Made by a program: the position numbers and the translations under genes
Shown: piece after piece, positions 1 through 64,000 of the stretch
Layout: each line of letters begins with the position of its first letter
Numbering within the stretch: the stretch's first letter is position 1
The notes under the pieces: generated by a model
Databases searched by the model: none
What the model saw: only the letters and a program-made list of their open reading frames with translations
Told to the model about the DNA's origin: nothing
Assembly (NCBI RefSeq): GCF_002994005.1
Contig: NZ_POSN01000001.1
Span: 124,001-188,000, forward strand
DNA from: Apilactobacillus quenuiae
GTDB lineage: Bacteria > Bacillota > Bacilli > Lactobacillales > Lactobacillaceae
Direction: 5' to 3'
DNA length: 64,000 bases

Positions 1-165
1 CCAGAAGTTTTAACCAGTGGTAATCATCAAAAAATTTCACTTTGGAAACAAAAAGAAGCTTTAAGGAAAACTTATTTAAGAAGACCAGATTTAATTGATC
101 ATAATAAGCTAACAGCTACTCAGAAAAAATTATTAGCTGATGTTAGAATTGAAGAAGAAAAATAG
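1..165 (+). CDS. trmD: tRNA (guanine-N1)-methyltransferase TrmD, C-terminal end only
   Basis: The frame is open from the first base and ends with TAG at 163-165, leaving 54 residues. The start of this piece (PEVLTSGNHQKISLWK) fits the SGNHxKIxxWR element of the TrmD C-terminal domain, and RRPDLI follows as expected. TrmD makes m1G37 in tRNAs that read CNN codons. rplS follows, as in most bacilli, which supports the call. The catalytic SPOUT knot lies outside the window. Confidence 0.85.
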   Translation, partial: PEVLTSGNHQKISLWKQKEALRKTYLRRPDLIDHNKLTATQKKLLADVRIEEEK

Positions 166-285
166 CTTTACAATATTTTCTTGTTATGCTAGTATTTTAT
201 TTGGCTATTTAACTAGTCAAAATAAAACAGTATTCCGCTGTCGTAACAATTGACATGAATGCTAGTTGGAAGGATGTTATTATTT

Positions 286-642
286 ATGCGTCAAAACGAA
301 TTAATTTCAAAAATTAACAAGGAACAACTTAAGAGTGATGTTCCAGAATTTAGAGCTGGAGACAACGTAAAAGTTTCAGTTAAAGTTGTTGAAGGTACTA
401 ATGAACGTATCCAAGTATTCGAAGGTGTTGTTATCAAACGTCACGGAACAGGTATTCAAGCTACATACACTGTTCGTAAGATTACTTCAGGTGTTGGTGT
501 TGAACGTATTTTCCCATTACATTCACCACGTGTTGCTAAGTTAGAAGTTACACGTCGCGGTGCTGTACGTCGTTCTAAGCTATATTACCTACGTGATCGT
601 CATGGTAAATCAGCTCGTATTAAAGAAGCACGTCGTCGTTAA
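286..642 (+). CDS. rplS: 50S ribosomal protein L19
   Basis: This is a basic 118-residue protein with the L19 landmarks [41 protein letters not shown] and the [15 protein letters not shown] tail. L19 sits at the interface of the 30S and 50S subunits. An in-frame ATG at 259 would add nine residues, but the family begins MRQN and a GGAAGGA ribosome site lies upstream of ATG 286, so I use 286. About 120 non-coding bases separate it from trmD. An L19 autoregulatory leader could lie there, but I could not confirm one. A strong hairpin terminator follows. Confidence 0.97.
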
Positions 643-660
643 TATTAATTTTCGACAAAT

Positions 661-695
661 AAAAAGGCCTACAATCATTTGATTGTAGGCCTTTT
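661..695. terminator. Bidirectional intrinsic terminator between rplS and the dipeptidase gene
   Basis: AAAAAGGCCTACAATC and its complement flank a short loop and end in a T run on either strand. It lies between two convergent genes and can serve both. Confidence 0.9.
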
Positions 696-696
696 T

Positions 697-2121
697 CTAT
701 AGATTTAAATCTTGTTTATAATTTAATTTGGAGAAGTCAGTGGACATTGATATTAATTGGTATGCTAATTTCTGATATTCTTTCAGTACATATTCGGCAT
801 TTTTATTACACATTATTGTTAGGTATTTTGATAAATCTTTTTGACTGCTATATTCATGATCCACCTTTAATACAAATTGCCTCATATTTATATTTAGTTT
901 TTCTTGAGTATTTTCTAAAAGATTATTGAATTGTAAATAATGAGGGTCTACTAGCACTCCAACAATTTTAAATATCCAGTATGCTGACTTAGGGCTATAT
1001 TCCATTTTTCCTTTTTTATATTCAGCTAAAGTATCACTAATTCCGGCAAAAAAAGGCACAAAAACACTTTGTGCAGCGACACCCATCGCAAGCCAATGGA
1101 TTCCTGATATTTCATTAGGCATATTTGGTCTTATTTGTAGCACATGAGCTTCTTGAGTTTTAGCCAGGCTAATAGGTCGATACTTAGTTTTATCTTCTTT
1201 AGACCCATTACCAATAGGATCATATGGTGTACCTTGATAATGTGATGATAAAAACGACTTAGCATCATCAACTGATAATAAATGTGAAGCTTTTCTAATG
1301 AATGGTAATTCATGGCTTTCTGGATATTGTTTAATTTCTGGATTAAATATTTTTTGTCCATACCATACTCTTGGATTATTATAATAAATATCTGTTAAGT
1401 TATGAGTGCCAAATATATGTCTAAAATTAAATTCTCCATTCAAATCTGGGTTTAGATGATTGTCTTTTACAAAATCTTGAATACCTTTGGACCACATAAA
1501 ATTATTTTTATCATTAAAATTAATTTTTCTGATAGATATTTGGTTAGAGACAACTGCATAGCAATTATCAGGAATTCTCATTGCAACCCAGTAATGACCA
1601 GATCCGGTTTCTAAATACCATACTTCTTTATTGTCAGAAAATAAAACCCCGTTAGACTCACATGTACCATATTTACTAATAATTTTTCCTAAACGTGTTA
1701 CACCTTGTCTAGCAGATTTAATGTATGGCAAAACAACTGATACCATTGCTTCCTCTCCAATACCATCTTTTACTAATGGATCGTATCCCAATACATGACT
1801 ATTAGCATATGCACTTTCAGTTGCACTCATTGCTACACCATATTCGTTAATGCCATCTTCCTCAAATTTTCCATATTTGTCTGTCCATTCAGGAGTAGCG
1901 GTGTATTTATATTGAATTTTAGGTAGTTTAATTTTAAACTTATTATCATTAGATTTAAATTCTTGTACATTTTGATATTCTTTATGTTGATGGACGATAA
2001 AGTGTTTAGGCCATGTAGCCTTACAATCTTCATTTCTACCAATAATAGTGGAACCATCAATAGAAGCATTTTTACCAATTAATATACTAGTACAAGCAGA
2101 GTAATTTTGATATTGTGACAA
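697..2121 (-). CDS. Dipeptidase, peptidase family C69 (PepD type)
   Basis: 474 residues, the usual size for lactobacillar PepD dipeptidases. The N-terminus reads SACTSILIGKNAS with Cys9 as the likely nucleophile exposed after processing. GSTIIGRNED follows, the conserved block of this Ntn-hydrolase family. No export signal is visible, so it is probably cytoplasmic and cleaves dipeptides from imported peptides. It is convergent with rplS and shares its terminator, and it is apparently a single-gene transcript. The family is clear, but the substrate range cannot be read from sequence. Confidence 0.88.
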   Translation of the reverse strand: MSQYQNYSACTSILIGKNASIDGSTIIGRNEDCKATWPKHFIVHQHKEYQNVQEFKSNDNKFKIKLPKIQYKYTATPEWTDKYGKFEEDGINEYGVAMSATESAYANSHVLGYDPLVKDGIGEEAMVSVVLPYIKSARQGVTRLGKIISKYGTCESNGVLFSDNKEVWYLETGSGHYWVAMRIPDNCYAVVSNQISIRKINFNDKNNFMWSKGIQDFVKDNHLNPDLNGEFNFRHIFGTHNLTDIYYNNPRVWYGQKIFNPEIKQYPESHELPFIRKASHLLSVDDAKSFLSSHYQGTPYDPIGNGSKEDKTKYRPISLAKTQEAHVLQIRPNMPNEISGIHWLAMGVAAQSVFVPFFAGISDTLAEYKKGKMEYSPKSAYWIFKIVGVLVDPHYLQFNNLLENTQEKLNINMRQFVLKVDHEYSSQKDLSKYLTIMCNKNAEYVLKEYQKLAYQLISMSTDFSKLNYKQDLNL

Positions 2122-2185
2122 CTATATCGCTTCCTTTCAAATAATTATGATTATTGTATCATTAATTATTATATATATTCCAAAA

Positions 2186-2214
2186 TTGAACTGGTTATAT
2201 TTTTCAAGTATAAT
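2186..2214 (+). promoter_or_regulatory. Sigma-A promoter for the tautomerase-glpK pair
   Basis: TTGAAC at 2186-2191, a 17-base spacer and TATAAT at 2209-2214, about 30 bases before the next ATG. Confidence 0.75.
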
Positions 2215-2246
2215 TTAATTATTACTAAATTTTAGGAGCGATAAAT

Positions 2247-2435
2247 ATGCCAATTGTACATATTGATTTGATTGAAGGAAGAAATGAAGAACAAATAAAA
2301 GGATTAGTTTCAGATGTAACAAAAGCAATTGTAAAAAACACAGGAGCACCTGCTGAACATGTGCATATTGTTTTAAATGAAATGCAAAAGAATAGATATA
2401 GTGTTGGCGGAAATCTAAAAAGTGATGAAAAGTAA
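2247..2435 (+). CDS. 4-oxalocrotonate tautomerase family protein
   Basis: 62 residues beginning MPIVHIDLIEGR. Removal of Met would expose the catalytic Pro1 of this superfamily. Members are small beta-alpha-beta proteins that act as hexamers on enol/keto substrates. The real substrate in lactic acid bacteria is not known. The ribosome site AGGAG is well placed. It is followed 17 bases later by glpK and is probably cotranscribed from the promoter at 2186. Confidence 0.9.
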   Translation: MPIVHIDLIEGRNEEQIKGLVSDVTKAIVKNTGAPAEHVHIVLNEMQKNRYSVGGNLKSDEK

Positions 2436-2452
2436 ATTAATGGAGTAATATT

Positions 2453-3964
2453 ATGAACGATAAACAATATTTAATGGCAATTGATGAAGGGACTACTAGT
2501 GCTCGTGCCATCTTGTTTAATCATGAAGGTGATATTGTAAACAAGTCACAAAAAGAATTTAAACAATATTTTCCTAAATCAGGATGGGTAGAGCATGATC
2601 CCAATGAAATATGGAGTGCTGTACAATCTGTTATTTCTGAAACCCTTATTAAATCAGAAATTCCGCCTTACAAGATTCGCGGAATTGGAATTACTAATCA
2701 GCGTGAAACTACTGTTGTATGGAATAGAATTACAGGAGAACCTATTTATAATGCAATTGTTTGGCAATCCAAGCAAACTAGTGGCATTGCTGATGCTTTA
2801 AAAAGTAATGGTTATTCAGATATGATTCATCAAAAGACAGGGTTGGTTATAGACTCATATTTTTCTGCTACTAAAATAAAATGGATTTTAGACAATGTTC
2901 AAGGTGCTAGAAAGTTAGCTAATCAGGGTGATTTACTTTTTGGAACAATTGATACGTGGATATTGTGGAAATTAACAAGTGGACATGTACATGCTACTGA
3001 TTATTCCAATGCAAGTAGAACGATGCTATTTAATATTAATTCTCTAAAATGGGATAAAGAAATATTAAGCTTATTAGATATTCCTGAACAAATGTTACCT
3101 AAAGTTAAGTCTTCTTCAGAAATTTATGGATATACATCTGGCTATAATTTTCTTGGAGTTCAAGTTCCAATAGCTGGAATAGCAGGTGATCAACAAGCTG
3201 CATTATTTGGGCAATTAGCTTTAGATCCTGGTAATATTAAAAATACTTATGGTACTGGTGCTTTCATTGTTATGAACACTGGTAATAAGCCTACTTTATC
3301 AGATTGTGGTTTATTAACTACAATTGCTTATGGTTTAAATGGTAAGATTAATTATGCGTTAGAGGGCAGCATTTTTGTTGCGGGTTCAGCAATTCAATGG
3401 TTAAGGGATGGTATGCGTATTATTAGCGATGCTGCTGAAACCGAAAAAATGGCAAAAAACACTAATGATGATCATGATATTTACGTAGTTCCTGCTTTTA
3501 CTGGATTAGGTGCTCCATATTGGGATCAAGATAGTAGAGGTTCCGTTTTTGGATTAACTAGAGGTACAACTAGAGAAGAATTTGTTAAAGCAACTTTAGA
3601 TTCCTTAGCCTATCAAACTAAAGATGTGGTTGATACTATGTCTAAAGAAACTGGCTTATCATTAAACAAACTTAAAGTAGATGGTGGAGCAGCACAGAAC
3701 GATTATCTTATGCAATTTCAATCAGATATTTTAAATGTTGAAATTGAAAGATCTAGTATTGCTGAAACTACAGCTCTTGGTGTGACTTATTTAACTGGAT
3801 TGGCAGTTGGGTATTGGTCTAATATTGATGAAATAAAAGAAAACCATAAGTCTTCTGATGATTTTAAACCGCAAATGAATATAGATAAAATTAATAATTA
3901 TTATGAAGGATGGCAGGCTGCTGTTAAAGCAACTCAAGATTTTAGAAAAATTAAAAATAGATAA
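2453..3964 (+). CDS. glpK: Glycerol kinase
   Basis: 503 residues, the family's normal length. The FGGY-kinase start is [14 protein letters not shown], and the body carries [12 protein letters not shown], the [10 protein letters not shown] phosphate-binding region and [13 protein letters not shown]. It phosphorylates glycerol to sn-glycerol 3-phosphate with ATP, feeding phospholipid synthesis and glycolysis. The usual partners, glycerol-3-phosphate oxidase or dehydrogenase and the GlpF facilitator, are not next to it. The gene ends in a hairpin terminator shared with the convergent HAD gene. Confidence 0.97.
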
Positions 3965-3968
3965 TAAA

Positions 3969-3999
3969 AAAGCTTTCATAATTTTTATGAAAGCTTTCT
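3969..3999. terminator. Bidirectional terminator after glpK and the HAD phosphatase gene
   Basis: AAGCTTTCATAA and its complement around a short T-rich loop, with A/T runs on both sides. The stop codon of the minus-strand HAD gene falls inside the 3' arm. Confidence 0.8.
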
Positions 4000-4804
4000 A
4001 AATTTTGAAATATTCTGTTAAATATTCAGCTAGGCCGTTATTATTATTATCAAATTTAGTAACATCGTCTGCAATTGCTTTTATTTTAGGTTGACCGTTT
4101 TTCATTGCAACACCTAAGCCAGCATACTTAATCATGGACTTATCATTAAACTCATCACCAAAAGCAATTACATCTTTTTGTTTAATGTTATAGTAATCAG
4201 CTAATTTTTTAATTCCTGTTAATTTGCTAACACCTTTGGCGGCTACTTCAATTATTGGATCTTTACCACCCCAGGGAGATACTTCTAATAGATTACCATA
4301 ATTTTGTTTAACGTAACTGATGAAAGTTTCTTTCTTTTGTTTATCTACATGAAGAGTTAAGCAAATTGGATTTTCTGTTAATGTATTTTTAGATATGATT
4401 TCATTTTTTGACAAATTAGTGGGAAAGAATCCAACAGATTCATCTGCAGATTTATTTGCTAAAAATAAGTCTTTTCCCTCAACAGTCATAAGGTTAATAC
4501 CAATTTCTTTACTCTTGTTTAATAACTCAAATACTATATTTTTGTCTATATTGTATTGATAAGCTTCAGACCAAACAGCTGTTGGATTATAACCTAAACT
4601 ACCATTAAATGTAATCATTGGGTTATTAAAACCTAATTGTTTGTATAGATGTTCTACTAGTCTAGGGGGACGACCAGTTACAATATTGACCATATTTCCC
4701 TTAGACATAACTTTTTGAATTGAATTTATTGTTTCTTGAGAAATTTCTGAGTTATCATTTAATGTCGTACCATCTAAATCAATTGCAATTAATTTTTCAT
4801 TCAT
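3998..4804 (-). CDS. Cof-type HAD-family hydrolase (sugar or cofactor phosphatase)
   Basis: 268 residues with all HAD motifs: DLDGT near residue 9 (motif I nucleophile), VTGRPP (motif II), the Lys of AAKGVSKLTGIKKL (motif III) and GDEFNDKSMI (motif IV). This is the Cof/YkrA layout with a C2 cap, and members dephosphorylate sugar phosphates, FMN or similar compounds in the cytoplasm. The substrate cannot be assigned. It is transcribed alone, convergent with glpK. Confidence 0.88.
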   Translation of the reverse strand: MNEKLIAIDLDGTTLNDNSEISQETINSIQKVMSKGNMVNIVTGRPPRLVEHLYKQLGFNNPMITFNGSLGYNPTAVWSEAYQYNIDKNIVFELLNKSKEIGINLMTVEGKDLFLANKSADESVGFFPTNLSKNEIISKNTLTENPICLTLHVDKQKKETFISYVKQNYGNLLEVSPWGGKDPIIEVAAKGVSKLTGIKKLADYYNIKQKDVIAFGDEFNDKSMIKYAGLGVAMKNGQPKIKAIADDVTKFDNNNNGLAEYLTEYFKI

Positions 4805-4893
4805 TACACTTAATCACCTCTACTTTTACAGTAATATTTATTATGTTAACCAAAAAACTTTTACTAGTCAATAAATTATAAAGGAGTTTTATT

Positions 4894-6237
4894 TTGCAAT
4901 TACCTTCAGATTTTATAAAAAAGTATAAAAAATTATTAGGAGAAGATGCTGAATCTTTTTTTAAAAGTCTAAATGCATCACCAACTCCTGGTTTTAGAAT
5001 CAATCCATTGAAAGATCATTTGCCAGAGAATGAAAATCTAAATAATCCAATTGAGTATTGTCAATATGGTTATTATGGAGAGATCAATGGAAAGAGTATT
5101 GATCATCAAAGTGGAGCTATATACTCTCAAGAACCAAGTGCAATGTATGTTGGAGAAGTTGCAGATGTTCATCCTGGAGATAAAGTTTTAGATTTATGTG
5201 CATCACCTGGGGGCAAAACTACCCATATTGCTAGTTATATGAAAAATGAAGGAATTTTAGTAACTAATGAAATAGATTATAAAAGGGCTAAAGTTTTAAC
5301 TGAAAATGTAGAACGTTTTGGTATTCAAAACGCTATTATTTTAAATGAAAATCCTAATAATCTTGCTAAGCATTTCCCCCAATTTTTTGATACTATTCTT
5401 ATAGATGCACCATGTTCAGGTGAGGGGATGTTCAGAAAAAATCCTGATGCTACTAAATATTGGACCTTAGAATATCCATTAGATTGTGCAAAAAGACAAA
5501 AAGATATATTAAAACAAGCAGTTAAGATGCTTAAGCCTGGTGGTAAAATAGTATATTCAACTTGTACTTTTGCTCCTGAAGAAGATGAACAAATTATTTC
5601 GTGGATAGTTAATAATTTTAACTTCGAAATTGAAAACATAAAAAAATATTCTGGAATGTCATATGGGCACCCCGAATGGTCTGATGGTAATGAAAAATTA
5701 AAAAATACTGTTAGATTATTTCCCAATAAATTTAAAGGTGAAGGTCATTTTATTGCTAAATTAGTAAATTTAGACAAAGATAATCCTAAAAAAATAAAAA
5801 AAACGTTAAAAAATAATTTAAGCTCAGAACAAAATAAATTATGGCAAGAATTTGTTAACCAAAATATATCAAACTTTAATTCTAAAAATTTAATTACTTT
5901 TGGTGAACAATTATATTCTTTTGAAAAAGGGCTTCCTGAATTAAAAGGCTTAAAAGTTATGCGACCAGGATTACATTTAGGGACTTTTAAAAAGAAAAGA
6001 TTTGAACCTAGTTATGCTTTAGCTTTATCAATTAGCAGAAATCAATTTAATAAAGTTTTGTATATCTCAAAAGATGAATGGGCAGATTATGTTCATGGAG
6101 ATACAATCGCTTGTGATAAGGTATTAACAAAAGGATGGTATCTCTTGATCTGTGATCAGCAGAATTTTGCTTTTGGAAGGGTTGTTAATGGAACAATTAA
6201 GAACTTTATGCCTAAAGGATTAAGATTTAAAATTTAA
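4894..6237 (+). CDS. rsmF: 16S rRNA (cytosine-C5)-methyltransferase, RsmF/NOL1-NOP2-Sun family
   Basis: 447 residues starting at TTG 4894 behind AAGGAG. The SAM loop is DLCASPGGKT (100-109). The two family cysteines are in DAPCSGEGMF (Cys174) and YSTCTF (Cys224), acting as the releasing and attacking residues. The C-terminal ~150 residues look like the PUA-like RsmF extension. It methylates a cytosine in 16S rRNA. The exact position cannot be read from sequence, since RsmF-like enzymes of bacilli vary. The gene stands alone. Confidence 0.88.
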   Translation: MQLPSDFIKKYKKLLGEDAESFFKSLNASPTPGFRINPLKDHLPENENLNNPIEYCQYGYYGEINGKSIDHQSGAIYSQEPSAMYVGEVADVHPGDKVLDLCASPGGKTTHIASYMKNEGILVTNEIDYKRAKVLTENVERFGIQNAIILNENPNNLAKHFPQFFDTILIDAPCSGEGMFRKNPDATKYWTLEYPLDCAKRQKDILKQAVKMLKPGGKIVYSTCTFAPEEDEQIISWIVNNFNFEIENIKKYSGMSYGHPEWSDGNEKLKNTVRLFPNKFKGEGHFIAKLVNLDKDNPKKIKKTLKNNLSSEQNKLWQEFVNQNISNFNSKNLITFGEQLYSFEKGLPELKGLKVMRPGLHLGTFKKKRFEPSYALALSISRNQFNKVLYISKDEWADYVHGDTIACDKVLTKGWYLLICDQQNFAFGRVVNGTIKNFMPKGLRFKI

Positions 6238-6285
6238 AAAAATAATAATCTCATTTTTATTTTTTATTCAACCATACAAGTATAA

Positions 6286-6298
6286 AGTTACTTTAACT
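6286..6298 (-). repeat. Copy 1 of a 13-base motif RGTTAAAGTAACT
   Basis: The minus strand reads AGTTAAAGTAACT, a GTTA/TAAC inverted repeat. An identical copy lies at 62,973-62,985 and a copy with one mismatch at 54,490-54,502, all between genes. Confidence 0.4.
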
Positions 6299-6324
6299 TA
6301 AATAAAAAAAACAAAAAAACAAAA

Positions 6325-7359
6325 TCAAAATGATATATCTCTTTGTTTTAAATAAGAAATTAATTCTCCATCTAAAATAAGTTTCTTTTGTTGTAATTGA
6401 TCAATAGTTTTACAGGAAAGTAAGGCCATTATAGTCTTTAATCCATTTTTAAATTCATTAATTAGATTTATTGTTTGTTCAATGCCATCTTTGATTACAC
6501 TATTTAATATAAGACCGGACATTCCGACAGCATTAGCTCCCATAGCAATAGATTTAGCTATATCTAATGGATTCCTTATTCCTCCAGAAGAAATTATAGA
6601 AAGCTCATTTGAAAATTTATTAGCCTCAAGTAAAGATTCTACGGTGGTTTGCCCCCAAGTAGATAAGTATTCTAATTCTTTATTATGTCTTCTGAAATTT
6701 TCGATTGTAGCGAAATTAGTACCACCGCGTCCGCTAATATTTATATTTTTCACACCAATATCTTTTAATTTTTGAATTGTTTCTTTTGACATACCAAAGC
6801 CAACTTCTTTAACTATGACAGGGATATCAATATTATTAACAATATTTTGGATATTATTTAACCAATAAAAACTACGTTCGCCTTCAGGCATAATCAATTC
6901 TTGAGCAACATTAATATGAATTTCTAAACAATCTGCATTAATCATTTCAATGACTTTTTTTGCATCAAATAGATCATGAGATGCTCCAATATTTGCAAAA
7001 ATTGGGCCAGCATAGTTTTCTCTTACAATTGAAAATGATTCAATTGTGCTACTATCTTTTAATGCTATACTTTGAGAACCGGTAGCCATTGCAATATTAG
7101 TAGCTTTAGCAACCTTAGACAATTTATCATTTAATTTTTTTGTATAATCACTTCCGCCAGTCATAGCTTCAATATAAAAAGGGAATTCTAATTTTAAATT
7201 TTGAATTTTAGTTGACAAATCAACTTCATTTATATCAATCTCAGGCAAACTTTGATGTATAAACCTAACACGATCAAAACCTGATTTACTATCATAATCA
7301 AAAAATTTTTCTGCTAAAGAAACATGTTCGTTTTTTCTTTGAGAATGTTTACTAGTCAT
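6325..7359 (-). CDS. fni: Type 2 isopentenyl-diphosphate delta-isomerase (FMN-dependent)
   Basis: 344 residues. It has the IDI-2 TIM-barrel signatures: MTGGSDYTKKLN near the N-terminus, ATGSQSIALK, a glycine-rich SGRGGTNF and SSGGIRNPLDIAKSIAMGA, the FMN phosphate site. It interconverts IPP and DMAPP and needs FMN and NAD(P)H. It is the last gene of the mevalonate operon, 12 bases after mvaK2. Lactobacilli use this flavin isomerase rather than type 1. Confidence 0.95.
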   Translation of the reverse strand: MTSKHSQRKNEHVSLAEKFFDYDSKSGFDRVRFIHQSLPEIDINEVDLSTKIQNLKLEFPFYIEAMTGGSDYTKKLNDKLSKVAKATNIAMATGSQSIALKDSSTIESFSIVRENYAGPIFANIGASHDLFDAKKVIEMINADCLEIHINVAQELIMPEGERSFYWLNNIQNIVNNIDIPVIVKEVGFGMSKETIQKLKDIGVKNINISGRGGTNFATIENFRRHNKELEYLSTWGQTTVESLLEANKFSNELSIISSGGIRNPLDIAKSIAMGANAVGMSGLILNSVIKDGIEQTINLINEFKNGLKTIMALLSCKTIDQLQQKKLILDGELISYLKQRDISF

Positions 7360-7371
7360 AAGACACCTTCT

Positions 7372-8439
7372 TTATAAATTCTTGTGAATTTTTAGATTTA
7401 AACGTTTTATATCATTATTTTTCCACTCATCTATTATTTTATCTTTAGACAAGTTCTTATCAATAATTGCAATACCACAGTCACCACCACCAGCACCTGA
7501 TGACTTAGCTGCTCCATTATTTTTAATAGCTATCTTGCATAATTTATTTAACTTAGGAGTTTCAATATTAATACCTGTAAATTTACCTAATTTAGTTAAA
7601 AGTATTCGATTTACTAGGATTTCTTTTTGAATCAATTTAAGACTCTTTTTGTGAAAACCATTTATCATTCGATTAATGCATTTCTTACTATCAGACAAGA
7701 ATTTATTATAATCATTTTTATCATAATTATTTTCAACTTTATTAACTAATGAAGATGTTGAAGCAGGTGTTCCAGTCCAACCAATTAATAATTCTAAATT
7801 ATTTGGTGGGGTAAGTGGCTCAACTTTTAGTTCTGGCCAATCAGATTCAACTAAATTTTTTATTTTCATGTTTCGATTATATTTTAACCAATCGCGATCA
7901 AAGGAACTATAAGCTATCCATCCACCATATACACTAGCAGCAATATCTCCTAAAGAACCATTACCTTGTACATCTAAATGTGCAATGGATGATAGTTTAA
8001 AAACCTTCTCTAAACTAATGTTCAAGTTATAATATTTTAATATGGCTTTAACAATACCAGCAGTGACTGCTGCAGATGAACCTAAACCATATTTTTTCCC
8101 ATCTGAACTATTTAAAGAACTATCAATATTAATATCAAAAATATTAAGTTTATAACCTAAAGAACTTAAATAATTCAATGTAACTTTCATTGCAGAAATA
8201 ACATATTCGAAATCATGATTATTATATTTTACTACCTTAAACTGATTATCAATAATTTTCCATTGAACTAAATTGTTTTGATATTGTGTTGAATTAATAT
8301 TGCCATTAATACCATTAGTGTCTTCTATATTAACAGTTATGAATTGATTAAGTGCTACAACAATAGAGGGCATTCCTTTTTCAACAACTGCATATTCTCC
8401 AGCAATATACAACTTACCAGGAGATTTAACAGAAATCAC
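7372..8439 (-). CDS. mvaK2: Phosphomevalonate kinase
   Basis: GHMP kinase with the N-terminal SPGKLYIAGEYAVVEKG, the ATP loop KYGLGSSAAVTAGIVKA and a C-terminal SSGAGGGDCGIA. It converts 5-phosphomevalonate to the diphosphate. The longest frame starts at GTG 8493 inside mvaD. Homologues begin MI(S/T)VK, which points to GTG 8439, about 10 bases after AAAGGA. ATG 8448 is possible but lies too close to the ribosome site. With GTG 8439 the protein is 355 residues. Confidence 0.93.
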   Translation of the reverse strand: MISVKSPGKLYIAGEYAVVEKGMPSIVVALNQFITVNIEDTNGINGNINSTQYQNNLVQWKIIDNQFKVVKYNNHDFEYVISAMKVTLNYLSSLGYKLNIFDINIDSSLNSSDGKKYGLGSSAAVTAGIVKAILKYYNLNISLEKVFKLSSIAHLDVQGNGSLGDIAASVYGGWIAYSSFDRDWLKYNRNMKIKNLVESDWPELKVEPLTPPNNLELLIGWTGTPASTSSLVNKVENNYDKNDYNKFLSDSKKCINRMINGFHKKSLKLIQKEILVNRILLTKLGKFTGINIETPKLNKLCKIAIKNNGAAKSSGAGGGDCGIAIIDKNLSKDKIIDEWKNNDIKRLNLKIHKNL

Positions 8440-8470
8440 AGCAATCATTTCCTTTCTAACATAAATTAAA

Positions 8471-9448
8471 TTATAAGTATTTAATACTTCCACCTGGTTT
8501 AGATATTTTTATATTTTCTTCATCAAATGACTGAAGTAGATAAAGTTTAATTTTTTCAATATTTTTACTTTGACAAATGACTTTAACGTTAGGGCCAGCA
8601 TCCATAGTATAATAACACTCAATGCCTTTTTCTCTTAGACTTTTAACGTAATCTATAACTAAAAGACTATCTTTATTTAGATAAAGATAAGAAGGATCTG
8701 AACTAAGAGTTAATGCATGCATACGCATAGAGTTTAACTCTGCTGTTTTCCCTAATGTAGTAAAATCATTATTATAAATTGCATTTTTAACACTTTTTAA
8801 ATCCCTTGTAGTTTGTTGTTCCCAAGCCTTGTAATAGGGGGAAGTATTAACAGACATTTTCATTCCTTTTCTACTACTGATCTTTTTAGGCTGATTATTC
8901 AAGATAATTGCAATCATATTTATATCCATTTTAACAGGATCTTGGATACTTACAGCATATGAAGTATCGTTATCTGTGCCATGTTTCCATTCAGAAAACC
9001 CTCCATATACTGATCTAGTAGCTGAACCAGAGCCACGTCTTGCTAGCTTAGAAAGTTCTATATTATTTAAGTTAAGTCCGGCGGCTTTACTAGCAGCTGC
9101 TGATAAAGCTGCAAAGCCAGATGCGGAAGATGCAAGTCCAGCTGAAGTGGGGACATGATTATAAGAATTAATTTTAGCAAATTTATTTGTATCGGATAAT
9201 TTTCTAACTATGTTCATAAAGTTAGAAATAGGTTGCATGTTATCAATTTTTGTATTATCTAAGTACATAACATCCTCATACAAATTATCATCAAACTTAA
9301 CGGTCGTTTCAGTATAAAACTCATCTAAGGTCAACGAAATACTACTATTATTGGGAATAATTAACTTTTCATCTTTTTTGCCCCAGTATTTTACTAAAGC
9401 GATATTAGTGTGCGCTCTTGCAGTAATAGATTTATTATCTAATGACAT
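8471..9448 (-). CDS. mvaD: Diphosphomevalonate decarboxylase
   Basis: 325 residues from ATG 9448, which has a GGAG site nine bases upstream. A longer in-frame start at 9508 would run into mvk and is unlikely. Landmarks are ARAHTNIALVKYWGKKD, the phosphate loop TSAGLASSASGFAAL and YTMDAGPNVKV near the C-terminus, with the Asp that activates the 3-hydroxyl. It converts mevalonate diphosphate to IPP with ATP and loss of CO2. It lies between mvk and mvaK2 in the operon. Confidence 0.95.
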   Translation of the reverse strand: MSLDNKSITARAHTNIALVKYWGKKDEKLIIPNNSSISLTLDEFYTETTVKFDDNLYEDVMYLDNTKIDNMQPISNFMNIVRKLSDTNKFAKINSYNHVPTSAGLASSASGFAALSAAASKAAGLNLNNIELSKLARRGSGSATRSVYGGFSEWKHGTDNDTSYAVSIQDPVKMDINMIAIILNNQPKKISSRKGMKMSVNTSPYYKAWEQQTTRDLKSVKNAIYNNDFTTLGKTAELNSMRMHALTLSSDPSYLYLNKDSLLVIDYVKSLREKGIECYYTMDAGPNVKVICQSKNIEKIKLYLLQSFDEENIKISKPGGSIKYL

Positions 9449-9473
9449 ATTTAAATTTCTCCGTAGACATAAT

Positions 9474-10403
9474 TTATTTAAAAGGTTGAATCCAAGTATC
9501 CAAAGCACCAGCTTTAGTTAAAGCATCTGCTATTAATTCCGCCTCATGATTATTTCTAGCCAGAGCTATAATACACCCACCAAGGCCACTACCAGTTAAC
9601 TTTGTTCCTAATGAACCATTTATGTTAGCAATTTCAACTAATTCATCTATTTTAGAGTTGCTAATTTTTAAGTTGTTTAATTCTTTTTGATTTTCAGACA
9701 TCAATATGCCCAATTCTTCAGGATTATTATTTTCAATATCTTTTCTTGCTTTTGTTACCAATCTTCCTATCTTATTAATTGATGCTTGTGTTTTCTTGTT
9801 ATCATTTATGAGTTGTTGCTTAACATAATTAATTGCAATGTCTGTACGGCCCTTAATCCCTGAATCTGCAATTACTAATGTTGCATTTAAATTGAAATTA
9901 ATTTCTTCCAATGTATTATTTCTAATAAACCATACTGGATTATCAGAACCAGTGGTAGCACTGTCTAATCCTGAAGGGTTACCATGAGTTATAGTTTCCT
10001 CAACATCGCTTAACTTTAGTAATTCTTCTTTACTGATGCTAGTATCAAAGTAATTATATAAAGCTCTTATAATTGCAATTGATGTTGCTGCAGATGATCC
10101 CATTCCTCTTTCAGAAGGAATATCACTACTAATTTTCATTTCAAAAGCTGCATCAGTTTTGTTAATTTTTTTTAAAATAGTATTAACTAAATTTTTAATT
10201 CCTAATAAATCATTTGGAACTTTTTGTATAGGACCAATATAATATTTACTATTTAATATTTGATCTTTATCTATTTCTTTAATCTTTATTTTTAGTTCTA
10301 TTTTAGGAATAGGAAGAGCAATTGCGGGCTGATTATAAACCACACTATGTTCACCCATTAAAATTATTTTGGCATGACTTTTACCAAAAGCTTGTTTTGT
10401 CAA
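9474..10403 (-). CDS. mvk: Mevalonate kinase
   Basis: 309 residues. GHMP-kinase landmarks are the N-terminal SHAKIILMGEHSVVYNQPAI, the ATP loop ERGMGSSAATSIAI (starting near residue 98), NPSGLDSATTG and the C-terminal LTGSGLGGCIIAL. It is the first gene of mvk-mvaD-mvaK2-fni and makes 5-phosphomevalonate. Mevalonate itself must come from HMG-CoA synthase and reductase genes elsewhere. The promoter should lie in the AT-rich gap of 160 bases that separates it from the divergent dinG-like gene. Confidence 0.95.
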   Translation of the reverse strand: MTKQAFGKSHAKIILMGEHSVVYNQPAIALPIPKIELKIKIKEIDKDQILNSKYYIGPIQKVPNDLLGIKNLVNTILKKINKTDAAFEMKISSDIPSERGMGSSAATSIAIIRALYNYFDTSISKEELLKLSDVEETITHGNPSGLDSATTGSDNPVWFIRNNTLEEINFNLNATLVIADSGIKGRTDIAINYVKQQLINDNKKTQASINKIGRLVTKARKDIENNNPEELGILMSENQKELNNLKISNSKIDELVEIANINGSLGTKLTGSGLGGCIIALARNNHEAELIADALTKAGALDTWIQPFK

Positions 10404-10563
10404 TGTTATCGCTCACTTTCTCTCAATAATAATATTATCATATAATTAATATAATAAAAATAACTTAAATTATTTATTTGAGTTGCTTAAAAAATATATA
10501 ATATTTGATAAAATGTAGTATCATTAATATTGATGATTAAAGTAAAGATTGGTGGATACAATA

Positions 10564-13200
10564 ATGAGTAGTACAATTTTTTCAGTAGTAGATATTGAAA
10601 CTACTGGAACTAGTCAATCCAATGAAAATCGTATAATCCAATTTAGTTGTACGTTTGTTAAAAATAAAAATATTATTGGGTCATTTAATTCATTTATAAA
10701 TCCAAAAATGGATATACCTAGTGATATAACTACATTAACTGGTATTACAAATGAATTGGTAAAAAATGCTCCTACTTTTGATGAGTTTGCAAGTAAAATT
10801 TCTTCATTATTGGCAAATACGGTTTTTGTTGCACATAATGTTAACTTTGATTTTCCGTTTATTAATAAAGAATTAGCCAGAGTAGGAAAAAGACAGCTTA
10901 ATAATATGGCAATTGACACTGTTACTTTAAGTCAATTATTATTACCAACAGAAAAAAGTTATAGATTAGTTGATTTAAGTCAAAGTTTAAACATTATACA
11001 TCAGCATCCTCATTCTTCAAGCAGCGATGCTTTTGCAACAGCAAAATTATTAATAACTTTATTTAACCAAATTGAAAAGATGCCTAAAAAGACCATTAAA
11101 CAATTAATATCAATAAATCCAATATTACCTAAAAATACAATTAATGTTTTTAAATATGCATATAAAAACAATATCGATAAAGATAACACTAAATTATTAG
11201 ATATTAATCGACTAAAAATTAGAAAAATTCAATATAAAGAAAGACTAAAAATTAGGAAAATAGATTACCCTGAAACCAAGGGTAAACAAAAGAATATTTT
11301 TAGCGGAGTATATAAATGGAATTCTGAGGAAAGCAAACTTATGAATTCTATTTATGATAATTACAAAAATAACGATAGCTCTAAAAATTTATTAGTAGAG
11401 CAGAATAATGAATTAGACTATGATTTAGGCTTTTTGTTTCCATTAGTACACTTATTAAACAATGAAAAGAAAATAGTAGTTGCTGTTCATACTCACTCAC
11501 TTCATGGTGATTTATCCAAAACAATTAATAAAATAAATAAAATAACAAAAAGTAATTTTAAAAAGTTAGTCTTACATTCAATAGATGATTATATAGATTT
11601 AAATAAGTTTAGAGATGCTTTAAATATTAAAAGTAGTTCTAAAAGAACTGAATTTTTAAAATGTAAAATTTTAATCTGGCTCACATTCACTAAAACTGGT
11701 GATTTACATGAATTAAATTTAGATATGCGTAATGATCAAAATATTTTTTTAAAAACTATTGGTAATAGCAATAATAAAGGTTATTACATGAACAAATTAA
11801 AAAATGATTTTAATAACTCTAATATAATAGTAGTTTCGCACGAATATTTATACAATAACCGTCATATGTTATCAAAATATAAACCTTATTTGGTTATTAA
11901 AGATGCTGTTAACTTTAATAACCAAATACTAAAGCATTATCGTGTAGATTTTAAGATTAATCAAAATAGTATTTTAATTAATCATGCACAATATCTTTTA
12001 TATCAAACACATAATCAAAACTTATATGACATTTTTAGAAATGATAAATATTCAACTAAGATTATTGAGAAAATAGACTTTTTAATTAAAGAATATGAAC
12101 GATATACATTAAAATTACAGAAGGGCTTTGAAAAATCATTTATAAATAAGAAAACCCTCATTCCTCTAAACAAAGGTTTTAAAAATCCTATAAACAATAT
12201 TGAACTTTTAAAATTTATTAAAAGCAATAATAATTATATTGAAGAGCAATCATCATTAATTAAACAGATAAAATCATTATCTAAAAAAATAAGTAGAAAT
12301 AGTGATAATCTAAAAAGTAGCGAAAAAGCTATAATAAGTACTTTCAATGATCGTATACTTTTACTTAATAAATTTTTCAATGATAATATTCTATTAATTA
12401 AGAATCTTGTTAATATGGATAAAGATATTATTTTCCAAAATCATTTAAACGTTGATAAAAATGCTGATAATAGTACCTTTATAGGTGGACTAGTAAGAAA
12501 TGATGACTTATTAAAGTCTAAAATTTATACTTTATTTAAACATATTTTATTTATGGATACTGCAATTTATTCATCAGAAAAATCTGAATTTATTTTAGAT
12601 AAGCTTGAATTAAATAATACAAATGCAAAAATGATTGAGAACTCATATCAAACTAATTTAAATAAGGATTATAGAATATTTTATAATGATGATAAACAAA
12701 AATTAGATTTAAATAATTTAAACTTAGAAAACAACAATACTTTTATTATGGTTAATACTCAAGACAAAATAGATGAAATCTATGAAAATATAAATATGAA
12801 GGATAGCTCATTAATATTATGTCAAAATATTAATAGTAATAAAGATAAAATAATTAAAAAATTCACTAATGCTCATAGTGCAACAATTATTGGAAACTAT
12901 GATTTATTCATGGCCATAGATAATATAAATAAACCAATAAATAGATTAATAATTGAGAGCATAAATATAAATGATATGTATAATGAAAAAGAAACTACAA
13001 TTGGCTCATATAATTTGATCATTAAGAATTCTATTAAACAACTAATTAAATTATCAAATAAAAAGGGTGTTACTTTAATAAATGATTTTTCACTAGTGAA
13101 TGACAATAATATTAAGTCTCTTAGATATATGATTCCTAATCATATAAAAATAATCAAGCTAAGTAGTAAAAATGAAATAAAAACATTTAATAACTTCTAG
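10564..13200 (+). CDS. dinG: DinG-family protein: DEDDh 3'-5' exonuclease fused to a degenerate helicase
   Basis: 878 residues from ATG 10564 (site GGTGG). A TTG five codons upstream is less likely. Residues 1-165 are an intact DnaQ-like exonuclease: DIETTG (Asp10, Glu12), HNVNFDF (Asp96) and H150-x4-D155. The rest aligns by position with DinG but its motor motifs are gone. The expected Walker A stretch reads VEQNNELDYDLGFLFP without GxGKT. The DEAH box is replaced by VIKDAVNF. No QxxGRxxR arginine-finger motif is visible before the end. ypmB and dnaD follow as in Bacillus, so this is the ancestral dinG locus. Exonuclease activity is likely, and ATP-driven unwinding is not. Confidence 0.85.
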   Translation: MSSTIFSVVDIETTGTSQSNENRIIQFSCTFVKNKNIIGSFNSFINPKMDIPSDITTLTGITNELVKNAPTFDEFASKISSLLANTVFVAHNVNFDFPFINKELARVGKRQLNNMAIDTVTLSQLLLPTEKSYRLVDLSQSLNIIHQHPHSSSSDAFATAKLLITLFNQIEKMPKKTIKQLISINPILPKNTINVFKYAYKNNIDKDNTKLLDINRLKIRKIQYKERLKIRKIDYPETKGKQKNIFSGVYKWNSEESKLMNSIYDNYKNNDSSKNLLVEQNNELDYDLGFLFPLVHLLNNEKKIVVAVHTHSLHGDLSKTINKINKITKSNFKKLVLHSIDDYIDLNKFRDALNIKSSSKRTEFLKCKILIWLTFTKTGDLHELNLDMRNDQNIFLKTIGNSNNKGYYMNKLKNDFNNSNIIVVSHEYLYNNRHMLSKYKPYLVIKDAVNFNNQILKHYRVDFKINQNSILINHAQYLLYQTHNQNLYDIFRNDKYSTKIIEKIDFLIKEYERYTLKLQKGFEKSFINKKTLIPLNKGFKNPINNIELLKFIKSNNNYIEEQSSLIKQIKSLSKKISRNSDNLKSSEKAIISTFNDRILLLNKFFNDNILLIKNLVNMDKDIIFQNHLNVDKNADNSTFIGGLVRNDDLLKSKIYTLFKHILFMDTAIYSSEKSEFILDKLELNNTNAKMIENSYQTNLNKDYRIFYNDDKQKLDLNNLNLENNNTFIMVNTQDKIDEIYENINMKDSSLILCQNINSNKDKIIKKFTNAHSATIIGNYDLFMAIDNINKPINRLIIESININDMYNEKETTIGSYNLIIKNSIKQLIKLSNKKGVTLINDFSLVNDNNIKSLRYMIPNHIKIIKLSSKNEIKTFNNF

Positions 13201-13212
13201 GGGGGAAAATAA

Positions 13213-13716
13213 TTGAAAATATCATCTATAAATTTTAAGTATATTAAGAAAACGTACAAATGGATTATATTTTTAATCTTCATTATTATTTTAATAATAA
13301 TAGGATTATTTTTATGGGCTCGCCAACCTTTGGCAAATGCCAAAAATCAAGCAAAAGATATTGCTGAACAAAAGGGCAAAATAGTTAAATTTGATAAGTT
13401 CTTCATGTCTGATTTAAATAGAACGTATTATACTGTTCAAGGTAAAGATAAAAACAAAAATGAAAACTATGTAATTATTGATAAAAAAACAGGAAACATA
13501 AACATTGTTCCATTAAAAGGTACCATTTCTCAAAATTCAGCAATGAAAACTGCTAACAGTAAAACTAAAATCAATAAACTTATTAGTACCGCACCAACTA
13601 TGTTTAATAATAAGCCTGCATGGGTAGTAAGTTATTTTGATTACAAAAATAAATTATGTTACGTAACTGTTGATTTAAGAAATGGAAAAGTTATACAATC
13701 AATTTCTAATGTATAA
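13213..13716 (+). CDS. ypmB: YpmB-like membrane-anchored PepSY-domain protein
   Basis: 167 residues starting at TTG 13213 with a strong AGGGGGG ribosome site, 12 bases after dinG. One hydrophobic segment (about residues 16-35, WIIFLIFIIILIIIGLFLWA) anchors the protein, and the remainder is probably outside the membrane. It contains PepSY-like stretches such as YYTVQGKDKN and KPAWVVSYF. The function of YpmB is not established. Its place between dinG and dnaD matches the Bacillus order. Confidence 0.75.
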   Translation: MKISSINFKYIKKTYKWIIFLIFIIILIIIGLFLWARQPLANAKNQAKDIAEQKGKIVKFDKFFMSDLNRTYYTVQGKDKNKNENYVIIDKKTGNINIVPLKGTISQNSAMKTANSKTKINKLISTAPTMFNNKPAWVVSYFDYKNKLCYVTVDLRNGKVIQSISNV

Positions 13717-13739
13717 TTATAAAGTAGGGTGATACATTT

Positions 13740-14468
13740 ATGAATCAATTTGCAAAATTGTTATTACAATCAGGACAGACTAGCATTTCTAACTATTTAT
13801 TGAAGAATTATACAAAATTAGGGATGAATAGTGATGAACTAGTTATGTATTTGCAAATTAAAAGAAATATCGACATGGGAAATTATCTACCAGATATACA
13901 AATTATCATTAATTCTACCGGTTTTTCTAAAAATAAAGCATATGAAATATTGCATGAACTAATTCAAAAGAAAATTATGAGGATTAAAACATTAAAGAAC
14001 AAAAATGGTCACTCATTTGATGTATATGATTTTGAACTGATGTATGAAAAGTTAAGTCAATTAAACAATTCATCTGATGATCTAATTCATAAAGATAAAG
14101 TTGCAGAAAATGTTAACAAAGAAAATAATATGACTGCTACTGAAAGAAAAAATGTGTTTAAACAGATAGAATCTGAATTTGGTAGACCATTGTCTCCAAT
14201 GGAGTTAGAAGAAATAAGTGATTGGATAGACAAAGATAAATATAATACTAAACTAATTTCACTAGCTTTAAGAGAGGCAGTTTTAAACCAAGTATATAGC
14301 TTGAAATATATTGACAGAATATTAATAAATTGGAATAAATCGAATATTAGAACACCTGCTGATGTTGAAAATATGAGAAATAAAAGAGAAAATCAAAATA
14401 AATCAAAAAACAAAAAATCGAATAATAATAAAGATTTTAAAATTCCAATAATAAAATTAGATAAATAA
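13740..14468 (+). CDS. dnaD: DNA replication initiation protein DnaD
   Basis: 242 residues. The N-terminal ~100 residues form the winged-helix DDBH1 domain (GFSKNKAYEILHELIQKKIM). Residues about 140-205 form the DDBH2 domain (SEFGRPLSPMELEEISDWI then YIDRILINWNKSNIRT, with the YxxxIxxxW motif). The tail is lysine- and asparagine-rich. DnaD works with DnaB at oriC and in primosome restart. In many bacilli nth follows, but here a terminator comes directly after dnaD and no nth gene is present. Confidence 0.93.
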   Translation: MNQFAKLLLQSGQTSISNYLLKNYTKLGMNSDELVMYLQIKRNIDMGNYLPDIQIIINSTGFSKNKAYEILHELIQKKIMRIKTLKNKNGHSFDVYDFELMYEKLSQLNNSSDDLIHKDKVAENVNKENNMTATERKNVFKQIESEFGRPLSPMELEEISDWIDKDKYNTKLISLALREAVLNQVYSLKYIDRILINWNKSNIRTPADVENMRNKRENQNKSKNKKSNNNKDFKIPIIKLDK

Positions 14469-14469
14469 A

Positions 14470-14508
14470 ATAACCCGTAATTATTAACTAATAATTACGG
14501 GTTATTTT
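14470..14508. terminator. Bidirectional terminator between dnaD and ponA
   Basis: AATAACCCGTAATTAT and its complement around a short loop, with T runs on both strands. It lies between convergent genes. Confidence 0.9.
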
Positions 14509-14517
14509 ATTTATGAT

Positions 14518-16590
14518 TTATTTTGATGAGGTATTAAATTTACTATTAGTGGTTGAATCATTTTGAATGGCTGAATGACCATTTTTAAAGTATTCATTTA
14601 GTCCATTAGATTTAACAGATGTAACATCATTAGGTTTTACCCAATCCTCATTAGATTTATTTTGGGAAATATATTGCATTTCATATTTATATATTCTTTG
14701 AGCAATTGCTGTTTGTGCAGCAGTAATATAATTGCCTGTTTGAAATTGATGATCATATCCAGTCCAGACAGATAGGGAATAGTTTGGAGTATAACCAGTA
14801 AACCATGAATCCATAGCTGCGTAAGAAGGCAAATAACCTTGATATGAGCCTTCAGGATATTGAGTAGTACCAGTTTTACCAGCTTCATATAGGCCTGGGA
14901 CCTTAGCTTCAGTTCCTGAACCATAAGGTAAATTCATAACACCTTTAAGCATATAATTCATCATAAATGCTGTAGAAGGTGACATAGCTTGGACTCCATT
15001 TGATGAAATCTCATGAGAAACATTATCAGGAGTTACTACTTTATTAATCAAATAAGGCTTATGATATTCTCCATTATTGGCAAAAGCAGCATAAGCAGCA
15101 GCTTCTTGCTCTGGAGAAACATAAAGACCAATACCATTTTGTAAATTAAGAGTACTATTGAAATTCATCCCCAATGAAGATAAAAATCTAGTAGCATTAT
15201 TAATTCCAACATTTTGTAAGGTTCTAATAGCCGGAATATTCCTAGATTCAGCTAAAGCTTTACGCATAGTAATAGTTCCCTGATAACGATAGTCAAAGTC
15301 TTTTAATTGAACGTTAGTTCCTGGATAAGTGTATGGAGTATCATGAACCAATTGATAGGTTGGATAATTTAAATATTCAAGAGCTGGTCCATAATCCATA
15401 AGTGGTTTTGCAGTTGAACCACTGGATCTATCTGTTTGAACTGCTCGGTTTAATCCAAATTGAATATCCGTTTTACGGCTACCAATCATAGCGTTAACAG
15501 CACCAGTTCTAGGATCAACTAAAGTAGCGCCAACTTGCATAGTATCATTAGGGAAACCTACACGAGAGTCATTGTTAGCTAAATCATACAATTTCTTTTG
15601 TGCAGACAAGTCCAAGTTTGTATGGACACTTAATCCAGAATTAGGATTATAACCACGAGATCTTAGTTCTTGTAAAACTTTACCAATATATGAATCAACA
15701 TATTTTTCATTAACGTTAGTTAAATCATTAGTCTTATGGTTGTTAGTTAAACCGTTCTTAATGCTTTCATTTTTAGCGGCAGTAGCTTGTTTAGCTGTAA
15801 TAGTATTATTACTTTCCATTGCATCTAAAACTGTATTTCTTCTTTCTTTAGCTAATTTTGGATAGTTATATGGATTATAACCTAAAGGTGACTGAGGCAT
15901 ACCTGCTAACATAGCAGTTTGAGCTAATGAAAGCTTATTTAGTTTTTTACCATAATAATACTCAGAAGCAGTCTGCATCCCATAAACACTAGTATTATTT
16001 CCACCCATATAGACTTTATTAATATAAAATTCTAATATTTTTTGCTTAGAATATTTTTTTTCAACTTGTAATGCTAGCCAAGCATCTTGAGCTTTTCTCT
16101 TCATAGTACGATCTTTAGTATTAGTAGAAAATACAGATAATTTAACTAATTGTTGAGTTAAAGTAGAACCACCTTGTCCTTCGTTTCCAGAAATTACATT
16201 AGATAGAGCAGCTCCAACAATTCTAATAGGATCAACACCATGATGCTTATAAAAACGTCTGTCTTCAATAGAGACTACAGCATCTTTTAATTTTTTAGGA
16301 ATATCTTTAGATTGAACATAATCTCTATTTTGAGCTCCTAGTCTATAAATTACACGATTAGAATTATCATAAATTTTAGTCGAGTTATCACTAGACAAAG
16401 AACTATAAGATATCTTAGGAGCACTGGATGCATAGTATGCAAACAATCCAGTTCCAATAATAATCATTAAAGAGACAAATGCTAAAATTCCTAAGATTGT
16501 TCGTTTAATTATTTTACCAACACGACTTTTTTTATATTTACCTTGATTACGCTGTACACGCGTACTATCTTTTGAATCCCTTTGTGACAT
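14518..16590 (-). CDS. ponA: Bifunctional class A penicillin-binding protein PBP1A
   Basis: 690 residues. A basic cytoplasmic tail and a membrane segment (about 30-52) come first. The GT51 glycosyltransferase follows, with EDRRFYKHHG (Glu109) and GGSTLTQQLVK. The transpeptidase has STAK (392-395), SRN (449-451) and KTGTT (572-576). The Ser/Asn-rich C-terminus lacks extra domains. It polymerises and cross-links peptidoglycan. Its start overlaps the end of recU by 26 bases, the same recU-ponA coupling seen in other bacilli. Confidence 0.96.
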   Translation of the reverse strand: MSQRDSKDSTRVQRNQGKYKKSRVGKIIKRTILGILAFVSLMIIIGTGLFAYYASSAPKISYSSLSSDNSTKIYDNSNRVIYRLGAQNRDYVQSKDIPKKLKDAVVSIEDRRFYKHHGVDPIRIVGAALSNVISGNEGQGGSTLTQQLVKLSVFSTNTKDRTMKRKAQDAWLALQVEKKYSKQKILEFYINKVYMGGNNTSVYGMQTASEYYYGKKLNKLSLAQTAMLAGMPQSPLGYNPYNYPKLAKERRNTVLDAMESNNTITAKQATAAKNESIKNGLTNNHKTNDLTNVNEKYVDSYIGKVLQELRSRGYNPNSGLSVHTNLDLSAQKKLYDLANNDSRVGFPNDTMQVGATLVDPRTGAVNAMIGSRKTDIQFGLNRAVQTDRSSGSTAKPLMDYGPALEYLNYPTYQLVHDTPYTYPGTNVQLKDFDYRYQGTITMRKALAESRNIPAIRTLQNVGINNATRFLSSLGMNFNSTLNLQNGIGLYVSPEQEAAAYAAFANNGEYHKPYLINKVVTPDNVSHEISSNGVQAMSPSTAFMMNYMLKGVMNLPYGSGTEAKVPGLYEAGKTGTTQYPEGSYQGYLPSYAAMDSWFTGYTPNYSLSVWTGYDHQFQTGNYITAAQTAIAQRIYKYEMQYISQNKSNEDWVKPNDVTSVKSNGLNEYFKNGHSAIQNDSTTNSKFNTSSK

Positions 16591-17227
16591 TATGATTCTC
16601 CTTTATATTTAATAACTTGTCTACTGCTCTTAAATAGGGAATGGTAGGATTTAATGAATATGGAATATTGATCCCTAGTTTTTCAATTATATCCTTTTTT
16701 ATTGATTTTTTTCCACCTTTAAATTGATCGTCCCAATATGTAAATAAATCAGTGGCCTTAAATAAAAATAGCTCATCCATTTGAACGAATTTAATAAGTG
16801 CAAAACAAAGGCCACCTTGTTGTACACATTGTCGCATATGTTCAACTTGATGTTTATGAAAATTAGCCAATGGAAAAGAAGTTTTGTTTTTGGTTTCTTT
16901 CGCATCAAAATCAATATATCTTCCATGGTAAACCCCATTATAATCGGTAGTAGAAGCTTTTCTAAAGTAAGCTTCTTTAATCACAGCAGCACTACGTTTA
17001 GGATAATCAACTTTAACAATTTGAACAGGAGTGGGTTTTTTATGAATCACAGCTATACCTTTATGAAGATAATAGCTATTGCTGTCATTGATTTCCTGTT
17101 CAAGAGTCATTCCACGATCACCATAAATAGTTAATTTATGATTAGAGTGTTGATCATTATGATTCTTCTTTAAATATTTTTTAGCTGAAAACTTATAAGA
17201 AGAACCATTAGGATAATGAATTGCCAT
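16565..17227 (-). CDS. recU: Holliday junction resolvase RecU
   Basis: 220 residues from ATG 17227 behind AAAGGTGG. A GTG three codons upstream is less likely. It begins MAIHYPNG and contains GDRGMTLEQEINDSN and the nuclease core GRYIDFDAKETKNKTSFPL (PD-(D/E)xK fold; the Asp and ExK are present), then FHKHQVEHM. It cuts four-way junctions during recombinational repair and chromosome segregation. It is cotranscribed with ponA. Confidence 0.95.
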   Translation of the reverse strand: MAIHYPNGSSYKFSAKKYLKKNHNDQHSNHKLTIYGDRGMTLEQEINDSNSYYLHKGIAVIHKKPTPVQIVKVDYPKRSAAVIKEAYFRKASTTDYNGVYHGRYIDFDAKETKNKTSFPLANFHKHQVEHMRQCVQQGGLCFALIKFVQMDELFLFKATDLFTYWDDQFKGGKKSIKKDIIEKLGINIPYSLNPTIPYLRAVDKLLNIKENHNVTKGFKR

Positions 17228-17327
17228 TATTACCACCTTTCATTTAATATATAATTATAATTCAAATTTTAATTAACAACATTATACCATTAGTGCAAAA
17301 ATGTTAATAACCTTAGGAAGTGAAAAA

Positions 17328-17894
17328 ATGAGCAGACTATGGATAACTGGATATCGCAGTTATGAACTAGGAATTTTCAAAAATAATGATCCTAAGAAAA
17401 TAGTAATTGATAAAGTTCTTAATGACAATCTATCACAAGAAATCATGAATGGCGTTGATTGGATAATTACTGGTGGTCAACTGGGGATAGAACAATGGAG
17501 CTTGGAAACAGCGAATACACTAAAAAAAGAATATCCAAATGAGTTTAAAACATCAGTTATGCTACCATTTAAACATTTTGGTGAGCAATGGAACGATGAA
17601 AATAAAATGTCATTAAATAAATGTATTCAACATTCCGACTTCTCAGCAAGTGTTTCAAATGAAAAGTATAAATCACCTATGCAATTAAGAGCATATCAAC
17701 AATTTATGTTAACACATACCGATAAGGCATTATTAATATATGATTTGGACCATGAAGGTAAAACTAAATATGATTATAACCAAATCAAAAAATATTCTGA
17801 ACATAATGACTATGATTTAAGATTAATTGATTTTGATGACTTACAGGAAGCAGCAACCGAATATGAAAATAGTAGAAAAAACTTTGAAGAATAG
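17328..17894 (+). CDS. ypsA: YpsA-like protein of the SLOG superfamily (DUF1273)
   Basis: 188 residues from ATG 17328, chosen over the upstream ATG 17301 because GGAAGTG lies just before it and homologues begin MxRLWITGYRSYELG. Glycine-rich IITGGQLGIEQWS resembles the nucleotide-binding site of SLOG proteins. The cellular role is unsettled; Bacillus YpsA has been linked to cell-division control. It is divergent from recU and lies just upstream of gpsB, the conserved order. Confidence 0.88.
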   Translation: MSRLWITGYRSYELGIFKNNDPKKIVIDKVLNDNLSQEIMNGVDWIITGGQLGIEQWSLETANTLKKEYPNEFKTSVMLPFKHFGEQWNDENKMSLNKCIQHSDFSASVSNEKYKSPMQLRAYQQFMLTHTDKALLIYDLDHEGKTKYDYNQIKKYSEHNDYDLRLIDFDDLQEAATEYENSRKNFEE

Positions 17895-17964
17895 ATTTAA
17901 AATAATTGAAGAATGTGTTAAGATAATATTTGTTCGTGATTATTTCAGATATGAGGTGTGAAAT

Positions 17965-18318
17965 ATGAATAATATTCAATATACCCCTAAAGATATTTTG
18001 CAAAAAGAATTTAAGCAAAAAATGCGTGGGTATGATCCTAATGATGTCGATACTTTTTTAGATAGTGTAATTAAAGATTATCAAAGCTTTGATAAAAATT
18101 TTAATGATCTAAAAGAAGAAAATGAGAAATTAAAAGCAGAGATTAAAAATATAAAAGACCAAATTGATAACTCGAATAGTTACCAATTTAATCAAAGGTC
18201 AGCTGAATTTACTGCTAATAATCCACAACCATCTAATCATGAGCAGGTTAATAGTATTGAAGCCGATTTATTAAAGCGAGTTTCTAATTTAGAAATGAGA
18301 GTTTTCGGATCCAACTAA
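17965..18318 (+). CDS. gpsB: Cell division protein GpsB (DivIVA-like)
   Basis: 117 residues. The N-terminal DivIVA-type lipid-binding motif is YTPKDILQKEFKQKMRGYDPNDVDTFL, split here only for reference to residues 6-32. A coiled coil (about 36-65) and a short C-terminal multimerisation helix (LLKRVSNLEMRVFG) follow. GpsB connects class A PBPs with division proteins, which fits the nearby ponA. rnpB follows directly, as in Bacillus. Confidence 0.95.
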   Translation: MNNIQYTPKDILQKEFKQKMRGYDPNDVDTFLDSVIKDYQSFDKNFNDLKEENEKLKAEIKNIKDQIDNSNSYQFNQRSAEFTANNPQPSNHEQVNSIEADLLKRVSNLEMRVFGSN

Positions 18319-18343
18319 TTAATCGTTAAAATTATATAGAATT

Positions 18344-18750
18344 GGTGTATATCCTGAGTAATCGCGGCCAACTTTAGTTGGCTGAGGAAAGTCCACTCTC
18401 GCACAAGCTGCGATGCTTGTAGTGTTCGTGCTCGGTGAAAAAATAAGCCGGGGGACTACTTAATGTAGTAATGGCGAAGGAAAAAAGCTAAGGATTTATC
18501 TATGCTTTTAGTACTTCTGAAGGTGCCACAGTGACGATACAATATTGAAAACAATATTGGTGGAACGCGGTAAACCCCTCGAGCGGGAAACCCAAACTTT
18601 GGTAGGGGAGCTTCACACACGGAAATTGAACCAAGTGTGGGGGAGAAACTTATGTTTCTGAGATAGATGATTACTACTTCAAAATTTTAAAGGCCTGACT
18701 TAATTTTGAAGCACAAAACATGGCTTACAGGGATGTACACCATTCAGGAC
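18344..18750 (+). ncRNA. rnpB: RNase P RNA, Bacillus class B
   Basis: Conserved core pieces are present in order: GAGGAAAGTCCACTCTCGCA (P4 5' region), GGCGAAGG, CCACAGTGACG, GTGGAACGCGGTAAACCCC and the 3' ACAGGGATGTACAC. The terminal UCCUGA at 18,352 pairs with UCAGGA at 18,744. It sits between gpsB and rlmL, its standard place. It processes the 5' ends of tRNAs with the RnpA protein. The ends are approximate by a few bases. Confidence 0.95.
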
Positions 18751-18779
18751 GAGTGGAAGTTTTCTTCCACTCTTTTTTT
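18751..18779 (+). terminator. Terminator of rnpB
   Basis: GAGTGGAAG and CTTCCACTC flank TTTT, followed by a run of seven T. Confidence 0.92.
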
Positions 18780-18816
18780 ATATTTGAAATGATATTTTTA
18801 ATAAGAGGTAATATAA

Positions 18817-19950
18817 ATGAAAAAATTTAAATTAATGGCAACGTGTGCAGCAGGAATTGAAGCTTTAGTTGGCAGAGAACTACGTGATTTAGGCTATGAA
18901 ACTCAAGTTGAAAATGGTCGTGTAAGATTTGAAGGATCAATTGAAGATATTATAAAAACTAATCTATGGCTCAGAACTGCAGATCGTATTGAAATTATTG
19001 TAGGTGAATTTAATGCCAAAACATTTGAAGATCTTTTTCAAAACATTAAACAATTGCCATGGGACAAATTACTACCAATGGACGCTCAATTTCCAATGAA
19101 TGGCCGTTCACATAATTCTACATTACATAGTGTTCCTGATGTACAATCTATTGCTAAAAAAGCAGTTGTAAACAAGTTAAGTGAAACTTATCACCGTCGT
19201 ACAAAACTTCCAGAAACTGGTGCATTTTACAGTTTAGAGACTAGAATTAATAAGAATCATGTTATTGTAACTCTAGATACTACTGGAGAAAGCCTATTTA
19301 AGCGTGGATATCGTGTTGCTAAAGGACCTGCTCCACTAAAGGAAAATATGGCTGCAGCATTAATTTTATTAACTAATTGGTATCCAGATATGCCTTTCTT
19401 AGACCCTATGTGTGGTTCTGGAACTATTCCAATTGAAGCTGCGTTGATGGCTAGAAATATTGCTCCCGGATTTAATCGTGATTTCTCATGTGAAAAATGG
19501 GAATGGGTAGATAATGATATGGTAAATAAAATTCGTGATGAAGCTGACAGTAAAGCTGATTATGATAAAAAGATTGATATTATGGCATCTGATGTAGATG
19601 GTAATTTAATTGATGCTGCTAAAGTGAACGCACAAGAGGTTGGTCTATTACATGATATTCAATTCAAACAATTAGCCGTTCAGGACTTTAAAACTGATAA
19701 AATCAATGGAGTAGTTGTTTCTAATCCTCCATATGGTGAAAGACTAAGCGATAAAGCTAATGTAATAAAGCTATATAAAGATTTAGGTAAAGTATTTAGA
19801 CCTATGGATAGTTGGTCCAAATATTTCTTAACTAGTGATTTAGAATTCGATAAGTCATACGGACAAAAGGCAACCAAAACTAGAAAACTCTACAACGGAT
19901 CATTAAGAACCGATTATTTCCAATTTTGGGGACATAAGATTAGAAAGTAA
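18817..19950 (+). CDS. rlmL: 23S rRNA (guanine-N2)-methyltransferase, RlmL/YpsC family
   Basis: 377 residues. An N-terminal ferredoxin-like and THUMP region (about 1-160) comes first. The Rossmann methylase carries DPMCGSGTIPIEAA (196-209) and the catalytic SNPPYGERL (302-310). This short form matches Bacillus YpsC and the N-terminal half of E. coli RlmL, so the RlmK half is absent. It makes m2G in 23S rRNA. It follows rnpB, the conserved order. Confidence 0.92.
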   Translation: MKKFKLMATCAAGIEALVGRELRDLGYETQVENGRVRFEGSIEDIIKTNLWLRTADRIEIIVGEFNAKTFEDLFQNIKQLPWDKLLPMDAQFPMNGRSHNSTLHSVPDVQSIAKKAVVNKLSETYHRRTKLPETGAFYSLETRINKNHVIVTLDTTGESLFKRGYRVAKGPAPLKENMAAALILLTNWYPDMPFLDPMCGSGTIPIEAALMARNIAPGFNRDFSCEKWEWVDNDMVNKIRDEADSKADYDKKIDIMASDVDGNLIDAAKVNAQEVGLLHDIQFKQLAVQDFKTDKINGVVVSNPPYGERLSDKANVIKLYKDLGKVFRPMDSWSKYFLTSDLEFDKSYGQKATKTRKLYNGSLRTDYFQFWGHKIRK

Positions 19951-19964
19951 AAGGTGAAGAATAC

Positions 19965-21083
19965 TTGAAGAAAAGTGTTGCAATTATCGGCGGTGGCATT
20001 GTTGGAGCTACTGTTGCATATTATTTGAATAAGTTAGATGATAATCATCAACTTAATGTAACTATGTATGATGATGGGGAAGGTCAAGCAACAAAAGCTG
20101 CTGCTGGTATTATATCTCCCTGGCTATCAAAACGCAGAAATAAGAAATGGTATAATCTTGCCCGTGATGGTGCTACTTTATTATCTAATATTGCAATAGA
20201 AACTAATATGGATAATGATATATATAATCAATGTGGAACTATTATCACTAGAGCAAGCCATGAAAAATTAAACGAGTTATATAAAAAGGCATTAAAAAGA
20301 ACCAGCGAAACTAAAACTATTGGTGAGGCTTATAAATTAAATGCTAATGAAGTTAAAAATAAAATCCCCTTACTGACAAGTTCTTTGCCGGGAGTTTTAG
20401 TAACTGGCGGAGCAAGAATCGACGGGGGAAAGTTTGCTAAACATTTAAAGCATCTTGCCCAGCTAAATAATTTAAATATTGTAAATAAAAATGTTTCCAT
20501 CAATGATGAAGGAAAAATTCAATTAGACAAAGAAATCATTGAATATGACTATATCATCGTGGCGACTGGAGCATGGATGAAGAAAACTTTATCTAACTTA
20601 CCATTAGATGTTGACGTAAGAGCACAAAAGGGGCAACTAATTGAATTATCAATAACTAATACGAATTCAGGTTTTGATATGCCAGTCCTAATGCCTGAAG
20701 GTGAAAAAGACTTCATTCCATTCAATGATGGGAAATTAATTGTAGGCGCAACTCACGAAAATGATAAAGGCTTTGATTTACAACCAACAAATGAAGTGAT
20801 TGATGATTTATTAGCTAGTGCAAATCGACTAGTAGATGGTTTAAATCAAGAAAATCTAATTAAAATAAAAGTAGGTACTAGAGCATATACATCTGACTTT
20901 GCACCTTTTTTTGGAAGCATCCCGCAATATCCAAATATATTGGTCGGTGGAGGACTTGGATCATCCGGATTAACTACTGGTCCATTGATTGGTAAACTAT
21001 TAGCTCATAGTATTATAAATAAAAACGGTATTGATTTAGATCAATACCGCAAGCCAATTGAAAATTACATTACATTAAAATAA
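19965..21083 (+). CDS. FAD-dependent oxidoreductase, D-amino-acid oxidase/DadA family
   Basis: 372 residues starting at TTG 19965 behind AAGGTGA. The N-terminal dinucleotide motif is VAIIGGGIVGATVAYYL. The body carries KAAAGIISPW, GGARIDGGKFAKHL, and a C-terminal FAD-binding GGGLGSSGLTTGP. Members oxidise D-amino acids, glycine or related amines. The substrate is not readable. It follows rlmL by 14 bases and is probably cotranscribed with it. Confidence 0.88.
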   Translation: MKKSVAIIGGGIVGATVAYYLNKLDDNHQLNVTMYDDGEGQATKAAAGIISPWLSKRRNKKWYNLARDGATLLSNIAIETNMDNDIYNQCGTIITRASHEKLNELYKKALKRTSETKTIGEAYKLNANEVKNKIPLLTSSLPGVLVTGGARIDGGKFAKHLKHLAQLNNLNIVNKNVSINDEGKIQLDKEIIEYDYIIVATGAWMKKTLSNLPLDVDVRAQKGQLIELSITNTNSGFDMPVLMPEGEKDFIPFNDGKLIVGATHENDKGFDLQPTNEVIDDLLASANRLVDGLNQENLIKIKVGTRAYTSDFAPFFGSIPQYPNILVGGGLGSSGLTTGPLIGKLLAHSIINKNGIDLDQYRKPIENYITLK

Positions 21084-21084
21084 A

Positions 21085-21474
21085 TCAATAAAAAGAATGA
21101 AGAGCTTGCTGCGCTAAATTGTGAGCACCTTCATTTTTTTTATCAGAAATCCAATTATTTATAACTAGTGAAAATGAGTCTTGTAGTGATAAAATTTTAT
21201 TTAATTGTAACTGATAGTGCTTAGCATATCGTTTTTCCAAACTGTCATAAACTATCTTACTATCGGTATAATAAATAATCGTTTCATTTTTTTCGGCAAT
21301 TTCTTTAACTTTCTTAAATCCCATTAGACATGCTTCAAACTCAGCATCGTGATTGTTATTCGCCTTTAATTTAACTTTAATTTGAATCTGTCTTTTATTG
21401 TGAATTATAAGAATTCCGCCAGAACTATAACCCAATTTGTTCATAGTGGCTGCATCAGTGTATAATTTAAACAT
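21085..21474 (-). CDS. RNase HI-family protein (YpdQ-like)
   Basis: 129 residues with the RNase H fold: YTDAA near residue 6, HDAEFEACLMG with the Glu, and YTDSKIVYD with the second Asp. The last acidic position of classical RNase HI is not obvious, since the C-terminal element reads GAHNLAQQAL, as in the YpdQ-like subfamily. Activity on RNA/DNA hybrids is therefore uncertain. It is convergent with the oxidase gene, separated by one base. Confidence 0.8.
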   Translation of the reverse strand: MFKLYTDAATMNKLGYSSGGILIIHNKRQIQIKVKLKANNNHDAEFEACLMGFKKVKEIAEKNETIIYYTDSKIVYDSLEKRYAKHYQLQLNKILSLQDSFSLVINNWISDKKNEGAHNLAQQALHSFY

Positions 21475-21511
21475 AATATAATTTTCTCCTAAATAAGAAG
21501 GTGCTTTTTTT

Positions 21512-21901
21512 ATGATAACTCAAAAACGAACATTTTTATATCAGCCAGGAATATTTTCATTTATAATTACATGGAGCTGGACATTTGCTTTACTTTTTGT
21601 AGGTATTATTTTTTGGCTTGAGGTAACCCATTTTCAACAAATAACATTATTTTTCTTTATAATCTTTTTATTATTTTCTATCTTTCAATTATTGTTTCGC
21701 AAAATAATAATTGAAGATAATCAAATTACAATTGGTAGATTGCTTAATCCCAAATGGATATCAGTTAATATTAGTGACATTGATAATTATAGGTTCACAA
21801 AGCATCGGGCTATTTTAAAAATTAATGGTAAAAATCATGAATTTTTATTACCAGTTAACTCAATCATTGAATTAAATAGTATAATTAGCAAAAAAGGATA
21901 A
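21512..21901 (+). CDS. Two-helix membrane protein, probably EbsA family
   Basis: 129 residues. Two hydrophobic segments (about 14-37 and 44-62) precede a soluble C-terminal domain with [20 protein letters not shown]. Size, topology and its place beside an RNase HI-like gene fit EbsA proteins of lactobacilli and enterococci, named from aggregation-substance mutants. I recognise the family by layout rather than by a strict motif, so the assignment is tentative and the function unknown. It starts behind AGAAGG and precedes fhs by 16 bases. Confidence 0.6.
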
Positions 21902-21917
21902 AGGAGTTGCACAATTC

Positions 21918-23573
21918 ATGAAAACAGATATTGAAATTTCACAATCAACCAAATTAGAGAAAATCAACTCAATTGCCAAAAAGATAGGTTTATCTGAAGA
22001 AAAAATTGAAAACTATGGGAATTATAAAGCTAAAATTAATTTACCAATAAAAAAACAAAAAGATGGGAAATTAATATTGGTTACATCTATTAACCCAACT
22101 GCTGCTGGAGAAGGTAAAACTACTCTGACTATTGGCTTAGGGGATGCTTTCAATCAAATTAATAAGAACTGTGCAATTGCTTTAAGAGAACCATCTTTAG
22201 GACCAGTTATGGGGATCAAAGGTGGCGCTACTGGTGGTGGATATGCTCAAGTGGCACCAATGGAAGATATCAATCTATTTTTCACTGGTGATTTTCCAGC
22301 AATAACAGAAGCTCATGATACTTTATCCGCATTAATTGATAACCACATTCATCATGGTAATAAATTAAATATAGATCCTAGACAAGTTGAATGGAAACGA
22401 GTTGTAGATATTAATGACCGTGAATTACGCCACACAATTGTTGGTTTAGGTGGGCGTACTTCTGGTGTGCCACGAGAAGATGGCTTTGACATTACTGTCG
22501 CTAGTGAAATCATGGCTGTTCTATGTCTAAGTAGTAATTTACAAGATCTAAAAGATAAATTAGGCAAAATGTTAGTTGCATATACTTATGATAAAGAGCC
22601 TATTACGGTAAATGATTTAGGGGTAACAGGAGCATTGGCTTTGTTATTAAAAGATGCAATTAAACCAAACTTAGTACAAACATTAGAACATACACCTGCA
22701 TTTATTCATGGAGGACCATTTGCTAACATTGCTCATGGTTGTAATAGTATCTTAGCTACAAAAGCTGCAATTAATTCTGCAGACTATGCAATAACAGAAG
22801 CTGGATTTGGGGCTGATTTAGGTGGAGAAAAATTCTTAGATATAACTGCACCTAAATTGGGTAAGAATCCTGATGCAATTGTTATTGTTGCTACTATTCG
22901 CGCTTTAAAATTAAATGGTGGCGTTAACAAGAAGAATCTTAACGAAGAAAATGTTGAAGCTTTACTAAATGGTGCTGATAATTTAGGACGTCATATTAAG
23001 AATATGAAACAATATGGAAAACCAGTTGTTGTCGCAATTAATAAATTCACTAGCGACACTATTAATGAAACTAAGGCTTTAGATAAATATATTCAAGAAC
23101 AAGGTGTCAAAGCAATTAATACAGATGTATGGTCTAAGGGTGGACGTGGTGCTACTGAACTAGCAAATGAATTAGTAACAGCTTGTGAAGAACAGCATGA
23201 CTTTAAGTCTTTATACAATAACAATGACGATGTTATAACCAAAATCAATAAAATAGTTAAAAAAATATATGGCGGTTCAAACATTGAATTAAGTGCAAAG
23301 GCAAAGAACCAGCTTAAGGCTATTGAAAAACGTGGATGGGATAAAATGCCAGTTTGTATAGCAAAAACGCAATACTCGTTTACTGACAATGCCAAAGAAC
23401 TTGGTGCTCCCAATGATTTCACTATTCATGTAAGAGAATTACAACCTCGATTAGGTGCCGGATTTATAGTTGCTTTAACTGGTAAGGTACTTACTATGCC
23501 AGGCCTACCTACTCATCCCGCTGCTTTAGACATGGATATTGATAATCATGGTAAAATTACAGGACTTTTTTAA
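21918..23573 (+). CDS. fhs: Formate-tetrahydrofolate ligase
   Basis: 551 residues, normal length. The P-loop is [38 protein letters not shown] and [17 protein letters not shown]-like stretches follow, and the C-terminus keeps [13 protein letters not shown]. It makes 10-formyl-THF from formate, THF and ATP. That product is used by PurN and PurH, whose genes are in this window. The folate importer gene at 32.1 kb supplies the carrier. Confidence 0.97.
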
Positions 23574-23585
23574 AGGAGAATTACA

Positions 23586-24038
23586 ATGCCGATATTTTAT
23601 GCTATCTTTAGCATGGTAATTTTAATTGGTGCTGATCAAATTATTAAATATATAATTGCAACTCATATTTCTGAAAATGCAGTTATTAATTTAGTTCCAG
23701 GATTAATATCAATCACTAATTTGCATAATGATGGAGCTGCTTGGAGTATTTTACAAGGTCAACAATGGTTATTTAGTTTAATTAGTATTTTTGCAATATT
23801 CATAATTGGATACTTTATGTACAGATTAAGAAAACATAGGCTTTATGAAATAAGTTTAGTGATTTTATTATCAGGAATAATTGGTAATTTTGTTGATAGG
23901 TTGATGCAAGGTTATGTAGTTGATATGTTTCAATTGGACTTTATTAACTTTCCAGTTTTCAACATTGCCGATTCGTGCATTACAATTGGAATTATAATTT
24001 TATTCATAGCAATATTAAGAGACGGTGATCTAAATTAA
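23586..24038 (+). CDS. lspA: Lipoprotein signal peptidase (signal peptidase II)
   Basis: 150 residues and four predicted membrane helices. The two catalytic aspartates are Asp104 in GIIGNFVDRL and Asp129 in VFNIADSCI, and NLHNDGAAWSI is the conserved loop. It cleaves prolipoproteins before the lipid-modified Cys. Its 3' end overlaps the rluD frame by five bases if rluD starts at the ATT at 24034. Confidence 0.96.
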   Translation: MPIFYAIFSMVILIGADQIIKYIIATHISENAVINLVPGLISITNLHNDGAAWSILQGQQWLFSLISIFAIFIIGYFMYRLRKHRLYEISLVILLSGIIGNFVDRLMQGYVVDMFQLDFINFPVFNIADSCITIGIIILFIAILRDGDLN

Positions 24039-24936
24039 AAACAGACTCGAGTTTTGTGCAACTTCAAAAGATAAAAGGCTTGATAAATCAATCTCTAACC
24101 ATTTTTACGATATTAGTCGTTCAAGAGCAAAAAATTTAATTGAAGAAAAAATGGTAAAAGTTAATCATGATTTTAAAAAACCTAAATATGATTTAAAACA
24201 GGGAGATAATGTTGTTATTAACATCCCAGAACCTAAAACTTTGGATTTAGAGCCAGAAAATATTCCTTTGGATATTGTATATGAAGATAATGATGTCTTA
24301 GTCGTTAACAAGCCACAAGGGATGGTGGTACATCCATCACCTGGTCATCCAAATCATACTTTAGTAAATGCCTTATTATTTCATACACCATTATCCAATA
24401 TTAACGGAACTTTTAGGCCTGGTATTGTACACCGAATTGACAAAGATACTTCGGGTCTATTAATGATTGCTAAAAATAATGATGCTCATAAATCATTATC
24501 TAAACAATTAAAAGATAAAAGTAATGTTCGAGAATATATCGCTTTAGTGCATGGAAATATTAAAGAAGATAAGGGAAAAATTGATGCGCCAATTGGTAGG
24601 TCTAAAAAGGATCGAAAAAAACAAGCTATTATAGATGATGGTAAGAATGCAGTAACTCATTTTAAAGTTTTGGAAAGATTAGGAGAATATACATTAGTAT
24701 CATGTGTTCTTGAAACGGGACGAACTCATCAAATTAGAGTTCATATGAAATATATTGGTCATCCATTAGTTGGCGACCCATTATATGGACCTAGAAAAAC
24801 AATCAAAGGGAACGGACAATTCTTGCATGCTGCTAAATTAGGCTTTAATCATCCTAAAACAGGTAAATTAATGATATTTGATGCACCATTACCTGAAATT
24901 TTTAAAGAAACAATTCATAACTTAAGAAATAATTAG
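24034..24936 (+). CDS. rluD: 23S rRNA pseudouridine synthase RluD, apparently with an AUU start
   Basis: The catalytic motif HRIDKDTSG (Asp136 in this numbering) and [16 protein letters not shown] are intact. The first ATG (24151) would remove the N-terminal S4 domain, yet that domain ([28 protein letters not shown]) is encoded in frame upstream. Between the in-frame TAA at 24031-24033 and ATG 24151 there is no ATG, GTG or TTG. The only plausible full-length start is ATT 24034, with GGTGA four to five bases upstream. It gives 300 residues, the family length, and overlaps the lspA stop. A sequencing error is the main alternative. The enzyme makes pseudouridines in helix 69. Confidence 0.88.
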
Positions 24937-24949
24937 GAGGATATATTCA

Positions 24950-25477
24950 ATGTCAAAAGTAGTAGTTGACAAAATGGCAATGCAACGTGCATTGACTAGA
25001 ATTACTTATGAAATTATTGAAAAAAATAAAGGTGTAAACAATCTAGTAATCTTAGGAATTAAAACGCGTGGAGTTTATTTAGCCAAACGTATTGCTAATC
25101 GTTTACAAAAATTAGAAAATCAAGAAATCCCAGTTGTCCAAATTGATGTAACTAAATATCGTGATGATGTTAAACATACATCTAAGGATCCTGAGGTTGC
25201 TGATGGAGATAAAATTTCATTAGACAATAAGAATGTAATCTTAGTAGATGATGTTTTATTTACCGGTAGAACTATCAAATCCGCTTTTTCTGCAATTTCA
25301 GAATTAGGTCGTCCCGATAATATTCGCTTGGCAGTATTAATTGATCGTGGACATCGTGAGCTACCAATTAGAGCTGACTTTGTAGGTAAAAACATCCCAA
25401 CATCTAGAACTGAAAAAATTAAAGTTCAAGTTAATGAAATTGATGATAAAGATTCAGTAGAAATCATCGATAAGTAA
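24950..25477 (+). CDS. pyrR: Bifunctional pyrimidine regulator/uracil phosphoribosyltransferase PyrR
   Basis: 175 residues with the PRPP loop [13 protein letters not shown] (96-108) and the basic PyrR stretches VTKYRDDV and [19 protein letters not shown]. PyrR binds leader RNAs of pyr genes in a UMP-dependent way. Only short gaps separate it from rluD (13 bases) and carA (33 bases), so no anti-terminator of its own is visible here and it must act elsewhere. L. plantarum has a second pyrR next to carAB in the same setting. Its active-site residues look intact, unlike the two genes that follow. Confidence 0.95.
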
Positions 25478-25510
25478 TTAATTCTTAAATATATATTTAA
25501 GGAGTACATT

Positions 25511-26584
25511 ATGGCCACACGTTATTTAATATTAGAAGATGGTACATCTTACAAGGGCAAAGCATTTGGCTCAGAATCAACTACAACGGGTGAAATTATA
25601 GTTAATTCAAATATGTTAGGTTACCAAGAAATTATCACTAATCAAATCTATCATAATCAAATTATTACTTTTACCCAGCCATCAATTGGTAATACCGGTA
25701 TTAATCATAAAAGCTTTGAATCCATTATTACTAATGCAAAAGGAATCATTGTCCGTGAGTATTCTAATATTTCTACAAATCGGTTGGGTAACTTGACCCT
25801 AGATCGCTTTTTAAAGCAACATAATATTCCCGGAATTGCTGGCATTGACACTAGAGAACTAACTCATCGTATTAGAAGAAATAGTTCAATGAAAGCTAGT
25901 ATCGTAGATGTAAATGACGAGCATGCTTTTGACCAATTAAATGCATCGGTATTAACTAACCAGCAAGTCAAACAAGTTTCTACTAAAGCTCCCTTTCCTA
26001 ATACAGGGGATGGATATAATATTATATTAATTGATTTTGGCTTAAAATATGGTATTTTACGCCGTTTAGCTGAATTAGATTGTAATGTTATTGTGATGCC
26101 ATGGAATACAAGTAATAAGGAAATTATGGATTTGGACCCTGATGGTGTAATCTTGTCTACTGGTCCTGGATCACCAAAGGATTTGCCTGAATCAGTTTTA
26201 AATATGATAAGGGAAACTCAAGAAAAAATTCCAATGTTTTCCATGGGACTAGGACATGAACTTTTTGCGTTAGCCAATGGCGCCGAAACTTATAAATTAA
26301 ATGTTGAACATCATGGTAGTAATCATCCCATTAGACAAATTATTACTAACCAAATTATATATGCATCACAAAGCCAAGGGTATGCAGTTGATCCTAAATC
26401 AATAAAACATGATCAATTATTAATAACTTTTGTTGATTTAGTCAATGGAACTGTTCAGGGTATTAGGCATCGTGATTTTCCTTCTTTTTCAGTTCAATTT
26501 TCACCAGATGGTGGACCAGGTCCTGAAGATACCGTTGACTTATTTGAAGAATTTTTAGAAAACGTTAGCTCGCAAAGGAGATAA
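25511..26584 (+). CDS. carA: Carbamoyl-phosphate synthase small-subunit homologue lacking the glutaminase triad
   Basis: 357 residues that align with CarA along the whole length (LGYQEIITNQIYHNQIITFT, GIAGIDTRELTHRIR, STGPGSPKDLPESV). The glutamine amidotransferase residues are gone. The canonical FGICLGHQ reads FSMGLGHE (243-250), so the nucleophile Cys is Gly246. SQNHG reads SQSQG (286-290). QYHPE reads QFSPD (329-333), so the catalytic His and Glu are Ser331 and Asp333. The frame is fully open with a good AGGAG site. It cannot supply ammonia from glutamine by the known mechanism. It is cotranscribed with pyrR and carB. Confidence 0.85.
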   Translation: MATRYLILEDGTSYKGKAFGSESTTTGEIIVNSNMLGYQEIITNQIYHNQIITFTQPSIGNTGINHKSFESIITNAKGIIVREYSNISTNRLGNLTLDRFLKQHNIPGIAGIDTRELTHRIRRNSSMKASIVDVNDEHAFDQLNASVLTNQQVKQVSTKAPFPNTGDGYNIILIDFGLKYGILRRLAELDCNVIVMPWNTSNKEIMDLDPDGVILSTGPGSPKDLPESVLNMIRETQEKIPMFSMGLGHELFALANGAETYKLNVEHHGSNHPIRQIITNQIIYASQSQGYAVDPKSIKHDQLLITFVDLVNGTVQGIRHRDFPSFSVQFSPDGGPGPEDTVDLFEEFLENVSSQRR

Positions 26585-26589
26585 CTTAA

Positions 26590-29085
26590 ATGTTTAAACA
26601 CGAAATAAAAAAAGTCTTAATACTTGGAAGCGGTCCATCCTCAATTGGAAATGAAACTGAACTAGATTCAGCTGCTTTTCAAATGATGGTTGCTCTTAAG
26701 AAGAATGGGATTAAAACCCTTATTATTGATAATAATCCATTTTCATTAACTATGACTGAAGTTCAAGCTGCTAATACTTTTGTTAAAGAAATTAATTTAA
26801 AGAATGTATTAGAAGTACTTAAAAAAGCTAAGCCAGATGCAATTATTCCTACTGTAGGTGGATTAAGAGCAATTCATATTACTCAGGAATTACTAAACCA
26901 AGGTATTTTAAAAGAGCTAAATGTTAAAATAATAGGGATATCAGAAGCTGCATTAAAGACCGTTAATGATTCTAATCGAATGAAAACGGTTATTAATCAA
27001 TCAAATGAACCTTGTATACCATCTAAGATTGTTAATAATGAATCAGAAGCATTTGATGTAGTTAGACAAATTGGTTTCCCAATAATAGTAAAACCAATTA
27101 ATCAAAAAGATTCAGCTAAAAGAAGAGTATGTAAAAATACTGATGAATTATCTTATTTTTTGGATAACTCATTTAATGATCAAAACAAAAAATTTATAGT
27201 GGAAAAAAGTGTTGTCGGATTTAAACAAATTGAAATGGTTGGTATCAGGGATGAAAACGGCACTAAAATTTTAATTAATGGATTAGAAAATGTTGACGCA
27301 GTAGGTGTACATTCTGGTGATTCAATTGTTGTATCACCAATCCAAACATTAACTGATATTGAATACCAAAATCTGAGAACCGCAACTTTTAAGATTATGG
27401 AAAACTTGGAAATTGTAGGTGTGTGTCATTTACAATTCGCTTTAAGTACAAAAGATAATTTATATTTTATAACTAAAATTAATCCATTAGTAAATCAAAG
27501 TACTGCATTTTCTGCAAGGGCAACTGGCTATCCGTTAGTTTATACTTGTACTAATCTAATGCTTGGTAAACAATTAAATGAGATTCAATTGCCTGAAAAG
27601 TATAATCATTTAACTCCAATTATGGAACCATCATTAGATCATGTAGTTATTAAGATTCCTATTTGGCCATTTGAAAATATACCACAAGCCAGTCAAAGGC
27701 TTAACACAGTAATGAAATCTGTTGGATCCACAGTTGGTGTTGGTAGAACTGTAGAAGAAGCATTATTAAAGGCGTTGAGAAGTTCTCAATTTAGTCCTAG
27801 AGATATACTACCAAGTATGAAGAATTTGGATAATGATGAATTAATTAATAGACTAATTCATCCCCAATCAAATCGATTATTGGTACTAATTGAATCGATT
27901 AGAAGAGGATATCAGGTTGATGATTTAGAAGAATTAACTAAAATAAATAAATTTTATTTTTATAAACTAAAAAAATTGTTAGAAATTGAAGAATTAATCA
28001 TTAATCATCCAATGGAATTAAATACTATTGAGCATGCTCATAAATTTGGCTTTGGTGATGGAATGATGGCTGAAACTTGGCATATTCCTATTCAAAAAGT
28101 ACGCGAAATATATCATCAATACAATGAATATCCGACTTATAAGTCAATTGAATCTTCAGCTGGTGAATTAAAGCAAAATATAGAATCATTTTATAGCAGT
28201 TTTGAAAAAGAAAATGAGTCATATAAAGAATCTCAAAAAACAGCATTGGTTATTGGACGTGGTGGTAATAAATTAGGTCCTAATACAGCAGCTGATTATT
28301 ATACAGCGGAGGTCCTAATTCAATTGCATAAATTGGGATACAAAACAGTTGTAATGAATAATAATCCCAATGCTGTATCATTATCGCCACAAATTAGCGA
28401 TAAACAGTATATTGAGCCCATACAATTAGGTGATATTTTAAACATTATTGAGTTAGAAGAACCAGTTAGAGTATTTGTACCCGGTAATAGGCATTTTTTG
28501 ATGAAACAACTAAAGAAATATAAAGAATTAAATGTCCAAATATTACCTCCCGATCAAGATACAGGGGTTATCTTACCTAAAAACGTTAGCTATGCGCTAA
28601 ACTTTTTTGTTACAAATGAAAATAATTATTTTATATCATCTGAAAAATTAATTAGTAATTTAAATAATGACTTAGATCACGTTACTAATTATGAGATGCC
28701 TTATGGGGACATTGATGATAATCAACTAATCCAAAATATTAAGGAATCATATACACATATTGATAAATCAAATTGGATTGGCCTAGTACAAATCCTATTT
28801 AACGAAAAGAATAATGGTGAGTCTGAGTATGTAGGAATCAGACCATTAAGATTAACCGAAACAATCTTTTTAAGTAAAGCTACGGGGATTAATTGGATTC
28901 GTGAGCTGGTTAAATTTTATACTAAAAGATTTGACAGTAAAATTATTGATGAATTAAATACTAATCAAGATAGGATTGCTAGTATGCGCGCCACCTTTCC
29001 GTTTAAACAATTAAACTTGTACATTGATCATGGCAATAGTTCACAAGAAATTGGTGCTAAGTTAAAATTCAGATTAAAAGACTAA
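26590..29085 (+). CDS. carB: Carbamoyl-phosphate synthase large-subunit homologue, shortened and degenerate
   Basis: 831 residues against about 1,060 in active CarB. The first half is recognisable (LILGSGPSSIGNETELDSAAFQ, GVHSGDSIVV, IQTLTDIEYQNLR). The glycine-rich ATP-grasp loop after IIVKP is replaced by INQKDSAKRR, and the metal ligand Glu of (I)EVNPRVSRS is Lys296 in ITKINPLVNQS. A second synthetase half starts near residue 551 (ALVIGRGGNKLG) but is compressed to about 280 residues, and the C-terminal allosteric domain is missing. The frame is intact, five bases after carA. Carbamoyl-phosphate synthesis is not expected. Confidence 0.85.
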   Translation: MFKHEIKKVLILGSGPSSIGNETELDSAAFQMMVALKKNGIKTLIIDNNPFSLTMTEVQAANTFVKEINLKNVLEVLKKAKPDAIIPTVGGLRAIHITQELLNQGILKELNVKIIGISEAALKTVNDSNRMKTVINQSNEPCIPSKIVNNESEAFDVVRQIGFPIIVKPINQKDSAKRRVCKNTDELSYFLDNSFNDQNKKFIVEKSVVGFKQIEMVGIRDENGTKILINGLENVDAVGVHSGDSIVVSPIQTLTDIEYQNLRTATFKIMENLEIVGVCHLQFALSTKDNLYFITKINPLVNQSTAFSARATGYPLVYTCTNLMLGKQLNEIQLPEKYNHLTPIMEPSLDHVVIKIPIWPFENIPQASQRLNTVMKSVGSTVGVGRTVEEALLKALRSSQFSPRDILPSMKNLDNDELINRLIHPQSNRLLVLIESIRRGYQVDDLEELTKINKFYFYKLKKLLEIEELIINHPMELNTIEHAHKFGFGDGMMAETWHIPIQKVREIYHQYNEYPTYKSIESSAGELKQNIESFYSSFEKENESYKESQKTALVIGRGGNKLGPNTAADYYTAEVLIQLHKLGYKTVVMNNNPNAVSLSPQISDKQYIEPIQLGDILNIIELEEPVRVFVPGNRHFLMKQLKKYKELNVQILPPDQDTGVILPKNVSYALNFFVTNENNYFISSEKLISNLNNDLDHVTNYEMPYGDIDDNQLIQNIKESYTHIDKSNWIGLVQILFNEKNNGESEYVGIRPLRLTETIFLSKATGINWIRELVKFYTKRFDSKIIDELNTNQDRIASMRATFPFKQLNLYIDHGNSSQEIGAKLKFRLKD

Positions 29086-29086
29086 A

Positions 29087-29113
29087 AAAGGATGCTATTT
29101 AGCATCCCTTTTT
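29087..29113. terminator. Terminator after carB, shared with rqcH
   Basis: AAAAAAGGATGCT and AGCATCCCTTTTT around ATTT. It is symmetric enough to end both convergent transcripts. Confidence 0.9.
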
Positions 29114-29115
29114 AG

Positions 29116-30843
29116 TTAATTATTATTTTCTTTTAAATGTTTAATATCTGATTCTTTCGGCGTAACAAAAACAGTTTTTTGTCCTTCATAAATGACTAAA
29201 CCTGGTTTTGCACCATTTGGTTTTCTAACATGTTTAACTTTTACATAGTCCACTGGAACAGTAGCTGAGTCACGAGCCTTAGAAAAATATGCAGCTAACT
29301 CAGCAGCTTGTTGAATTGTTTTTGTATCAGGATCAAAAGACTTAATAATCACATGAGACCCGTGGATGTTTTGAGTATGCAACCAGGTATCTCTTTTATC
29401 TGCATCTTTTAATGTTAATTTATCATTTTGCAAATTGTTTTTACCAACTAGAATTTTAATTCCATTATCAGAAGTAAAGCTTTCAGGTTGGCTAATTTTT
29501 TGTCGTTTATTTCTTTTTGAAGAATTTTGATTATGATTTTTATTCAAATATCCTTCATTCTTAAATTCTGTTTTAATATCAACTAAATCAGCAGGATTAG
29601 CTAATTCAATCTGGGATAAGACATTATCAAAATATTCAATTTCATCATTGGTTTTCTTTAATTGTTCATTAACATATATAACAGCATTTTTAGATTTTTG
29701 ATAACGTTTAAAATACTTCTGAGCATTTTCAGAGGGAGACAATTGATTAGATAATTTAATCTTAACCAATTTATTTTTATCGTAAAAGTTTGGTAGTTCA
29801 ACTGATTTCATGCCACGTTCAATTTTGTATAAATAAGTAGTTAAGATTTCACCCTTAGTACGATATTCATCAGCTTTTTTAGTGTTATCTAGTGTTTTTT
29901 GTAGTTTTTTCTTCTTATTGCGATTTTTCTTTAGCTCATTTTTAGCAATATGAATTAAAGTACCACCTTGTTCTTTAACTCTATCTCTTTGAGCTCGACT
30001 AGCATAATATTTGTCTAAGAGTTCACTAAGGCTATTAAAATAGATATTTTTTTCATTGTTAGTAAATGGGTAGACACTAAAAGATTCCTTATTTTTGTCA
30101 TTAAATATAATAGTGGGCTTAGGTTGGTTAAATTTTTCAAAGAACTTATTAAATAAGAATTTAATATCACCATCTTGATGTAAATAATTTGCTAGATATA
30201 AAGATGTATCTTTACTAAGTCCCTGCGTAATATACTGAATATTATTCGCTAGCATTTCTTGATTAGGATATTTACTTTCTAGGTCTTTAATATTATTAAT
30301 ATCTTCATCGCTAGCTTCAAACGGATTAAACATCTCTTGTTTAGGAGGAGTGATATATTGATCACCAGGTAGTAAAGTACGATATCTATTTTTATCTGCA
30401 CCAATACGTTTAATTGCGTCTATAATGCGCATATCGTCTTGTTTATCAACTAGAATAATATTACTATGCCTAGCCATAATTTCTACGATTAAAAGCATTT
30501 CTTTTAAATCACCAATTTCATTTCTAGTTATGAAATGAAACGTCATGACTCTGTCATTATTATATTGTGAAACTTTACTTAATATAGAACCGCTTAAATG
30601 TTTTCTTAAAGTCATTGTAAAGTTAGTAGGTACACTAGGGTTATTGTAAGGCACTCTAGTTACTTGAACTCTTGCATAATTAGGGTTAGCAGACATTAAC
30701 AAGGGATAATTGTTATGATTAGCTCTAATTGTCATGATAACCTCATTATCATATGGTTGATTAATTTTTGATACTCTACCATTTGATAAAGTTTTATTTA
30801 GTTCTTTTGTCATTGCATGAGTGAATGATCCATCAAATGACAT
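29116..30843 (-). CDS. rqcH: Ribosome quality-control protein RqcH (FbpA/NFACT family)
   Basis: 575 residues. The NFACT-N domain is at the start (SFDGSFTHAMTKELN, VEIMARHSNIILVD). A long coiled coil lies around 285-405, and the NFACT-R domain follows (ILVGKNNLQNDKLTLKDA, DTWLHTQNIHGSHVII). RqcH binds stalled 50S-nascent-chain complexes and adds alanine tails for degradation. Older annotation as fibronectin-binding protein comes from the same domain. It has its own transcript, convergent with carAB and divergent from degV. Confidence 0.93.
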   Translation of the reverse strand: MSFDGSFTHAMTKELNKTLSNGRVSKINQPYDNEVIMTIRANHNNYPLLMSANPNYARVQVTRVPYNNPSVPTNFTMTLRKHLSGSILSKVSQYNNDRVMTFHFITRNEIGDLKEMLLIVEIMARHSNIILVDKQDDMRIIDAIKRIGADKNRYRTLLPGDQYITPPKQEMFNPFEASDEDINNIKDLESKYPNQEMLANNIQYITQGLSKDTSLYLANYLHQDGDIKFLFNKFFEKFNQPKPTIIFNDKNKESFSVYPFTNNEKNIYFNSLSELLDKYYASRAQRDRVKEQGGTLIHIAKNELKKNRNKKKKLQKTLDNTKKADEYRTKGEILTTYLYKIERGMKSVELPNFYDKNKLVKIKLSNQLSPSENAQKYFKRYQKSKNAVIYVNEQLKKTNDEIEYFDNVLSQIELANPADLVDIKTEFKNEGYLNKNHNQNSSKRNKRQKISQPESFTSDNGIKILVGKNNLQNDKLTLKDADKRDTWLHTQNIHGSHVIIKSFDPDTKTIQQAAELAAYFSKARDSATVPVDYVKVKHVRKPNGAKPGLVIYEGQKTVFVTPKESDIKHLKENNN

Positions 30844-31019
30844 AATATCATCTCACTTTCGTTACTTTTGTCGACACATAATATAAGTATACATATTATA
30901 TATGTCATTATCAAAAAACCAATCTTACTTACTGTAATATATATTTTAATGTTATAATTTATAGATAAATATAATTTTTAAGTAATTATTAATTTTAATT
31001 AAAGGGTGAAAAGCTAATA

Positions 31020-31883
31020 ATGAAAGTCGCAATCGTTACAGATAGTACTTCATACCTATCTAAAGAAGAACAAGAAAAATATAATATAAATGTAGTACCA
31101 ATACCCGTAATTATCGATGGAAAAAGCTATAATGAGGGTGTAGATATTTCAACAGAAGAGTTCTATGATAAATTACGTAATTCAGAATCTTTTCCTAGCA
31201 CTTCGCAACCACCTATGGGTGAAATGATTAATACATATAATAATTTAGCTGATAAAGGTTATGATGCAGTTATTAGTATTCATTTGGCAAGTACTATCTC
31301 TGGATTCTACAATTCCTTAGTATCTTTGGCACCCACAATTGAAAACATAAAGGTGATTCCTTATAATTCTAAATTAACTGTTAAATTAATGGGCAATTTA
31401 GCAATTGAAGCCGCAAAAATGGCTCAAAATAATCAGAGTATTGATGAAATCTTATCTAAAATGGATGAAATTAGAGCTACTATTAATGAAGTCTTTGTAG
31501 TTGATGACTTACAAAATTTGGTAAGAGGTGGTCGCTTATCTAACGCATCTGCTTTTCTAGGCAGTTTATTGAAAATAAAGCCGCTTCTTACATTTGATGA
31601 CAAGACTAATGAAATTGTTGCATTTGAAAAAGTTCGATCTCGTAAAAAAGCATTAAAACGCACTGAAGAAATATTTAAAGAAGCTGTAAGTGATGCTGAT
31701 TACCCAATTAAAGCAATTGTTATAAATGCTAATGATCCTGAATCAGGGGATGTTTGGACTAAAAAAATTCAAGCTATGTATCCAGATATGACTGTAGAGC
31801 AAAGTTATTTTGGTCCAGTTATTGGAACTCATCTCGGTGAAAAAGCTTTAGCTTTGGGATGGATGATTGATTCAAACAAATAG
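31020..31883 (+). CDS. DegV-family fatty-acid-binding protein
   Basis: 287 residues. The DegV start VAIVTDSTSYLSKEE, FPSTSQPPMGE, the ligand-binding loop HLASTISGFYNS and VVDDLQNLVRGGRLSN are present. Relatives bind fatty acids and may hand them to the FakA kinase; such fakB genes are often scattered. Ribosome site AAAGGGTG precedes the ATG. It stands alone, divergent from rqcH and 207 bases before folT. Confidence 0.9.
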   Translation: MKVAIVTDSTSYLSKEEQEKYNINVVPIPVIIDGKSYNEGVDISTEEFYDKLRNSESFPSTSQPPMGEMINTYNNLADKGYDAVISIHLASTISGFYNSLVSLAPTIENIKVIPYNSKLTVKLMGNLAIEAAKMAQNNQSIDEILSKMDEIRATINEVFVVDDLQNLVRGGRLSNASAFLGSLLKIKPLLTFDDKTNEIVAFEKVRSRKKALKRTEEIFKEAVSDADYPIKAIVINANDPESGDVWTKKIQAMYPDMTVEQSYFGPVIGTHLGEKALALGWMIDSNK

Positions 31884-31934
31884 ATTGTAAGTATTTGTTT
31901 TTAATGATATATTTAAAATATTAAATAAAAATAT

Positions 31935-32024
31935 TAGGAGTAGGACTTTATGCGTTAAGTGCTAACGGAACGGAATGTGAACGTTAGACGAAAATTCAAT
32001 TTGCGATATATTGTCCGCATTCGC
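31935..32024 (+). ncRNA. Tetrahydrofolate (THF) riboswitch aptamer
   Basis: GGAG at 31937, then the hallmark GCGTTAAGTG at 31952, a P3 stem CTAACG/CGTTAG, the GGAATGT element, ACGAA and a 3' GTCCGC match the class I THF aptamer in order. GGAC (31943) can pair with GTCC (32013). Folate derivatives bind such RNAs and control transporter genes. It sits directly ahead of folT. Stem pairings were drawn by eye. Confidence 0.85.
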
Positions 32025-32083
32025 CACCAATAGTTATATTATTTACTAACTTTATAATTTGTACGTGGCAGCTCCATTAGGAG
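32023..32083 (+). promoter_or_regulatory. Expression platform between THF aptamer and folT
   Basis: GCCAC (32023) pairs with GTGGC (32065) over a long AT-rich loop. CTCC (32072-32075) can pair with the folT ribosome site GGAG (32080-32083) or with the aptamer's GGAG (31937). This suggests control by masking the ribosome site rather than termination, since no T run follows. Confidence 0.6.
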
Positions 32084-32090
32084 ATGTCTT

Positions 32091-32633
32091 ATGAGTATCA
32101 AAAATAAGTTTTTTAGTTTGCCTAAGCTTAAAGTATCTGATGTTACTATTATTGCTATAATGATAGCTTTAAGCTTTATACTGAATAAAGTTGGCATACA
32201 CACTCAATATCTTGTAATTACGCCAACCTTTATCGTTACTGTGTTGTTATGTTATCTGTATGGATCTATATGGATGGCAATTGTTTTAGGGATGACGGAT
32301 ATATTATTTACTTTTATAGGTGGAGGCGGAGTATATATTCCTGGATTCACCATTTCTGCTATATTAACAGGATTTATATACGGAGCATTCACATTTAAAG
32401 ATTATGAATTTAAAGCTATAAATTTAATATTTGCTCAAATTATAATCAGTGTATTTGTTCATTTGTTCTTAAATACTCTTTGGTTAGCGCTATATAATGG
32501 AATTGACTGGAAAATTATAATTGTTTCTAGATTAGTTAAAGAAGTAATCTTAGTTCCAATACAACTAGTTGTATTAGTTGGAATGTTTCATATTCCAATA
32601 GTTCAAAAATTAATTAAAGATCATTGGAACTAA
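32091..32633 (+). CDS. folT: Folate-specific S component of an ECF transporter
   Basis: 180 residues and about six hydrophobic helices. The N-terminal amphipathic KLKVSDVTIIAIMIALSF and a family-like RLVKEVILVPIQ near the end suit FolT. The THF riboswitch upstream strengthens the substrate call. It would bind folate outside and work with the shared EcfA-EcfA'-EcfT module, which is not in this window. It is the only gene in the transcript and is followed by a terminator. Confidence 0.85.
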   Translation: MSIKNKFFSLPKLKVSDVTIIAIMIALSFILNKVGIHTQYLVITPTFIVTVLLCYLYGSIWMAIVLGMTDILFTFIGGGGVYIPGFTISAILTGFIYGAFTFKDYEFKAINLIFAQIIISVFVHLFLNTLWLALYNGIDWKIIIVSRLVKEVILVPIQLVVLVGMFHIPIVQKLIKDHWN

Positions 32634-32656
32634 TTAAAAATTATTTAAAAAATAAT

Positions 32657-32691
32657 AAAAAAGATTATGATAAGCTTTCATAATCTTTTTT
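32657..32691 (+). terminator. Terminator after folT
   Basis: AAAGATTATGA and TCATAATCTTT flank TAAGCT, followed by T residues. Confidence 0.85.
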
Positions 32692-32713
32692 ATTTAGAAA
32701 GGAATATTATTTA

Positions 32714-33190
32714 ATGGCTAAAAACATATATGATTTTGAATTAACTGAAATGAATGGTCAAATAATTAACTTTGATCATTTTAGAGACAGGGTTATCTTA
32801 ATTGTTAATACTGCTAGTAAATGTGGATTAGCAGGGCAATTGAAAGAATTAGAATATTTGTATCAAAAATATAGTGACGATGGACTTATTATTATAGGTG
32901 TTCCATCTAATCAATTTCATATGGAACTAAAATCTAACCAAAAAACTAGTGAATATTGTCAATTACACTTTGGTGTTACTTTCCCAATGTCTAGACAAGC
33001 AAAAGTAAATGGTAAAGATGAACTGCCTTTGTTTAAGTATTTGAAGGATATATCAAATCATGGGAGGATAAAGTTTAATTATACTAAATTTTTGATTGGC
33101 CGTGAAGGAAACTTAGTCAAACGATATTCCCCTTTAAAAACTCCTAAAAAATTTGAGCAAGATATCATTAATGAACTAAATAATGGTTGA
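32714..33190 (+). CDS. Glutathione peroxidase family protein (thiol peroxidase)
   Basis: 158 residues, the short bacterial form. The peroxidatic cysteine is Cys37 in NTASKCGLAGQ, and VPSNQF holds Gln67 of the usual tetrad. The Trp of the canonical IKWNF motif is Phe121 here (IKFNYTKFL), with Asn122 kept. These enzymes remove peroxides with glutathione or, more often in bacteria, thioredoxin. Cys82 may act as resolving residue. It lies between folT and the GH20 gene with separate signals. Confidence 0.9.
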   Translation: MAKNIYDFELTEMNGQIINFDHFRDRVILIVNTASKCGLAGQLKELEYLYQKYSDDGLIIIGVPSNQFHMELKSNQKTSEYCQLHFGVTFPMSRQAKVNGKDELPLFKYLKDISNHGRIKFNYTKFLIGREGNLVKRYSPLKTPKKFEQDIINELNNG

Positions 33191-33214
33191 TTAAACAGCA
33201 AAGGGGACAAATAT

Positions 33215-34354
33215 ATGAAATTTAATAGAAATTATTATATAGCGGTCTTTTTATTTATCATTGTTCTATTAGCTGTGTTTTTATCAATGATTTTTTACCA
33301 TCCAGGAACAACTGTAAATGCTGGTAGTAAGAGAACTGGTATTAGCATTGATTGTGCACGTTCTTTTAAAAACGTAAACTTTATTAAAAAGTATATTAAT
33401 GAAATTCATAAAAATAAGGGTAATTATTTAACACTGCATTTAACTGATAATGAAAACTTTGCTGTGGAGAACGAAAGTTTACATCAAACAATTAGTAATG
33501 CTTATTATAAATCTGGGATATACTATAACAAGAAGACTAAATTACCATTTTTGAGTAAAAATCAGTTAAAGAATATTATTCACTATGGAAATAGTAAACA
33601 TGTTGAGGTTATTCCTGAAATAGATGTTCCAGGTCATGCTCAAGGCATATTTAGTTTGTTAAAAGCAAACGGCGAATATAATTTATATAAACAAGTCGTT
33701 AGAAGCGATGGATATAATGAAATGGACTATGCTAAGGAGAAAACATTATCATTATCTAAAAGAATCATTGGCGAATATATTCCATTGATAAAAGCTGGTG
33801 ATTATATATCTATTGGCGGGGATGAAATCACTGTTAACAATGATAAACAAGAAGATCAAATTGTTAAATATATCAACTCTATGGATAGTTATATTAATCA
33901 ACATTCTATAAAGATGACTATGTGGAATGATGCTTTTCATAAAAAAGTTATTAATAAATATAACAAAAACATTTTAATAGATTATTGGAGCTATAGTGGT
34001 CAAAGAGCAAGCCAAGAACAAAGTAATCAGAATATGGCATTAAGAGCAACCATGCCAGAATTGAATAAAGCAGGTTTTAAAACCATCAATTGCAATTTTT
34101 ATTATTTATATTTAATTGCTAACGAAAAGATATTTAATAAACATAATGTGCAATTTTGGAAAAATGATCTAATGAAATGGAATCCTAAAATTTGGAACAA
34201 CAATGATAATACAAGTTTAGATAAAAGTAAAAATAATATTGGAATGCAATTATCAATTTGGAATGATGGCAGTTATAAAATTAACAATTTAGATTTATAT
34301 AATAATCTAAAAACTTATATAAAAAGTTATTTAAATTATTCAAATAGTTTTTAA
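33215..34354 (+). CDS. Membrane-anchored glycoside hydrolase family 20 protein (beta-hexosaminidase type)
   Basis: 379 residues. A single hydrophobic segment (about 9-27) acts as signal or anchor, so the enzyme is probably at the cell surface. The GH20 barrel shows YLTLHLTDNENF, VIPEIDVPGHAQG and the catalytic pair Asp203-Glu204 in SIGGDEI, followed later by WSY and a final MQLSIWND. The usual His of HxGGDE is Ser199. No carbohydrate-binding domain or LPXTG sorting signal is present. It could release N-acetylhexosamine from peptidoglycan or host glycans. Confidence 0.85.
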   Translation: MKFNRNYYIAVFLFIIVLLAVFLSMIFYHPGTTVNAGSKRTGISIDCARSFKNVNFIKKYINEIHKNKGNYLTLHLTDNENFAVENESLHQTISNAYYKSGIYYNKKTKLPFLSKNQLKNIIHYGNSKHVEVIPEIDVPGHAQGIFSLLKANGEYNLYKQVVRSDGYNEMDYAKEKTLSLSKRIIGEYIPLIKAGDYISIGGDEITVNNDKQEDQIVKYINSMDSYINQHSIKMTMWNDAFHKKVINKYNKNILIDYWSYSGQRASQEQSNQNMALRATMPELNKAGFKTINCNFYYLYLIANEKIFNKHNVQFWKNDLMKWNPKIWNNNDNTSLDKSKNNIGMQLSIWNDGSYKINNLDLYNNLKTYIKSYLNYSNSF

Positions 34355-34383
34355 AAGCCAAAGATAAAATCTTTGACTTTTTT
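34353..34383 (+). terminator. Terminator after the GH20 gene
   Basis: AGCCAAAGAT and ATCTTTGACT pair around AAA with one mismatch, followed by a T run. Confidence 0.75.
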
Positions 34384-34384
34384 A

Positions 34385-34738
34385 TTTATATAACTAATAG
34401 GGAGAAGCAAAAAGTGTTTTGTATTTTTATTTATTTTTCTACTTTACATAATATATATTATACGAAGTATACATAAAAAATATATTTTTTAATTTAGCAA
34501 CTAAATTCAACACACAATTTAATTTCATAGATTTATTATAATATTTTTTTATTATCAATAACGTTTTTTAATTTCGTTTTTTAACTTAGAAAAATGTTAT
34601 TTATATTTTATACAATTTTTAAATTGTATAATTAAACTTAATCTAGTTATGAATCGTTCACCAATTAATATAACTTTATCTTATTATATTTAAGCTTATA
34701 ATTATCATTGAAAGTTGAATTTAAGGAAGCGAAAAATA
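34385..34738. other. Gene-free, very AT-rich terminus region
   Basis: About 350 bases without a credible gene. It contains the dif-like site at 34441-34468, and beyond it poly-T and poly-A tracts. A ribosome-site-like GGGAG at 34,401 precedes a 20-codon frame that I do not consider real. The promoter of the next gene presumably lies in the last 100 bases. Confidence 0.7.
34441..34468 (-). other. dif: dif site, chromosome dimer resolution (XerC/XerD)
   Basis: Read on the minus strand, the 28 bases are ACTTCGTATAA, TATATA, TTATGTAAAGT: two 11-base arms and a 6-base centre. This matches the Bacillus subtilis dif site, as I recall it (ACTTCCTAGAA-TATATA-TTATGTAAACT), at 25 of 28 positions. It lies in a gene-free stretch, and gene direction switches around it: mostly rightward before, almost all leftward after. 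Tyrosine recombinases resolve chromosome dimers at such sites near the replication terminus. Confidence 0.88.
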
Positions 34739-35464
34739 ATGTTTAAAAAGTTAAATACATTTTTATTAATATTAGTATTATTACTAACGTTAGTGAATTT
34801 TAAGGACCCTATTAAAACATCAGCCAATAACTTATCACTAAAAACAGTTGCAAAAACCACGCCTGCTATAAAAATAAAAAGTTATAAAGATGCTTATGCA
34901 ATAGTAATGAAATATCATAATACAAACACAAAAAATTCTAGTTATAAAAATGCTGGAAAAGTTAAAAATGGCTATGCGATTGCATACTATAATGATGTAG
35001 ATCAATTAACAGTTTATCGAGTTACTTTAGATAAAGATAATATTGTAAAAATTCAGAAAAATCATTCTAAAAAAATCGTCAATTTAAATAATAAAAAGTT
35101 GTATTCCTCTAAAGATGCAATTAATGCTTTGAATTACGCACTACCTTATAGAAATACTCATTTTAAAGTAATAAAAGAAAAGCCAAACATGTATGTTGTA
35201 AAAGTATTTAAGAACAACAAATATTTAGGAATATATTCACTAAAGTCAACAACAAAGAAATATAATAAGATAGTTGAAGATGATAGTAGATTTCAACTAT
35301 CCGCTGGTTCACATGAGAAAATTTTAAATAATAAGGAAAGCAAAAAACTATCGAATGCTGTTAAAATTATTAGAAAATATATAAATAAAAAATTAAAATA
35401 TTCCGAAAGTAAGCAATTTAATAAGGCCAAGAAACTTATCACATATTATAATAGTCCATATTAA
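34739..35464 (+). CDS. Secreted protein of unknown function with an internal duplication
   Basis: 241 residues from ATG 34739 (site AAGGAAG; the upstream TTG 34715 is not needed). The N-terminus MFKKLNTFLLILVLLLTLVN is a typical signal peptide, with likely cleavage shortly after (SANN). The mature part is very basic. Two stretches look like diverged copies: about 39-100 (SYKDAYAIVMKYHN, GYAIAYYNDVDQLTVYRV) and 116-175 (SSKDAINALNYAL, MYVVKVFKNNKYLGIYSL). I do not recognise the family. No LPXTG or lipobox is present. It is the first gene beyond dif. Confidence 0.65.
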   Translation: MFKKLNTFLLILVLLLTLVNFKDPIKTSANNLSLKTVAKTTPAIKIKSYKDAYAIVMKYHNTNTKNSSYKNAGKVKNGYAIAYYNDVDQLTVYRVTLDKDNIVKIQKNHSKKIVNLNNKKLYSSKDAINALNYALPYRNTHFKVIKEKPNMYVVKVFKNNKYLGIYSLKSTTKKYNKIVEDDSRFQLSAGSHEKILNNKESKKLSNAVKIIRKYINKKLKYSESKQFNKAKKLITYYNSPY

Positions 35465-35546
35465 TCCATATTAATATCGACTATATCTGTAAAGATTAAT
35501 TAATAATATAAATATTAATAAAGATTACCAATTAACATATCTGAGA

Positions 35547-35584
35547 AAGAATTAATTACTTTTTTTAGAAAGTAATTAATTCTT
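35547..35584. terminator. Bidirectional terminator between the secreted-protein and oxidoreductase genes
   Basis: AAGAATTAATTACTTT and its perfect complement flank a five- to six-base loop. The oxidoreductase stop codon lies in the 3' arm. Confidence 0.8.
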
Positions 35585-36604
35585 AACAACAACTTTTCCA
35601 ATCATGCTATTACTTTCTACTAGTTTAGTAGCTGCTCGCAAGTTTTCAGCATTAATTGGTGCAAAAGTTTTAGTTAAAGTACTCTTTAGTTTACCATCAT
35701 CTAATAACTGCCCCACCTGGTCTAAAATCTTATGTTGAGTAATCATATTATCAGTTTGGTACCAAGATTTTGCATACATCCATTCCCAGCCAAAGCTGAC
35801 CATTCTAGCTTTCATTGGTTGAAAGTCCAGGTCCTTGCCTGAACCAGTAGTAGATGCAATATGACCTAATGGTGCAATTAGTTTAGTAATGGCTTGCCAA
35901 TAATAATCTAAATTGCTTAACTCTAAAACATTATCAACATATTTATAACCTAGTTCATGGACTTGATCAACAATATCTTCGTGATGATTGATTACATGAT
36001 CAACACCATGCTTAAGTTCCCAATCCGCTGTGGCTTGTTTACCTGCAGTAGAGATTACGGTTAAGCCTGCCAAATGTGCTAATTGTGTGGCGATTGAACC
36101 AACACCACCTGCACCATTAATGATTAAAATGGTTTTACCTTGGTTGCCCTCATGATCATTAAAGTCAATTTTCATTTGTTCAAATAATGACTCCCAGGCA
36201 GTTAAACTAGTTAATGGCATGGCTGCAATTTCTGCACTATTCAAATTAGCTGGTGCATGACCAACTATTCTTTCATCAACTGCTTGATATTCACTATTAC
36301 TACCAGGTCTATCATATGCACCTGCATAAAATACTTTATCTCCATTGTGAAATAAGCTAACTTTAGTACCTGTATTGACAACAGTCCCATAAGCATCGTA
36401 ACCGATTACCTTAGGTTCTTTTAGTTCCTTTCGTTGTCCTCTTCTTGTGAACATGTCTACTGGATTAACAGATACTGCATCTACCTTAACTATTAAATCA
36501 TGTTCCTTGGGTGTAGGAATTTCCGTCTTGAAATCAAACAAACTATTTGAATCGTCAATGGATAAATACTCTCTAAATCCAATTGCATTCATACTTTCAT
36601 TCAT
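35576..36604 (-). CDS. Medium-chain dehydrogenase/reductase, zinc-type quinone-oxidoreductase-like
   Basis: 342 residues. The GroES-like half has VKVDAVSVNPVDMFTRRG and VIGYDAYGTVV. The Rossmann half has IINGAGGVGSIATQLAHLAG, the NAD(P)H site. Catalytic zinc ligands of true alcohol dehydrogenases are not evident, so it is closer to quinone or enone reductases. The HxlR regulator gene lies 98 bases upstream on the same strand. Such pairs commonly answer reactive electrophiles. An alternative start is Met4. Confidence 0.88.
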   Translation of the reverse strand: MNESMNAIGFREYLSIDDSNSLFDFKTEIPTPKEHDLIVKVDAVSVNPVDMFTRRGQRKELKEPKVIGYDAYGTVVNTGTKVSLFHNGDKVFYAGAYDRPGSNSEYQAVDERIVGHAPANLNSAEIAAMPLTSLTAWESLFEQMKIDFNDHEGNQGKTILIINGAGGVGSIATQLAHLAGLTVISTAGKQATADWELKHGVDHVINHHEDIVDQVHELGYKYVDNVLELSNLDYYWQAITKLIAPLGHIASTTGSGKDLDFQPMKARMVSFGWEWMYAKSWYQTDNMITQHKILDQVGQLLDDGKLKSTLTKTFAPINAENLRAATKLVESNSMIGKVVVKN

Positions 36605-36667
36605 AGTATTCCTCCTAAATATTTAATCAACAACTACATAATAAAGCTATGAATTTTGAATACAATC

Positions 36668-36696
36668 GTGTAATTTTTGTTCCCTAGTTACAAAAA
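36668..36696. promoter_or_regulatory. Candidate HxlR operator upstream of the oxidoreductase gene
   Basis: TGTAATTTTTGTTCCC starts at 36669, followed by TAGTTACAAAAA, forming a TTTTTGT/ACAAAAA inverted repeat. The core TGTAATTTTTGTTyCC recurs in the opposite direction upstream of hxlR. Confidence 0.45.
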
Positions 36697-36702
36697 ATTC
36701 CC

Positions 36703-37065
36703 CTATTGCTTATTACTATAAACTGAATTATACATTTCTCCCCATTTCTCCATTTCCTTAATAACTGGAGATAATGTTTGTCCAAAATTGGTTAATCTAT
36801 ATTCAGTTTTAGGAGGGATCACTGGATATATCTTTTTAGTGATTACATTATCCTCTTCTAATTCTTTTAACTGTAAAGAAAGCATCCTTTTTGAACAACC
36901 ACTGATTCTTTTAGTAAAATCATTAAATCTCATAACATCATTCTTCAATAAATGATATAAAATGACACTCTTCCACTTACCAGCTATTATCTGTAATGTA
37001 CTTTCAACTGGACAACCGTCTTGACAATTATAAATATGTTTAATACTAATACTATCAGCTCCCAT
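36703..37065 (-). CDS. HxlR-family winged-helix regulator
   Basis: 120 residues with the HxlR layout: an N-terminal CQDGCPVE (Cys14, Cys18), LQIIAGKWKSVILYHLL, the recognition region RFNDFTKRISGCSKRMLSLQLKELE and a wing VIPPKTEYRLT. The paired cysteines could sense oxidants or electrophiles. Its probable target is the oxidoreductase immediately downstream, and the shared box suggests autoregulation. hxlAB, the namesake target in Bacillus, lies 1.4 kb upstream on the same strand, separated by four small genes. Confidence 0.9.
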   Translation of the reverse strand: MGADSISIKHIYNCQDGCPVESTLQIIAGKWKSVILYHLLKNDVMRFNDFTKRISGCSKRMLSLQLKELEEDNVITKKIYPVIPPKTEYRLTNFGQTLSPVIKEMEKWGEMYNSVYSNKQ

Positions 37066-37098
37066 GTATTATTGTTTAATACTATTATACTTTATTGA

Positions 37099-37122
37099 TC
37101 CTTAAGGAAACAAAAATTACAA
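37099..37122 (-). promoter_or_regulatory. Candidate HxlR operator upstream of hxlR
   Basis: The minus strand reads TGTAATTTTTGTTTCC then TTAAGG. It shares 15 of 16 bases with the box ahead of the oxidoreductase gene. Confidence 0.4.
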
Positions 37123-37157
37123 TCTTGATAGGATTGGATATCTCAAAAATATAAAAT

Positions 37158-37206
37158 AAAAATCATCCCTTATGTAATAAAAAAAGTACTATGGGATGAT
37201 TTTTAT
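37158..37206 (-). terminator. Terminator of the four-gene small-protein cluster
   Basis: AAAATCATCCC and GGGATGATTTTTAT flank about 24 bases. A T run follows on the minus strand. Confidence 0.75.
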
Positions 37207-37212
37207 TTGAAC

Positions 37213-37461
37213 TTAAAATTTATGTTTTAAAATATAAGTATTAGCATCTTTTACTTCAACGTTAGTATTCCAAAGCGGTTGAAATTCAATATTTTTCTTA
37301 GAAATATCAACTACAATATTTGCTCCATCATAAGCATTAATACCATTTTCATCTGTACCAATTATTGATACAAATAGGATTTGTTGTTTCCTTTCATCGT
37401 AAAAATGCACCATATTATCCTTATAATAAAAGGTATATCCAGAGATAGTTACTTTATTCAT
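37213..37461 (-). CDS. Small protein of unknown function, paralogue D (fourth of four)
   Basis: 82 residues, no signal peptide or membrane segment. It shares a pattern with its three upstream neighbours: an opening VTISGYTFYYKDN, a middle QQILFV, then NIVVDISKKNIEFQP and a closing TNVEVKDANTYIL. An insert of about 12 residues (GTDENGINAYDG) sets it apart. Alternating hydrophobic residues suggest beta strands. Site GGGGA precedes the ATG. I do not recognise the family. Its last codons come just before a terminator. Confidence 0.7.
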   Translation of the reverse strand: MNKVTISGYTFYYKDNMVHFYDERKQQILFVSIIGTDENGINAYDGANIVVDISKKNIEFQPLWNTNVEVKDANTYILKHKF

Positions 37462-37479
37462 ATTATTTCCCCATGCTAT

Positions 37480-37698
37480 TTAAAAGAATGATTCAATTCG
37501 ATAAACATCATTGCTAATTTCATATATATTAACGCTATTATCTGGATGAAAAGTTAATTTATCATTCACTATATCAATTACTAATTGAATTTCTTCACTT
37601 TGAATAAACGCAATACGATTATTTTGTTGATCAGCAAAACAGTTCATTTCTTCTTTATCATATTGAAAATAAAATTCAGAAATTTTCACTTCTTCCAT
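37480..37698 (-). CDS. Small protein of unknown function, paralogue C (third of four)
   Basis: 72 acidic residues. Shared pattern: VKISEFYFQYDKE, NRIAFI, IQLVIDIVNDKLTFHP and NSVNIYEISNDVYRI. It starts behind AAAGGAG, 23 bases after paralogue B and 18 bases before D. It is predicted cytoplasmic and mostly beta. No known domain is recognised. Confidence 0.7.
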   Translation of the reverse strand: MEEVKISEFYFQYDKEEMNCFADQQNNRIAFIQSEEIQLVIDIVNDKLTFHPDNSVNIYEISNDVYRIESFF

Positions 37699-37721
37699 TA
37701 GTTATCACTCCTTTATCTAAT

Positions 37722-37967
37722 CTATTCTTCTGCCACATAGATTGTGTATTCTAATTCGTTTATTTTATTAAGTTGCACATCGTCTTCTTCCATACTTTCA
37801 GTAGGCGTGATCGACAATTTATTTTGAGCTAATTCTACTTTCATTAACACTTCTGCGTAATCTTCATCTAAGAAAACTAAAATAGTTTTATCTTCGTTGG
37901 TAACTACGGGCGTATTTTCTTCATCGTAGTTAAAGATATATTTACCAATCATAATTTTGTTTTTCAT
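37722..37967 (-). CDS. Small protein of unknown function, paralogue B (second of four)
   Basis: 81 strongly acidic residues. Shared pattern: IMIGKYIFNYDEE, NEDKTILVFLDED, VELAQNKLSITP and VQLNKINELEYTIYV. A few extra residues (TESMEEDD) lie between the third and fourth strands. The site AGAGGA precedes the ATG, 17 bases after paralogue A. Function unknown. Confidence 0.7.
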   Translation of the reverse strand: MKNKIMIGKYIFNYDEENTPVVTNEDKTILVFLDEDYAEVLMKVELAQNKLSITPTESMEEDDVQLNKINELEYTIYVAEE

Positions 37968-37984
37968 ATTATTATCCTCTAGTT

Positions 37985-38200
37985 CTATTCGTTTGCTAGT
38001 ATTTTATAGCTTTTATCTGCTAATTTTTGAATTGTAACACCATAACGTGGTCTTAATAGTAGTTTACCTTCAACAATACTAATATGAATTCTAACCTCTG
38101 TATCAGATGCAAAGAAAGTTAGACTATCTTCATTAATTAAATATCTAGACTGTTTATTATAATAATAAAATTGGAACCCTTTAAAATCTATATTTTTCAT
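37985..38200 (-). CDS. Small protein of unknown function, paralogue A (first of four)
   Basis: 71 residues with the shared pattern IDFKGFQFYYYNK, NEDSLTFFAS, VRIHISIVEGKLLLRP and YGVTIQKLADKSYKIL. It is more basic than B and C. It leads the cluster behind AAGGAG, and an inverted repeat AGAACAT/ATGTTCT lies just upstream. The four genes are probably one transcript. Function unknown. Confidence 0.7.
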   Translation of the reverse strand: MKNIDFKGFQFYYYNKQSRYLINEDSLTFFASDTEVRIHISIVEGKLLLRPRYGVTIQKLADKSYKILANE

Positions 38201-38223
38201 AATATTAATAACTCCTTATTTTG

Positions 38224-38244
38224 AGAACATTTTTCCTATGTTCT
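38224..38244. promoter_or_regulatory. Inverted repeat ahead of the small-protein cluster
   Basis: AGAACAT and ATGTTCT are separated by seven bases, ending about 24 bases before the first ATG. It could be an operator or an mRNA hairpin near the ribosome site. The spacing does not fit a LexA box (GAAC-N4-GTTC). Confidence 0.45.
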
Positions 38245-38426
38245 ATTCAAAAATATATCTAATCAAATAAATGTTTTAATAATATTCTTATTATTAGATT
38301 GCTGTGCAGGCCTTTTATATAAATACAAAAACATATAGGGAAAATGTAAATATATTTTCTAGTTTCTTTGAAATTGTATTATATATTAATGGGCTTAATA
38401 AAAAATGTTGTTTATTTCAATATAAA

Positions 38427-38480
38427 AATGCATTCCTAGAATAACTATAAAAATATAGTAGTCATTTCAGGAATGCATTA
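38427..38480 (-). terminator. Terminator of the hxlA-hxlB operon
   Basis: AATGCATTCCT and AGGAATGCATT pair over about 31 bases that can fold further. A T run follows on the minus strand. Confidence 0.75.
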
Positions 38481-38488
38481 AAAATTCT

Positions 38489-39025
38489 TTATTCTAAGTT
38501 TGCATGATTCTTCATCATGTCAGATTCATTTATATTTTCATCATTCATTAACTGTAAAACCATTGAATCTAGATATAACATTAAAGTTTGTTCAAATAAT
38601 GATCCCATTGGTTGAATAGTTATAGATTTATTATGATCATATTTAGATTTACTATAAATATTAACAACATGATCAGCTATTTTACCAATCTCAGAATCAT
38701 CATTTGATGTAATTAAGATTATATTAGCACCGACTTTTTTAGCTTCTTGAGCAACAATCTTTACTTGGGCTGTATTGCCTGAGCCAGATGCTAAAATCAA
38801 TAAGTCATCTTTATGAATAGATTTAGTTGTAGTTTCACCAACAACATTACTATTATGACCTAATTGAGCTAGTCTCATTGCAAACATCTTCAAAACAAGG
38901 CCTGACCTTCCTAGCCCATGTGTGAATACTTGTTTGCTTTTAATAATTTCACTAGAGATATTTTGATTATCTAAACTTTTAGAAGAACTATTAAGTTCTT
39001 CTAAAATGTTTTCTAAATATTTCAT
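38489..39025 (-). CDS. hxlB: 6-phospho-3-hexuloisomerase
   Basis: 178 residues, one SIS domain. Key stretches are VFTHGLGRSGLVLKMFAMRLAQLG, LILASGSGNTAQV and QPMGSLFEQTLMLYLD, the PHI signature. It isomerises 3-hexulose 6-phosphate to fructose 6-phosphate. The start codon overlaps the hxlA stop by one base, so the two are translationally coupled. Together they fix formaldehyde or, in reverse, supply ribulose 5-phosphate. Confidence 0.93.
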   Translation of the reverse strand: MKYLENILEELNSSSKSLDNQNISSEIIKSKQVFTHGLGRSGLVLKMFAMRLAQLGHNSNVVGETTTKSIHKDDLLILASGSGNTAQVKIVAQEAKKVGANIILITSNDDSEIGKIADHVVNIYSKSKYDHNKSITIQPMGSLFEQTLMLYLDSMVLQLMNDENINESDMMKNHANLE

Positions 39026-39651
39026 TATTTCATCATTGCCTTAATCTCTTTGGCAGCTTTTGCAGGATCATCTACAGTAGCAATTCCACCACCAACAATT
39101 AACAAGTCTGGTTTTTCATCAATTATTTTTTCAGCAGTATCAACTTTAATACCACCTGCAACAGCAGTTTTAGTATTCTTAACATTTGCTTTAATAGTAT
39201 TTAAATCTTCAAATGGAGTCTTACCAAGTGCTTGTAAATCATATCCAGTATGTGTACCAATGTAATCAGCACCAAATGCATCAAGTTCTTGAGCACGTTT
39301 GGCAATATCTTGAACTCCAATCATATCTACTAAAAGTTCTTTGCCAGCATCATGAGCTGTTTTAACAGCATCCTTAATAGATTGATCTTCAGCTACCCCT
39401 AAAATAGTAGTAATATCAGCACCATATTTAAATGCTTGACCTACTTCATATGAAGCAACATCCATAATTTTTAAATCTGCCAATAATGTGATATCAGGAA
39501 ATCTTTCTCTAATTTTCTTAAGCCCTTCTAAGCCGAAATTAATCACCAAAGGAGTTCCATATTCAAAAACATCTACGCTATCCTTAGTTTTGTCTATTAA
39601 ATTAATTGCACCATCAATATCTTCTAAGTCAATTGCTAATTGTAATTTCAT
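39025..39651 (-). CDS. hxlA: 3-hexulose-6-phosphate synthase
   Basis: 208 residues in the OMP-decarboxylase superfamily. LQLAIDLEDIDGAI starts the barrel, and LLADLKIMD gives the DxKxxD catalytic and metal motif. VAGGIKVDTAEKI and IVGGGIATVDDPAKAAKEI bind phosphate. It condenses formaldehyde with ribulose 5-phosphate. The Mg-dependent reaction is reversible and can serve pentose supply. It has its own promoter and lies just downstream of the broken oppA. Confidence 0.93.
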   Translation of the reverse strand: MKLQLAIDLEDIDGAINLIDKTKDSVDVFEYGTPLVINFGLEGLKKIRERFPDITLLADLKIMDVASYEVGQAFKYGADITTILGVAEDQSIKDAVKTAHDAGKELLVDMIGVQDIAKRAQELDAFGADYIGTHTGYDLQALGKTPFEDLNTIKANVKNTKTAVAGGIKVDTAEKIIDEKPDLLIVGGGIATVDDPAKAAKEIKAMMK

Positions 39652-39686
39652 AAATCATTCTCCTTTAATATTTATATGAAAGATAA

Positions 39687-39715
39687 TTATTACATATTAA
39701 TGCAATTAATGTAAA
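39687..39715 (-). promoter_or_regulatory. Promoter of hxlA-hxlB
   Basis: TTTACA (39710-39715) and TAATAA (39687-39692) on the minus strand, 17 bases apart, about 35 bases before the hxlA start codon. Confidence 0.6.
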
Positions 39716-39720
39716 ACATT

Positions 39721-41349
39721 TTATCTTATAGATGCATATTTATAGTTCCATTGGGTCCCAGCTGTATTATGGATAACCCCTTTCACTGATGGCTTTTGTA
39801 GATAATAAGTGTCATCTTGGAATAATGGTGATACTCCTTGAGTTATATTTAAACGTTTACTAGCATTAATTAAATCATCCCAACGCTTATTGGCATTATT
39901 AGCATCCCTATTTTCAGCTTTATTTAGCCAATCATTGTATTCAGCATCATGATAATTACCATAGTTATATGCAGTTCCAATTTGGGGAATTTGTAAGAAA
40001 GTAATTGGATCATTAAAATCTCCACCCCATGTATCTAGACTAATATCAAAGTTGCTTTGTTGTTCACGCTGCATTTTTATTTTTGATGGCACACTGGTAA
40101 GACCTACATTCAATCCTGGAAGAGTTGACTCTAGTTGTTCTTTTAAATACTGATTGGCTACATTAGAATTAGCATCATCGTTGCTACTTAATAGTCCTAA
40201 TGAAACATTTTTTTGGGCAATCTCTTTTAGTCCTTTGGCCCACAGTTTCTTAGCTAGCTTTGGATTATAGTCGAGAGTGCCTTTAACATTTTGTTGATTA
40301 GCAAAGTCTACTCCTTTAGGACTATTAGCTAATCCATGAAGTATAAATCCTGTTACTTGACGATCTGATTTTAAGTATAAAACTTTTTTGGATAATAAAG
40401 AGCGATTGATTGATAGCGAAATAGCTTTTCTAATATTTTGATTTTGCAATGCTTTATTTCCATTTTTAAAATTGTATCTTAGATAGGAAATCATTGAATA
40501 TGAATAGTTCTTTAGGTTAGCATCATTTTGATAATTCTTTAATTGATCCGTAGAAAGTGGTGTTATATCAAGTGAACCCTGGTTATATAAGTTTAAACTA
40601 GTAGAAGGATCACTAAACATAGCTATAGTTTATTCGGTTTAATTTAACTACCTTTTTGTCCCAATACTGGTTATTCTTTACATATGACCACTTATCTCCA
40701 ACTCCAGTCCAATTGACAATCTTAAATGGTCCTGAATAAACCATGTATTTAGAATTAGTTCCATATTTATCACCATACTTTTTCACCGCTTTTTCACTTT
40801 GCGGTCCAAACAATGGATATGCCATTAAAGTTTTAAAGTATGCTACCGGTTTATTTAAATGGATCTTAACTGTTTGATTATTAACGGCTTCTATACCTAA
40901 TTTTTGTGGGCTTAATTTACCTTCGTTAATTGCTTTCCCATTTTTTACAGCATTAAATAAATAAGCATATTGGGCTTTAGTGCTAGGTGTAACACTTCGT
41001 TGCCATGAATAAACAAAGTCATTGGCAGTAATCTGACTACCGTCGCTAAATTTAGCTTTTCTAAGTTTAAAGGTCCATGTTTTACCATCCTTACTACTAA
41101 AACCTTTTCAGCCAATCCTGGAGTAATACTTCCTTTTTTGCCTAGTCGATAAAAACTTTCAAATACATTTACAGTTGAACCATACCCCCCAGACTTAGAA
41201 ATATCAATGGTATCTAGTCTACTACTAGCAGCTAAGTTTAACGTTTGTGGTTTATTATCTTTACTGGCGTTATTACTACCACAAGCAGTCAATATTCCCC
41301 CTGTTGCGATTAATAATATGGTTAAAACTATTAATTTATGTTTCTTCAT
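39721..41349 (-). pseudogene. oppA: Oligopeptide-binding lipoprotein (OppA type), broken by two frameshifts
   Basis: The three frames together cover 543 codons, a normal OppA length. The N-terminal piece has a lipoprotein signal with lipobox LTAC and is in frame until GLAEKV near 41,105. There a TTTT run is one base short, and the next frame continues with SSKDGKTWTFK. The second piece ends at INYSYV near 40,622, where an extra T before AGTGATCC shifts the frame, and the third piece continues SDPSTSLNLYNQG to the end. Both breaks are in T runs, so sequencing error or recent decay are both possible. No permease or ATPase genes lie nearby. It follows a Cys-codon attenuator. Confidence 0.85.
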
Positions 41350-41381
41350 ACAATGTTCACTCCTTCATAAAGTTTATCAAT

Positions 41382-41442
41382 AAAAAAAGAGTCCCTGCGC
41401 TAGACATAACAAAAAATGTTAGTCCAGTACAGAGACTCTTTT
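41382..41442 (-). terminator. Attenuator terminator in the oppA leader
   Basis: On the minus strand, AAAAGAGTCTCTG pairs with CAGGGACTCTTTT (13 pairs, one G-U), followed by TTT. An inner hairpin ACTAACA/TGTTATGT is also possible. It lies between the leader peptide and the oppA ribosome site, so it is in position to stop transcription before the gene. Confidence 0.8.
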
Positions 41443-41466
41443 ATTTACACTTAAGCCTACACAACA

Positions 41467-41562
41467 TTAAATAGACCTATATGTATTTAAAAGGTTACTA
41501 TACACGTGACTAACATTTTGAATACAACAACATAGCATTTGTTTATTTAATAAGTTATTCAT
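41467..41562 (-). CDS. Leader peptide with three consecutive Cys codons
   Basis: 31 codons: MNNLLNKQMLCCCIQNVSHV and eleven more residues, then TAA. GGAGG lies ten bases before the ATG. Codons 11-13 are TGT TGT TGT at 41524-41532. The RNA just past them (41508-41519) is perfectly complementary over 12 bases to the upstream part of the terminator loop (41413-41424). GGTTACTATAC at the ribosome site (41564-41574) is complementary to 41493-41503. These are the parts expected of ribosome-mediated attenuation responding to cysteinyl-tRNA. Confidence 0.78.
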   Translation of the reverse strand: MNNLLNKQMLCCCIQNVSHVYSNLLNTYRSI

Positions 41563-41600
41563 AGTATAGTAACCTCCTTAATATAAATTTATTATTTTTA

Positions 41601-41629
41601 ATAATACTTTAATATAATTTTAATGTCAA
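41601..41629 (-). promoter_or_regulatory. Promoter of the leader peptide-oppA transcript
   Basis: TTGACA (41624-41629) and TATTAT (41601-41606) on the minus strand with a 17-base spacer. It is a consensus -35 box about 40 bases before the leader ATG. Confidence 0.75.
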
Positions 41630-41710
41630 ACTATATTATTGATTTTAGTCTCATATTTGGAATGATATACTAAAATTGGAACTATTTTAATAGTTTTAAT
41701 CATAATTTTA

Positions 41711-42100
41711 ATGATTTTAGGTTTATATAGTTTAATGAGTAAAAGTAATAGTCAAGGTTCAAATATTGCCACTAATCAACAGCTTATTAATCAGTCTAAT
41801 AATAACTATACTTGGAAAGTTAAATCAACTGCATTCAAAAATTCCGACAATGATGGTGGCAAAAAACATTTATATTTTGACACTAAAAACAATAAGTTAA
41901 TCGAAATTGACGCGGATTATGGGTTCAAAAAGCAAGATGTACTATCTTTATCTTCAGATAAATCAATGGCCTCTAACTATAAATTAGATGGAAAACATAA
42001 GATAAACATAACAACAAATGAAGGCGAGATGATTTTTGAAAATTTATCAAAAAGTAAAAAATCATCATTAACATTAATTTTAGGTAAAAAGTTACAATGA
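41711..42100 (+). CDS. Small membrane-anchored protein of unknown function, start uncertain
   Basis: 129 residues from ATG 41711, opening MILGLYSLMSKSN. The same frame is open back to a TGA at 41663 and encodes YTKIGTILIVLIIIL, the first part of a membrane helix, but no ATG, GTG or TTG lies there. Either a rare start (ATT at 41675) is used, or the N-terminus is damaged. The outer part is polar, with TWKVKSTAFKNSDND and EGEMIFENL. It is the only plus-strand gene between 35.5 and 62.3 kb. No known family is recognised. Confidence 0.5.
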   Translation: MILGLYSLMSKSNSQGSNIATNQQLINQSNNNYTWKVKSTAFKNSDNDGGKKHLYFDTKNNKLIEIDADYGFKKQDVLSLSSDKSMASNYKLDGKHKINITTNEGEMIFENLSKSKKSSLTLILGKKLQ

Positions 42101-42107
42101 ATATAAA

Positions 42108-42272
42108 TTATTTTGGACGCTTTTTACAACGGATAGATAAAACAATTTCATCGCCTGGCACCCAAGGCTGAGTTTGTTGTACATTTTTAACAGTATATTC
42201 ACTGCGATGTTCATTAAGCCATTTATTAACCATATTTTCCACTTCAATAATGTCTAAATTATTATTGTTCAT
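42108..42272 (-). CDS. Small acidic-to-basic protein of 54 residues, unknown
   Basis: The frame runs from ATG 42272 to TAA at 42108. It opens MNNNNLDIIEVENMVNKWL, continues EYTVKNVQQTQPWVPGDEIVLS and ends RCKKRPK. GGGAG lies nine bases before the ATG. The predicted structure is a helix followed by two strands, and no signal peptide is seen. It lies between the small membrane-protein gene, with which it is convergent, and the purD terminator. Too short for a firm family call. Confidence 0.6.
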   Translation of the reverse strand: MNNNNLDIIEVENMVNKWLNEHRSEYTVKNVQQTQPWVPGDEIVLSIRCKKRPK

Positions 42273-42378
42273 AATATTAATCTCCCATTTAAAAAATATA
42301 TCTATATATAAATGTTAATCCATGAAAGATATAAATAGTATCAAAGTTATTTTAAATTTAGTTTAATTAGTTTTGAAA

Positions 42379-42415
42379 TAAAAAAGAAACTTTTTTTTAA
42401 TACAAGTTTCCTTTT
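42379..42415 (-). terminator. Terminator of the pur operon
   Basis: GGAAACTT and AAGTTTC pair across a loop of about eleven bases, then a T run on the minus strand, just past the purD stop. Confidence 0.75.
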
Positions 42416-42422
42416 ATATATA

Positions 42423-43682
42423 TTAATTTTTAATAGCTTTATTGCCAATATCAGTACGATATAAATAATTTTTATTAATTAAATCAGTATTTAACGATAA
42501 ATTTATTTGGCTTTGAGCTAACTTAAGGTTGTCACTACTGTTTACGACCATAAGAACTCTTCCGCCATGACTATAAATTTCATCTTTGTCTTTTTGAATT
42601 CCAGCATATATTACTTGAACTTTGTTATTAAAAACGGGAATTGGAAGATGGTCAATTGGATTTTTAGGATAGCCTTTAGCAGCCAAAACGGTCCCTAAGT
42701 AGTATTTATCTTTTTTCCAAGATGTAATTGTTTTTTCATTGTTCAGTAATTTGATTATGGTATTACCTAAATCACTTTGCAATTGTGGCAGGATAACTTG
42801 AGCTTCTGGGTCACCCATTCGAACATTAAATTCAATCACTTTAATACCATCTTCAGTATTAATTAGTCCAGCATATAAAAAGCCGACAAAGGGATGGTTA
42901 CTATCATTCATTTCTTTTAGCACTGGTTTAATTATTGTATTAGTAGCCTCTTTTAAAATATTACTAGAAAATTGAGGTAATGGACTATAAGCACCCATTC
43001 CACCAGTATTAGGCCCCTTATCTGCATTTAGTAGTCTTTTATGATCCTGTGCCAATGGCATTGGAATGATTTTTTCGCCATTTACCATCAACATATAAGA
43101 AAATTCTTCACCTGTTAAGAAATCTTCAATTAAAATTTCATTTTGATGTGGTAATTTAAATAATTCTTTAATTGCATTTTTAGCATCATATTCATTCTTG
43201 GCAATAATAACTCCTTTACCACCTGCTAAGCCATTCGCTTTGATTACAACAGGCATTGAATGACCATTAACATAGCTTAGTGCATCATTAATATTATGAA
43301 ATTCCTGATATGCCGCGGTCGGAACATTAGCTGTTTGCATAATTTGCTTAGCAAAAGCTTTTGAGCTTTCCAGTTTAGCTGCATATCTATTAGGACCAAA
43401 TATTCTCAAACCACTTTTTTGAAAATAGTCTACGATCCCATCTGATAATGGCTCTTCGGGACCTACTACTGTACATAAAATGTCATTATCTTGAGCAAAG
43501 GTAACTAAAGATTTAAAATTCATTTCGTCAATATCAATACAACTAACACCGTTAATTTGGTTCATCATAACATTACCTGGCGCTACATAAACGTGATGAT
43601 TATCACTCTTTGCTAAGCATTGTGCAATTGCATATTCACGGCCCCCAGAACCGACTACCAACCAATTATCCATTTTTAGCAC
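42423..43682 (-). CDS. purD: Phosphoribosylamine-glycine ligase
   Basis: 419 residues, ATP-grasp. The N-terminal WLVVGSGGREYAIAQCLAKS, the ATP loop VIKANGLAGGKGVIIAK, GPNTGGMGAYSPLPQ and EFNVRMGDPEAQVILP are all present. It makes GAR from phosphoribosylamine and glycine (step 2). It is the last gene of the pur operon, 19 bases after purH. Met4 is an alternative start. Confidence 0.97.
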   Translation of the reverse strand: MLKMDNWLVVGSGGREYAIAQCLAKSDNHHVYVAPGNVMMNQINGVSCIDIDEMNFKSLVTFAQDNDILCTVVGPEEPLSDGIVDYFQKSGLRIFGPNRYAAKLESSKAFAKQIMQTANVPTAAYQEFHNINDALSYVNGHSMPVVIKANGLAGGKGVIIAKNEYDAKNAIKELFKLPHQNEILIEDFLTGEEFSYMLMVNGEKIIPMPLAQDHKRLLNADKGPNTGGMGAYSPLPQFSSNILKEATNTIIKPVLKEMNDSNHPFVGFLYAGLINTEDGIKVIEFNVRMGDPEAQVILPQLQSDLGNTIIKLLNNEKTITSWKKDKYYLGTVLAAKGYPKNPIDHLPIPVFNNKVQVIYAGIQKDKDEIYSHGGRVLMVVNSSDNLKLAQSQINLSLNTDLINKNYLYRTDIGNKAIKN

Positions 43683-43701
43683 TCCTATTTATTCATACAA
43701 A

Positions 43702-45234
43702 TTAATGTTTAAAATGACGTTTACCACTAAATACTAATGCGATGCCTAATTCGTCGACCTTCTTAATGGAATCTTTATCTTTAATACTGCCTCCTGGTTC
43801 AACAATGGCTTTAATTCCATGGGTAGCAGCAAATTCAACACAATCATCCATTGGGAAAAACGCATCTGAAGCTAAAATTGCTTTGTCATAATCATCTTTA
43901 TCTTGAGCCTTATTAATTGCAATTTTAGTTGAATCAATTCGATTCATTTGACCAGCACCAACGCCCAGAGTTTTAATTGCAGTGTTTACAACGATTGCAT
44001 TACTCTTAACATGTTTCACCACATTTTGACCAAATGCTAATGCTTTTAATTGTTCTTCACTAGGTTGTACTTTTGATACAACTTTAAAGTTGCTTGGTTC
44101 TTCATGTAGCAAATCACGATTTTGGACTAACATTCCACCTAGAACACTTACTTCATCATGGCCATTTTTATCAATAGGACCAAATGGCAATTTAATTAGA
44201 CGAATGTTCTTTTTCTTTGCTAAAACGTCATATGCTTCATCAGTAAATGCTGGTGCAATTACAATTTCTAGGAAAATAGAGTGCATTTTTTTAGAAGTTT
44301 CTAAATCAACTTCTCGATTTAAGACAATAATGCCCCCAAAAATTGAAATGGAATCAGCATCAAATGCTTCCTGCCATGCATCGACTAAAGTATCAGCAGT
44401 TCCAATTCCACATGGATTCATATGTTTTAAAGCTACAACTGCTGGCTTTTCAGGGAATTCTGCAATGATTCTTAAAGCAGCATCAGCATCCCTAATGTTA
44501 TTGTATGATAATTGTTTTCCATGCAATTGTTTAGCATTAGCTAACGAATAACTTTCTGGAATGGCTTGTTTATAATATGCAGCTTGTTGATGACTATTTT
44601 CACCATAACGCATATCTTGAACTTTCTCATAAGTTAAAGTTAATTTATCAGGAAATTCTTCGCTAGTTAAGTATTTAGCAATCAATGCATCATATGCGGC
44701 AGTTTGACGAAAAACTTTAGCTGCTAAATGACGACGATATTTTGTATCTAATTGATCTTCATCATATCTTTCAAGATAGTCATTATAATCATTTTTATCT
44801 GTTATAACGATGACATCTTGACTATTTTTAGCGGCAGCTCTTAGCATTGATGGTCCACCAATATCTATGTTTTCAATTGCTTTTGCATCAGATACATTGG
44901 GCTGTTCAATAGTTTCTTTAAAGGGGTAAAGATTAACACAAACTAGATCAATTGGATTAATGTTTTCCTCAGATAGTTGTTTCATATGTACTTGATTATC
45001 ACGTTTAGCAAGGATTCCAGCATGAATTTTAGGATGTAGTGTTTTAACCCTGCCATCTAGCATCTCTTTAAAATTCGTAATGTTTTCTACCGCAGTTGCT
45101 TGAATACCATTATCAAGCAACTTATTAAGGGTACCTCCAGTAGAAACGACTTGGAAATCTCTTTCTTCTAGTTGTTTAGCAAATTCAACAATTCCTGTTT
45201 TATCATAAACACTTAATAATGCTAATTTTTTCAA
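43702..45234 (-). CDS. purH: Bifunctional AICAR transformylase/IMP cyclohydrolase
   Basis: 510 residues. The N-terminal IMP cyclohydrolase half starts [19 protein letters not shown] and has VSTGGT and [21 protein letters not shown]. The transformylase half has [25 protein letters not shown] and a final [21 protein letters not shown]. It performs the last two steps to IMP using 10-formyl-THF. It lies one base after purN. Confidence 0.97.
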
Positions 45235-45235
45235 T

Positions 45236-45829
45236 TTATAGAACCCCTTTATTAATTAATTCATGAATGGTTTTTGGATATAATTGATGTTCAACTTTAT
45301 GAATCCTTGTTTCTAAATCTTCTAAACTATCTTCTGGATATCTGTCAACTGATTGTTGAGCAATTATTTTTCCGGTATCAACTCCAGCATCAACATAATG
45401 AATTGTTACTCCTGTAGTTTTTACATTAGCATTGTATGCATCTATGATTCCTTGTTTACCCGGAAAATTTGGTAATAATGCGGGATGAATATTTAAAATT
45501 CTTTTAGGAAAAGCATTTAATAAAGTATCACCTAGAATACGCATATAACCGGCTAAAAAAATTGTGGATATATTATCGACTTTAAGTCTTTGTAAAATTT
45601 TATCTTCTCTTGTAGCCCTAGGCATACCTTTCTGTACTTCAGCAATTAAAACAGGAACATTATGTTCTTTAGCTCTTTTAATTACATAGGCATCATGATG
45701 ATCACAAACTAATAGTTTAATTTTAATTGGTAAATTTGCATTCATAATCGCTTCAAAATTTGTACCATTTCCCGACGCAAAAACAGCTGCGTTACTTTTA
45801 TGCTTAGATGAACTTAACTGCTTGTTCAT
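45236..45829 (-). CDS. purN: Phosphoribosylglycinamide formyltransferase
   Basis: 197 residues. [14 protein letters not shown] forms the phosphate loop. [17 protein letters not shown] holds the catalytic Asn and His, and [13 protein letters not shown] completes the active site with its Asp. It transfers formyl from 10-formyl-THF to GAR. Its start overlaps the purM end by 26 bases. Confidence 0.96.
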
Positions 45830-46838
45830 CTCTATTCACCACCTTACCAATTTCATAGAATGCTTCATTTTTCAATTTCAAATCATTAATCACCCTCTTT
45901 AATTTATCTGGACTGACTATCAAGACCATCCCAATACCTTGATTAAATACTTCATCCATATCACTTTGATCTAATTTTCCATGTAGTTTTAAGAAATTAA
46001 ATATAGCAGGAACTGGCCAACTATTACGTTTAACATCAGCAGTTAGCTTATTAGGAATACTGCGTGCAAGATTATCAACAATGCCACCACCAGTAATATG
46101 AGCAGCTGCATTAATCAAGTTGGATTCTATCAAAGGATACACGCTCTTATAGTATAATTTAGTAGGTTTTAATAAATTATCAATCAATGTGCCATCTAGT
46201 CCAGAATATTTTGCATTTAAGTCAAGTTCGTTATCATTAACTATTTTTCTAACCAACGAATATCCATTTGAATGGATTCCAGAAGAAGGTAATCCTAATA
46301 AAACATCTCCTTCTTGGACTCGATTCGGACCCAATAACTTATCATGATTAGCAATACCTACTGCAAATCCACTAAGATCATAGTCATCTGACTTGTAAAT
46401 ACCAGGCATTTCAGCCATTTCACCACCAATTAACGAAAGACCAGCTTGCTCACAACCACTAGCAATCCCAGAAATGATTTGCTTTACCTTCTCTGGTTTT
46501 AAATCACCAATGCCCAAATAGTCTAAGAAAAATAAGGGTTTGGCTCCTTGCGCTAAAATATCATTAGCACACATGGCTACTAAATCAATTCCAATGGTTG
46601 TATGCTTATTTGTTTCAATTGCTAGCATAAGTTTTGTACCAACACCATCAGTTCCTGATATTAAAACTGGATTTTTTATTTCGCTTACTTCGTTTTTTAA
46701 ACTATATTCCGCTCCAAAGCCGCCCACTCCAGCTAAGACATTTGCATCTTGAGTATTTTGCACCATTTGGCCAATACTTTTAACTGCTTTTTGCCCATTA
46801 GAAATATTTACTCCGGAAGATTGATATTGATTAGACAA
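45804..46838 (-). CDS. purM: Phosphoribosylformylglycinamidine cyclo-ligase
   Basis: 344 residues from TTG 46838 (MSNQYQSSGVNISNGQKAV). AAAGGAG lies nine bases upstream, and the TTG overlaps the purF stop. A longer frame from 46952 lies wholly inside purF and is not needed. Landmarks are GTDGVGTKLMLAIE, GDVLLGLPSSGIHSNGYSLVR and AAHITGGGIVDNLAR. It closes the imidazole ring to AIR. Confidence 0.95.
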   Translation of the reverse strand: MSNQYQSSGVNISNGQKAVKSIGQMVQNTQDANVLAGVGGFGAEYSLKNEVSEIKNPVLISGTDGVGTKLMLAIETNKHTTIGIDLVAMCANDILAQGAKPLFFLDYLGIGDLKPEKVKQIISGIASGCEQAGLSLIGGEMAEMPGIYKSDDYDLSGFAVGIANHDKLLGPNRVQEGDVLLGLPSSGIHSNGYSLVRKIVNDNELDLNAKYSGLDGTLIDNLLKPTKLYYKSVYPLIESNLINAAAHITGGGIVDNLARSIPNKLTADVKRNSWPVPAIFNFLKLHGKLDQSDMDEVFNQGIGMVLIVSPDKLKRVINDLKLKNEAFYEIGKVVNRDEQAVKFI

Positions 46839-48288
46839 GTTGGTCAGCTCCTTTACTTTGAGCAATTTTTTTAGTTTCATCATCATATATTTGCTGATAG
46901 TCATATAACTCAGTAGGATATTTTCCATCAAAGTAAGCGGTACATAGACCATGATATTTATTAGTATTATTTAAGTTGATTGATTTGATTAAACCATCAA
47001 TGCTTAAATAAGCCAGTGAATCAGCTCCGATAGTGGATCTAATTTCTTCAACTGTTTTATTAGCTCCAATAAGTTCATTTTTACTTTGAATATCGACTCC
47101 ATAAAAACAAGGATATTTAATTACGGGGGATGCAATTCTTACGTGAACTGATTTGGCACCAGCTGATTTCAGCAATTTAACAATATACTTACTAGTAGTT
47201 CCTCGTACAATTGAATCATCCACTAACACAATAGCTTTACCTTTGACTACTGATTTTACTGCTGATAGTTTCATTGAAACACCACGTTCTCTTTTATCTT
47301 GCGTGGGCTCGATAAAAGTTCTGGCAACATATTGATTTTTAATCATCCCCATATCAAATGGAATTCCACTAGCTTGAGAATAACCAATTGCTGCATCTAA
47401 AGAAGAATTAGGAACACCCACAACAAGATTGGCTTTAACAGGATGTTCTTTTGCAACTTTAGCACCCATCTTTTTTCTGGCTTCATGAACACTCACACCA
47501 TGAATTACAGAATCGGATCGAGCAAAATAAATGTATTCTAATGAGCAAACGGTTAGTCCTTGCGAAGACATGAAATGATCAATGTGATAACCATGATTAT
47601 CTACTCGCACTAACTCTCCAGGTTCTACATCCCTGATATATTTATATTCAATTTGATCTAATGCACATGTTTCACTACATAATACATAACTATCATCGTG
47701 CCCCTTTCCTAAAACAATGGGTCTTAATCCGTGCGGGTCAGATATACCAATCATTTCATAAGGGGTCATAACTGTAAAAGCAAAACCTCCGCGCAATTTT
47801 TTGAGGGATGCTTTTAGTCGATCAATAAATTTAGGATGTTCATCAAGCATAATTAGCGAGCCTAATAATTCACTGTCTGAATCAGCTTGAAAATGTGTTC
47901 CACGTTTAATTAATTTTTTTCTTAAAGTAACTGCATTGGTTAAATTACCATTATGGGAAATGGCAAAAGGCATTCTTGGATCATTAAAGAAGAATGGTTG
48001 AATATTTTGAATACCATGACTACCTGCTGTAGCATATCGAATATGACCAATTGCTGCTGTTCCAGTTAATTTTTTAAGGTTAGATTTATCAGCAAAAATT
48101 CTTGATAGTAATCCTTGCCCTTTATGCATATAAACACTATTACCATCAAAAGTAACGATGCCAGCGCCTTCTTGTCCACGATGTTGTAGGCTATGCATTC
48201 CTAAATATGCTTTTTCTGCTGCATTTTTAGAATTCCAGATTCCAAAAATGCCACATTCTTCATTTAAACTCTTGATTTCTTGTAGCAT
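46831..48288 (-). CDS. purF: Amidophosphoribosyltransferase
   Basis: 485 residues. A short propeptide MLQEIKSLNEE precedes the nucleophile Cys12 (CGIFGIW), as in Bacillus-type PurF. The glutaminase has LQHRGQEGAGIVT. The PRPP loop is VLVDDSIVRGTTSKYIV. Later cysteines (YPCFYGVD, GLCTAYFDG) agree with the Fe-S form. It makes phosphoribosylamine, the first committed step. It is one base after purL. Confidence 0.97.
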   Translation of the reverse strand: MLQEIKSLNEECGIFGIWNSKNAAEKAYLGMHSLQHRGQEGAGIVTFDGNSVYMHKGQGLLSRIFADKSNLKKLTGTAAIGHIRYATAGSHGIQNIQPFFFNDPRMPFAISHNGNLTNAVTLRKKLIKRGTHFQADSDSELLGSLIMLDEHPKFIDRLKASLKKLRGGFAFTVMTPYEMIGISDPHGLRPIVLGKGHDDSYVLCSETCALDQIEYKYIRDVEPGELVRVDNHGYHIDHFMSSQGLTVCSLEYIYFARSDSVIHGVSVHEARKKMGAKVAKEHPVKANLVVGVPNSSLDAAIGYSQASGIPFDMGMIKNQYVARTFIEPTQDKRERGVSMKLSAVKSVVKGKAIVLVDDSIVRGTTSKYIVKLLKSAGAKSVHVRIASPVIKYPCFYGVDIQSKNELIGANKTVEEIRSTIGADSLAYLSIDGLIKSINLNNTNKYHGLCTAYFDGKYPTELYDYQQIYDDETKKIAQSKGADQLV

Positions 48289-48289
48289 G

Positions 48290-50497
48290 TTAGTCTAAAC
48301 CTTCCTTCCATGCCTTTTTTAATTTAGCCATATCACCTGATAATATTCCATTATTTAGTTGCATCTTGATTTGATTGTTATTTGTAGTGTAGCCAATTAA
48401 TTCAGCGTTATCTTTTATTAATTTTTCAAAATTTTCTTGATTTGTCTCACTTACAGTAACCACAAATCTCGATTGAGTTTCTGAAAATAATTGTTCTTTA
48501 GATATCTTTGTTTTTCCAGAAAATCCTAGATTATTAGTGAATAAACTCTCCACTAAAGCCACTCCTAAACCACCTTCGCTAATATCATGAACACTTTTAA
48601 CTAATTGATTCTTAATTACGTGATGAATTATGTTTTGATTTTTATATTCTTCTTTTAAACTAAAATGATTAATGCGCCCTGAAATTTTATGTTTTAACAT
48701 TTTCTGAATTTGTGAACCATTGAAATCATCATAAGTATTACCAATCAAATAAACTAAGTCATCAGCATCTTTTGCATCTTGCGTAGTTATGTTTTTATTG
48801 TTTTCAATCAATCCGACCATACCAACCATCGGAGTTGGATAAATTGCATTGCCATCAGTTTCATTATATAGAGAAACATTTCCTCCAATAACTGGAGCAT
48901 CAAACAATTTACATGCTTCTGACATACCAGCAACTGATTGATCCATCGAATAATAACTGTCTGCATCATCAGGGTTACCAAAGTTTAAACAATCAGTAAT
49001 GCCAATTGGCTTACCACCGCTAGCAACAATATTTCTAGCTGCTTCAGCAAAGGCAATTTGGCCTCCAATATAAGGGTCTAAGTAAATATAGCGACTATTA
49101 CAATCAGTAGTCATCGATAATGATTTATTAGTATGCCTAACTCTTACAACGGCAGCATCACTACCAGGTGCCAAAACTGTGTTAGCTTGAACTCGACTAT
49201 CATATTGACGATAAATATTTTCTTTAGATGCAATTGTTGGCTGGGATAATATTTTTAAAAGTGTTTCATATGAATTATCTATTTTAGGAATAAAGTCATC
49301 ACTAGTATTTAGCAATCTTTCCGGTTTAATCACGGGATGCTTATACTCAGGAACATCGTCAACTAAACTGTTAGTTGGAATATCACAAACCAATTTGTTC
49401 TTGAAACTTAATCTATATTTTCCATCATCATTAACATTCCCAATTGTTATTGCATTTAAATTATATTCATTAAAAATATTAATAACTTCTTGTTCATGTC
49501 CTTGCTTAACACACAACAACATTCGCTCTTGTGATTCAGAAAGCATAATTTCATAAGGTGTCATGCCTTGTTCACGCTTAGGAACTAAATCAAGATTTAA
49601 ATTAACTCCACTATTAGCTTTAGCGGCCATTTCAGCAGATGAAGAAACAATTCCGGCAGCTCCCATGTCTTGAATCCCAATTAAAATATCAGAATGATTT
49701 TTAATAATATCTAAGCAAGCATCTACCAGTAACTTTTCCATAAAGGGATCGCCAACTTGAACGGCAGAACGATCAGATTCTTCTTCTTTACTAAATTGAC
49801 TTGAAGCAAACGTAGCACCATTAATCCCATCACGACCGGTTTTAGCTCCTACATAAATAATCGAATTGCCTAGGCCTTTCGACTGGCCTACTGCTAAATC
49901 TTTTTTGTCCATAATACCGACACACATAACATTTACTAATGGATTGCCATCGTAAGTATCATCAAAGCTAATTTCTCCACCTACAGTAGGAATTCCAATA
50001 CAGTTACCATATCCAGCAATTCCTGAAACTACTTGATTTAATAAAAATCTGTTTCTAGGTTTCGATAAGTTTCCAAAGCGTAAACTATCTAATGATGCAA
50101 TAGGTTTAGCACCCATCGAGAAGATGTCTCGAATAATGCCACCAACTCCAGTAGCAGCACCCTCATACGGTTCAACAAAACTAGGATGATTATGACTTTC
50201 TGCTTTAAAAACGACTGCCTGATTATCATTAATATCCAAAACTCCTGCTCCCTCACCAGGTCCTTGAATTACCCTTGAACCATCTGACCAGAACTTTTTT
50301 AATATCTGTTTTGAATTTTTATAAGAACAATGTTCACTCCACATGCCTGAATATAAACCAATCTCGGTATAATTAGGTAATCGATGTATTAATTTATTTA
50401 CTATCAAGTCATATTCATACTCACTTAATCCCATATCAATATAAAGCTTTTTGTTTTTAATATCCTCTGGTGTTGGTTCCATATGCTCTTTTAACAT
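48290..50497 (-). CDS. purL: FGAM synthase, large subunit
   Basis: 735 residues, the Bacillus-type small PurL that needs PurS and PurQ. Landmarks are [53 protein letters not shown] and [16 protein letters not shown]. It uses ATP and ammonia from PurQ to make FGAM. An alternative start is Met6. It is two bases after purQ. Confidence 0.97.
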
Positions 50498-50499
50498 GA

Positions 50500-51168
50500 T
50501 TAGCTCCTTACATGACTTTTTAGAATTGATTGAAATAGTCTTAGACCATCTTTGCTGCCTAGAATTTTTTCCACTGCACGTTCAGGATGTGGCATCATGC
50601 CTAATATATTCCCCTGTTTGTTAGTGATTCCGGCAATATCGTCAACACTTCCATTTGGATTGTCTTTATAAGTGAAAATAATTTGTTTGTTTGCTTTTAG
50701 TTCTTTTAGTGTCTTTTGATCACAATAATAATGACCTTCACCATGGGCAACCGGTAAGTTAATTGATTCTTCTTTTTGATATTGATTGGTGAAAACACTA
50801 TTGTTGTTTTGTACATTAATTTTTTCCCAAGCTGAAACAAATTGCATATTATTATTTTTGATTAATGAACCTGGTAATAAATTAGATTCAGTTAAAATTT
50901 GGAAACCATTACAAATACCAACAATGATTTTTCCGTCATTAGCTGCTTGTTTGATGCTTTTCATAATGGGAGCAAGATTAGCAATTGCACCACTTCTCAA
51001 ATAATCGCCAAATGAAAATCCACCTGGAATTAAGATAACATTATATTTATCTAAGCTATCTTCATTAGAAGAAACCATTGTACAATTTTCTCCTAATGCA
51101 TCCTTAACTGCATAATAAAGATCATTATCACAATTAGATCCAGGAAAAGTCACTACAGCAAAATTCAT
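50500..51168 (-). CDS. purQ: FGAM synthase, glutaminase subunit
   Basis: 222 residues. The class I amidotransferase triad is intact: Cys in [10 protein letters not shown] and His-Glu in [25 protein letters not shown] starts the protein and [16 protein letters not shown] is the oxyanion region. It feeds ammonia to PurL. Its intact triad makes a useful contrast with the broken one in CarA of the same window. Confidence 0.96.
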
Positions 51169-51170
51169 TT

Positions 51171-51419
51171 TTACACTTCCTTTATGTCATAATGATAAGT
51201 TTCCATATTTTGATTAACTAGTAGCTCTTTACATGCATCTTTTACAATTTGTTCTGCATCTTTTTTGTTATCATTGTCTAATTTCATTTCAAAATACTTA
51301 CCTTGAGTAATTGAACTAACGTTTTGAAATTTTAAATTGTGTAAAGCATTTTTAATAGCTTCACCCTGTGGATCTAAAATAGATGGTTTATGTGTTACAT
51401 ACAGCTTGGCTAAATACAT
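51171..51419 (-). CDS. purS: FGAM synthase subunit PurS
   Basis: 82 residues opening YLAKLYVTHKPSILDPQGEAI, with VSSITQGKYFEMKLD, the standard PurS profile. It bridges PurL and PurQ. It is two bases before purQ, suggesting translational coupling. Confidence 0.94.
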   Translation of the reverse strand: MYLAKLYVTHKPSILDPQGEAIKNALHNLKFQNVSSITQGKYFEMKLDNDNKKDAEQIVKDACKELLVNQNMETYHYDIKEV

Positions 51420-51435
51420 TATGATTGCTCCCTTT

Positions 51436-52146
51436 TTAATCTAATTTTTCTTGCAATTTATGTAACACTTTATAATAACCTTTCATCATATTTCCAGATT
51501 GATGTCTGAATATATCTTTATCTAGGGATGTATTTGTTCTCATATCAATTAAACGACATGAATCTGGAGATATTTCATCAGCTAGAATGACATTATTGTT
51601 GCTATCTATACCAAATTCCACTTTGAAATCAACTAATATAACATCAACTTCTTTAAAAAGTTTTGATAAAGCTTCGTTTACTTTTAAAGCAAGTTTGCGC
51701 ATTGTATTAATTTCATCTGCACTAGCTATATTTAAAGCTTGTGCAGATGAATCATTTACCATTGGATCATGCAATTCATCACTTTTCATAAAAAACTCTA
51801 CAACTGGTAAAGCTAGTTTAGCTAATGATTCAGTTCCAAAGCGCTTTTGAAAATGACCTGATGCTAGATTTCTAACAATAACTTCTAGTGGAATCATTTT
51901 AACCTTTTTATTTAATTGATCAGTTTTTGAAACCTGTTGAATAAAGTGATTGGGGACGCCTAGATTATTTAAATATTTAAATAATAAGCTGGAGATTTGA
52001 TTATTAACGGCACCTTTATTATTAATCAATTCATTTCTTAATCCATCACCAGCCGTAGTGTGATTTGTATAATGAACTCTCAAAATATCTTCTTGATTAG
52101 TTTGAAATAGTTGCTTTGTTTTTCCAGAATCAATTAAATTAGTCAT
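51436..52146 (-). CDS. purC: SAICAR synthase
   Basis: 236 residues. DSGKTKQLFQT is the first strand and loop, VEVIVRNLA-like PLEVIVRNLASG and LVDFKVEFG with DEISPDSCRLID are the conserved core. It joins CAIR and aspartate with ATP. It is placed 17 bases after purK and 16 before purS. Confidence 0.96.
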   Translation of the reverse strand: MTNLIDSGKTKQLFQTNQEDILRVHYTNHTTAGDGLRNELINNKGAVNNQISSLLFKYLNNLGVPNHFIQQVSKTDQLNKKVKMIPLEVIVRNLASGHFQKRFGTESLAKLALPVVEFFMKSDELHDPMVNDSSAQALNIASADEINTMRKLALKVNEALSKLFKEVDVILVDFKVEFGIDSNNNVILADEISPDSCRLIDMRTNTSLDKDIFRHQSGNMMKGYYKVLHKLQEKLD

Positions 52147-52163
52147 TTTTAAATACTCCTCAA

Positions 52164-53285
52164 TTATTTAAACTGTTTCACTTTACCTAATAAATCTTCA
52201 ATTGAATTTCCTATCACAGTGATGTGTCCCATTTTTCTTCCAACTCTAACTTCTGCTTTACCATAATCATGTAAATGCCAGTTAGGATTGTTCTTTAATT
52301 CTTTTCTAGCTTTTAAAACATTCTTACCTAACAAATTAACCATAACTGCTTTATGATCCATTTTGATTTTAGGTATTGATAATCCACATACGCATCTTAT
52401 ATGAGCTTCAAATTGTGATATATTACAAGCCTCAATTGTATAATGTCCAGAGTTATGTGGTCTTGGTGCCATCTCATTAACTATCAATTGATTATTCGGT
52501 AATAAAAAGAACTCAATGCCTAATACTCCAACTAAGCTCAATTTTTTAGCAATCTTTACTGCAATATTTTTAGCTTGTTCATGAACAGAACTTGGTACAC
52601 GACCAGGAATAATACTTGTATGCAAAATATGATTCTTATGAATATTTTCACTTAATGGGAAAGTTTCAATTTGATTATCACTATTTCTTGCAACCATAAT
52701 AGAAACCTCTTTACTAAAACTTACCTTTTGTTCTAGTAACCATTCGCGATCGCTTAAATTATTTGAGGCATATACCATGTCTCTTTCATTATTGATGTCA
52801 ATTTGGTCGTGACCATCATAACCACCCTCACATGTTTTTAAAATGCTAGGAAAACCAATTTGATTAACTGCAGATGTTAATTCTTCCTTATTACTTACAT
52901 ATTTGTAGTTCACAACTGGTAAATCATTGTTAAACAAGAAATCTTTCTCATGTTTACGATGACTAGTAATAATTAATTCATTTAGCTTTTGTGGAACTAA
53001 TACCTTATCTTCTATTTTTTGAATTGTATTTTGATCTACATTTTCAAATTCGTAAGTTATTACATCAGATTTATTAGCTAAACTATTTATAGCCTCTTGA
53101 TCATCATAATTAGCAATGATTTGAAAATCAGAAACTTGAGCTGCAGGTGCATTAGGCGTAGGATCCAAGATTCCAACTTTATATCCCATTTGTTTAGCAG
53201 CTATAGCCATCATTTGTCCTAACTGTCCGCCACCTAAAATTCCTATTGTTTCTTGAGGAATGACTACGTTACTTAAGTTGTTCAT
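52164..53285 (-). CDS. purK: N5-carboxyaminoimidazole ribonucleotide synthase
   Basis: 373 residues from ATG 53285, overlapping purE by 17 bases. The upstream start at 53327 lies deeper in purE and would add residues not found in the family. ATP-grasp landmarks are IGILGGGQLGQMMAIAAKQMG, CEGGYDGHDQ and NEMAPRPHNSGHYTIEAC. It makes N5-CAIR from AIR, bicarbonate and ATP. Confidence 0.95.
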   Translation of the reverse strand: MNNLSNVVIPQETIGILGGGQLGQMMAIAAKQMGYKVGILDPTPNAPAAQVSDFQIIANYDDQEAINSLANKSDVITYEFENVDQNTIQKIEDKVLVPQKLNELIITSHRKHEKDFLFNNDLPVVNYKYVSNKEELTSAVNQIGFPSILKTCEGGYDGHDQIDINNERDMVYASNNLSDREWLLEQKVSFSKEVSIMVARNSDNQIETFPLSENIHKNHILHTSIIPGRVPSSVHEQAKNIAVKIAKKLSLVGVLGIEFFLLPNNQLIVNEMAPRPHNSGHYTIEACNISQFEAHIRCVCGLSIPKIKMDHKAVMVNLLGKNVLKARKELKNNPNWHLHDYGKAEVRVGRKMGHITVIGNSIEDLLGKVKQFK

Positions 53286-53751
53286 TGCTTTCAATCGCCT
53301 CTTTGGTTTGATTTCTTCTAAATTCATTTAAATTTTTTTCTACAGATTTATTGCTTAGTGCAATGACTTGGGCTGCTAAAATGGCTGCATTTTTGGCACC
53401 AGCATCTCCAATTGCCACTGTAGCAACTGGAACCCCAGCAGGCATTTGCACTATGGATAATAATGAATCCATTCCATTTAAAATACTAGTTTTTACTGGT
53501 ATTCCTATTACAGGTAAAGTAGTGTTCGCGGCTAACATACCTGGCAAATGAGCTGCACCTCCAGCTGCAGCAATGACAATTTTGTAATGTTCGTCTTTTA
53601 GCTTTGAAGCAAAATTTTGTAATTCAGTAGGCATTCTATGTGCAGAAATAATATGTTTATCAAAAGATACATTTAATTTTTGCAATAACTCAGCAGTGGC
53701 CTTTATTTTAGGCCAATCTGATATTGATCCCATAACTAATGCTACATCCAT
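53269..53751 (-). CDS. purE: N5-CAIR mutase
   Basis: 160 residues from ATG 53751, with AAAGGA eight bases before it; the longer frame from 53814 includes promoter sequence. Landmarks are VALVMGSISDWPK, SAHRMP and AAAGGAAHLPGMLA. It converts N5-CAIR to CAIR. It is the first gene of the purEKCSQLFMNHD operon, which ends with purD. purA and purB are not here. Confidence 0.95.
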   Translation of the reverse strand: MDVALVMGSISDWPKIKATAELLQKLNVSFDKHIISAHRMPTELQNFASKLKDEHYKIVIAAAGGAAHLPGMLAANTTLPVIGIPVKTSILNGMDSLLSIVQMPAGVPVATVAIGDAGAKNAAILAAQVIALSNKSVEKNLNEFRRNQTKEAIESNEQLK

Positions 53752-53782
53752 AAAAAAATTCCTTTCTAAATTTAATATCTTT

Positions 53783-53811
53783 ATATTATCAATTAATTTT
53801 AAACTGGTCAA
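53783..53811 (-). promoter_or_regulatory. Promoter of the pur operon
   Basis: TTGACC (53806-53811) and TAATAT (53783-53788) on the minus strand with exactly 17 bases between them. Confidence 0.85.
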
Positions 53812-53812
53812 C

Positions 53813-53859
53813 AAAAAAGCGAACTAAACATAAGTTTTCTTAAATAACGTTCGCTTTTT
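53813..53859 (-). promoter_or_regulatory. PurBox pair, PurR operator
   Basis: Two inverted AAAAGCGAAC boxes, spaced about as in Bacillus pur promoters (roughly 18 bases between 13-base boxes), abut the -35 box. The Bacillus PurBox is AWWWCCGAACWWT. Each copy differs at one or two positions. PurR binds it, and PRPP relieves repression. The same arms can form a hairpin. Confidence 0.7.
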
Positions 53860-53871
53860 ATTGTTAAAAAT

Positions 53872-53896
53872 AAAAAAGCATGCGTTTAGCATGCTT
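53872..53896 (-). terminator. Terminator after the membrane-hydrolase gene
   Basis: AAGCATGC and GCATGCTT pair around a five-base loop and are followed by TTTTTTATTTT on the minus strand. Confidence 0.85.
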
Positions 53897-54440
53897 AGTA
53901 GTCAAAATTTATGACATATATTAACAAGTTAAATATAATCATCAATATAGAAATAAATAATATTAAATTTTCTTTTTTGCCACCAACTTTATATCTAAAA
54001 GGACTTTTTTTACGGACATTAATACTTTTATCAAATGGATAAAACCATCGGACACCTTCAACTGAGAAGGAATCTTCAACTATATGTAATAAGGTGCCAA
54101 AAGAAATACCATAATATAAAAATAATAAAAATGGATTGTTAAAAAGGAATTGTCCATTTAAATAAGCATTATTAGATAGATAATATGATACAAAAAATAA
54201 TAAAAGTAATATCCATATTGTATGTGACCATGTTCTGTGACCCCACCAGGTCATTGGTTTAGCTGCCATTCCAATTTTTTTATTTATTCTAGTCTGTTTT
54301 TGATCAATATCTGGTAATTGTGCGCCAATCCATATACCAATTATTTCTGCTCCTGATATTAATAATGACTGGTGTTCTATATTTATATAACCTAATGTAA
54401 TTGCTTCTGATAAAGCAACGTGTGTTCTTCTTAAAGCCAA
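53895..54440 (-). CDS. Membrane-bound metal-dependent hydrolase, YdjM/DUF457 family
   Basis: 181 residues and about four membrane helices. Likely metal ligands are in LRRTHVALSEA, GAQLPDIDQKQTR, WWGHRTWSHT and LLHIVEDSFSVEGVRWFYPF, the family pattern. E. coli YdjM is SOS-induced, but no LexA box is apparent here. The biochemical role is not established. A copy of the RGTTAAAGTAACT motif lies about 50 bases upstream. Confidence 0.85.
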   Translation of the reverse strand: MALRRTHVALSEAITLGYINIEHQSLLISGAEIIGIWIGAQLPDIDQKQTRINKKIGMAAKPMTWWGHRTWSHTIWILLLLFFVSYYLSNNAYLNGQFLFNNPFLLFLYYGISFGTLLHIVEDSFSVEGVRWFYPFDKSINVRKKSPFRYKVGGKKENLILFISILMIIFNLLIYVINFDY

Positions 54441-54489
54441 AAATAATCTTTCCTTTTGTTTTTCTTTTTTTATTTTATCATATTTTTTT

Positions 54490-54502
54490 GGTTAAAGTAA
54501 CT
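54490..54502 (+). repeat. Copy 2 of the RGTTAAAGTAACT motif
   Basis: GGTTAAAGTAACT, one base different from the copies at 6,286 and 62,973. It lies between msrA and the membrane-hydrolase gene. Confidence 0.35.
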
Positions 54503-54521
54503 ATTTATTTTTAACAAATAA

Positions 54522-54550
54522 TAAAAAAGAGCTCTTAAATTAAGCTCTTA
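54522..54550 (-). terminator. Terminator of msrB-msrA
   Basis: AAGAGCT and AGCTCTT flank nine bases, then TTTTTTATT on the minus strand. Confidence 0.7.
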
Positions 54551-54557
54551 ATCTTTT

Positions 54558-55082
54558 CTATTTTTTCCATTTAGTATCTTTGAATTGTTGACGTCCACCA
54601 AGTTCTTCAATTTGATTTCTTAATGGATTTTTCTTATAGAAATCTTGGTGATATTCTTCAGCAGGATAAAATGGTTTGGCATCTTCAATTTTGGTAACTA
54701 TCGGGTCATCAAACATCCCACTATTCGTCAAATCTTCTTTGGATTGTTCAGCAATTTGTCTTTGCTCATCACTATTGACGAAAATAACTGGACGATAGCT
54801 GTCTCCTCGATCTTGAAATTGACCAGAAGCATCTGTTGGATCTGTTTGTCTCCAATAAATATCTACTAATTGTTTGTAAGAAACTATTGAAGGATCAAAA
54901 GTTATTTCAACTGCTTCAGTATGACCAGTTGTATGTGAACATACTTCTTCATAAGTTGGATTTGGAACATGTCCACCTGTATATCCAGAAACTACTTTTT
55001 CAATTCCTGGTTGTTGATCAAATGGCTCAACCATGCACCAGAAACATCCGCCAGCAAAAATTGCAGTGTCTTTATTCATCAT
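54558..55082 (-). CDS. msrA: Peptide methionine-S-sulfoxide reductase A
   Basis: 174 residues with the active site GGCFWC (catalytic Cys13), [19 protein letters not shown] and [11 protein letters not shown]. It reduces the S epimer of methionine sulfoxide in proteins, with thioredoxin as donor. It follows msrB by 14 bases in one operon. Confidence 0.97.
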
Positions 55083-55096
55083 TTAAAGCCTCTTCC

Positions 55097-55534
55097 TTAT
55101 TTAAAAATATCTAAATATTCTCCGTACCCTGAATTCTCTAATTGATCTACTGGGATGAATTTTAATGATGCAGAGTTTATACAGTATCTTAATCCCCCTT
55201 TATCCTTAGGACCATCAGGAAAAACATGTCCTAAATGAGAATCTGCCTTACTACTCTTAACTTCATTTCTAACCATACCATGTGATGTATCTAAGTTACT
55301 GTTAATATTTTTTTGATCAACTGGTTTAGTAAAGGCTGGCCATCCACAACCAGAATTGTATTTATCTCTAGATGTAAAAAGTGGTTCTCCAGAAACAATA
55401 TCAACATATAATCCATCCTCAAAAAAATCATCATATTTATTTGTAAATGGCATTTCAGTACCAGCATTTTGGGTTACATTATATTGTTCATCGGTTAATA
55501 CACTCTTCAAATCTTCTTTATTATATTTAGTCAT
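55097..55534 (-). CDS. msrB: Peptide methionine-R-sulfoxide reductase B
   Basis: 145 residues from ATG 55534 behind AAGGAG. The longer frame from 55576 has no ribosome site and is not used. Landmarks are [23 protein letters not shown] and the catalytic Cys in [10 protein letters not shown]. No paired CxxC zinc site is visible, as in the zinc-free MsrB forms. It acts on the R epimer and complements MsrA. Confidence 0.95.
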
Positions 55535-55621
55535 AAGTAACAACTCCTTAGCAAAAGAATATATCTTGTACGACATATATTATATAATACTCAATTATAT
55601 ATATAATGCAAGTTTAATGAA

Positions 55622-55664
55622 TAAAAAATACTCCTTAAGAATTTAAAATACTTAAGGAGTATCT
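55622..55664 (-). terminator. Terminator after ppaC
   Basis: ATACTCCTTAAG and CTTAAGGAGTAT pair perfectly around 11 bases, followed by a T run on the minus strand. Confidence 0.85.
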
Positions 55665-55675
55665 CTAGAAAAACA

Positions 55676-56605
55676 TTAATATAAAATATCAGTTAATGGT
55701 GGTACAACTTGTTTCTTTCTTGATACAACACCAGGTAAAGAAATTGTATCGTCTTCAGAAAGTTTACCATTGAAAGCCTTCTCAACAGCATCTTTAGGCT
55801 CTCCAACAACTAATAATTCTGAATTACTATCTAAAACATTAGTAGCAATAACTAGGAATAAATCATATCCCTCAGAATCTGATTCCGATTTCATAGCTTT
55901 TTTCAAATCATCTTTACGTTTTAAAACATCATTTAAATCAACAGTGTTAATTTGATCAATACGAATAGCTTTGCCACCCATTGTAAATGACTTAGCATCA
56001 CCATCAATTAAATCTTTATCAGATCTAGCATCAACATTAGTACCAGCTTTTAACATTTTAATACCATAATCTTCATAATCAACATTAGCAATTTTAGCTA
56101 ATGTTTTTACTGCATTTTTATCAACATCAGTAGTTGTAGGTGACTTCAATAATAAAGTGTCTGAAATAATTGCTGATAACATTAATCCAGCAATTTTTTC
56201 AGGAATTTCAACTGACTTTTCGTTAAACATTTCAAATAAAACAGTACTTACACAACCAACAGGTTCTGCACGATAGAATAATGGCTTTTCAGTATTAAAA
56301 TTAGCAATACGATGATGATCAACAACGTGAGTAACATTTAATTTATCGATATCAGAAACACTTTGTTGTGGTTCATTATGATCAACTAACATAACTGAAT
56401 CAACTTCTGGCTTAGCTTCTTTAATAACACGAGGAGCTTTTTGATTAAATTGATTTAAAACAAATTTTGTTTCTTCATTAGGTTCTCCTAAAGCTACAGC
56501 TTCAACATCATAACCTAATCTTTCTTGTAAATATGCGTATTCAATAGCAGCACAAATTGCGTCTGTATCTGGACTTTGATGTCCAAAAACTAATTCTTTA
56601 GCCAT
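55676..56605 (-). CDS. ppaC: Manganese-dependent inorganic pyrophosphatase (family II)
   Basis: 309 residues of the DHH family. [25 protein letters not shown] and [10 protein letters not shown] give the metal ligands, and the C-terminal [12 protein letters not shown] binds pyrophosphate. It hydrolyses PPi and pulls biosynthetic reactions forward. It lies 21 bases after the LysR gene and is likely cotranscribed. Confidence 0.97.
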
Positions 56606-56626
56606 TAAAAAATCCCCTTTAAAATT

Positions 56627-57595
56627 TTAATTTTTTTCCTTAAGTCTAGATAAATAATCTTTTTCTTCCAAATACTTATCAAATTGATCTAGGAAATTAC
56701 CAATACGAGGAATTAGACGCTTGTTTTTACGATAAACAAACGCTAAATCAAACTTAATATTGGGGGTCATTTTAGAAACCCATGTATCTACATTTTCCAT
56801 TTTATTAACATCTTTGTCAATCATAAATGAGCTAGGTAAAGCCGTGTTAGACCCTGTTTTTAACGCAAATTTTAAAATTTGGTTCGGTGTTGTAAAACGA
56901 GCAGCACTCGTAGGTAAATCTACCAATTGATTTTTAAACTGTTCCTTTAGAATAAAGTCTAAGAAATATCCTTCTGGATAAGTAACCCAGCGAGTATCTA
57001 GAGTATCTTGAAATCTAACCTTACTATTTTTTGATAATTTATTATTATGATGAATAAACATTAAATCATCACTAATGATTTTCTTAGCTTCGTAAGGTTT
57101 CCAATTTTTAATGGATGAGTCTGGCAAATACATAATCGCTAAATCAATTTGGTTATTTTCTAAAGATTCCCAAATTTCTTTACGAGTTAACATACGAAGA
57201 TTAATTGTTAAAGAGGGATTCTCTTTATACATTTCAATGCTAAAATCTTCGAGAACCTTATCTTGAATTGATGACAATACACCAATGTTAATTTCTCCAC
57301 TAGTTGCACTATTAGATTGTTCAATTTCATCGGCTGTCTCATTTAAAATGCTATAAATTTCCTTTGTTGATTTAAGCATAATATTGCCGGCTGAAGATAA
57401 TTTAAGCTTTTTACCAATAGAATAAAACAATGGTGAGCCAATTGTTTTCTCTAGTTTCTTAATTTGTTGAGTTAGTGCAGGTTGAGTTATTCCTAAAATC
57501 TGTGCAGCTTGGGTATAATTCATAGTATCTGCTAATTGCAAAAAATACGTTAATGTTTTAGATGAAAAAATATTTTCTTGTCTAGTCTTTTTCAT
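56627..57595 (-). CDS. LysR-family transcriptional regulator
   Basis: 322 residues. The winged helix is near residues 14-72 (FLQLADTMNYTQAAQILGITQPALTQQIKKLE, written here as its central part NYTQAAQILGITQPALTQ). A periplasmic-binding-type effector domain follows (INIGVLSSIQDKVL). The effector is not readable. A perfect palindrome lies about 90 bases upstream and may be its own operator. ppaC follows in the same transcript. Confidence 0.88.
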   Translation of the reverse strand: MKKTRQENIFSSKTLTYFLQLADTMNYTQAAQILGITQPALTQQIKKLEKTIGSPLFYSIGKKLKLSSAGNIMLKSTKEIYSILNETADEIEQSNSATSGEINIGVLSSIQDKVLEDFSIEMYKENPSLTINLRMLTRKEIWESLENNQIDLAIMYLPDSSIKNWKPYEAKKIISDDLMFIHHNNKLSKNSKVRFQDTLDTRWVTYPEGYFLDFILKEQFKNQLVDLPTSAARFTTPNQILKFALKTGSNTALPSSFMIDKDVNKMENVDTWVSKMTPNIKFDLAFVYRKNKRLIPRIGNFLDQFDKYLEEKDYLSRLKEKN

Positions 57596-57686
57596 AACTT
57601 ACTCCTAATTTTTAATGATAACAAATTATTATAGTCATATGATTCAAACTACAATGATAAACTATAAAATTATAAATAACAATAAT

Positions 57687-57703
57687 TTTATCATGATGAT
57701 AAA
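57687..57703. promoter_or_regulatory. 17-base palindrome upstream of the LysR gene
   Basis: TTTATCATGATGATAAA has eight-base arms around one central base. It is located between parC and lysR, a common place for a LysR autoregulatory site. Confidence 0.45.
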
Positions 57704-57722
57704 CATTTACTTTTATATAAAA

Positions 57723-60182
57723 CTATTTACTATTAACAAAATTAGGATTAAGTATTTTCATTTTTACTGGCATCCCCTCATGATCTAAATCAATAATAGC
57801 AGATCCATTTGATTGTCTTTCATTAATAGGATGATCATTTGGAATAATATCATGATGTCTATTACGATCAGTAAATATTCTGATTGGACTAAACTCATTC
57901 TCAATTTTAGCAAGTTTTATAAAGTCGACTACTTCATGAGCATTACGTTTTAATGGTTTTAGAACTTGTACTCCTCTACGGCCACGACTTGCTAAAGGAA
58001 TATCCATAGATAACATATTTTTGTAAAATCCACGTTGAGTAATCATAGCTAACGTATCATTATCATTAACTAATTGGCAATTAACAACGCGTTCATTGTC
58101 TCTAAGTTCCATAGATTTAACTCCAGTGGTTCTTGCACCATTAATTGAAACTTCTGCAAGTTCAAATCTAGTTGCTAAGCCAACATTAGATATAAGTACA
58201 ACTTCTGGATTATCATTTTTACCTACATACTTAACATTAACAACTCTTGCATCATTATTCTTAAGTTTTTCATACATAGTTGCATGAGAACGATAAGTAC
58301 GACCTGGTAATAGCTTACTAAATTCTGTTTGCTTAATATAGCCATCGCTAGTTGCAATTAAAAACTTACCTGACTCTTTAAGCGAATTAAAAGTAAAAAT
58401 ATTTATGATTTGTTCATCATTGTCTAAACCAATCGTTTGAGAAATATGTTCACCAGTTTCTTTCCATTTAGCCTCAGCTATTTCATGAACAGGTCGATAT
58501 ATTAAATGACCTTTATTGGTAAACATAAATATGTGATCCAAAGTACTCATTTCAGATGAAAAGATTGGATAATCATCTTCTTTGAGTCCATTTTCTTCAA
58601 CATCAGAAGCTTTATAAGATCTAATACTACTACGTTTTAGGTATCCATCATGACTAACTAAAACAATTACATCTTCATCCGGCACAGTAATATTTTTACT
58701 AATCTTAAGTTCTTGTACATGTTCCTCAATTTTAGTACGACGAGAATTCCCATAATCTTTTTGAATTTGTTTAAATTCCTTAGTCAATACTTTATCTAAT
58801 TCATTAGGATCATTTATGATTGTATTATATTCAATAATATCTTTACTCAATTTATCATTTTCTTCTTGCAGTTCAGTAACATCAGTATTAGTTAAACGAT
58901 AAAGTTGTAATTTAACAATTGCATCAGCTTGCTTATTAGAAAAGTCATATTCTTTAACTAAATTTTGGCAAGCATCTTTTCGATTCTTACTTGATCTAAT
59001 TGTTTTAATTACCTTGCTTAAAATAGACAATGCTTTAATAAGACCATTAACAATATGTTGACGATTCATTGCATTTTTTAAATCAAACTTTGTTCTGTTA
59101 GTAATGACATTTCGTTGATATCCAAGATAAGATTTTAAAATTGTTTTTAATGGTAATCTTTCAGGACGCATATGATTAATAGCAACTACATTAAAATGAT
59201 AGTTAACTTGTAAGTCTGTATTCTTAAATAAATAATTTAAAATACCTTGAACATCGACATCTCTTTTTAGTTCGATTGCAATCGAAAGACCATTACGATC
59301 ACTTTCATCTCGAACTTCTGCAATTCCATCAATTTTTTTGTTAATTCTAATTTCATCAATTTGCTTAACCATTTGTAACTTATTAACATCATAAGGAACT
59401 TCAGTAACACGGATAAGTGATTTATTACCACGTAATTGTTCAGTACTGGTCTTGGAACGAATAACAATTTTTCCACGACCAGTTTGATAAGCCTTTTTAA
59501 TTCCATCTAAGCCTTGAACAATCCCACCAACAGGGAAATCAGGACCCTTGATAAATTGCATTAGTTCATCTAAAGATGCATCAGGATGCTTTTGTAAATA
59601 TATTAAAGCATCTAATACTTCTGATAAATTATGAGGAGGAATTTCAGTTGCATATCCTGCAGAAATACCAGTAGCACCATTAACTAACAAGTTAGGGAAA
59701 CGTGATGGTAATACAGTGGGTTCTTCTTCAGTATCATCAAAATTGGGTACCCAATCAACTGTATCCTTATCAATATCACGTAACATTTCAGATGAAATTT
59801 TACTTAAACGAGCTTCTGTGTAACGCATAGCAGCTGCAGGATCTCCATCCATGGAACCATTATTCCCATGCATTTCAATTAATGGTTCACGTAATTTCCA
59901 GTCTTGACTCATTCTAACTAAAGCTTCATAAATCGAGCTATCACCATGTGGATGAAAATTACCCATTACATTACCAACTGATTTAGCTGATTTTCTAAAT
60001 CCTTTATCATAAGTATTACCATCTTTATTCATTGCATAAAGGATACGACGTTGAACTGGTTTCAATCCATCCCTAATATCTGGTAAAGCTCTTTCTTGAA
60101 TAATTGATTTAGAATAACGACTAAACCGTTCACTCATAATTTGTTCTAGGGTTAATTTTTCAATAATTGATTTTTTGTCCAA
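57723..60182 (-). CDS. parC: DNA topoisomerase IV subunit A
   Basis: 819 residues. The quinolone-region sequence FHPHGDSSIYEALVRMSQDW and the catalytic Tyr121 in AAAMRYTEARL are intact, and beta-propeller repeats follow from about residue 495. Ser83 and Glu86 at the resistance positions appear wild type. With ParE it decatenates sister chromosomes. It follows parE by 15 bases. Confidence 0.96.
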   Translation of the reverse strand: MDKKSIIEKLTLEQIMSERFSRYSKSIIQERALPDIRDGLKPVQRRILYAMNKDGNTYDKGFRKSAKSVGNVMGNFHPHGDSSIYEALVRMSQDWKLREPLIEMHGNNGSMDGDPAAAMRYTEARLSKISSEMLRDIDKDTVDWVPNFDDTEEEPTVLPSRFPNLLVNGATGISAGYATEIPPHNLSEVLDALIYLQKHPDASLDELMQFIKGPDFPVGGIVQGLDGIKKAYQTGRGKIVIRSKTSTEQLRGNKSLIRVTEVPYDVNKLQMVKQIDEIRINKKIDGIAEVRDESDRNGLSIAIELKRDVDVQGILNYLFKNTDLQVNYHFNVVAINHMRPERLPLKTILKSYLGYQRNVITNRTKFDLKNAMNRQHIVNGLIKALSILSKVIKTIRSSKNRKDACQNLVKEYDFSNKQADAIVKLQLYRLTNTDVTELQEENDKLSKDIIEYNTIINDPNELDKVLTKEFKQIQKDYGNSRRTKIEEHVQELKISKNITVPDEDVIVLVSHDGYLKRSSIRSYKASDVEENGLKEDDYPIFSSEMSTLDHIFMFTNKGHLIYRPVHEIAEAKWKETGEHISQTIGLDNDEQIINIFTFNSLKESGKFLIATSDGYIKQTEFSKLLPGRTYRSHATMYEKLKNNDARVVNVKYVGKNDNPEVVLISNVGLATRFELAEVSINGARTTGVKSMELRDNERVVNCQLVNDNDTLAMITQRGFYKNMLSMDIPLASRGRRGVQVLKPLKRNAHEVVDFIKLAKIENEFSPIRIFTDRNRHHDIIPNDHPINERQSNGSAIIDLDHEGMPVKMKILNPNFVNSK

Positions 60183-60197
60183 CTAAACTAACCTCCT

Positions 60198-62171
60198 TTA
60201 TTCAGTTTCTTCTTTCTTAGTTTTATCCAAAATACTTCCATCTTCCTCAAGATTAAACTCAACATTTTTTTCAATCCATTCACGACGTGGTTCCACTTTA
60301 TCACCCATTAAAGTAGTAACTCTCTTTTCAGCTAATGCTGCATCATCAATATTTACTTGAATTAAAGTTCTATTATCAGAATCCATAGTAGTTTCCCATA
60401 ACTGATCAGCATTCATTTCACCAAGACCTTTAAAACGTTGTAATGATGGATGTTTACCAAAGTTTTTTAATTTTTCATCCATTTCATCATTGGTCCAAGC
60501 ATAATCAACTTTGTTACTACGACCTTGCTTTTGTTGAATTTTAAACAATGGAGGCAATGCAATATAAACCCTTCCTTGTTCAATCATTGGACGCATATAT
60601 TTGTAAAAGAATGTTAATAATAAAATTTGAATATGAGCACCATCATCATCAGCATCAGTCATAATAATGATTTTGTCATAATTAGCATCCTTAATGTTAA
60701 ATTCAGGACCAACTCCAGCTCCGATTGTATAAATCATGGTACTAATTTCTTCATTTTTTAACACATCGTCTAATTTAGCACGTTCAGTGTTTAAAACTTT
60801 ACCCCTTAAAGGCAAAATGGCTTGATGTTTACGATCACGACCTTGTTTTGCTGAACCACCAGCAGAATCACCTTCCACTAGGAATAATTCATTTTTTGAA
60901 ACATCTTTAGATTGAGCAGGTGTTAATTTACCAGATAACAATCGCTCTTTTTTATGATGCTTTTTGCCACTTCGACTTTCATCACGGGCTTTACGTGCAG
61001 CTTCACGGGCTTTACGCGCTCTCAATGATTTTTGAACTAAGCTTTGTGCAAACTCACCATTTTCCATTAAATAGTACCCCAACTGTTCAGAAACTACATT
61101 ATCAACAATTGAACGTACCTCAGGGCTTCCCAACTTTTCTTTAGTTTGACCTTCAAATTGAAGCATTTCTTCAGGTACCTTAATAGAAATAACCGATGAT
61201 AGCCCTTCTCTAACATCTGAACCATCTAGATTTTTTTCTTTTGGTTTCAATAATTTAACTTTTCGAGCAAATTCATTAAAAGATTTTGTCCAAGCACTTC
61301 TAAATCCGGATTCATGAGTTCCACCATCTTTAGTACGTACGTTATTAACAAAAGACAAAGTATTTTCAGTATAACCATCGTTATATTGGGCAGCTACCTC
61401 AACTTCAACACCATCTTTTTTACCATCAAAATACATAATGTTGTCGCCTAATGTATGCTTATCTTCATTTAAGTAAGCAACAAATTCTTTAATTCCATCT
61501 TCATAATGGAATGTATCTTTTTGTTCTTGTCCACTTCTTTCATCGGACAAATTAATTTTAATCCCATTTAATAAAAATGCAGATTCTCTTAAACGTTGTT
61601 TTAAAATATTATAGTTAAAAATAGTTGTTGTAAAAATACTATTATCGGGTTTAAAAGTAACAGTAGTACCACTATGGTCATTTGTTTTACCAATATTTCT
61701 TAAAGTTCCTACTGGATGACCACCATCTTTAAAATCTTCTTCATATTTATATCCATCACGGACAATAGACACACTTAAATTGGTTGAAAGTGCATTTACA
61801 ACACTAGAACCAACTCCATGCAAACCACCAGAAGTTTTATATCCACCATTTTCTGAGAATTTTCCCCCAGCATGCAATATAGTAAAAATGACTTCAGGCG
61901 TAGGCTTACCAGAAGAATGCATTCCCACTGGCATACCACGACCATGATCTACAACCGTAATACTATTATCTGGATGAATTGTAACGTCAATTTCGTCACC
62001 AAAACCAGCTAATGCTTCATCAACTGCATTATCAACGATTTCATATACTAAATGATGTAGCCCCTTACTATCAGTAGAACCAATATACATTCCAGGACGT
62101 TTTCTAACTGCTTCTAATCCCTTTAAAACTTGGATTGAAGAGTCATCATAATTCTGTGTATCTTTAGGCAT
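60198..62171 (-). CDS. parE: DNA topoisomerase IV subunit B
   Basis: 657 residues from ATG 62171 (MPKDTQNYDDSSIQVL), with AAAGGAG nine bases upstream; the longer frame to 62264 is not needed. The GHKL ATPase has KRPGMYIGSTDSKGLHHL, GRGMPVGMH and GGLHGVGSSVVNAL. TOPRIM has LVEGDSAGGSAKQGRD and DADDDGAHI. It is the first gene of parE-parC. A LexA-like box lies 78 bases upstream. Confidence 0.96.
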   Translation of the reverse strand: MPKDTQNYDDSSIQVLKGLEAVRKRPGMYIGSTDSKGLHHLVYEIVDNAVDEALAGFGDEIDVTIHPDNSITVVDHGRGMPVGMHSSGKPTPEVIFTILHAGGKFSENGGYKTSGGLHGVGSSVVNALSTNLSVSIVRDGYKYEEDFKDGGHPVGTLRNIGKTNDHSGTTVTFKPDNSIFTTTIFNYNILKQRLRESAFLLNGIKINLSDERSGQEQKDTFHYEDGIKEFVAYLNEDKHTLGDNIMYFDGKKDGVEVEVAAQYNDGYTENTLSFVNNVRTKDGGTHESGFRSAWTKSFNEFARKVKLLKPKEKNLDGSDVREGLSSVISIKVPEEMLQFEGQTKEKLGSPEVRSIVDNVVSEQLGYYLMENGEFAQSLVQKSLRARKAREAARKARDESRSGKKHHKKERLLSGKLTPAQSKDVSKNELFLVEGDSAGGSAKQGRDRKHQAILPLRGKVLNTERAKLDDVLKNEEISTMIYTIGAGVGPEFNIKDANYDKIIIMTDADDDGAHIQILLLTFFYKYMRPMIEQGRVYIALPPLFKIQQKQGRSNKVDYAWTNDEMDEKLKNFGKHPSLQRFKGLGEMNADQLWETTMDSDNRTLIQVNIDDAALAEKRVTTLMGDKVEPRREWIEKNVEFNLEEDGSILDKTKKEETE

Positions 62172-62248
62172 TACAAAACACTCCTTTACTACAATATAAT
62201 ATATTACCTTATTTAATATGCATTTTAAAGGGTAATAAGTATAATTAA

Positions 62249-62260
62249 GAACATTTGTTC
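62249..62260. promoter_or_regulatory. LexA-like (SOS) box between parE and plsY
   Basis: GAACATTTGTTC fits GAAC-N4-GTTC, the core of the Bacillus-type LexA site. It lies between divergent genes, 78 bases from the parE start and 13 bases before the plsY -35 box. Confidence 0.65.
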
Positions 62261-62272
62261 TCATTTATAAAG

Positions 62273-62300
62273 TTGTCATAATAAATATAAATGGTAAAAT
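62273..62300 (+). promoter_or_regulatory. Promoter of plsY
   Basis: TTGTCA (62273-62278), 16 bases, TAAAAT (62295-62300), about 30 bases before the start codon. Confidence 0.6.
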
Positions 62301-62331
62301 GAAATAATAATATATTTATGGAGGAAAAAAT

Positions 62332-62937
62332 TTGAAACTAGTTATTTTATTGGTAATTGCATACTTGCTAGGTTCCATTCCTAGTGGTATATGGATTGGA
62401 AAATGGTTCTTCAATGTTGACGTTAGAAAACATGGATCGGGTAATATTGGTACAACAAATACCTATAGAGTATTAGGCAAAAAAGCAGGTACTGTTGTTA
62501 TGATTATAGATATATTAAAGGGAACAATAGCAACTTCATTGCCTTTACTTTTCAATGTAAATATATCACCTATCATTTTTGGCTTATTTGCAATTGTAGG
62601 TCATACATTTTCAATCTTTGATAAATTTAAAGGTGGAAAAGCCGTTGCAACTAGTGCTGGAATGTTACTAGCTATTCATCCAGTATTATTTTTATGTGCA
62701 TGTATTTTTGAATTATCATTTACTTATATAACAAGTATGGTAAGTTTGGCAAGCATGATTTCATTTCCATTAATTGTAATTTTATTGTTTCTAGATAAAG
62801 ATCCATGGCTGGGTACAATCGGTTTATTATTAACCATCTTTATTTTTATTAGACATAGAAAGAATATTATTAGAATTAAAGATGGAAATGAAAACTTAGT
62901 CCCTTTTGGTTTGATATATAATAATAAAAACAAATAA
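62332..62937 (+). CDS. plsY: Acyl-phosphate:glycerol-3-phosphate acyltransferase
   Basis: 201 residues from TTG 62332 with GGAGG upstream. Conserved loops are LGSIPSGIWIGK, RKHGSGNIGTTNTYRVLG, GHTFSIFDKFKGGKAVATSAG and a C-terminal FIRHRKNIIRI. It has about five membrane helices. It uses acyl phosphate from PlsX to acylate glycerol 3-phosphate, the product of GlpK at the other end of this window. It is divergent from parE, a conserved arrangement. Confidence 0.95.
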   Translation: MKLVILLVIAYLLGSIPSGIWIGKWFFNVDVRKHGSGNIGTTNTYRVLGKKAGTVVMIIDILKGTIATSLPLLFNVNISPIIFGLFAIVGHTFSIFDKFKGGKAVATSAGMLLAIHPVLFLCACIFELSFTYITSMVSLASMISFPLIVILLFLDKDPWLGTIGLLLTIFIFIRHRKNIIRIKDGNENLVPFGLIYNNKNK

Positions 62938-62966
62938 CCTTATTTTTAGGGTTATTTGTTTTTATT
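62931..62966. terminator. Terminator after plsY
   Basis: AAATAACC and GGTTATTT flank about 11 bases, followed by TTTTTATT. Confidence 0.75.
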
Positions 62967-62972
62967 ATGTTT

Positions 62973-62985
62973 AGTTAAAGTAACT
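62973..62985 (+). repeat. Copy 3 of the RGTTAAAGTAACT motif
   Basis: AGTTAAAGTAACT, identical to the minus-strand copy at 6,286. It lies just past the plsY terminator, between convergent genes. Confidence 0.35.
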
Positions 62986-63037
62986 TTTAATTTATACAAT
63001 ATAATAAAAAAAGAAACCTTTTAATAAAATGGCTTCT

Positions 63038-63916
63038 TTAAAAAATTCTAATCGAATAATCAGTATTAAACGTTTGTTCAGATAATAAATGTTTTATGCC
63101 ATTCTTATGAGATAAAATACCGTCAGCATTTATATCATCAGCAACTCCCCACCATGGTTCTAAGCAAACAAATGATGCATTGTTAGCTGACCATAGTCCA
63201 GCATATTCTGGATTATTAGCTTTAACTTCAACTCCATGATTAAAGTTTTGGTTTCCTAAACGACACATCACTTTATTATCATCTATTTTAATAATTTTAG
63301 CATCATCATAAAAAATTTCATGCTTTAATTGCAGCGGCTTATACAAATTAATATCATAAGCATTTCTTAAGTCAATATAAGGTGCTTTAAAAGGAATCTG
63401 TTTATAAATTTTGTTTGGAGAAACATTAATATAATATTCATCATAATTTTTCTCAGCCAGGTTACCTAAAGGAACATTAAATGCTGGATGTGCTCCTATT
63501 GAAAATAGCATTTCATTTTTACCATCGTTAGTAACACTTAAGTTAATTTTTAATTCAGAATCAGATAATAGATAATTAATTTTCAAAGTGAAATCAAAGG
63601 GATACATTTTTAATGTTGCTGCATTTGATTTTAATTGCATTGTAACGGAATCATTAGTTTTCTTAACAATTTCAAACTCCATTTCCCTAGCAAATCCATG
63701 TTGACCCATAGAATAAATTTGCCCATTATATTCATATTTGTCATTTTTTAAGCGACCCACTATCGGAAATAAAATTGGTGCATGTCTACCCCAAAAATTA
63801 CTATCTGCTTGCCAAATATATTCAATGTTTTGATCATTCTTTATACTTGTAACTTCAGCACCTTTTGTGTTGATTATGACATTCAAGTACTCATTACCTA
63901 AATTAACTAGCATCAT
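63038..63916 (-). CDS. Aldose 1-epimerase family protein (LacX-like)
   Basis: 292 residues. It opens LVNLGNEYLNVIINTKGAEVTSI and has YIWQADSNFWGRHAPILFPIVGRL, MGQHGFAREMEF (His and Arg) and IGAHPAFNVPL, the family pattern. Members interconvert sugar anomers or hexose-6-phosphate anomers. The substrate is unknown. GGAGGGT precedes the ATG. The last 84 bases of the window beyond it hold nothing I can identify. Confidence 0.88.
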   Translation of the reverse strand: MMLVNLGNEYLNVIINTKGAEVTSIKNDQNIEYIWQADSNFWGRHAPILFPIVGRLKNDKYEYNGQIYSMGQHGFAREMEFEIVKKTNDSVTMQLKSNAATLKMYPFDFTLKINYLLSDSELKINLSVTNDGKNEMLFSIGAHPAFNVPLGNLAEKNYDEYYINVSPNKIYKQIPFKAPYIDLRNAYDINLYKPLQLKHEIFYDDAKIIKIDDNKVMCRLGNQNFNHGVEVKANNPEYAGLWSANNASFVCLEPWWGVADDINADGILSHKNGIKHLLSEQTFNTDYSIRIF

Positions 63917-64000
63917 AACCCTCCGAAAATTCGTAATATATTAATTTTACAATAAAAATAATTAAAAATAAAACAAATACTAAGCCCTAGGGAAAAATTT

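Follow-up and report, generated by a model that had tools for sequence, protein, structure and literature searches.

A candidate cysteine-responsive leader-peptide attenuator upstream of an oppA-type peptide-binding protein gene in Apilactobacillus quenuiae and related Lactobacillaceae

The DNA analysed here (the window) is a stretch of 64,000 nucleotides from Apilactobacillus quenuiae, in which an oppA-type gene for a family-5 solute-binding protein (39721..41349, minus strand) is preceded by a promoter, a short leader ORF and a terminator. All parts of this element are on the minus strand, and their coordinates run from high to low in the direction of transcription. The promoter (41601..41629) combines a -35 element, TTGACA, at 41629-41624 with a -10 element, TATTAT, at 41606-41601 across a spacer of 17 bases, and agrees with the consensus at 11 of 12 bases. 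The Shine-Dalgarno (SD) sequence AAGGAGG at 41573..41579 is followed by the leader ORF (41467..41562), which runs for 31 codons from ATG at 41562 to TAA at 41467 (MNNLLNKQMLCCCIQNVSHVYSNLLNTYRSI). Codons 11-13 are TGT TGT TGT (41524..41532), a conserved Cys cluster and the proposed site of ribosome stalling. Both the consensus promoter and the 31-codon leader with its three Cys codons had been described in a sequence-only reading of this DNA and were confirmed. A small divergent gene (41711-42100, plus strand) shares the intergenic region with the leader; the window copy has no Pfam match, and a look-alike occupies the same place in a close relative, G007 (L011 4210-4545). Elsewhere in the window, at 37213-38200 (minus strand), four small ORFs of 71-82 aa follow each other in tandem; judged by eye their starts are alike, and the ORFs may be mutual repeats.

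In the window's genome the oppA-type gene is broken into three ORFs (41349-40945, 40825-40613 and 40620-39721), the middle one in a different frame, and the genome search reports internal stops, whereas the promoter, leader and terminator are intact and the long ORFs on either side are open. The switch in this genome therefore probably serves a relic with no working product. Two close relatives, G007 and G012, have intact orthologs of 545 aa whose neighbours look the same by eye, and the G012 gene is 100% identical to that of Apilactobacillus timberlakei HV_12. Both relatives carry this leader too; its CCC run is retained, and the remainder of the peptide differs in part. Two of the three window ORFs match Pfam SBP_bac_5 (PF00496) above the curated cut-off, the first ORF having no match. 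The closest relatives of solved structure are named as peptide or peptide/nickel binders, with PrgZ the third-best PDB match, and family-5 relatives include nickel, haem and glutathione binders. The ORFs beside the gene, compared by eye rather than by family search, differ among ten named loci, and gene neighbourhood was accordingly set aside as a clue to function. The product looks like an orphan peptide-binding lipoprotein; its substrate would most likely be cysteine-yielding peptides (or glutathione).

The leader RNA contains segments that can pair in alternative ways. Segment 1 (41564..41578), in the SD region, is the 5' arm of an outer 1:2 helix of 15 pairs, as indicated by folding, pairing and covariation. 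The 3' arm of this helix, segment 2 (41489..41503), follows the Cys codons, covers codons 20-24 and on, and is complementary to the SD region. In a second role, segment 2 (41488..41519) forms the 5' arm of an antiterminator, 2:3, whose 3' arm, segment 3 (41411..41443, ends approximate), is also the 5' arm and loop of the intrinsic terminator hairpin 3:4 (41385..41442), with a T run behind it that extends to about 41380. The sequence-only reading had noticed smaller pieces of this arrangement. Its 12-base segment after the Cys codons, AAAATGTTAGTC (41519-41508), is indeed the exact complement of GACTAACATTTT (41424-41413) in the terminator 5' arm and loop, and belongs to a 2:3 duplex in which about 28 pairs are possible (-27.6 kcal/mol, z -6.6). 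Its 11-base pairing of the ribosome site with codons 20-23 is also exact, GGTTACTATAC (41574-41564) with GTATAGTAACC (41503-41493), but reaches over codons 20-24. For each of the two pairs of regions, the longest run of exact complementarity is 12 bases, a length reached for neither in any of 1000 dinucleotide shuffles of the spacer. The 209-nt RNA 41590-41382 folds at -71.1 kcal/mol (z -9.0), a value as low in none of 200 shuffles; this z and the 1000 spacer shuffles rule out chance complementarity.

The strong terminator placed before oppA by the same reading was recovered as a hairpin by folding (41442-41385). A simple terminator scan listed no terminator at the window leader, the long, imperfect stem probably having escaped it. 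An Rfam scan of the window at gathering scores returned only RNase P and a THF riboswitch (RF01831, 66.8 bits, 31934-32026, plus strand); the leader had no T-box (RF00230) match, and a known Rfam element was thus discarded as its identity.

A protein search of 397 Lactobacillaceae genomes gave a match at E<=1e-140 in at least 151 of them, from at least 17 of 40 genera (genera are given by working numbers below). Upstream regions were collected from 30 loci and from 100 further places among the matches listed, the largest genera, g16 and g38, being partly sampled. The sequence-only reading had staked itself in advance on conservation of the Cys run in related genomes, and this is what was found: an SD-preceded ORF of 8-60 codons with at least three Cys in six codons lies before the orthologous gene in 106 of the 130 regions, from 13 of the 17 genera sampled, against a mean of 2.8 in dinucleotide shuffles. 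A few of the 106, such as L132, L157 and L158, are less convincing by position. When the same cluster criterion was applied to other amino acids, the next commonest were Val (28/130) and Met (26/130), and no Cys-cluster ORF was present before any of 51 other homologs, whether paralogs or more distant proteins. The remaining 24 regions comprise 11 with a T-box, five with a Cys-rich ORF recognised by eye (L135, which has no good SD, L146, L167, L168 and L184), two cut by a contig end (L124, L154) and six with neither leader nor T-box (L118, L144, L160, L162, L195 and L196, the T-box scan having covered all of these except L160 and L162).

Among named records of at least 49% identity, a Cys-cluster leader precedes the gene in 11 of 12 loci (L016-L026, L049). 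These are A. timberlakei, Lactobacillus kalixensis, L. ultunensis, L. colini, L. corticis, L. gigeriorum, Ca. L. pullistercoris, Ligilactobacillus hayakitensis, Lig. pabuli, Lig. pobuzihii and Lacticaseibacillus zhaodongensis, with the leaders of Lig. pobuzihii and Lc. zhaodongensis read by eye; the twelfth locus, L022, has only 314 bases of upstream sequence. Across 107 leaders the Cys codons are TGT in 344 cases and TGC in 132, with synonymous swaps inside genera, so that Cys is kept while the codons vary. The number and spacing of Cys residues differ between genera, the patterns including CCC, CCSMC, CCxxCC, CCPCC and CCCC at codons 2-5.

A profile of eight leader peptides from the window's genus and g32 was also searched against 16 genomes of the genus. 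Twelve matches at E<=1.2e-11 were obtained, some of them the profile's own rows, one per genome in 12 of the 16 and each just upstream of the gene; 12 weaker rows had E values of 0.001-1. The four genomes without the ortholog had no strong match either (none in G002; weak ones, E 0.06-0.56, in G008, G011 and G015). Further such leaders elsewhere in the genus were ruled out, all 12 strong matches being at the oppA-type gene. In a FastTree phylogeny of 100 rows, for which midpoint rooting alone was used, all 40 Cys-labelled rows fall on one side of a branch (support 100) that holds 46 rows, and the other homologs sit opposite. The other six rows on the Cys side are L107, which has a T-box, L210, L211 and L213, which are second copies of Cys-leader loci L123, L166 and L188, L212, which is the L168 gene, and L022, which is cut short. 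An origin broader than the family was ruled out: the matches at E<=1e-125, in six of 198 genomes drawn from the order (some family members included), all belong to the same family, and in a class sample of 250 genomes a match at E<=1e-112 was seen in the window's own genome only.

Covariation was assessed in an alignment of 13 leaders from g1 and g32, with structures taken from the window and slid versions as controls; since the structures derive from the window, they are favoured over the slid versions in these counts. Pairs changed on both sides numbered 11 of 28 for the 2:3 helix (slid controls 0-6), 9 of 25 for 3:4 (1-4) and 7 of 31 for 1:2 (0-4). The two-sided changes in 1:2 are all in the outer 15 pairs, which are 87% paired, and the inner parts are 52-54% paired with zero two-sided changes. 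The 1:2 counts are lowered because MAFFT mis-registers part of the helix in bulged leaders. By a measure of further pair types, 1:2 was no better than shuffles (433/500) and 2:3 barely so (70/500). In the aligned sequences, then, all three outer helices covary across the 13 related leaders. The compensatory changes that the sequence-only reading had named as a check on its paired segments are therefore present in these leaders, and similar pairings occur in part of the other genera.

Outside this alignment, leaders were folded singly and compared with shuffles. The 1:2 duplex reached p<=5% in 71 of 107 leaders, with poor results in g23 (1/10), g24 (0/5) and g21 (1/6). Automatic detection gave a clear terminator (dG <= -12 and a T tract) in 70 of the 107, and the 2:3 duplex reached p<=5% in 37 of these 70. 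By genus, support for the layout is good in g1, g5, g14 and g16, partial in g23 and g12, and poor in g21 and g24; in g38 and g37, 1:2 is supported and 2:3 is not. The antiterminator statistics are thus clear in the window and g1 and weak in g38, g24, g21 and g37.

A fold model was applied to the same 70 leaders, which include L157, whose terminator is 468 bases off. In the free, finished RNA the 1:2 helix formed in 69 of 70 and the terminator in all 70, as expected of leaders chosen for having one. When a ribosome was placed on the first Cys of the cluster, before the final terminator arm had been made, 2:3 formed with at least eight pairs in 67 of 70; placing it on the last Cys gave 63 of 70. 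The figure of 67 is weak when taken alone because shuffled spacers also pair, averaging 11.8 pairs against an observed median of 19. Compared directly with shuffled spacers in a set of 69 leaders that leaves out L157, the stalled-ribosome fold had p<=5% in 41 by energy (median z -2.2) and in 25 by pair count. We regard this as no more than moderate evidence for the predicted switch.

In some genera a T-box takes the place of the leader. T-box leaders read uncharged tRNA and control a terminator; the tRNA is bound by the RNA directly, without leader translation, which sets them apart from the window element. An Rfam RF00230 scan of 20 loci without an automatic Cys call found a T-box in the gene's direction before 11 orthologs (L183, L107, L110-L117 and L119), ten in g30 and one in g33. 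These two are among the four genera in which no Cys leader was called automatically, and the T-box is present there at 10 of 11 loci and at the single locus, respectively. Two of the 11 scored above the Rfam gathering score and nine below it (63.5 to 84.7 bits). In the ten T-box alignments printed (g30 and g33) the specifier presumably reads AUG (Met), given the position that the codon usually has in a T-box specifier loop. As a counterpoint to a cysteine signal, the T-box that replaces the Cys leader would thus read Met, not Cys. A recurring W/R-rich ORF in g30 was dropped as a candidate leader, its loci having a T-box before the gene. The window's genome itself has 24 T-box matches, eight of them above the cut-off, and one lies directly before another OppA paralog (L239 1501-1752; G000:C4:217643-217894), with a specifier which, on the same assumed anatomy, we take to be AUC (Ile). 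This genome therefore has at least one other peptide-binding protein with an amino-acid sensor of its own.

Taken together, the window element is very probably an attenuator of transcription that works through the ribosome, responds to a lack of cysteine and precedes a peptide-binding protein gene. A translatable ORF lies between promoter and gene, its Cys run is conserved, an intrinsic terminator follows, and in the window and g1 an exclusive antiterminator comes directly after the Cys codons (37 of 70 leaders over all genera). The amino-acid attenuation layout proposed by the sequence-only reading is thereby supported, its pieces forming part of the larger 1:2, 2:3 and 3:4 switch. From these parts, their conservation and their covariation we infer the following course of events. 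When Cys-tRNA is sufficient, or when the leader is free of ribosomes, the SD region (1) would pair with segment 2, downstream of the Cys codons, leaving the terminator 3:4 free to form, and transcription would end before oppA. Under a shortage of Cys-tRNA, the first ribosome would stall on the Cys run, between 1 and 2, and hold them apart; segment 2 would then pair with the terminator 5' arm (2:3), and RNA polymerase would read through.

Four other readings were weighed against this attenuator. The one with most in its favour, though rather unlikely, is also compatible with it, namely that sulfur amino acids are sensed in general, with ribosomes stalling at codons for both Cys and Met, so that in some genera at least a lack of methionine would be answered too. 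The g38 leaders (L197-L209) have Met runs or pairs close before their CCPCC cluster, which points there to a signal shared by Met and Cys; Met other than the initiator makes up 12.7% of the g38 leaders and 6-7% of those of g5, g14 and g16. The T-box before the ortholog in g30 and g33, with its specifier read as AUG, points the same way, but that reading depends on the assumed T-box anatomy. Cys, however, is the residue that the genera share; Met amounts to 3.3% in the window's genus, and the window leader has a single internal Met, at codon 9. Since Met codons are frequent in several leaders, a joint signal is kept as a possibility for them. It is improbable that the Cys-rich nascent chain itself senses a metal, a thiol or redox state and is arrested by its own sequence rather than by a lack of Cys-tRNA. 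Such sensing would be in keeping with CCPCC, CCxxCC and CCCC, which resemble metal-binding motifs, and with the nickel, haem and glutathione binders among the family-5 proteins. Against it, the number and spacing of Cys vary between genera, as tRNA sensing allows, no residue besides Cys is common to the genera by eye, and the leader's place is taken in g30 and g33 by the T-box, a tRNA sensor.

A functional peptide, such as a pheromone imported by the neighbouring binding protein, is a still more remote explanation of the short ORF. It is brought to mind by the rank of PrgZ, which we take to be a pheromone binder, among the PDB matches of the binding protein. The peptides, however, have little but Cys in common across genera and no secretion signal by eye, and the RNA pairings covary within the coding part. 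That the element arose by chance, or is the plain terminator of an upstream transcript, is hardly credible. A promoter scan gave five sites, near the 3.8 of shuffles, the leader promoter being the top-scoring one; yet the Cys cluster before 106 of 130 genes, the 12 profile matches at the gene and the covarying helices all argue against an accident. The cysteine-responsive attenuator is preferred.

Enteric trp, his and ilv leaders are ribosome-mediated amino-acid attenuators. In the E. coli trp leader, pairing also hides the ribosome site of the leader, so the use of this site as strand 1 may have a precedent. In Firmicutes, the Leu-rich ilv-leu leader of S. aureus is described as an attenuator of this kind (PMC5794164). 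With all of these the window element has in common a leader ORF that contains regulatory codons, a choice between antiterminator and terminator structures, and a terminator before the gene. It differs from them in its amino acid, cysteine, in preceding a peptide-binding protein gene rather than a biosynthetic operon, and in using the leader's ribosome site as strand 1.

Cys-rich leaders have been described outside the Firmicutes. In extracts of PMC8632094, uORFC-8-2 is a Cys uORF before cysS in Rhodobacterales, with tandem Cys codons, a terminator and a predicted response to Cys-tRNA, features that the window uORF would share. In the same extracts it differs in belonging to Alphaproteobacteria, in lying before cysS, in its dominant UGC codon and in its two prominent stems, the structures being set against each other by description; the window gene is an SBP_bac_5 gene and not cysS. 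Actinobacterial Cys leader peptides precede cys operons and cbs (PMC1262725, in part) and resemble the window leader as short Cys-run ORFs before sulfur genes; they differ in that their runs are near the stop codon, their genes are biosynthetic, and that part of the source reports no conserved terminator hairpin. Listeria CtaP, as presented in portions of PMC10269559, is annotated as oligopeptide-binding and serves high-affinity cysteine transport, with a predicted SAM riboswitch cited before ctaP. It may offer a lead by analogy, tying an oligopeptide-binding annotation to cysteine uptake, and differs in its regulator and in its linked permease genes (same portions of PMC10269559). The excerpts of PMC2965389, which treat Firmicutes leader peptides for hisS, do not mention oligopeptide or oppA, and those of PMC2494555, on T-boxes, contain no word starting with peptide or opp. 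In the full-text literature searched, which excludes most subscription papers, no description of a Cys leader preceding a lactobacillar opp gene was recognised, in line with the sequence-only reading, which knew of none. The kind of mechanism is known; as far as we found, there is no description of the element, of the gene behind it, of how widely it occurs or of the leader's ribosome site serving as a switching strand.

Many lactobacilli need external cysteine, and it is difficult to tell their numerous Opp-type binding proteins apart by substrate. To our knowledge, little is known of how a lack of cysteine is sensed in lactobacilli. We tentatively consider a wider reading, attractive but with slightly less in its favour than against it, in which the gene forms a sulfur-scavenging module of Lactobacillaceae: an orphan binding protein, probably an importer of peptides that yield Cys or Met, or of glutathione, under the control of tRNA charging by devices that have been swapped. 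These devices would be the Cys leader (Cys and Met in some genera) in most of the genera sampled and the Met T-box in others; both occupy the same place before orthologs of one gene. With the leader SD as strand 1, segment 2 would on this wider reading both shut off translation of the leader and decide termination. A leader peptide and a T-box take each other's place before the same transporter gene, and the conserved Cys leader would single out one orthologous group of binding proteins as tuned to cysteine, which gives both a directly testable switch and a handle for annotation.
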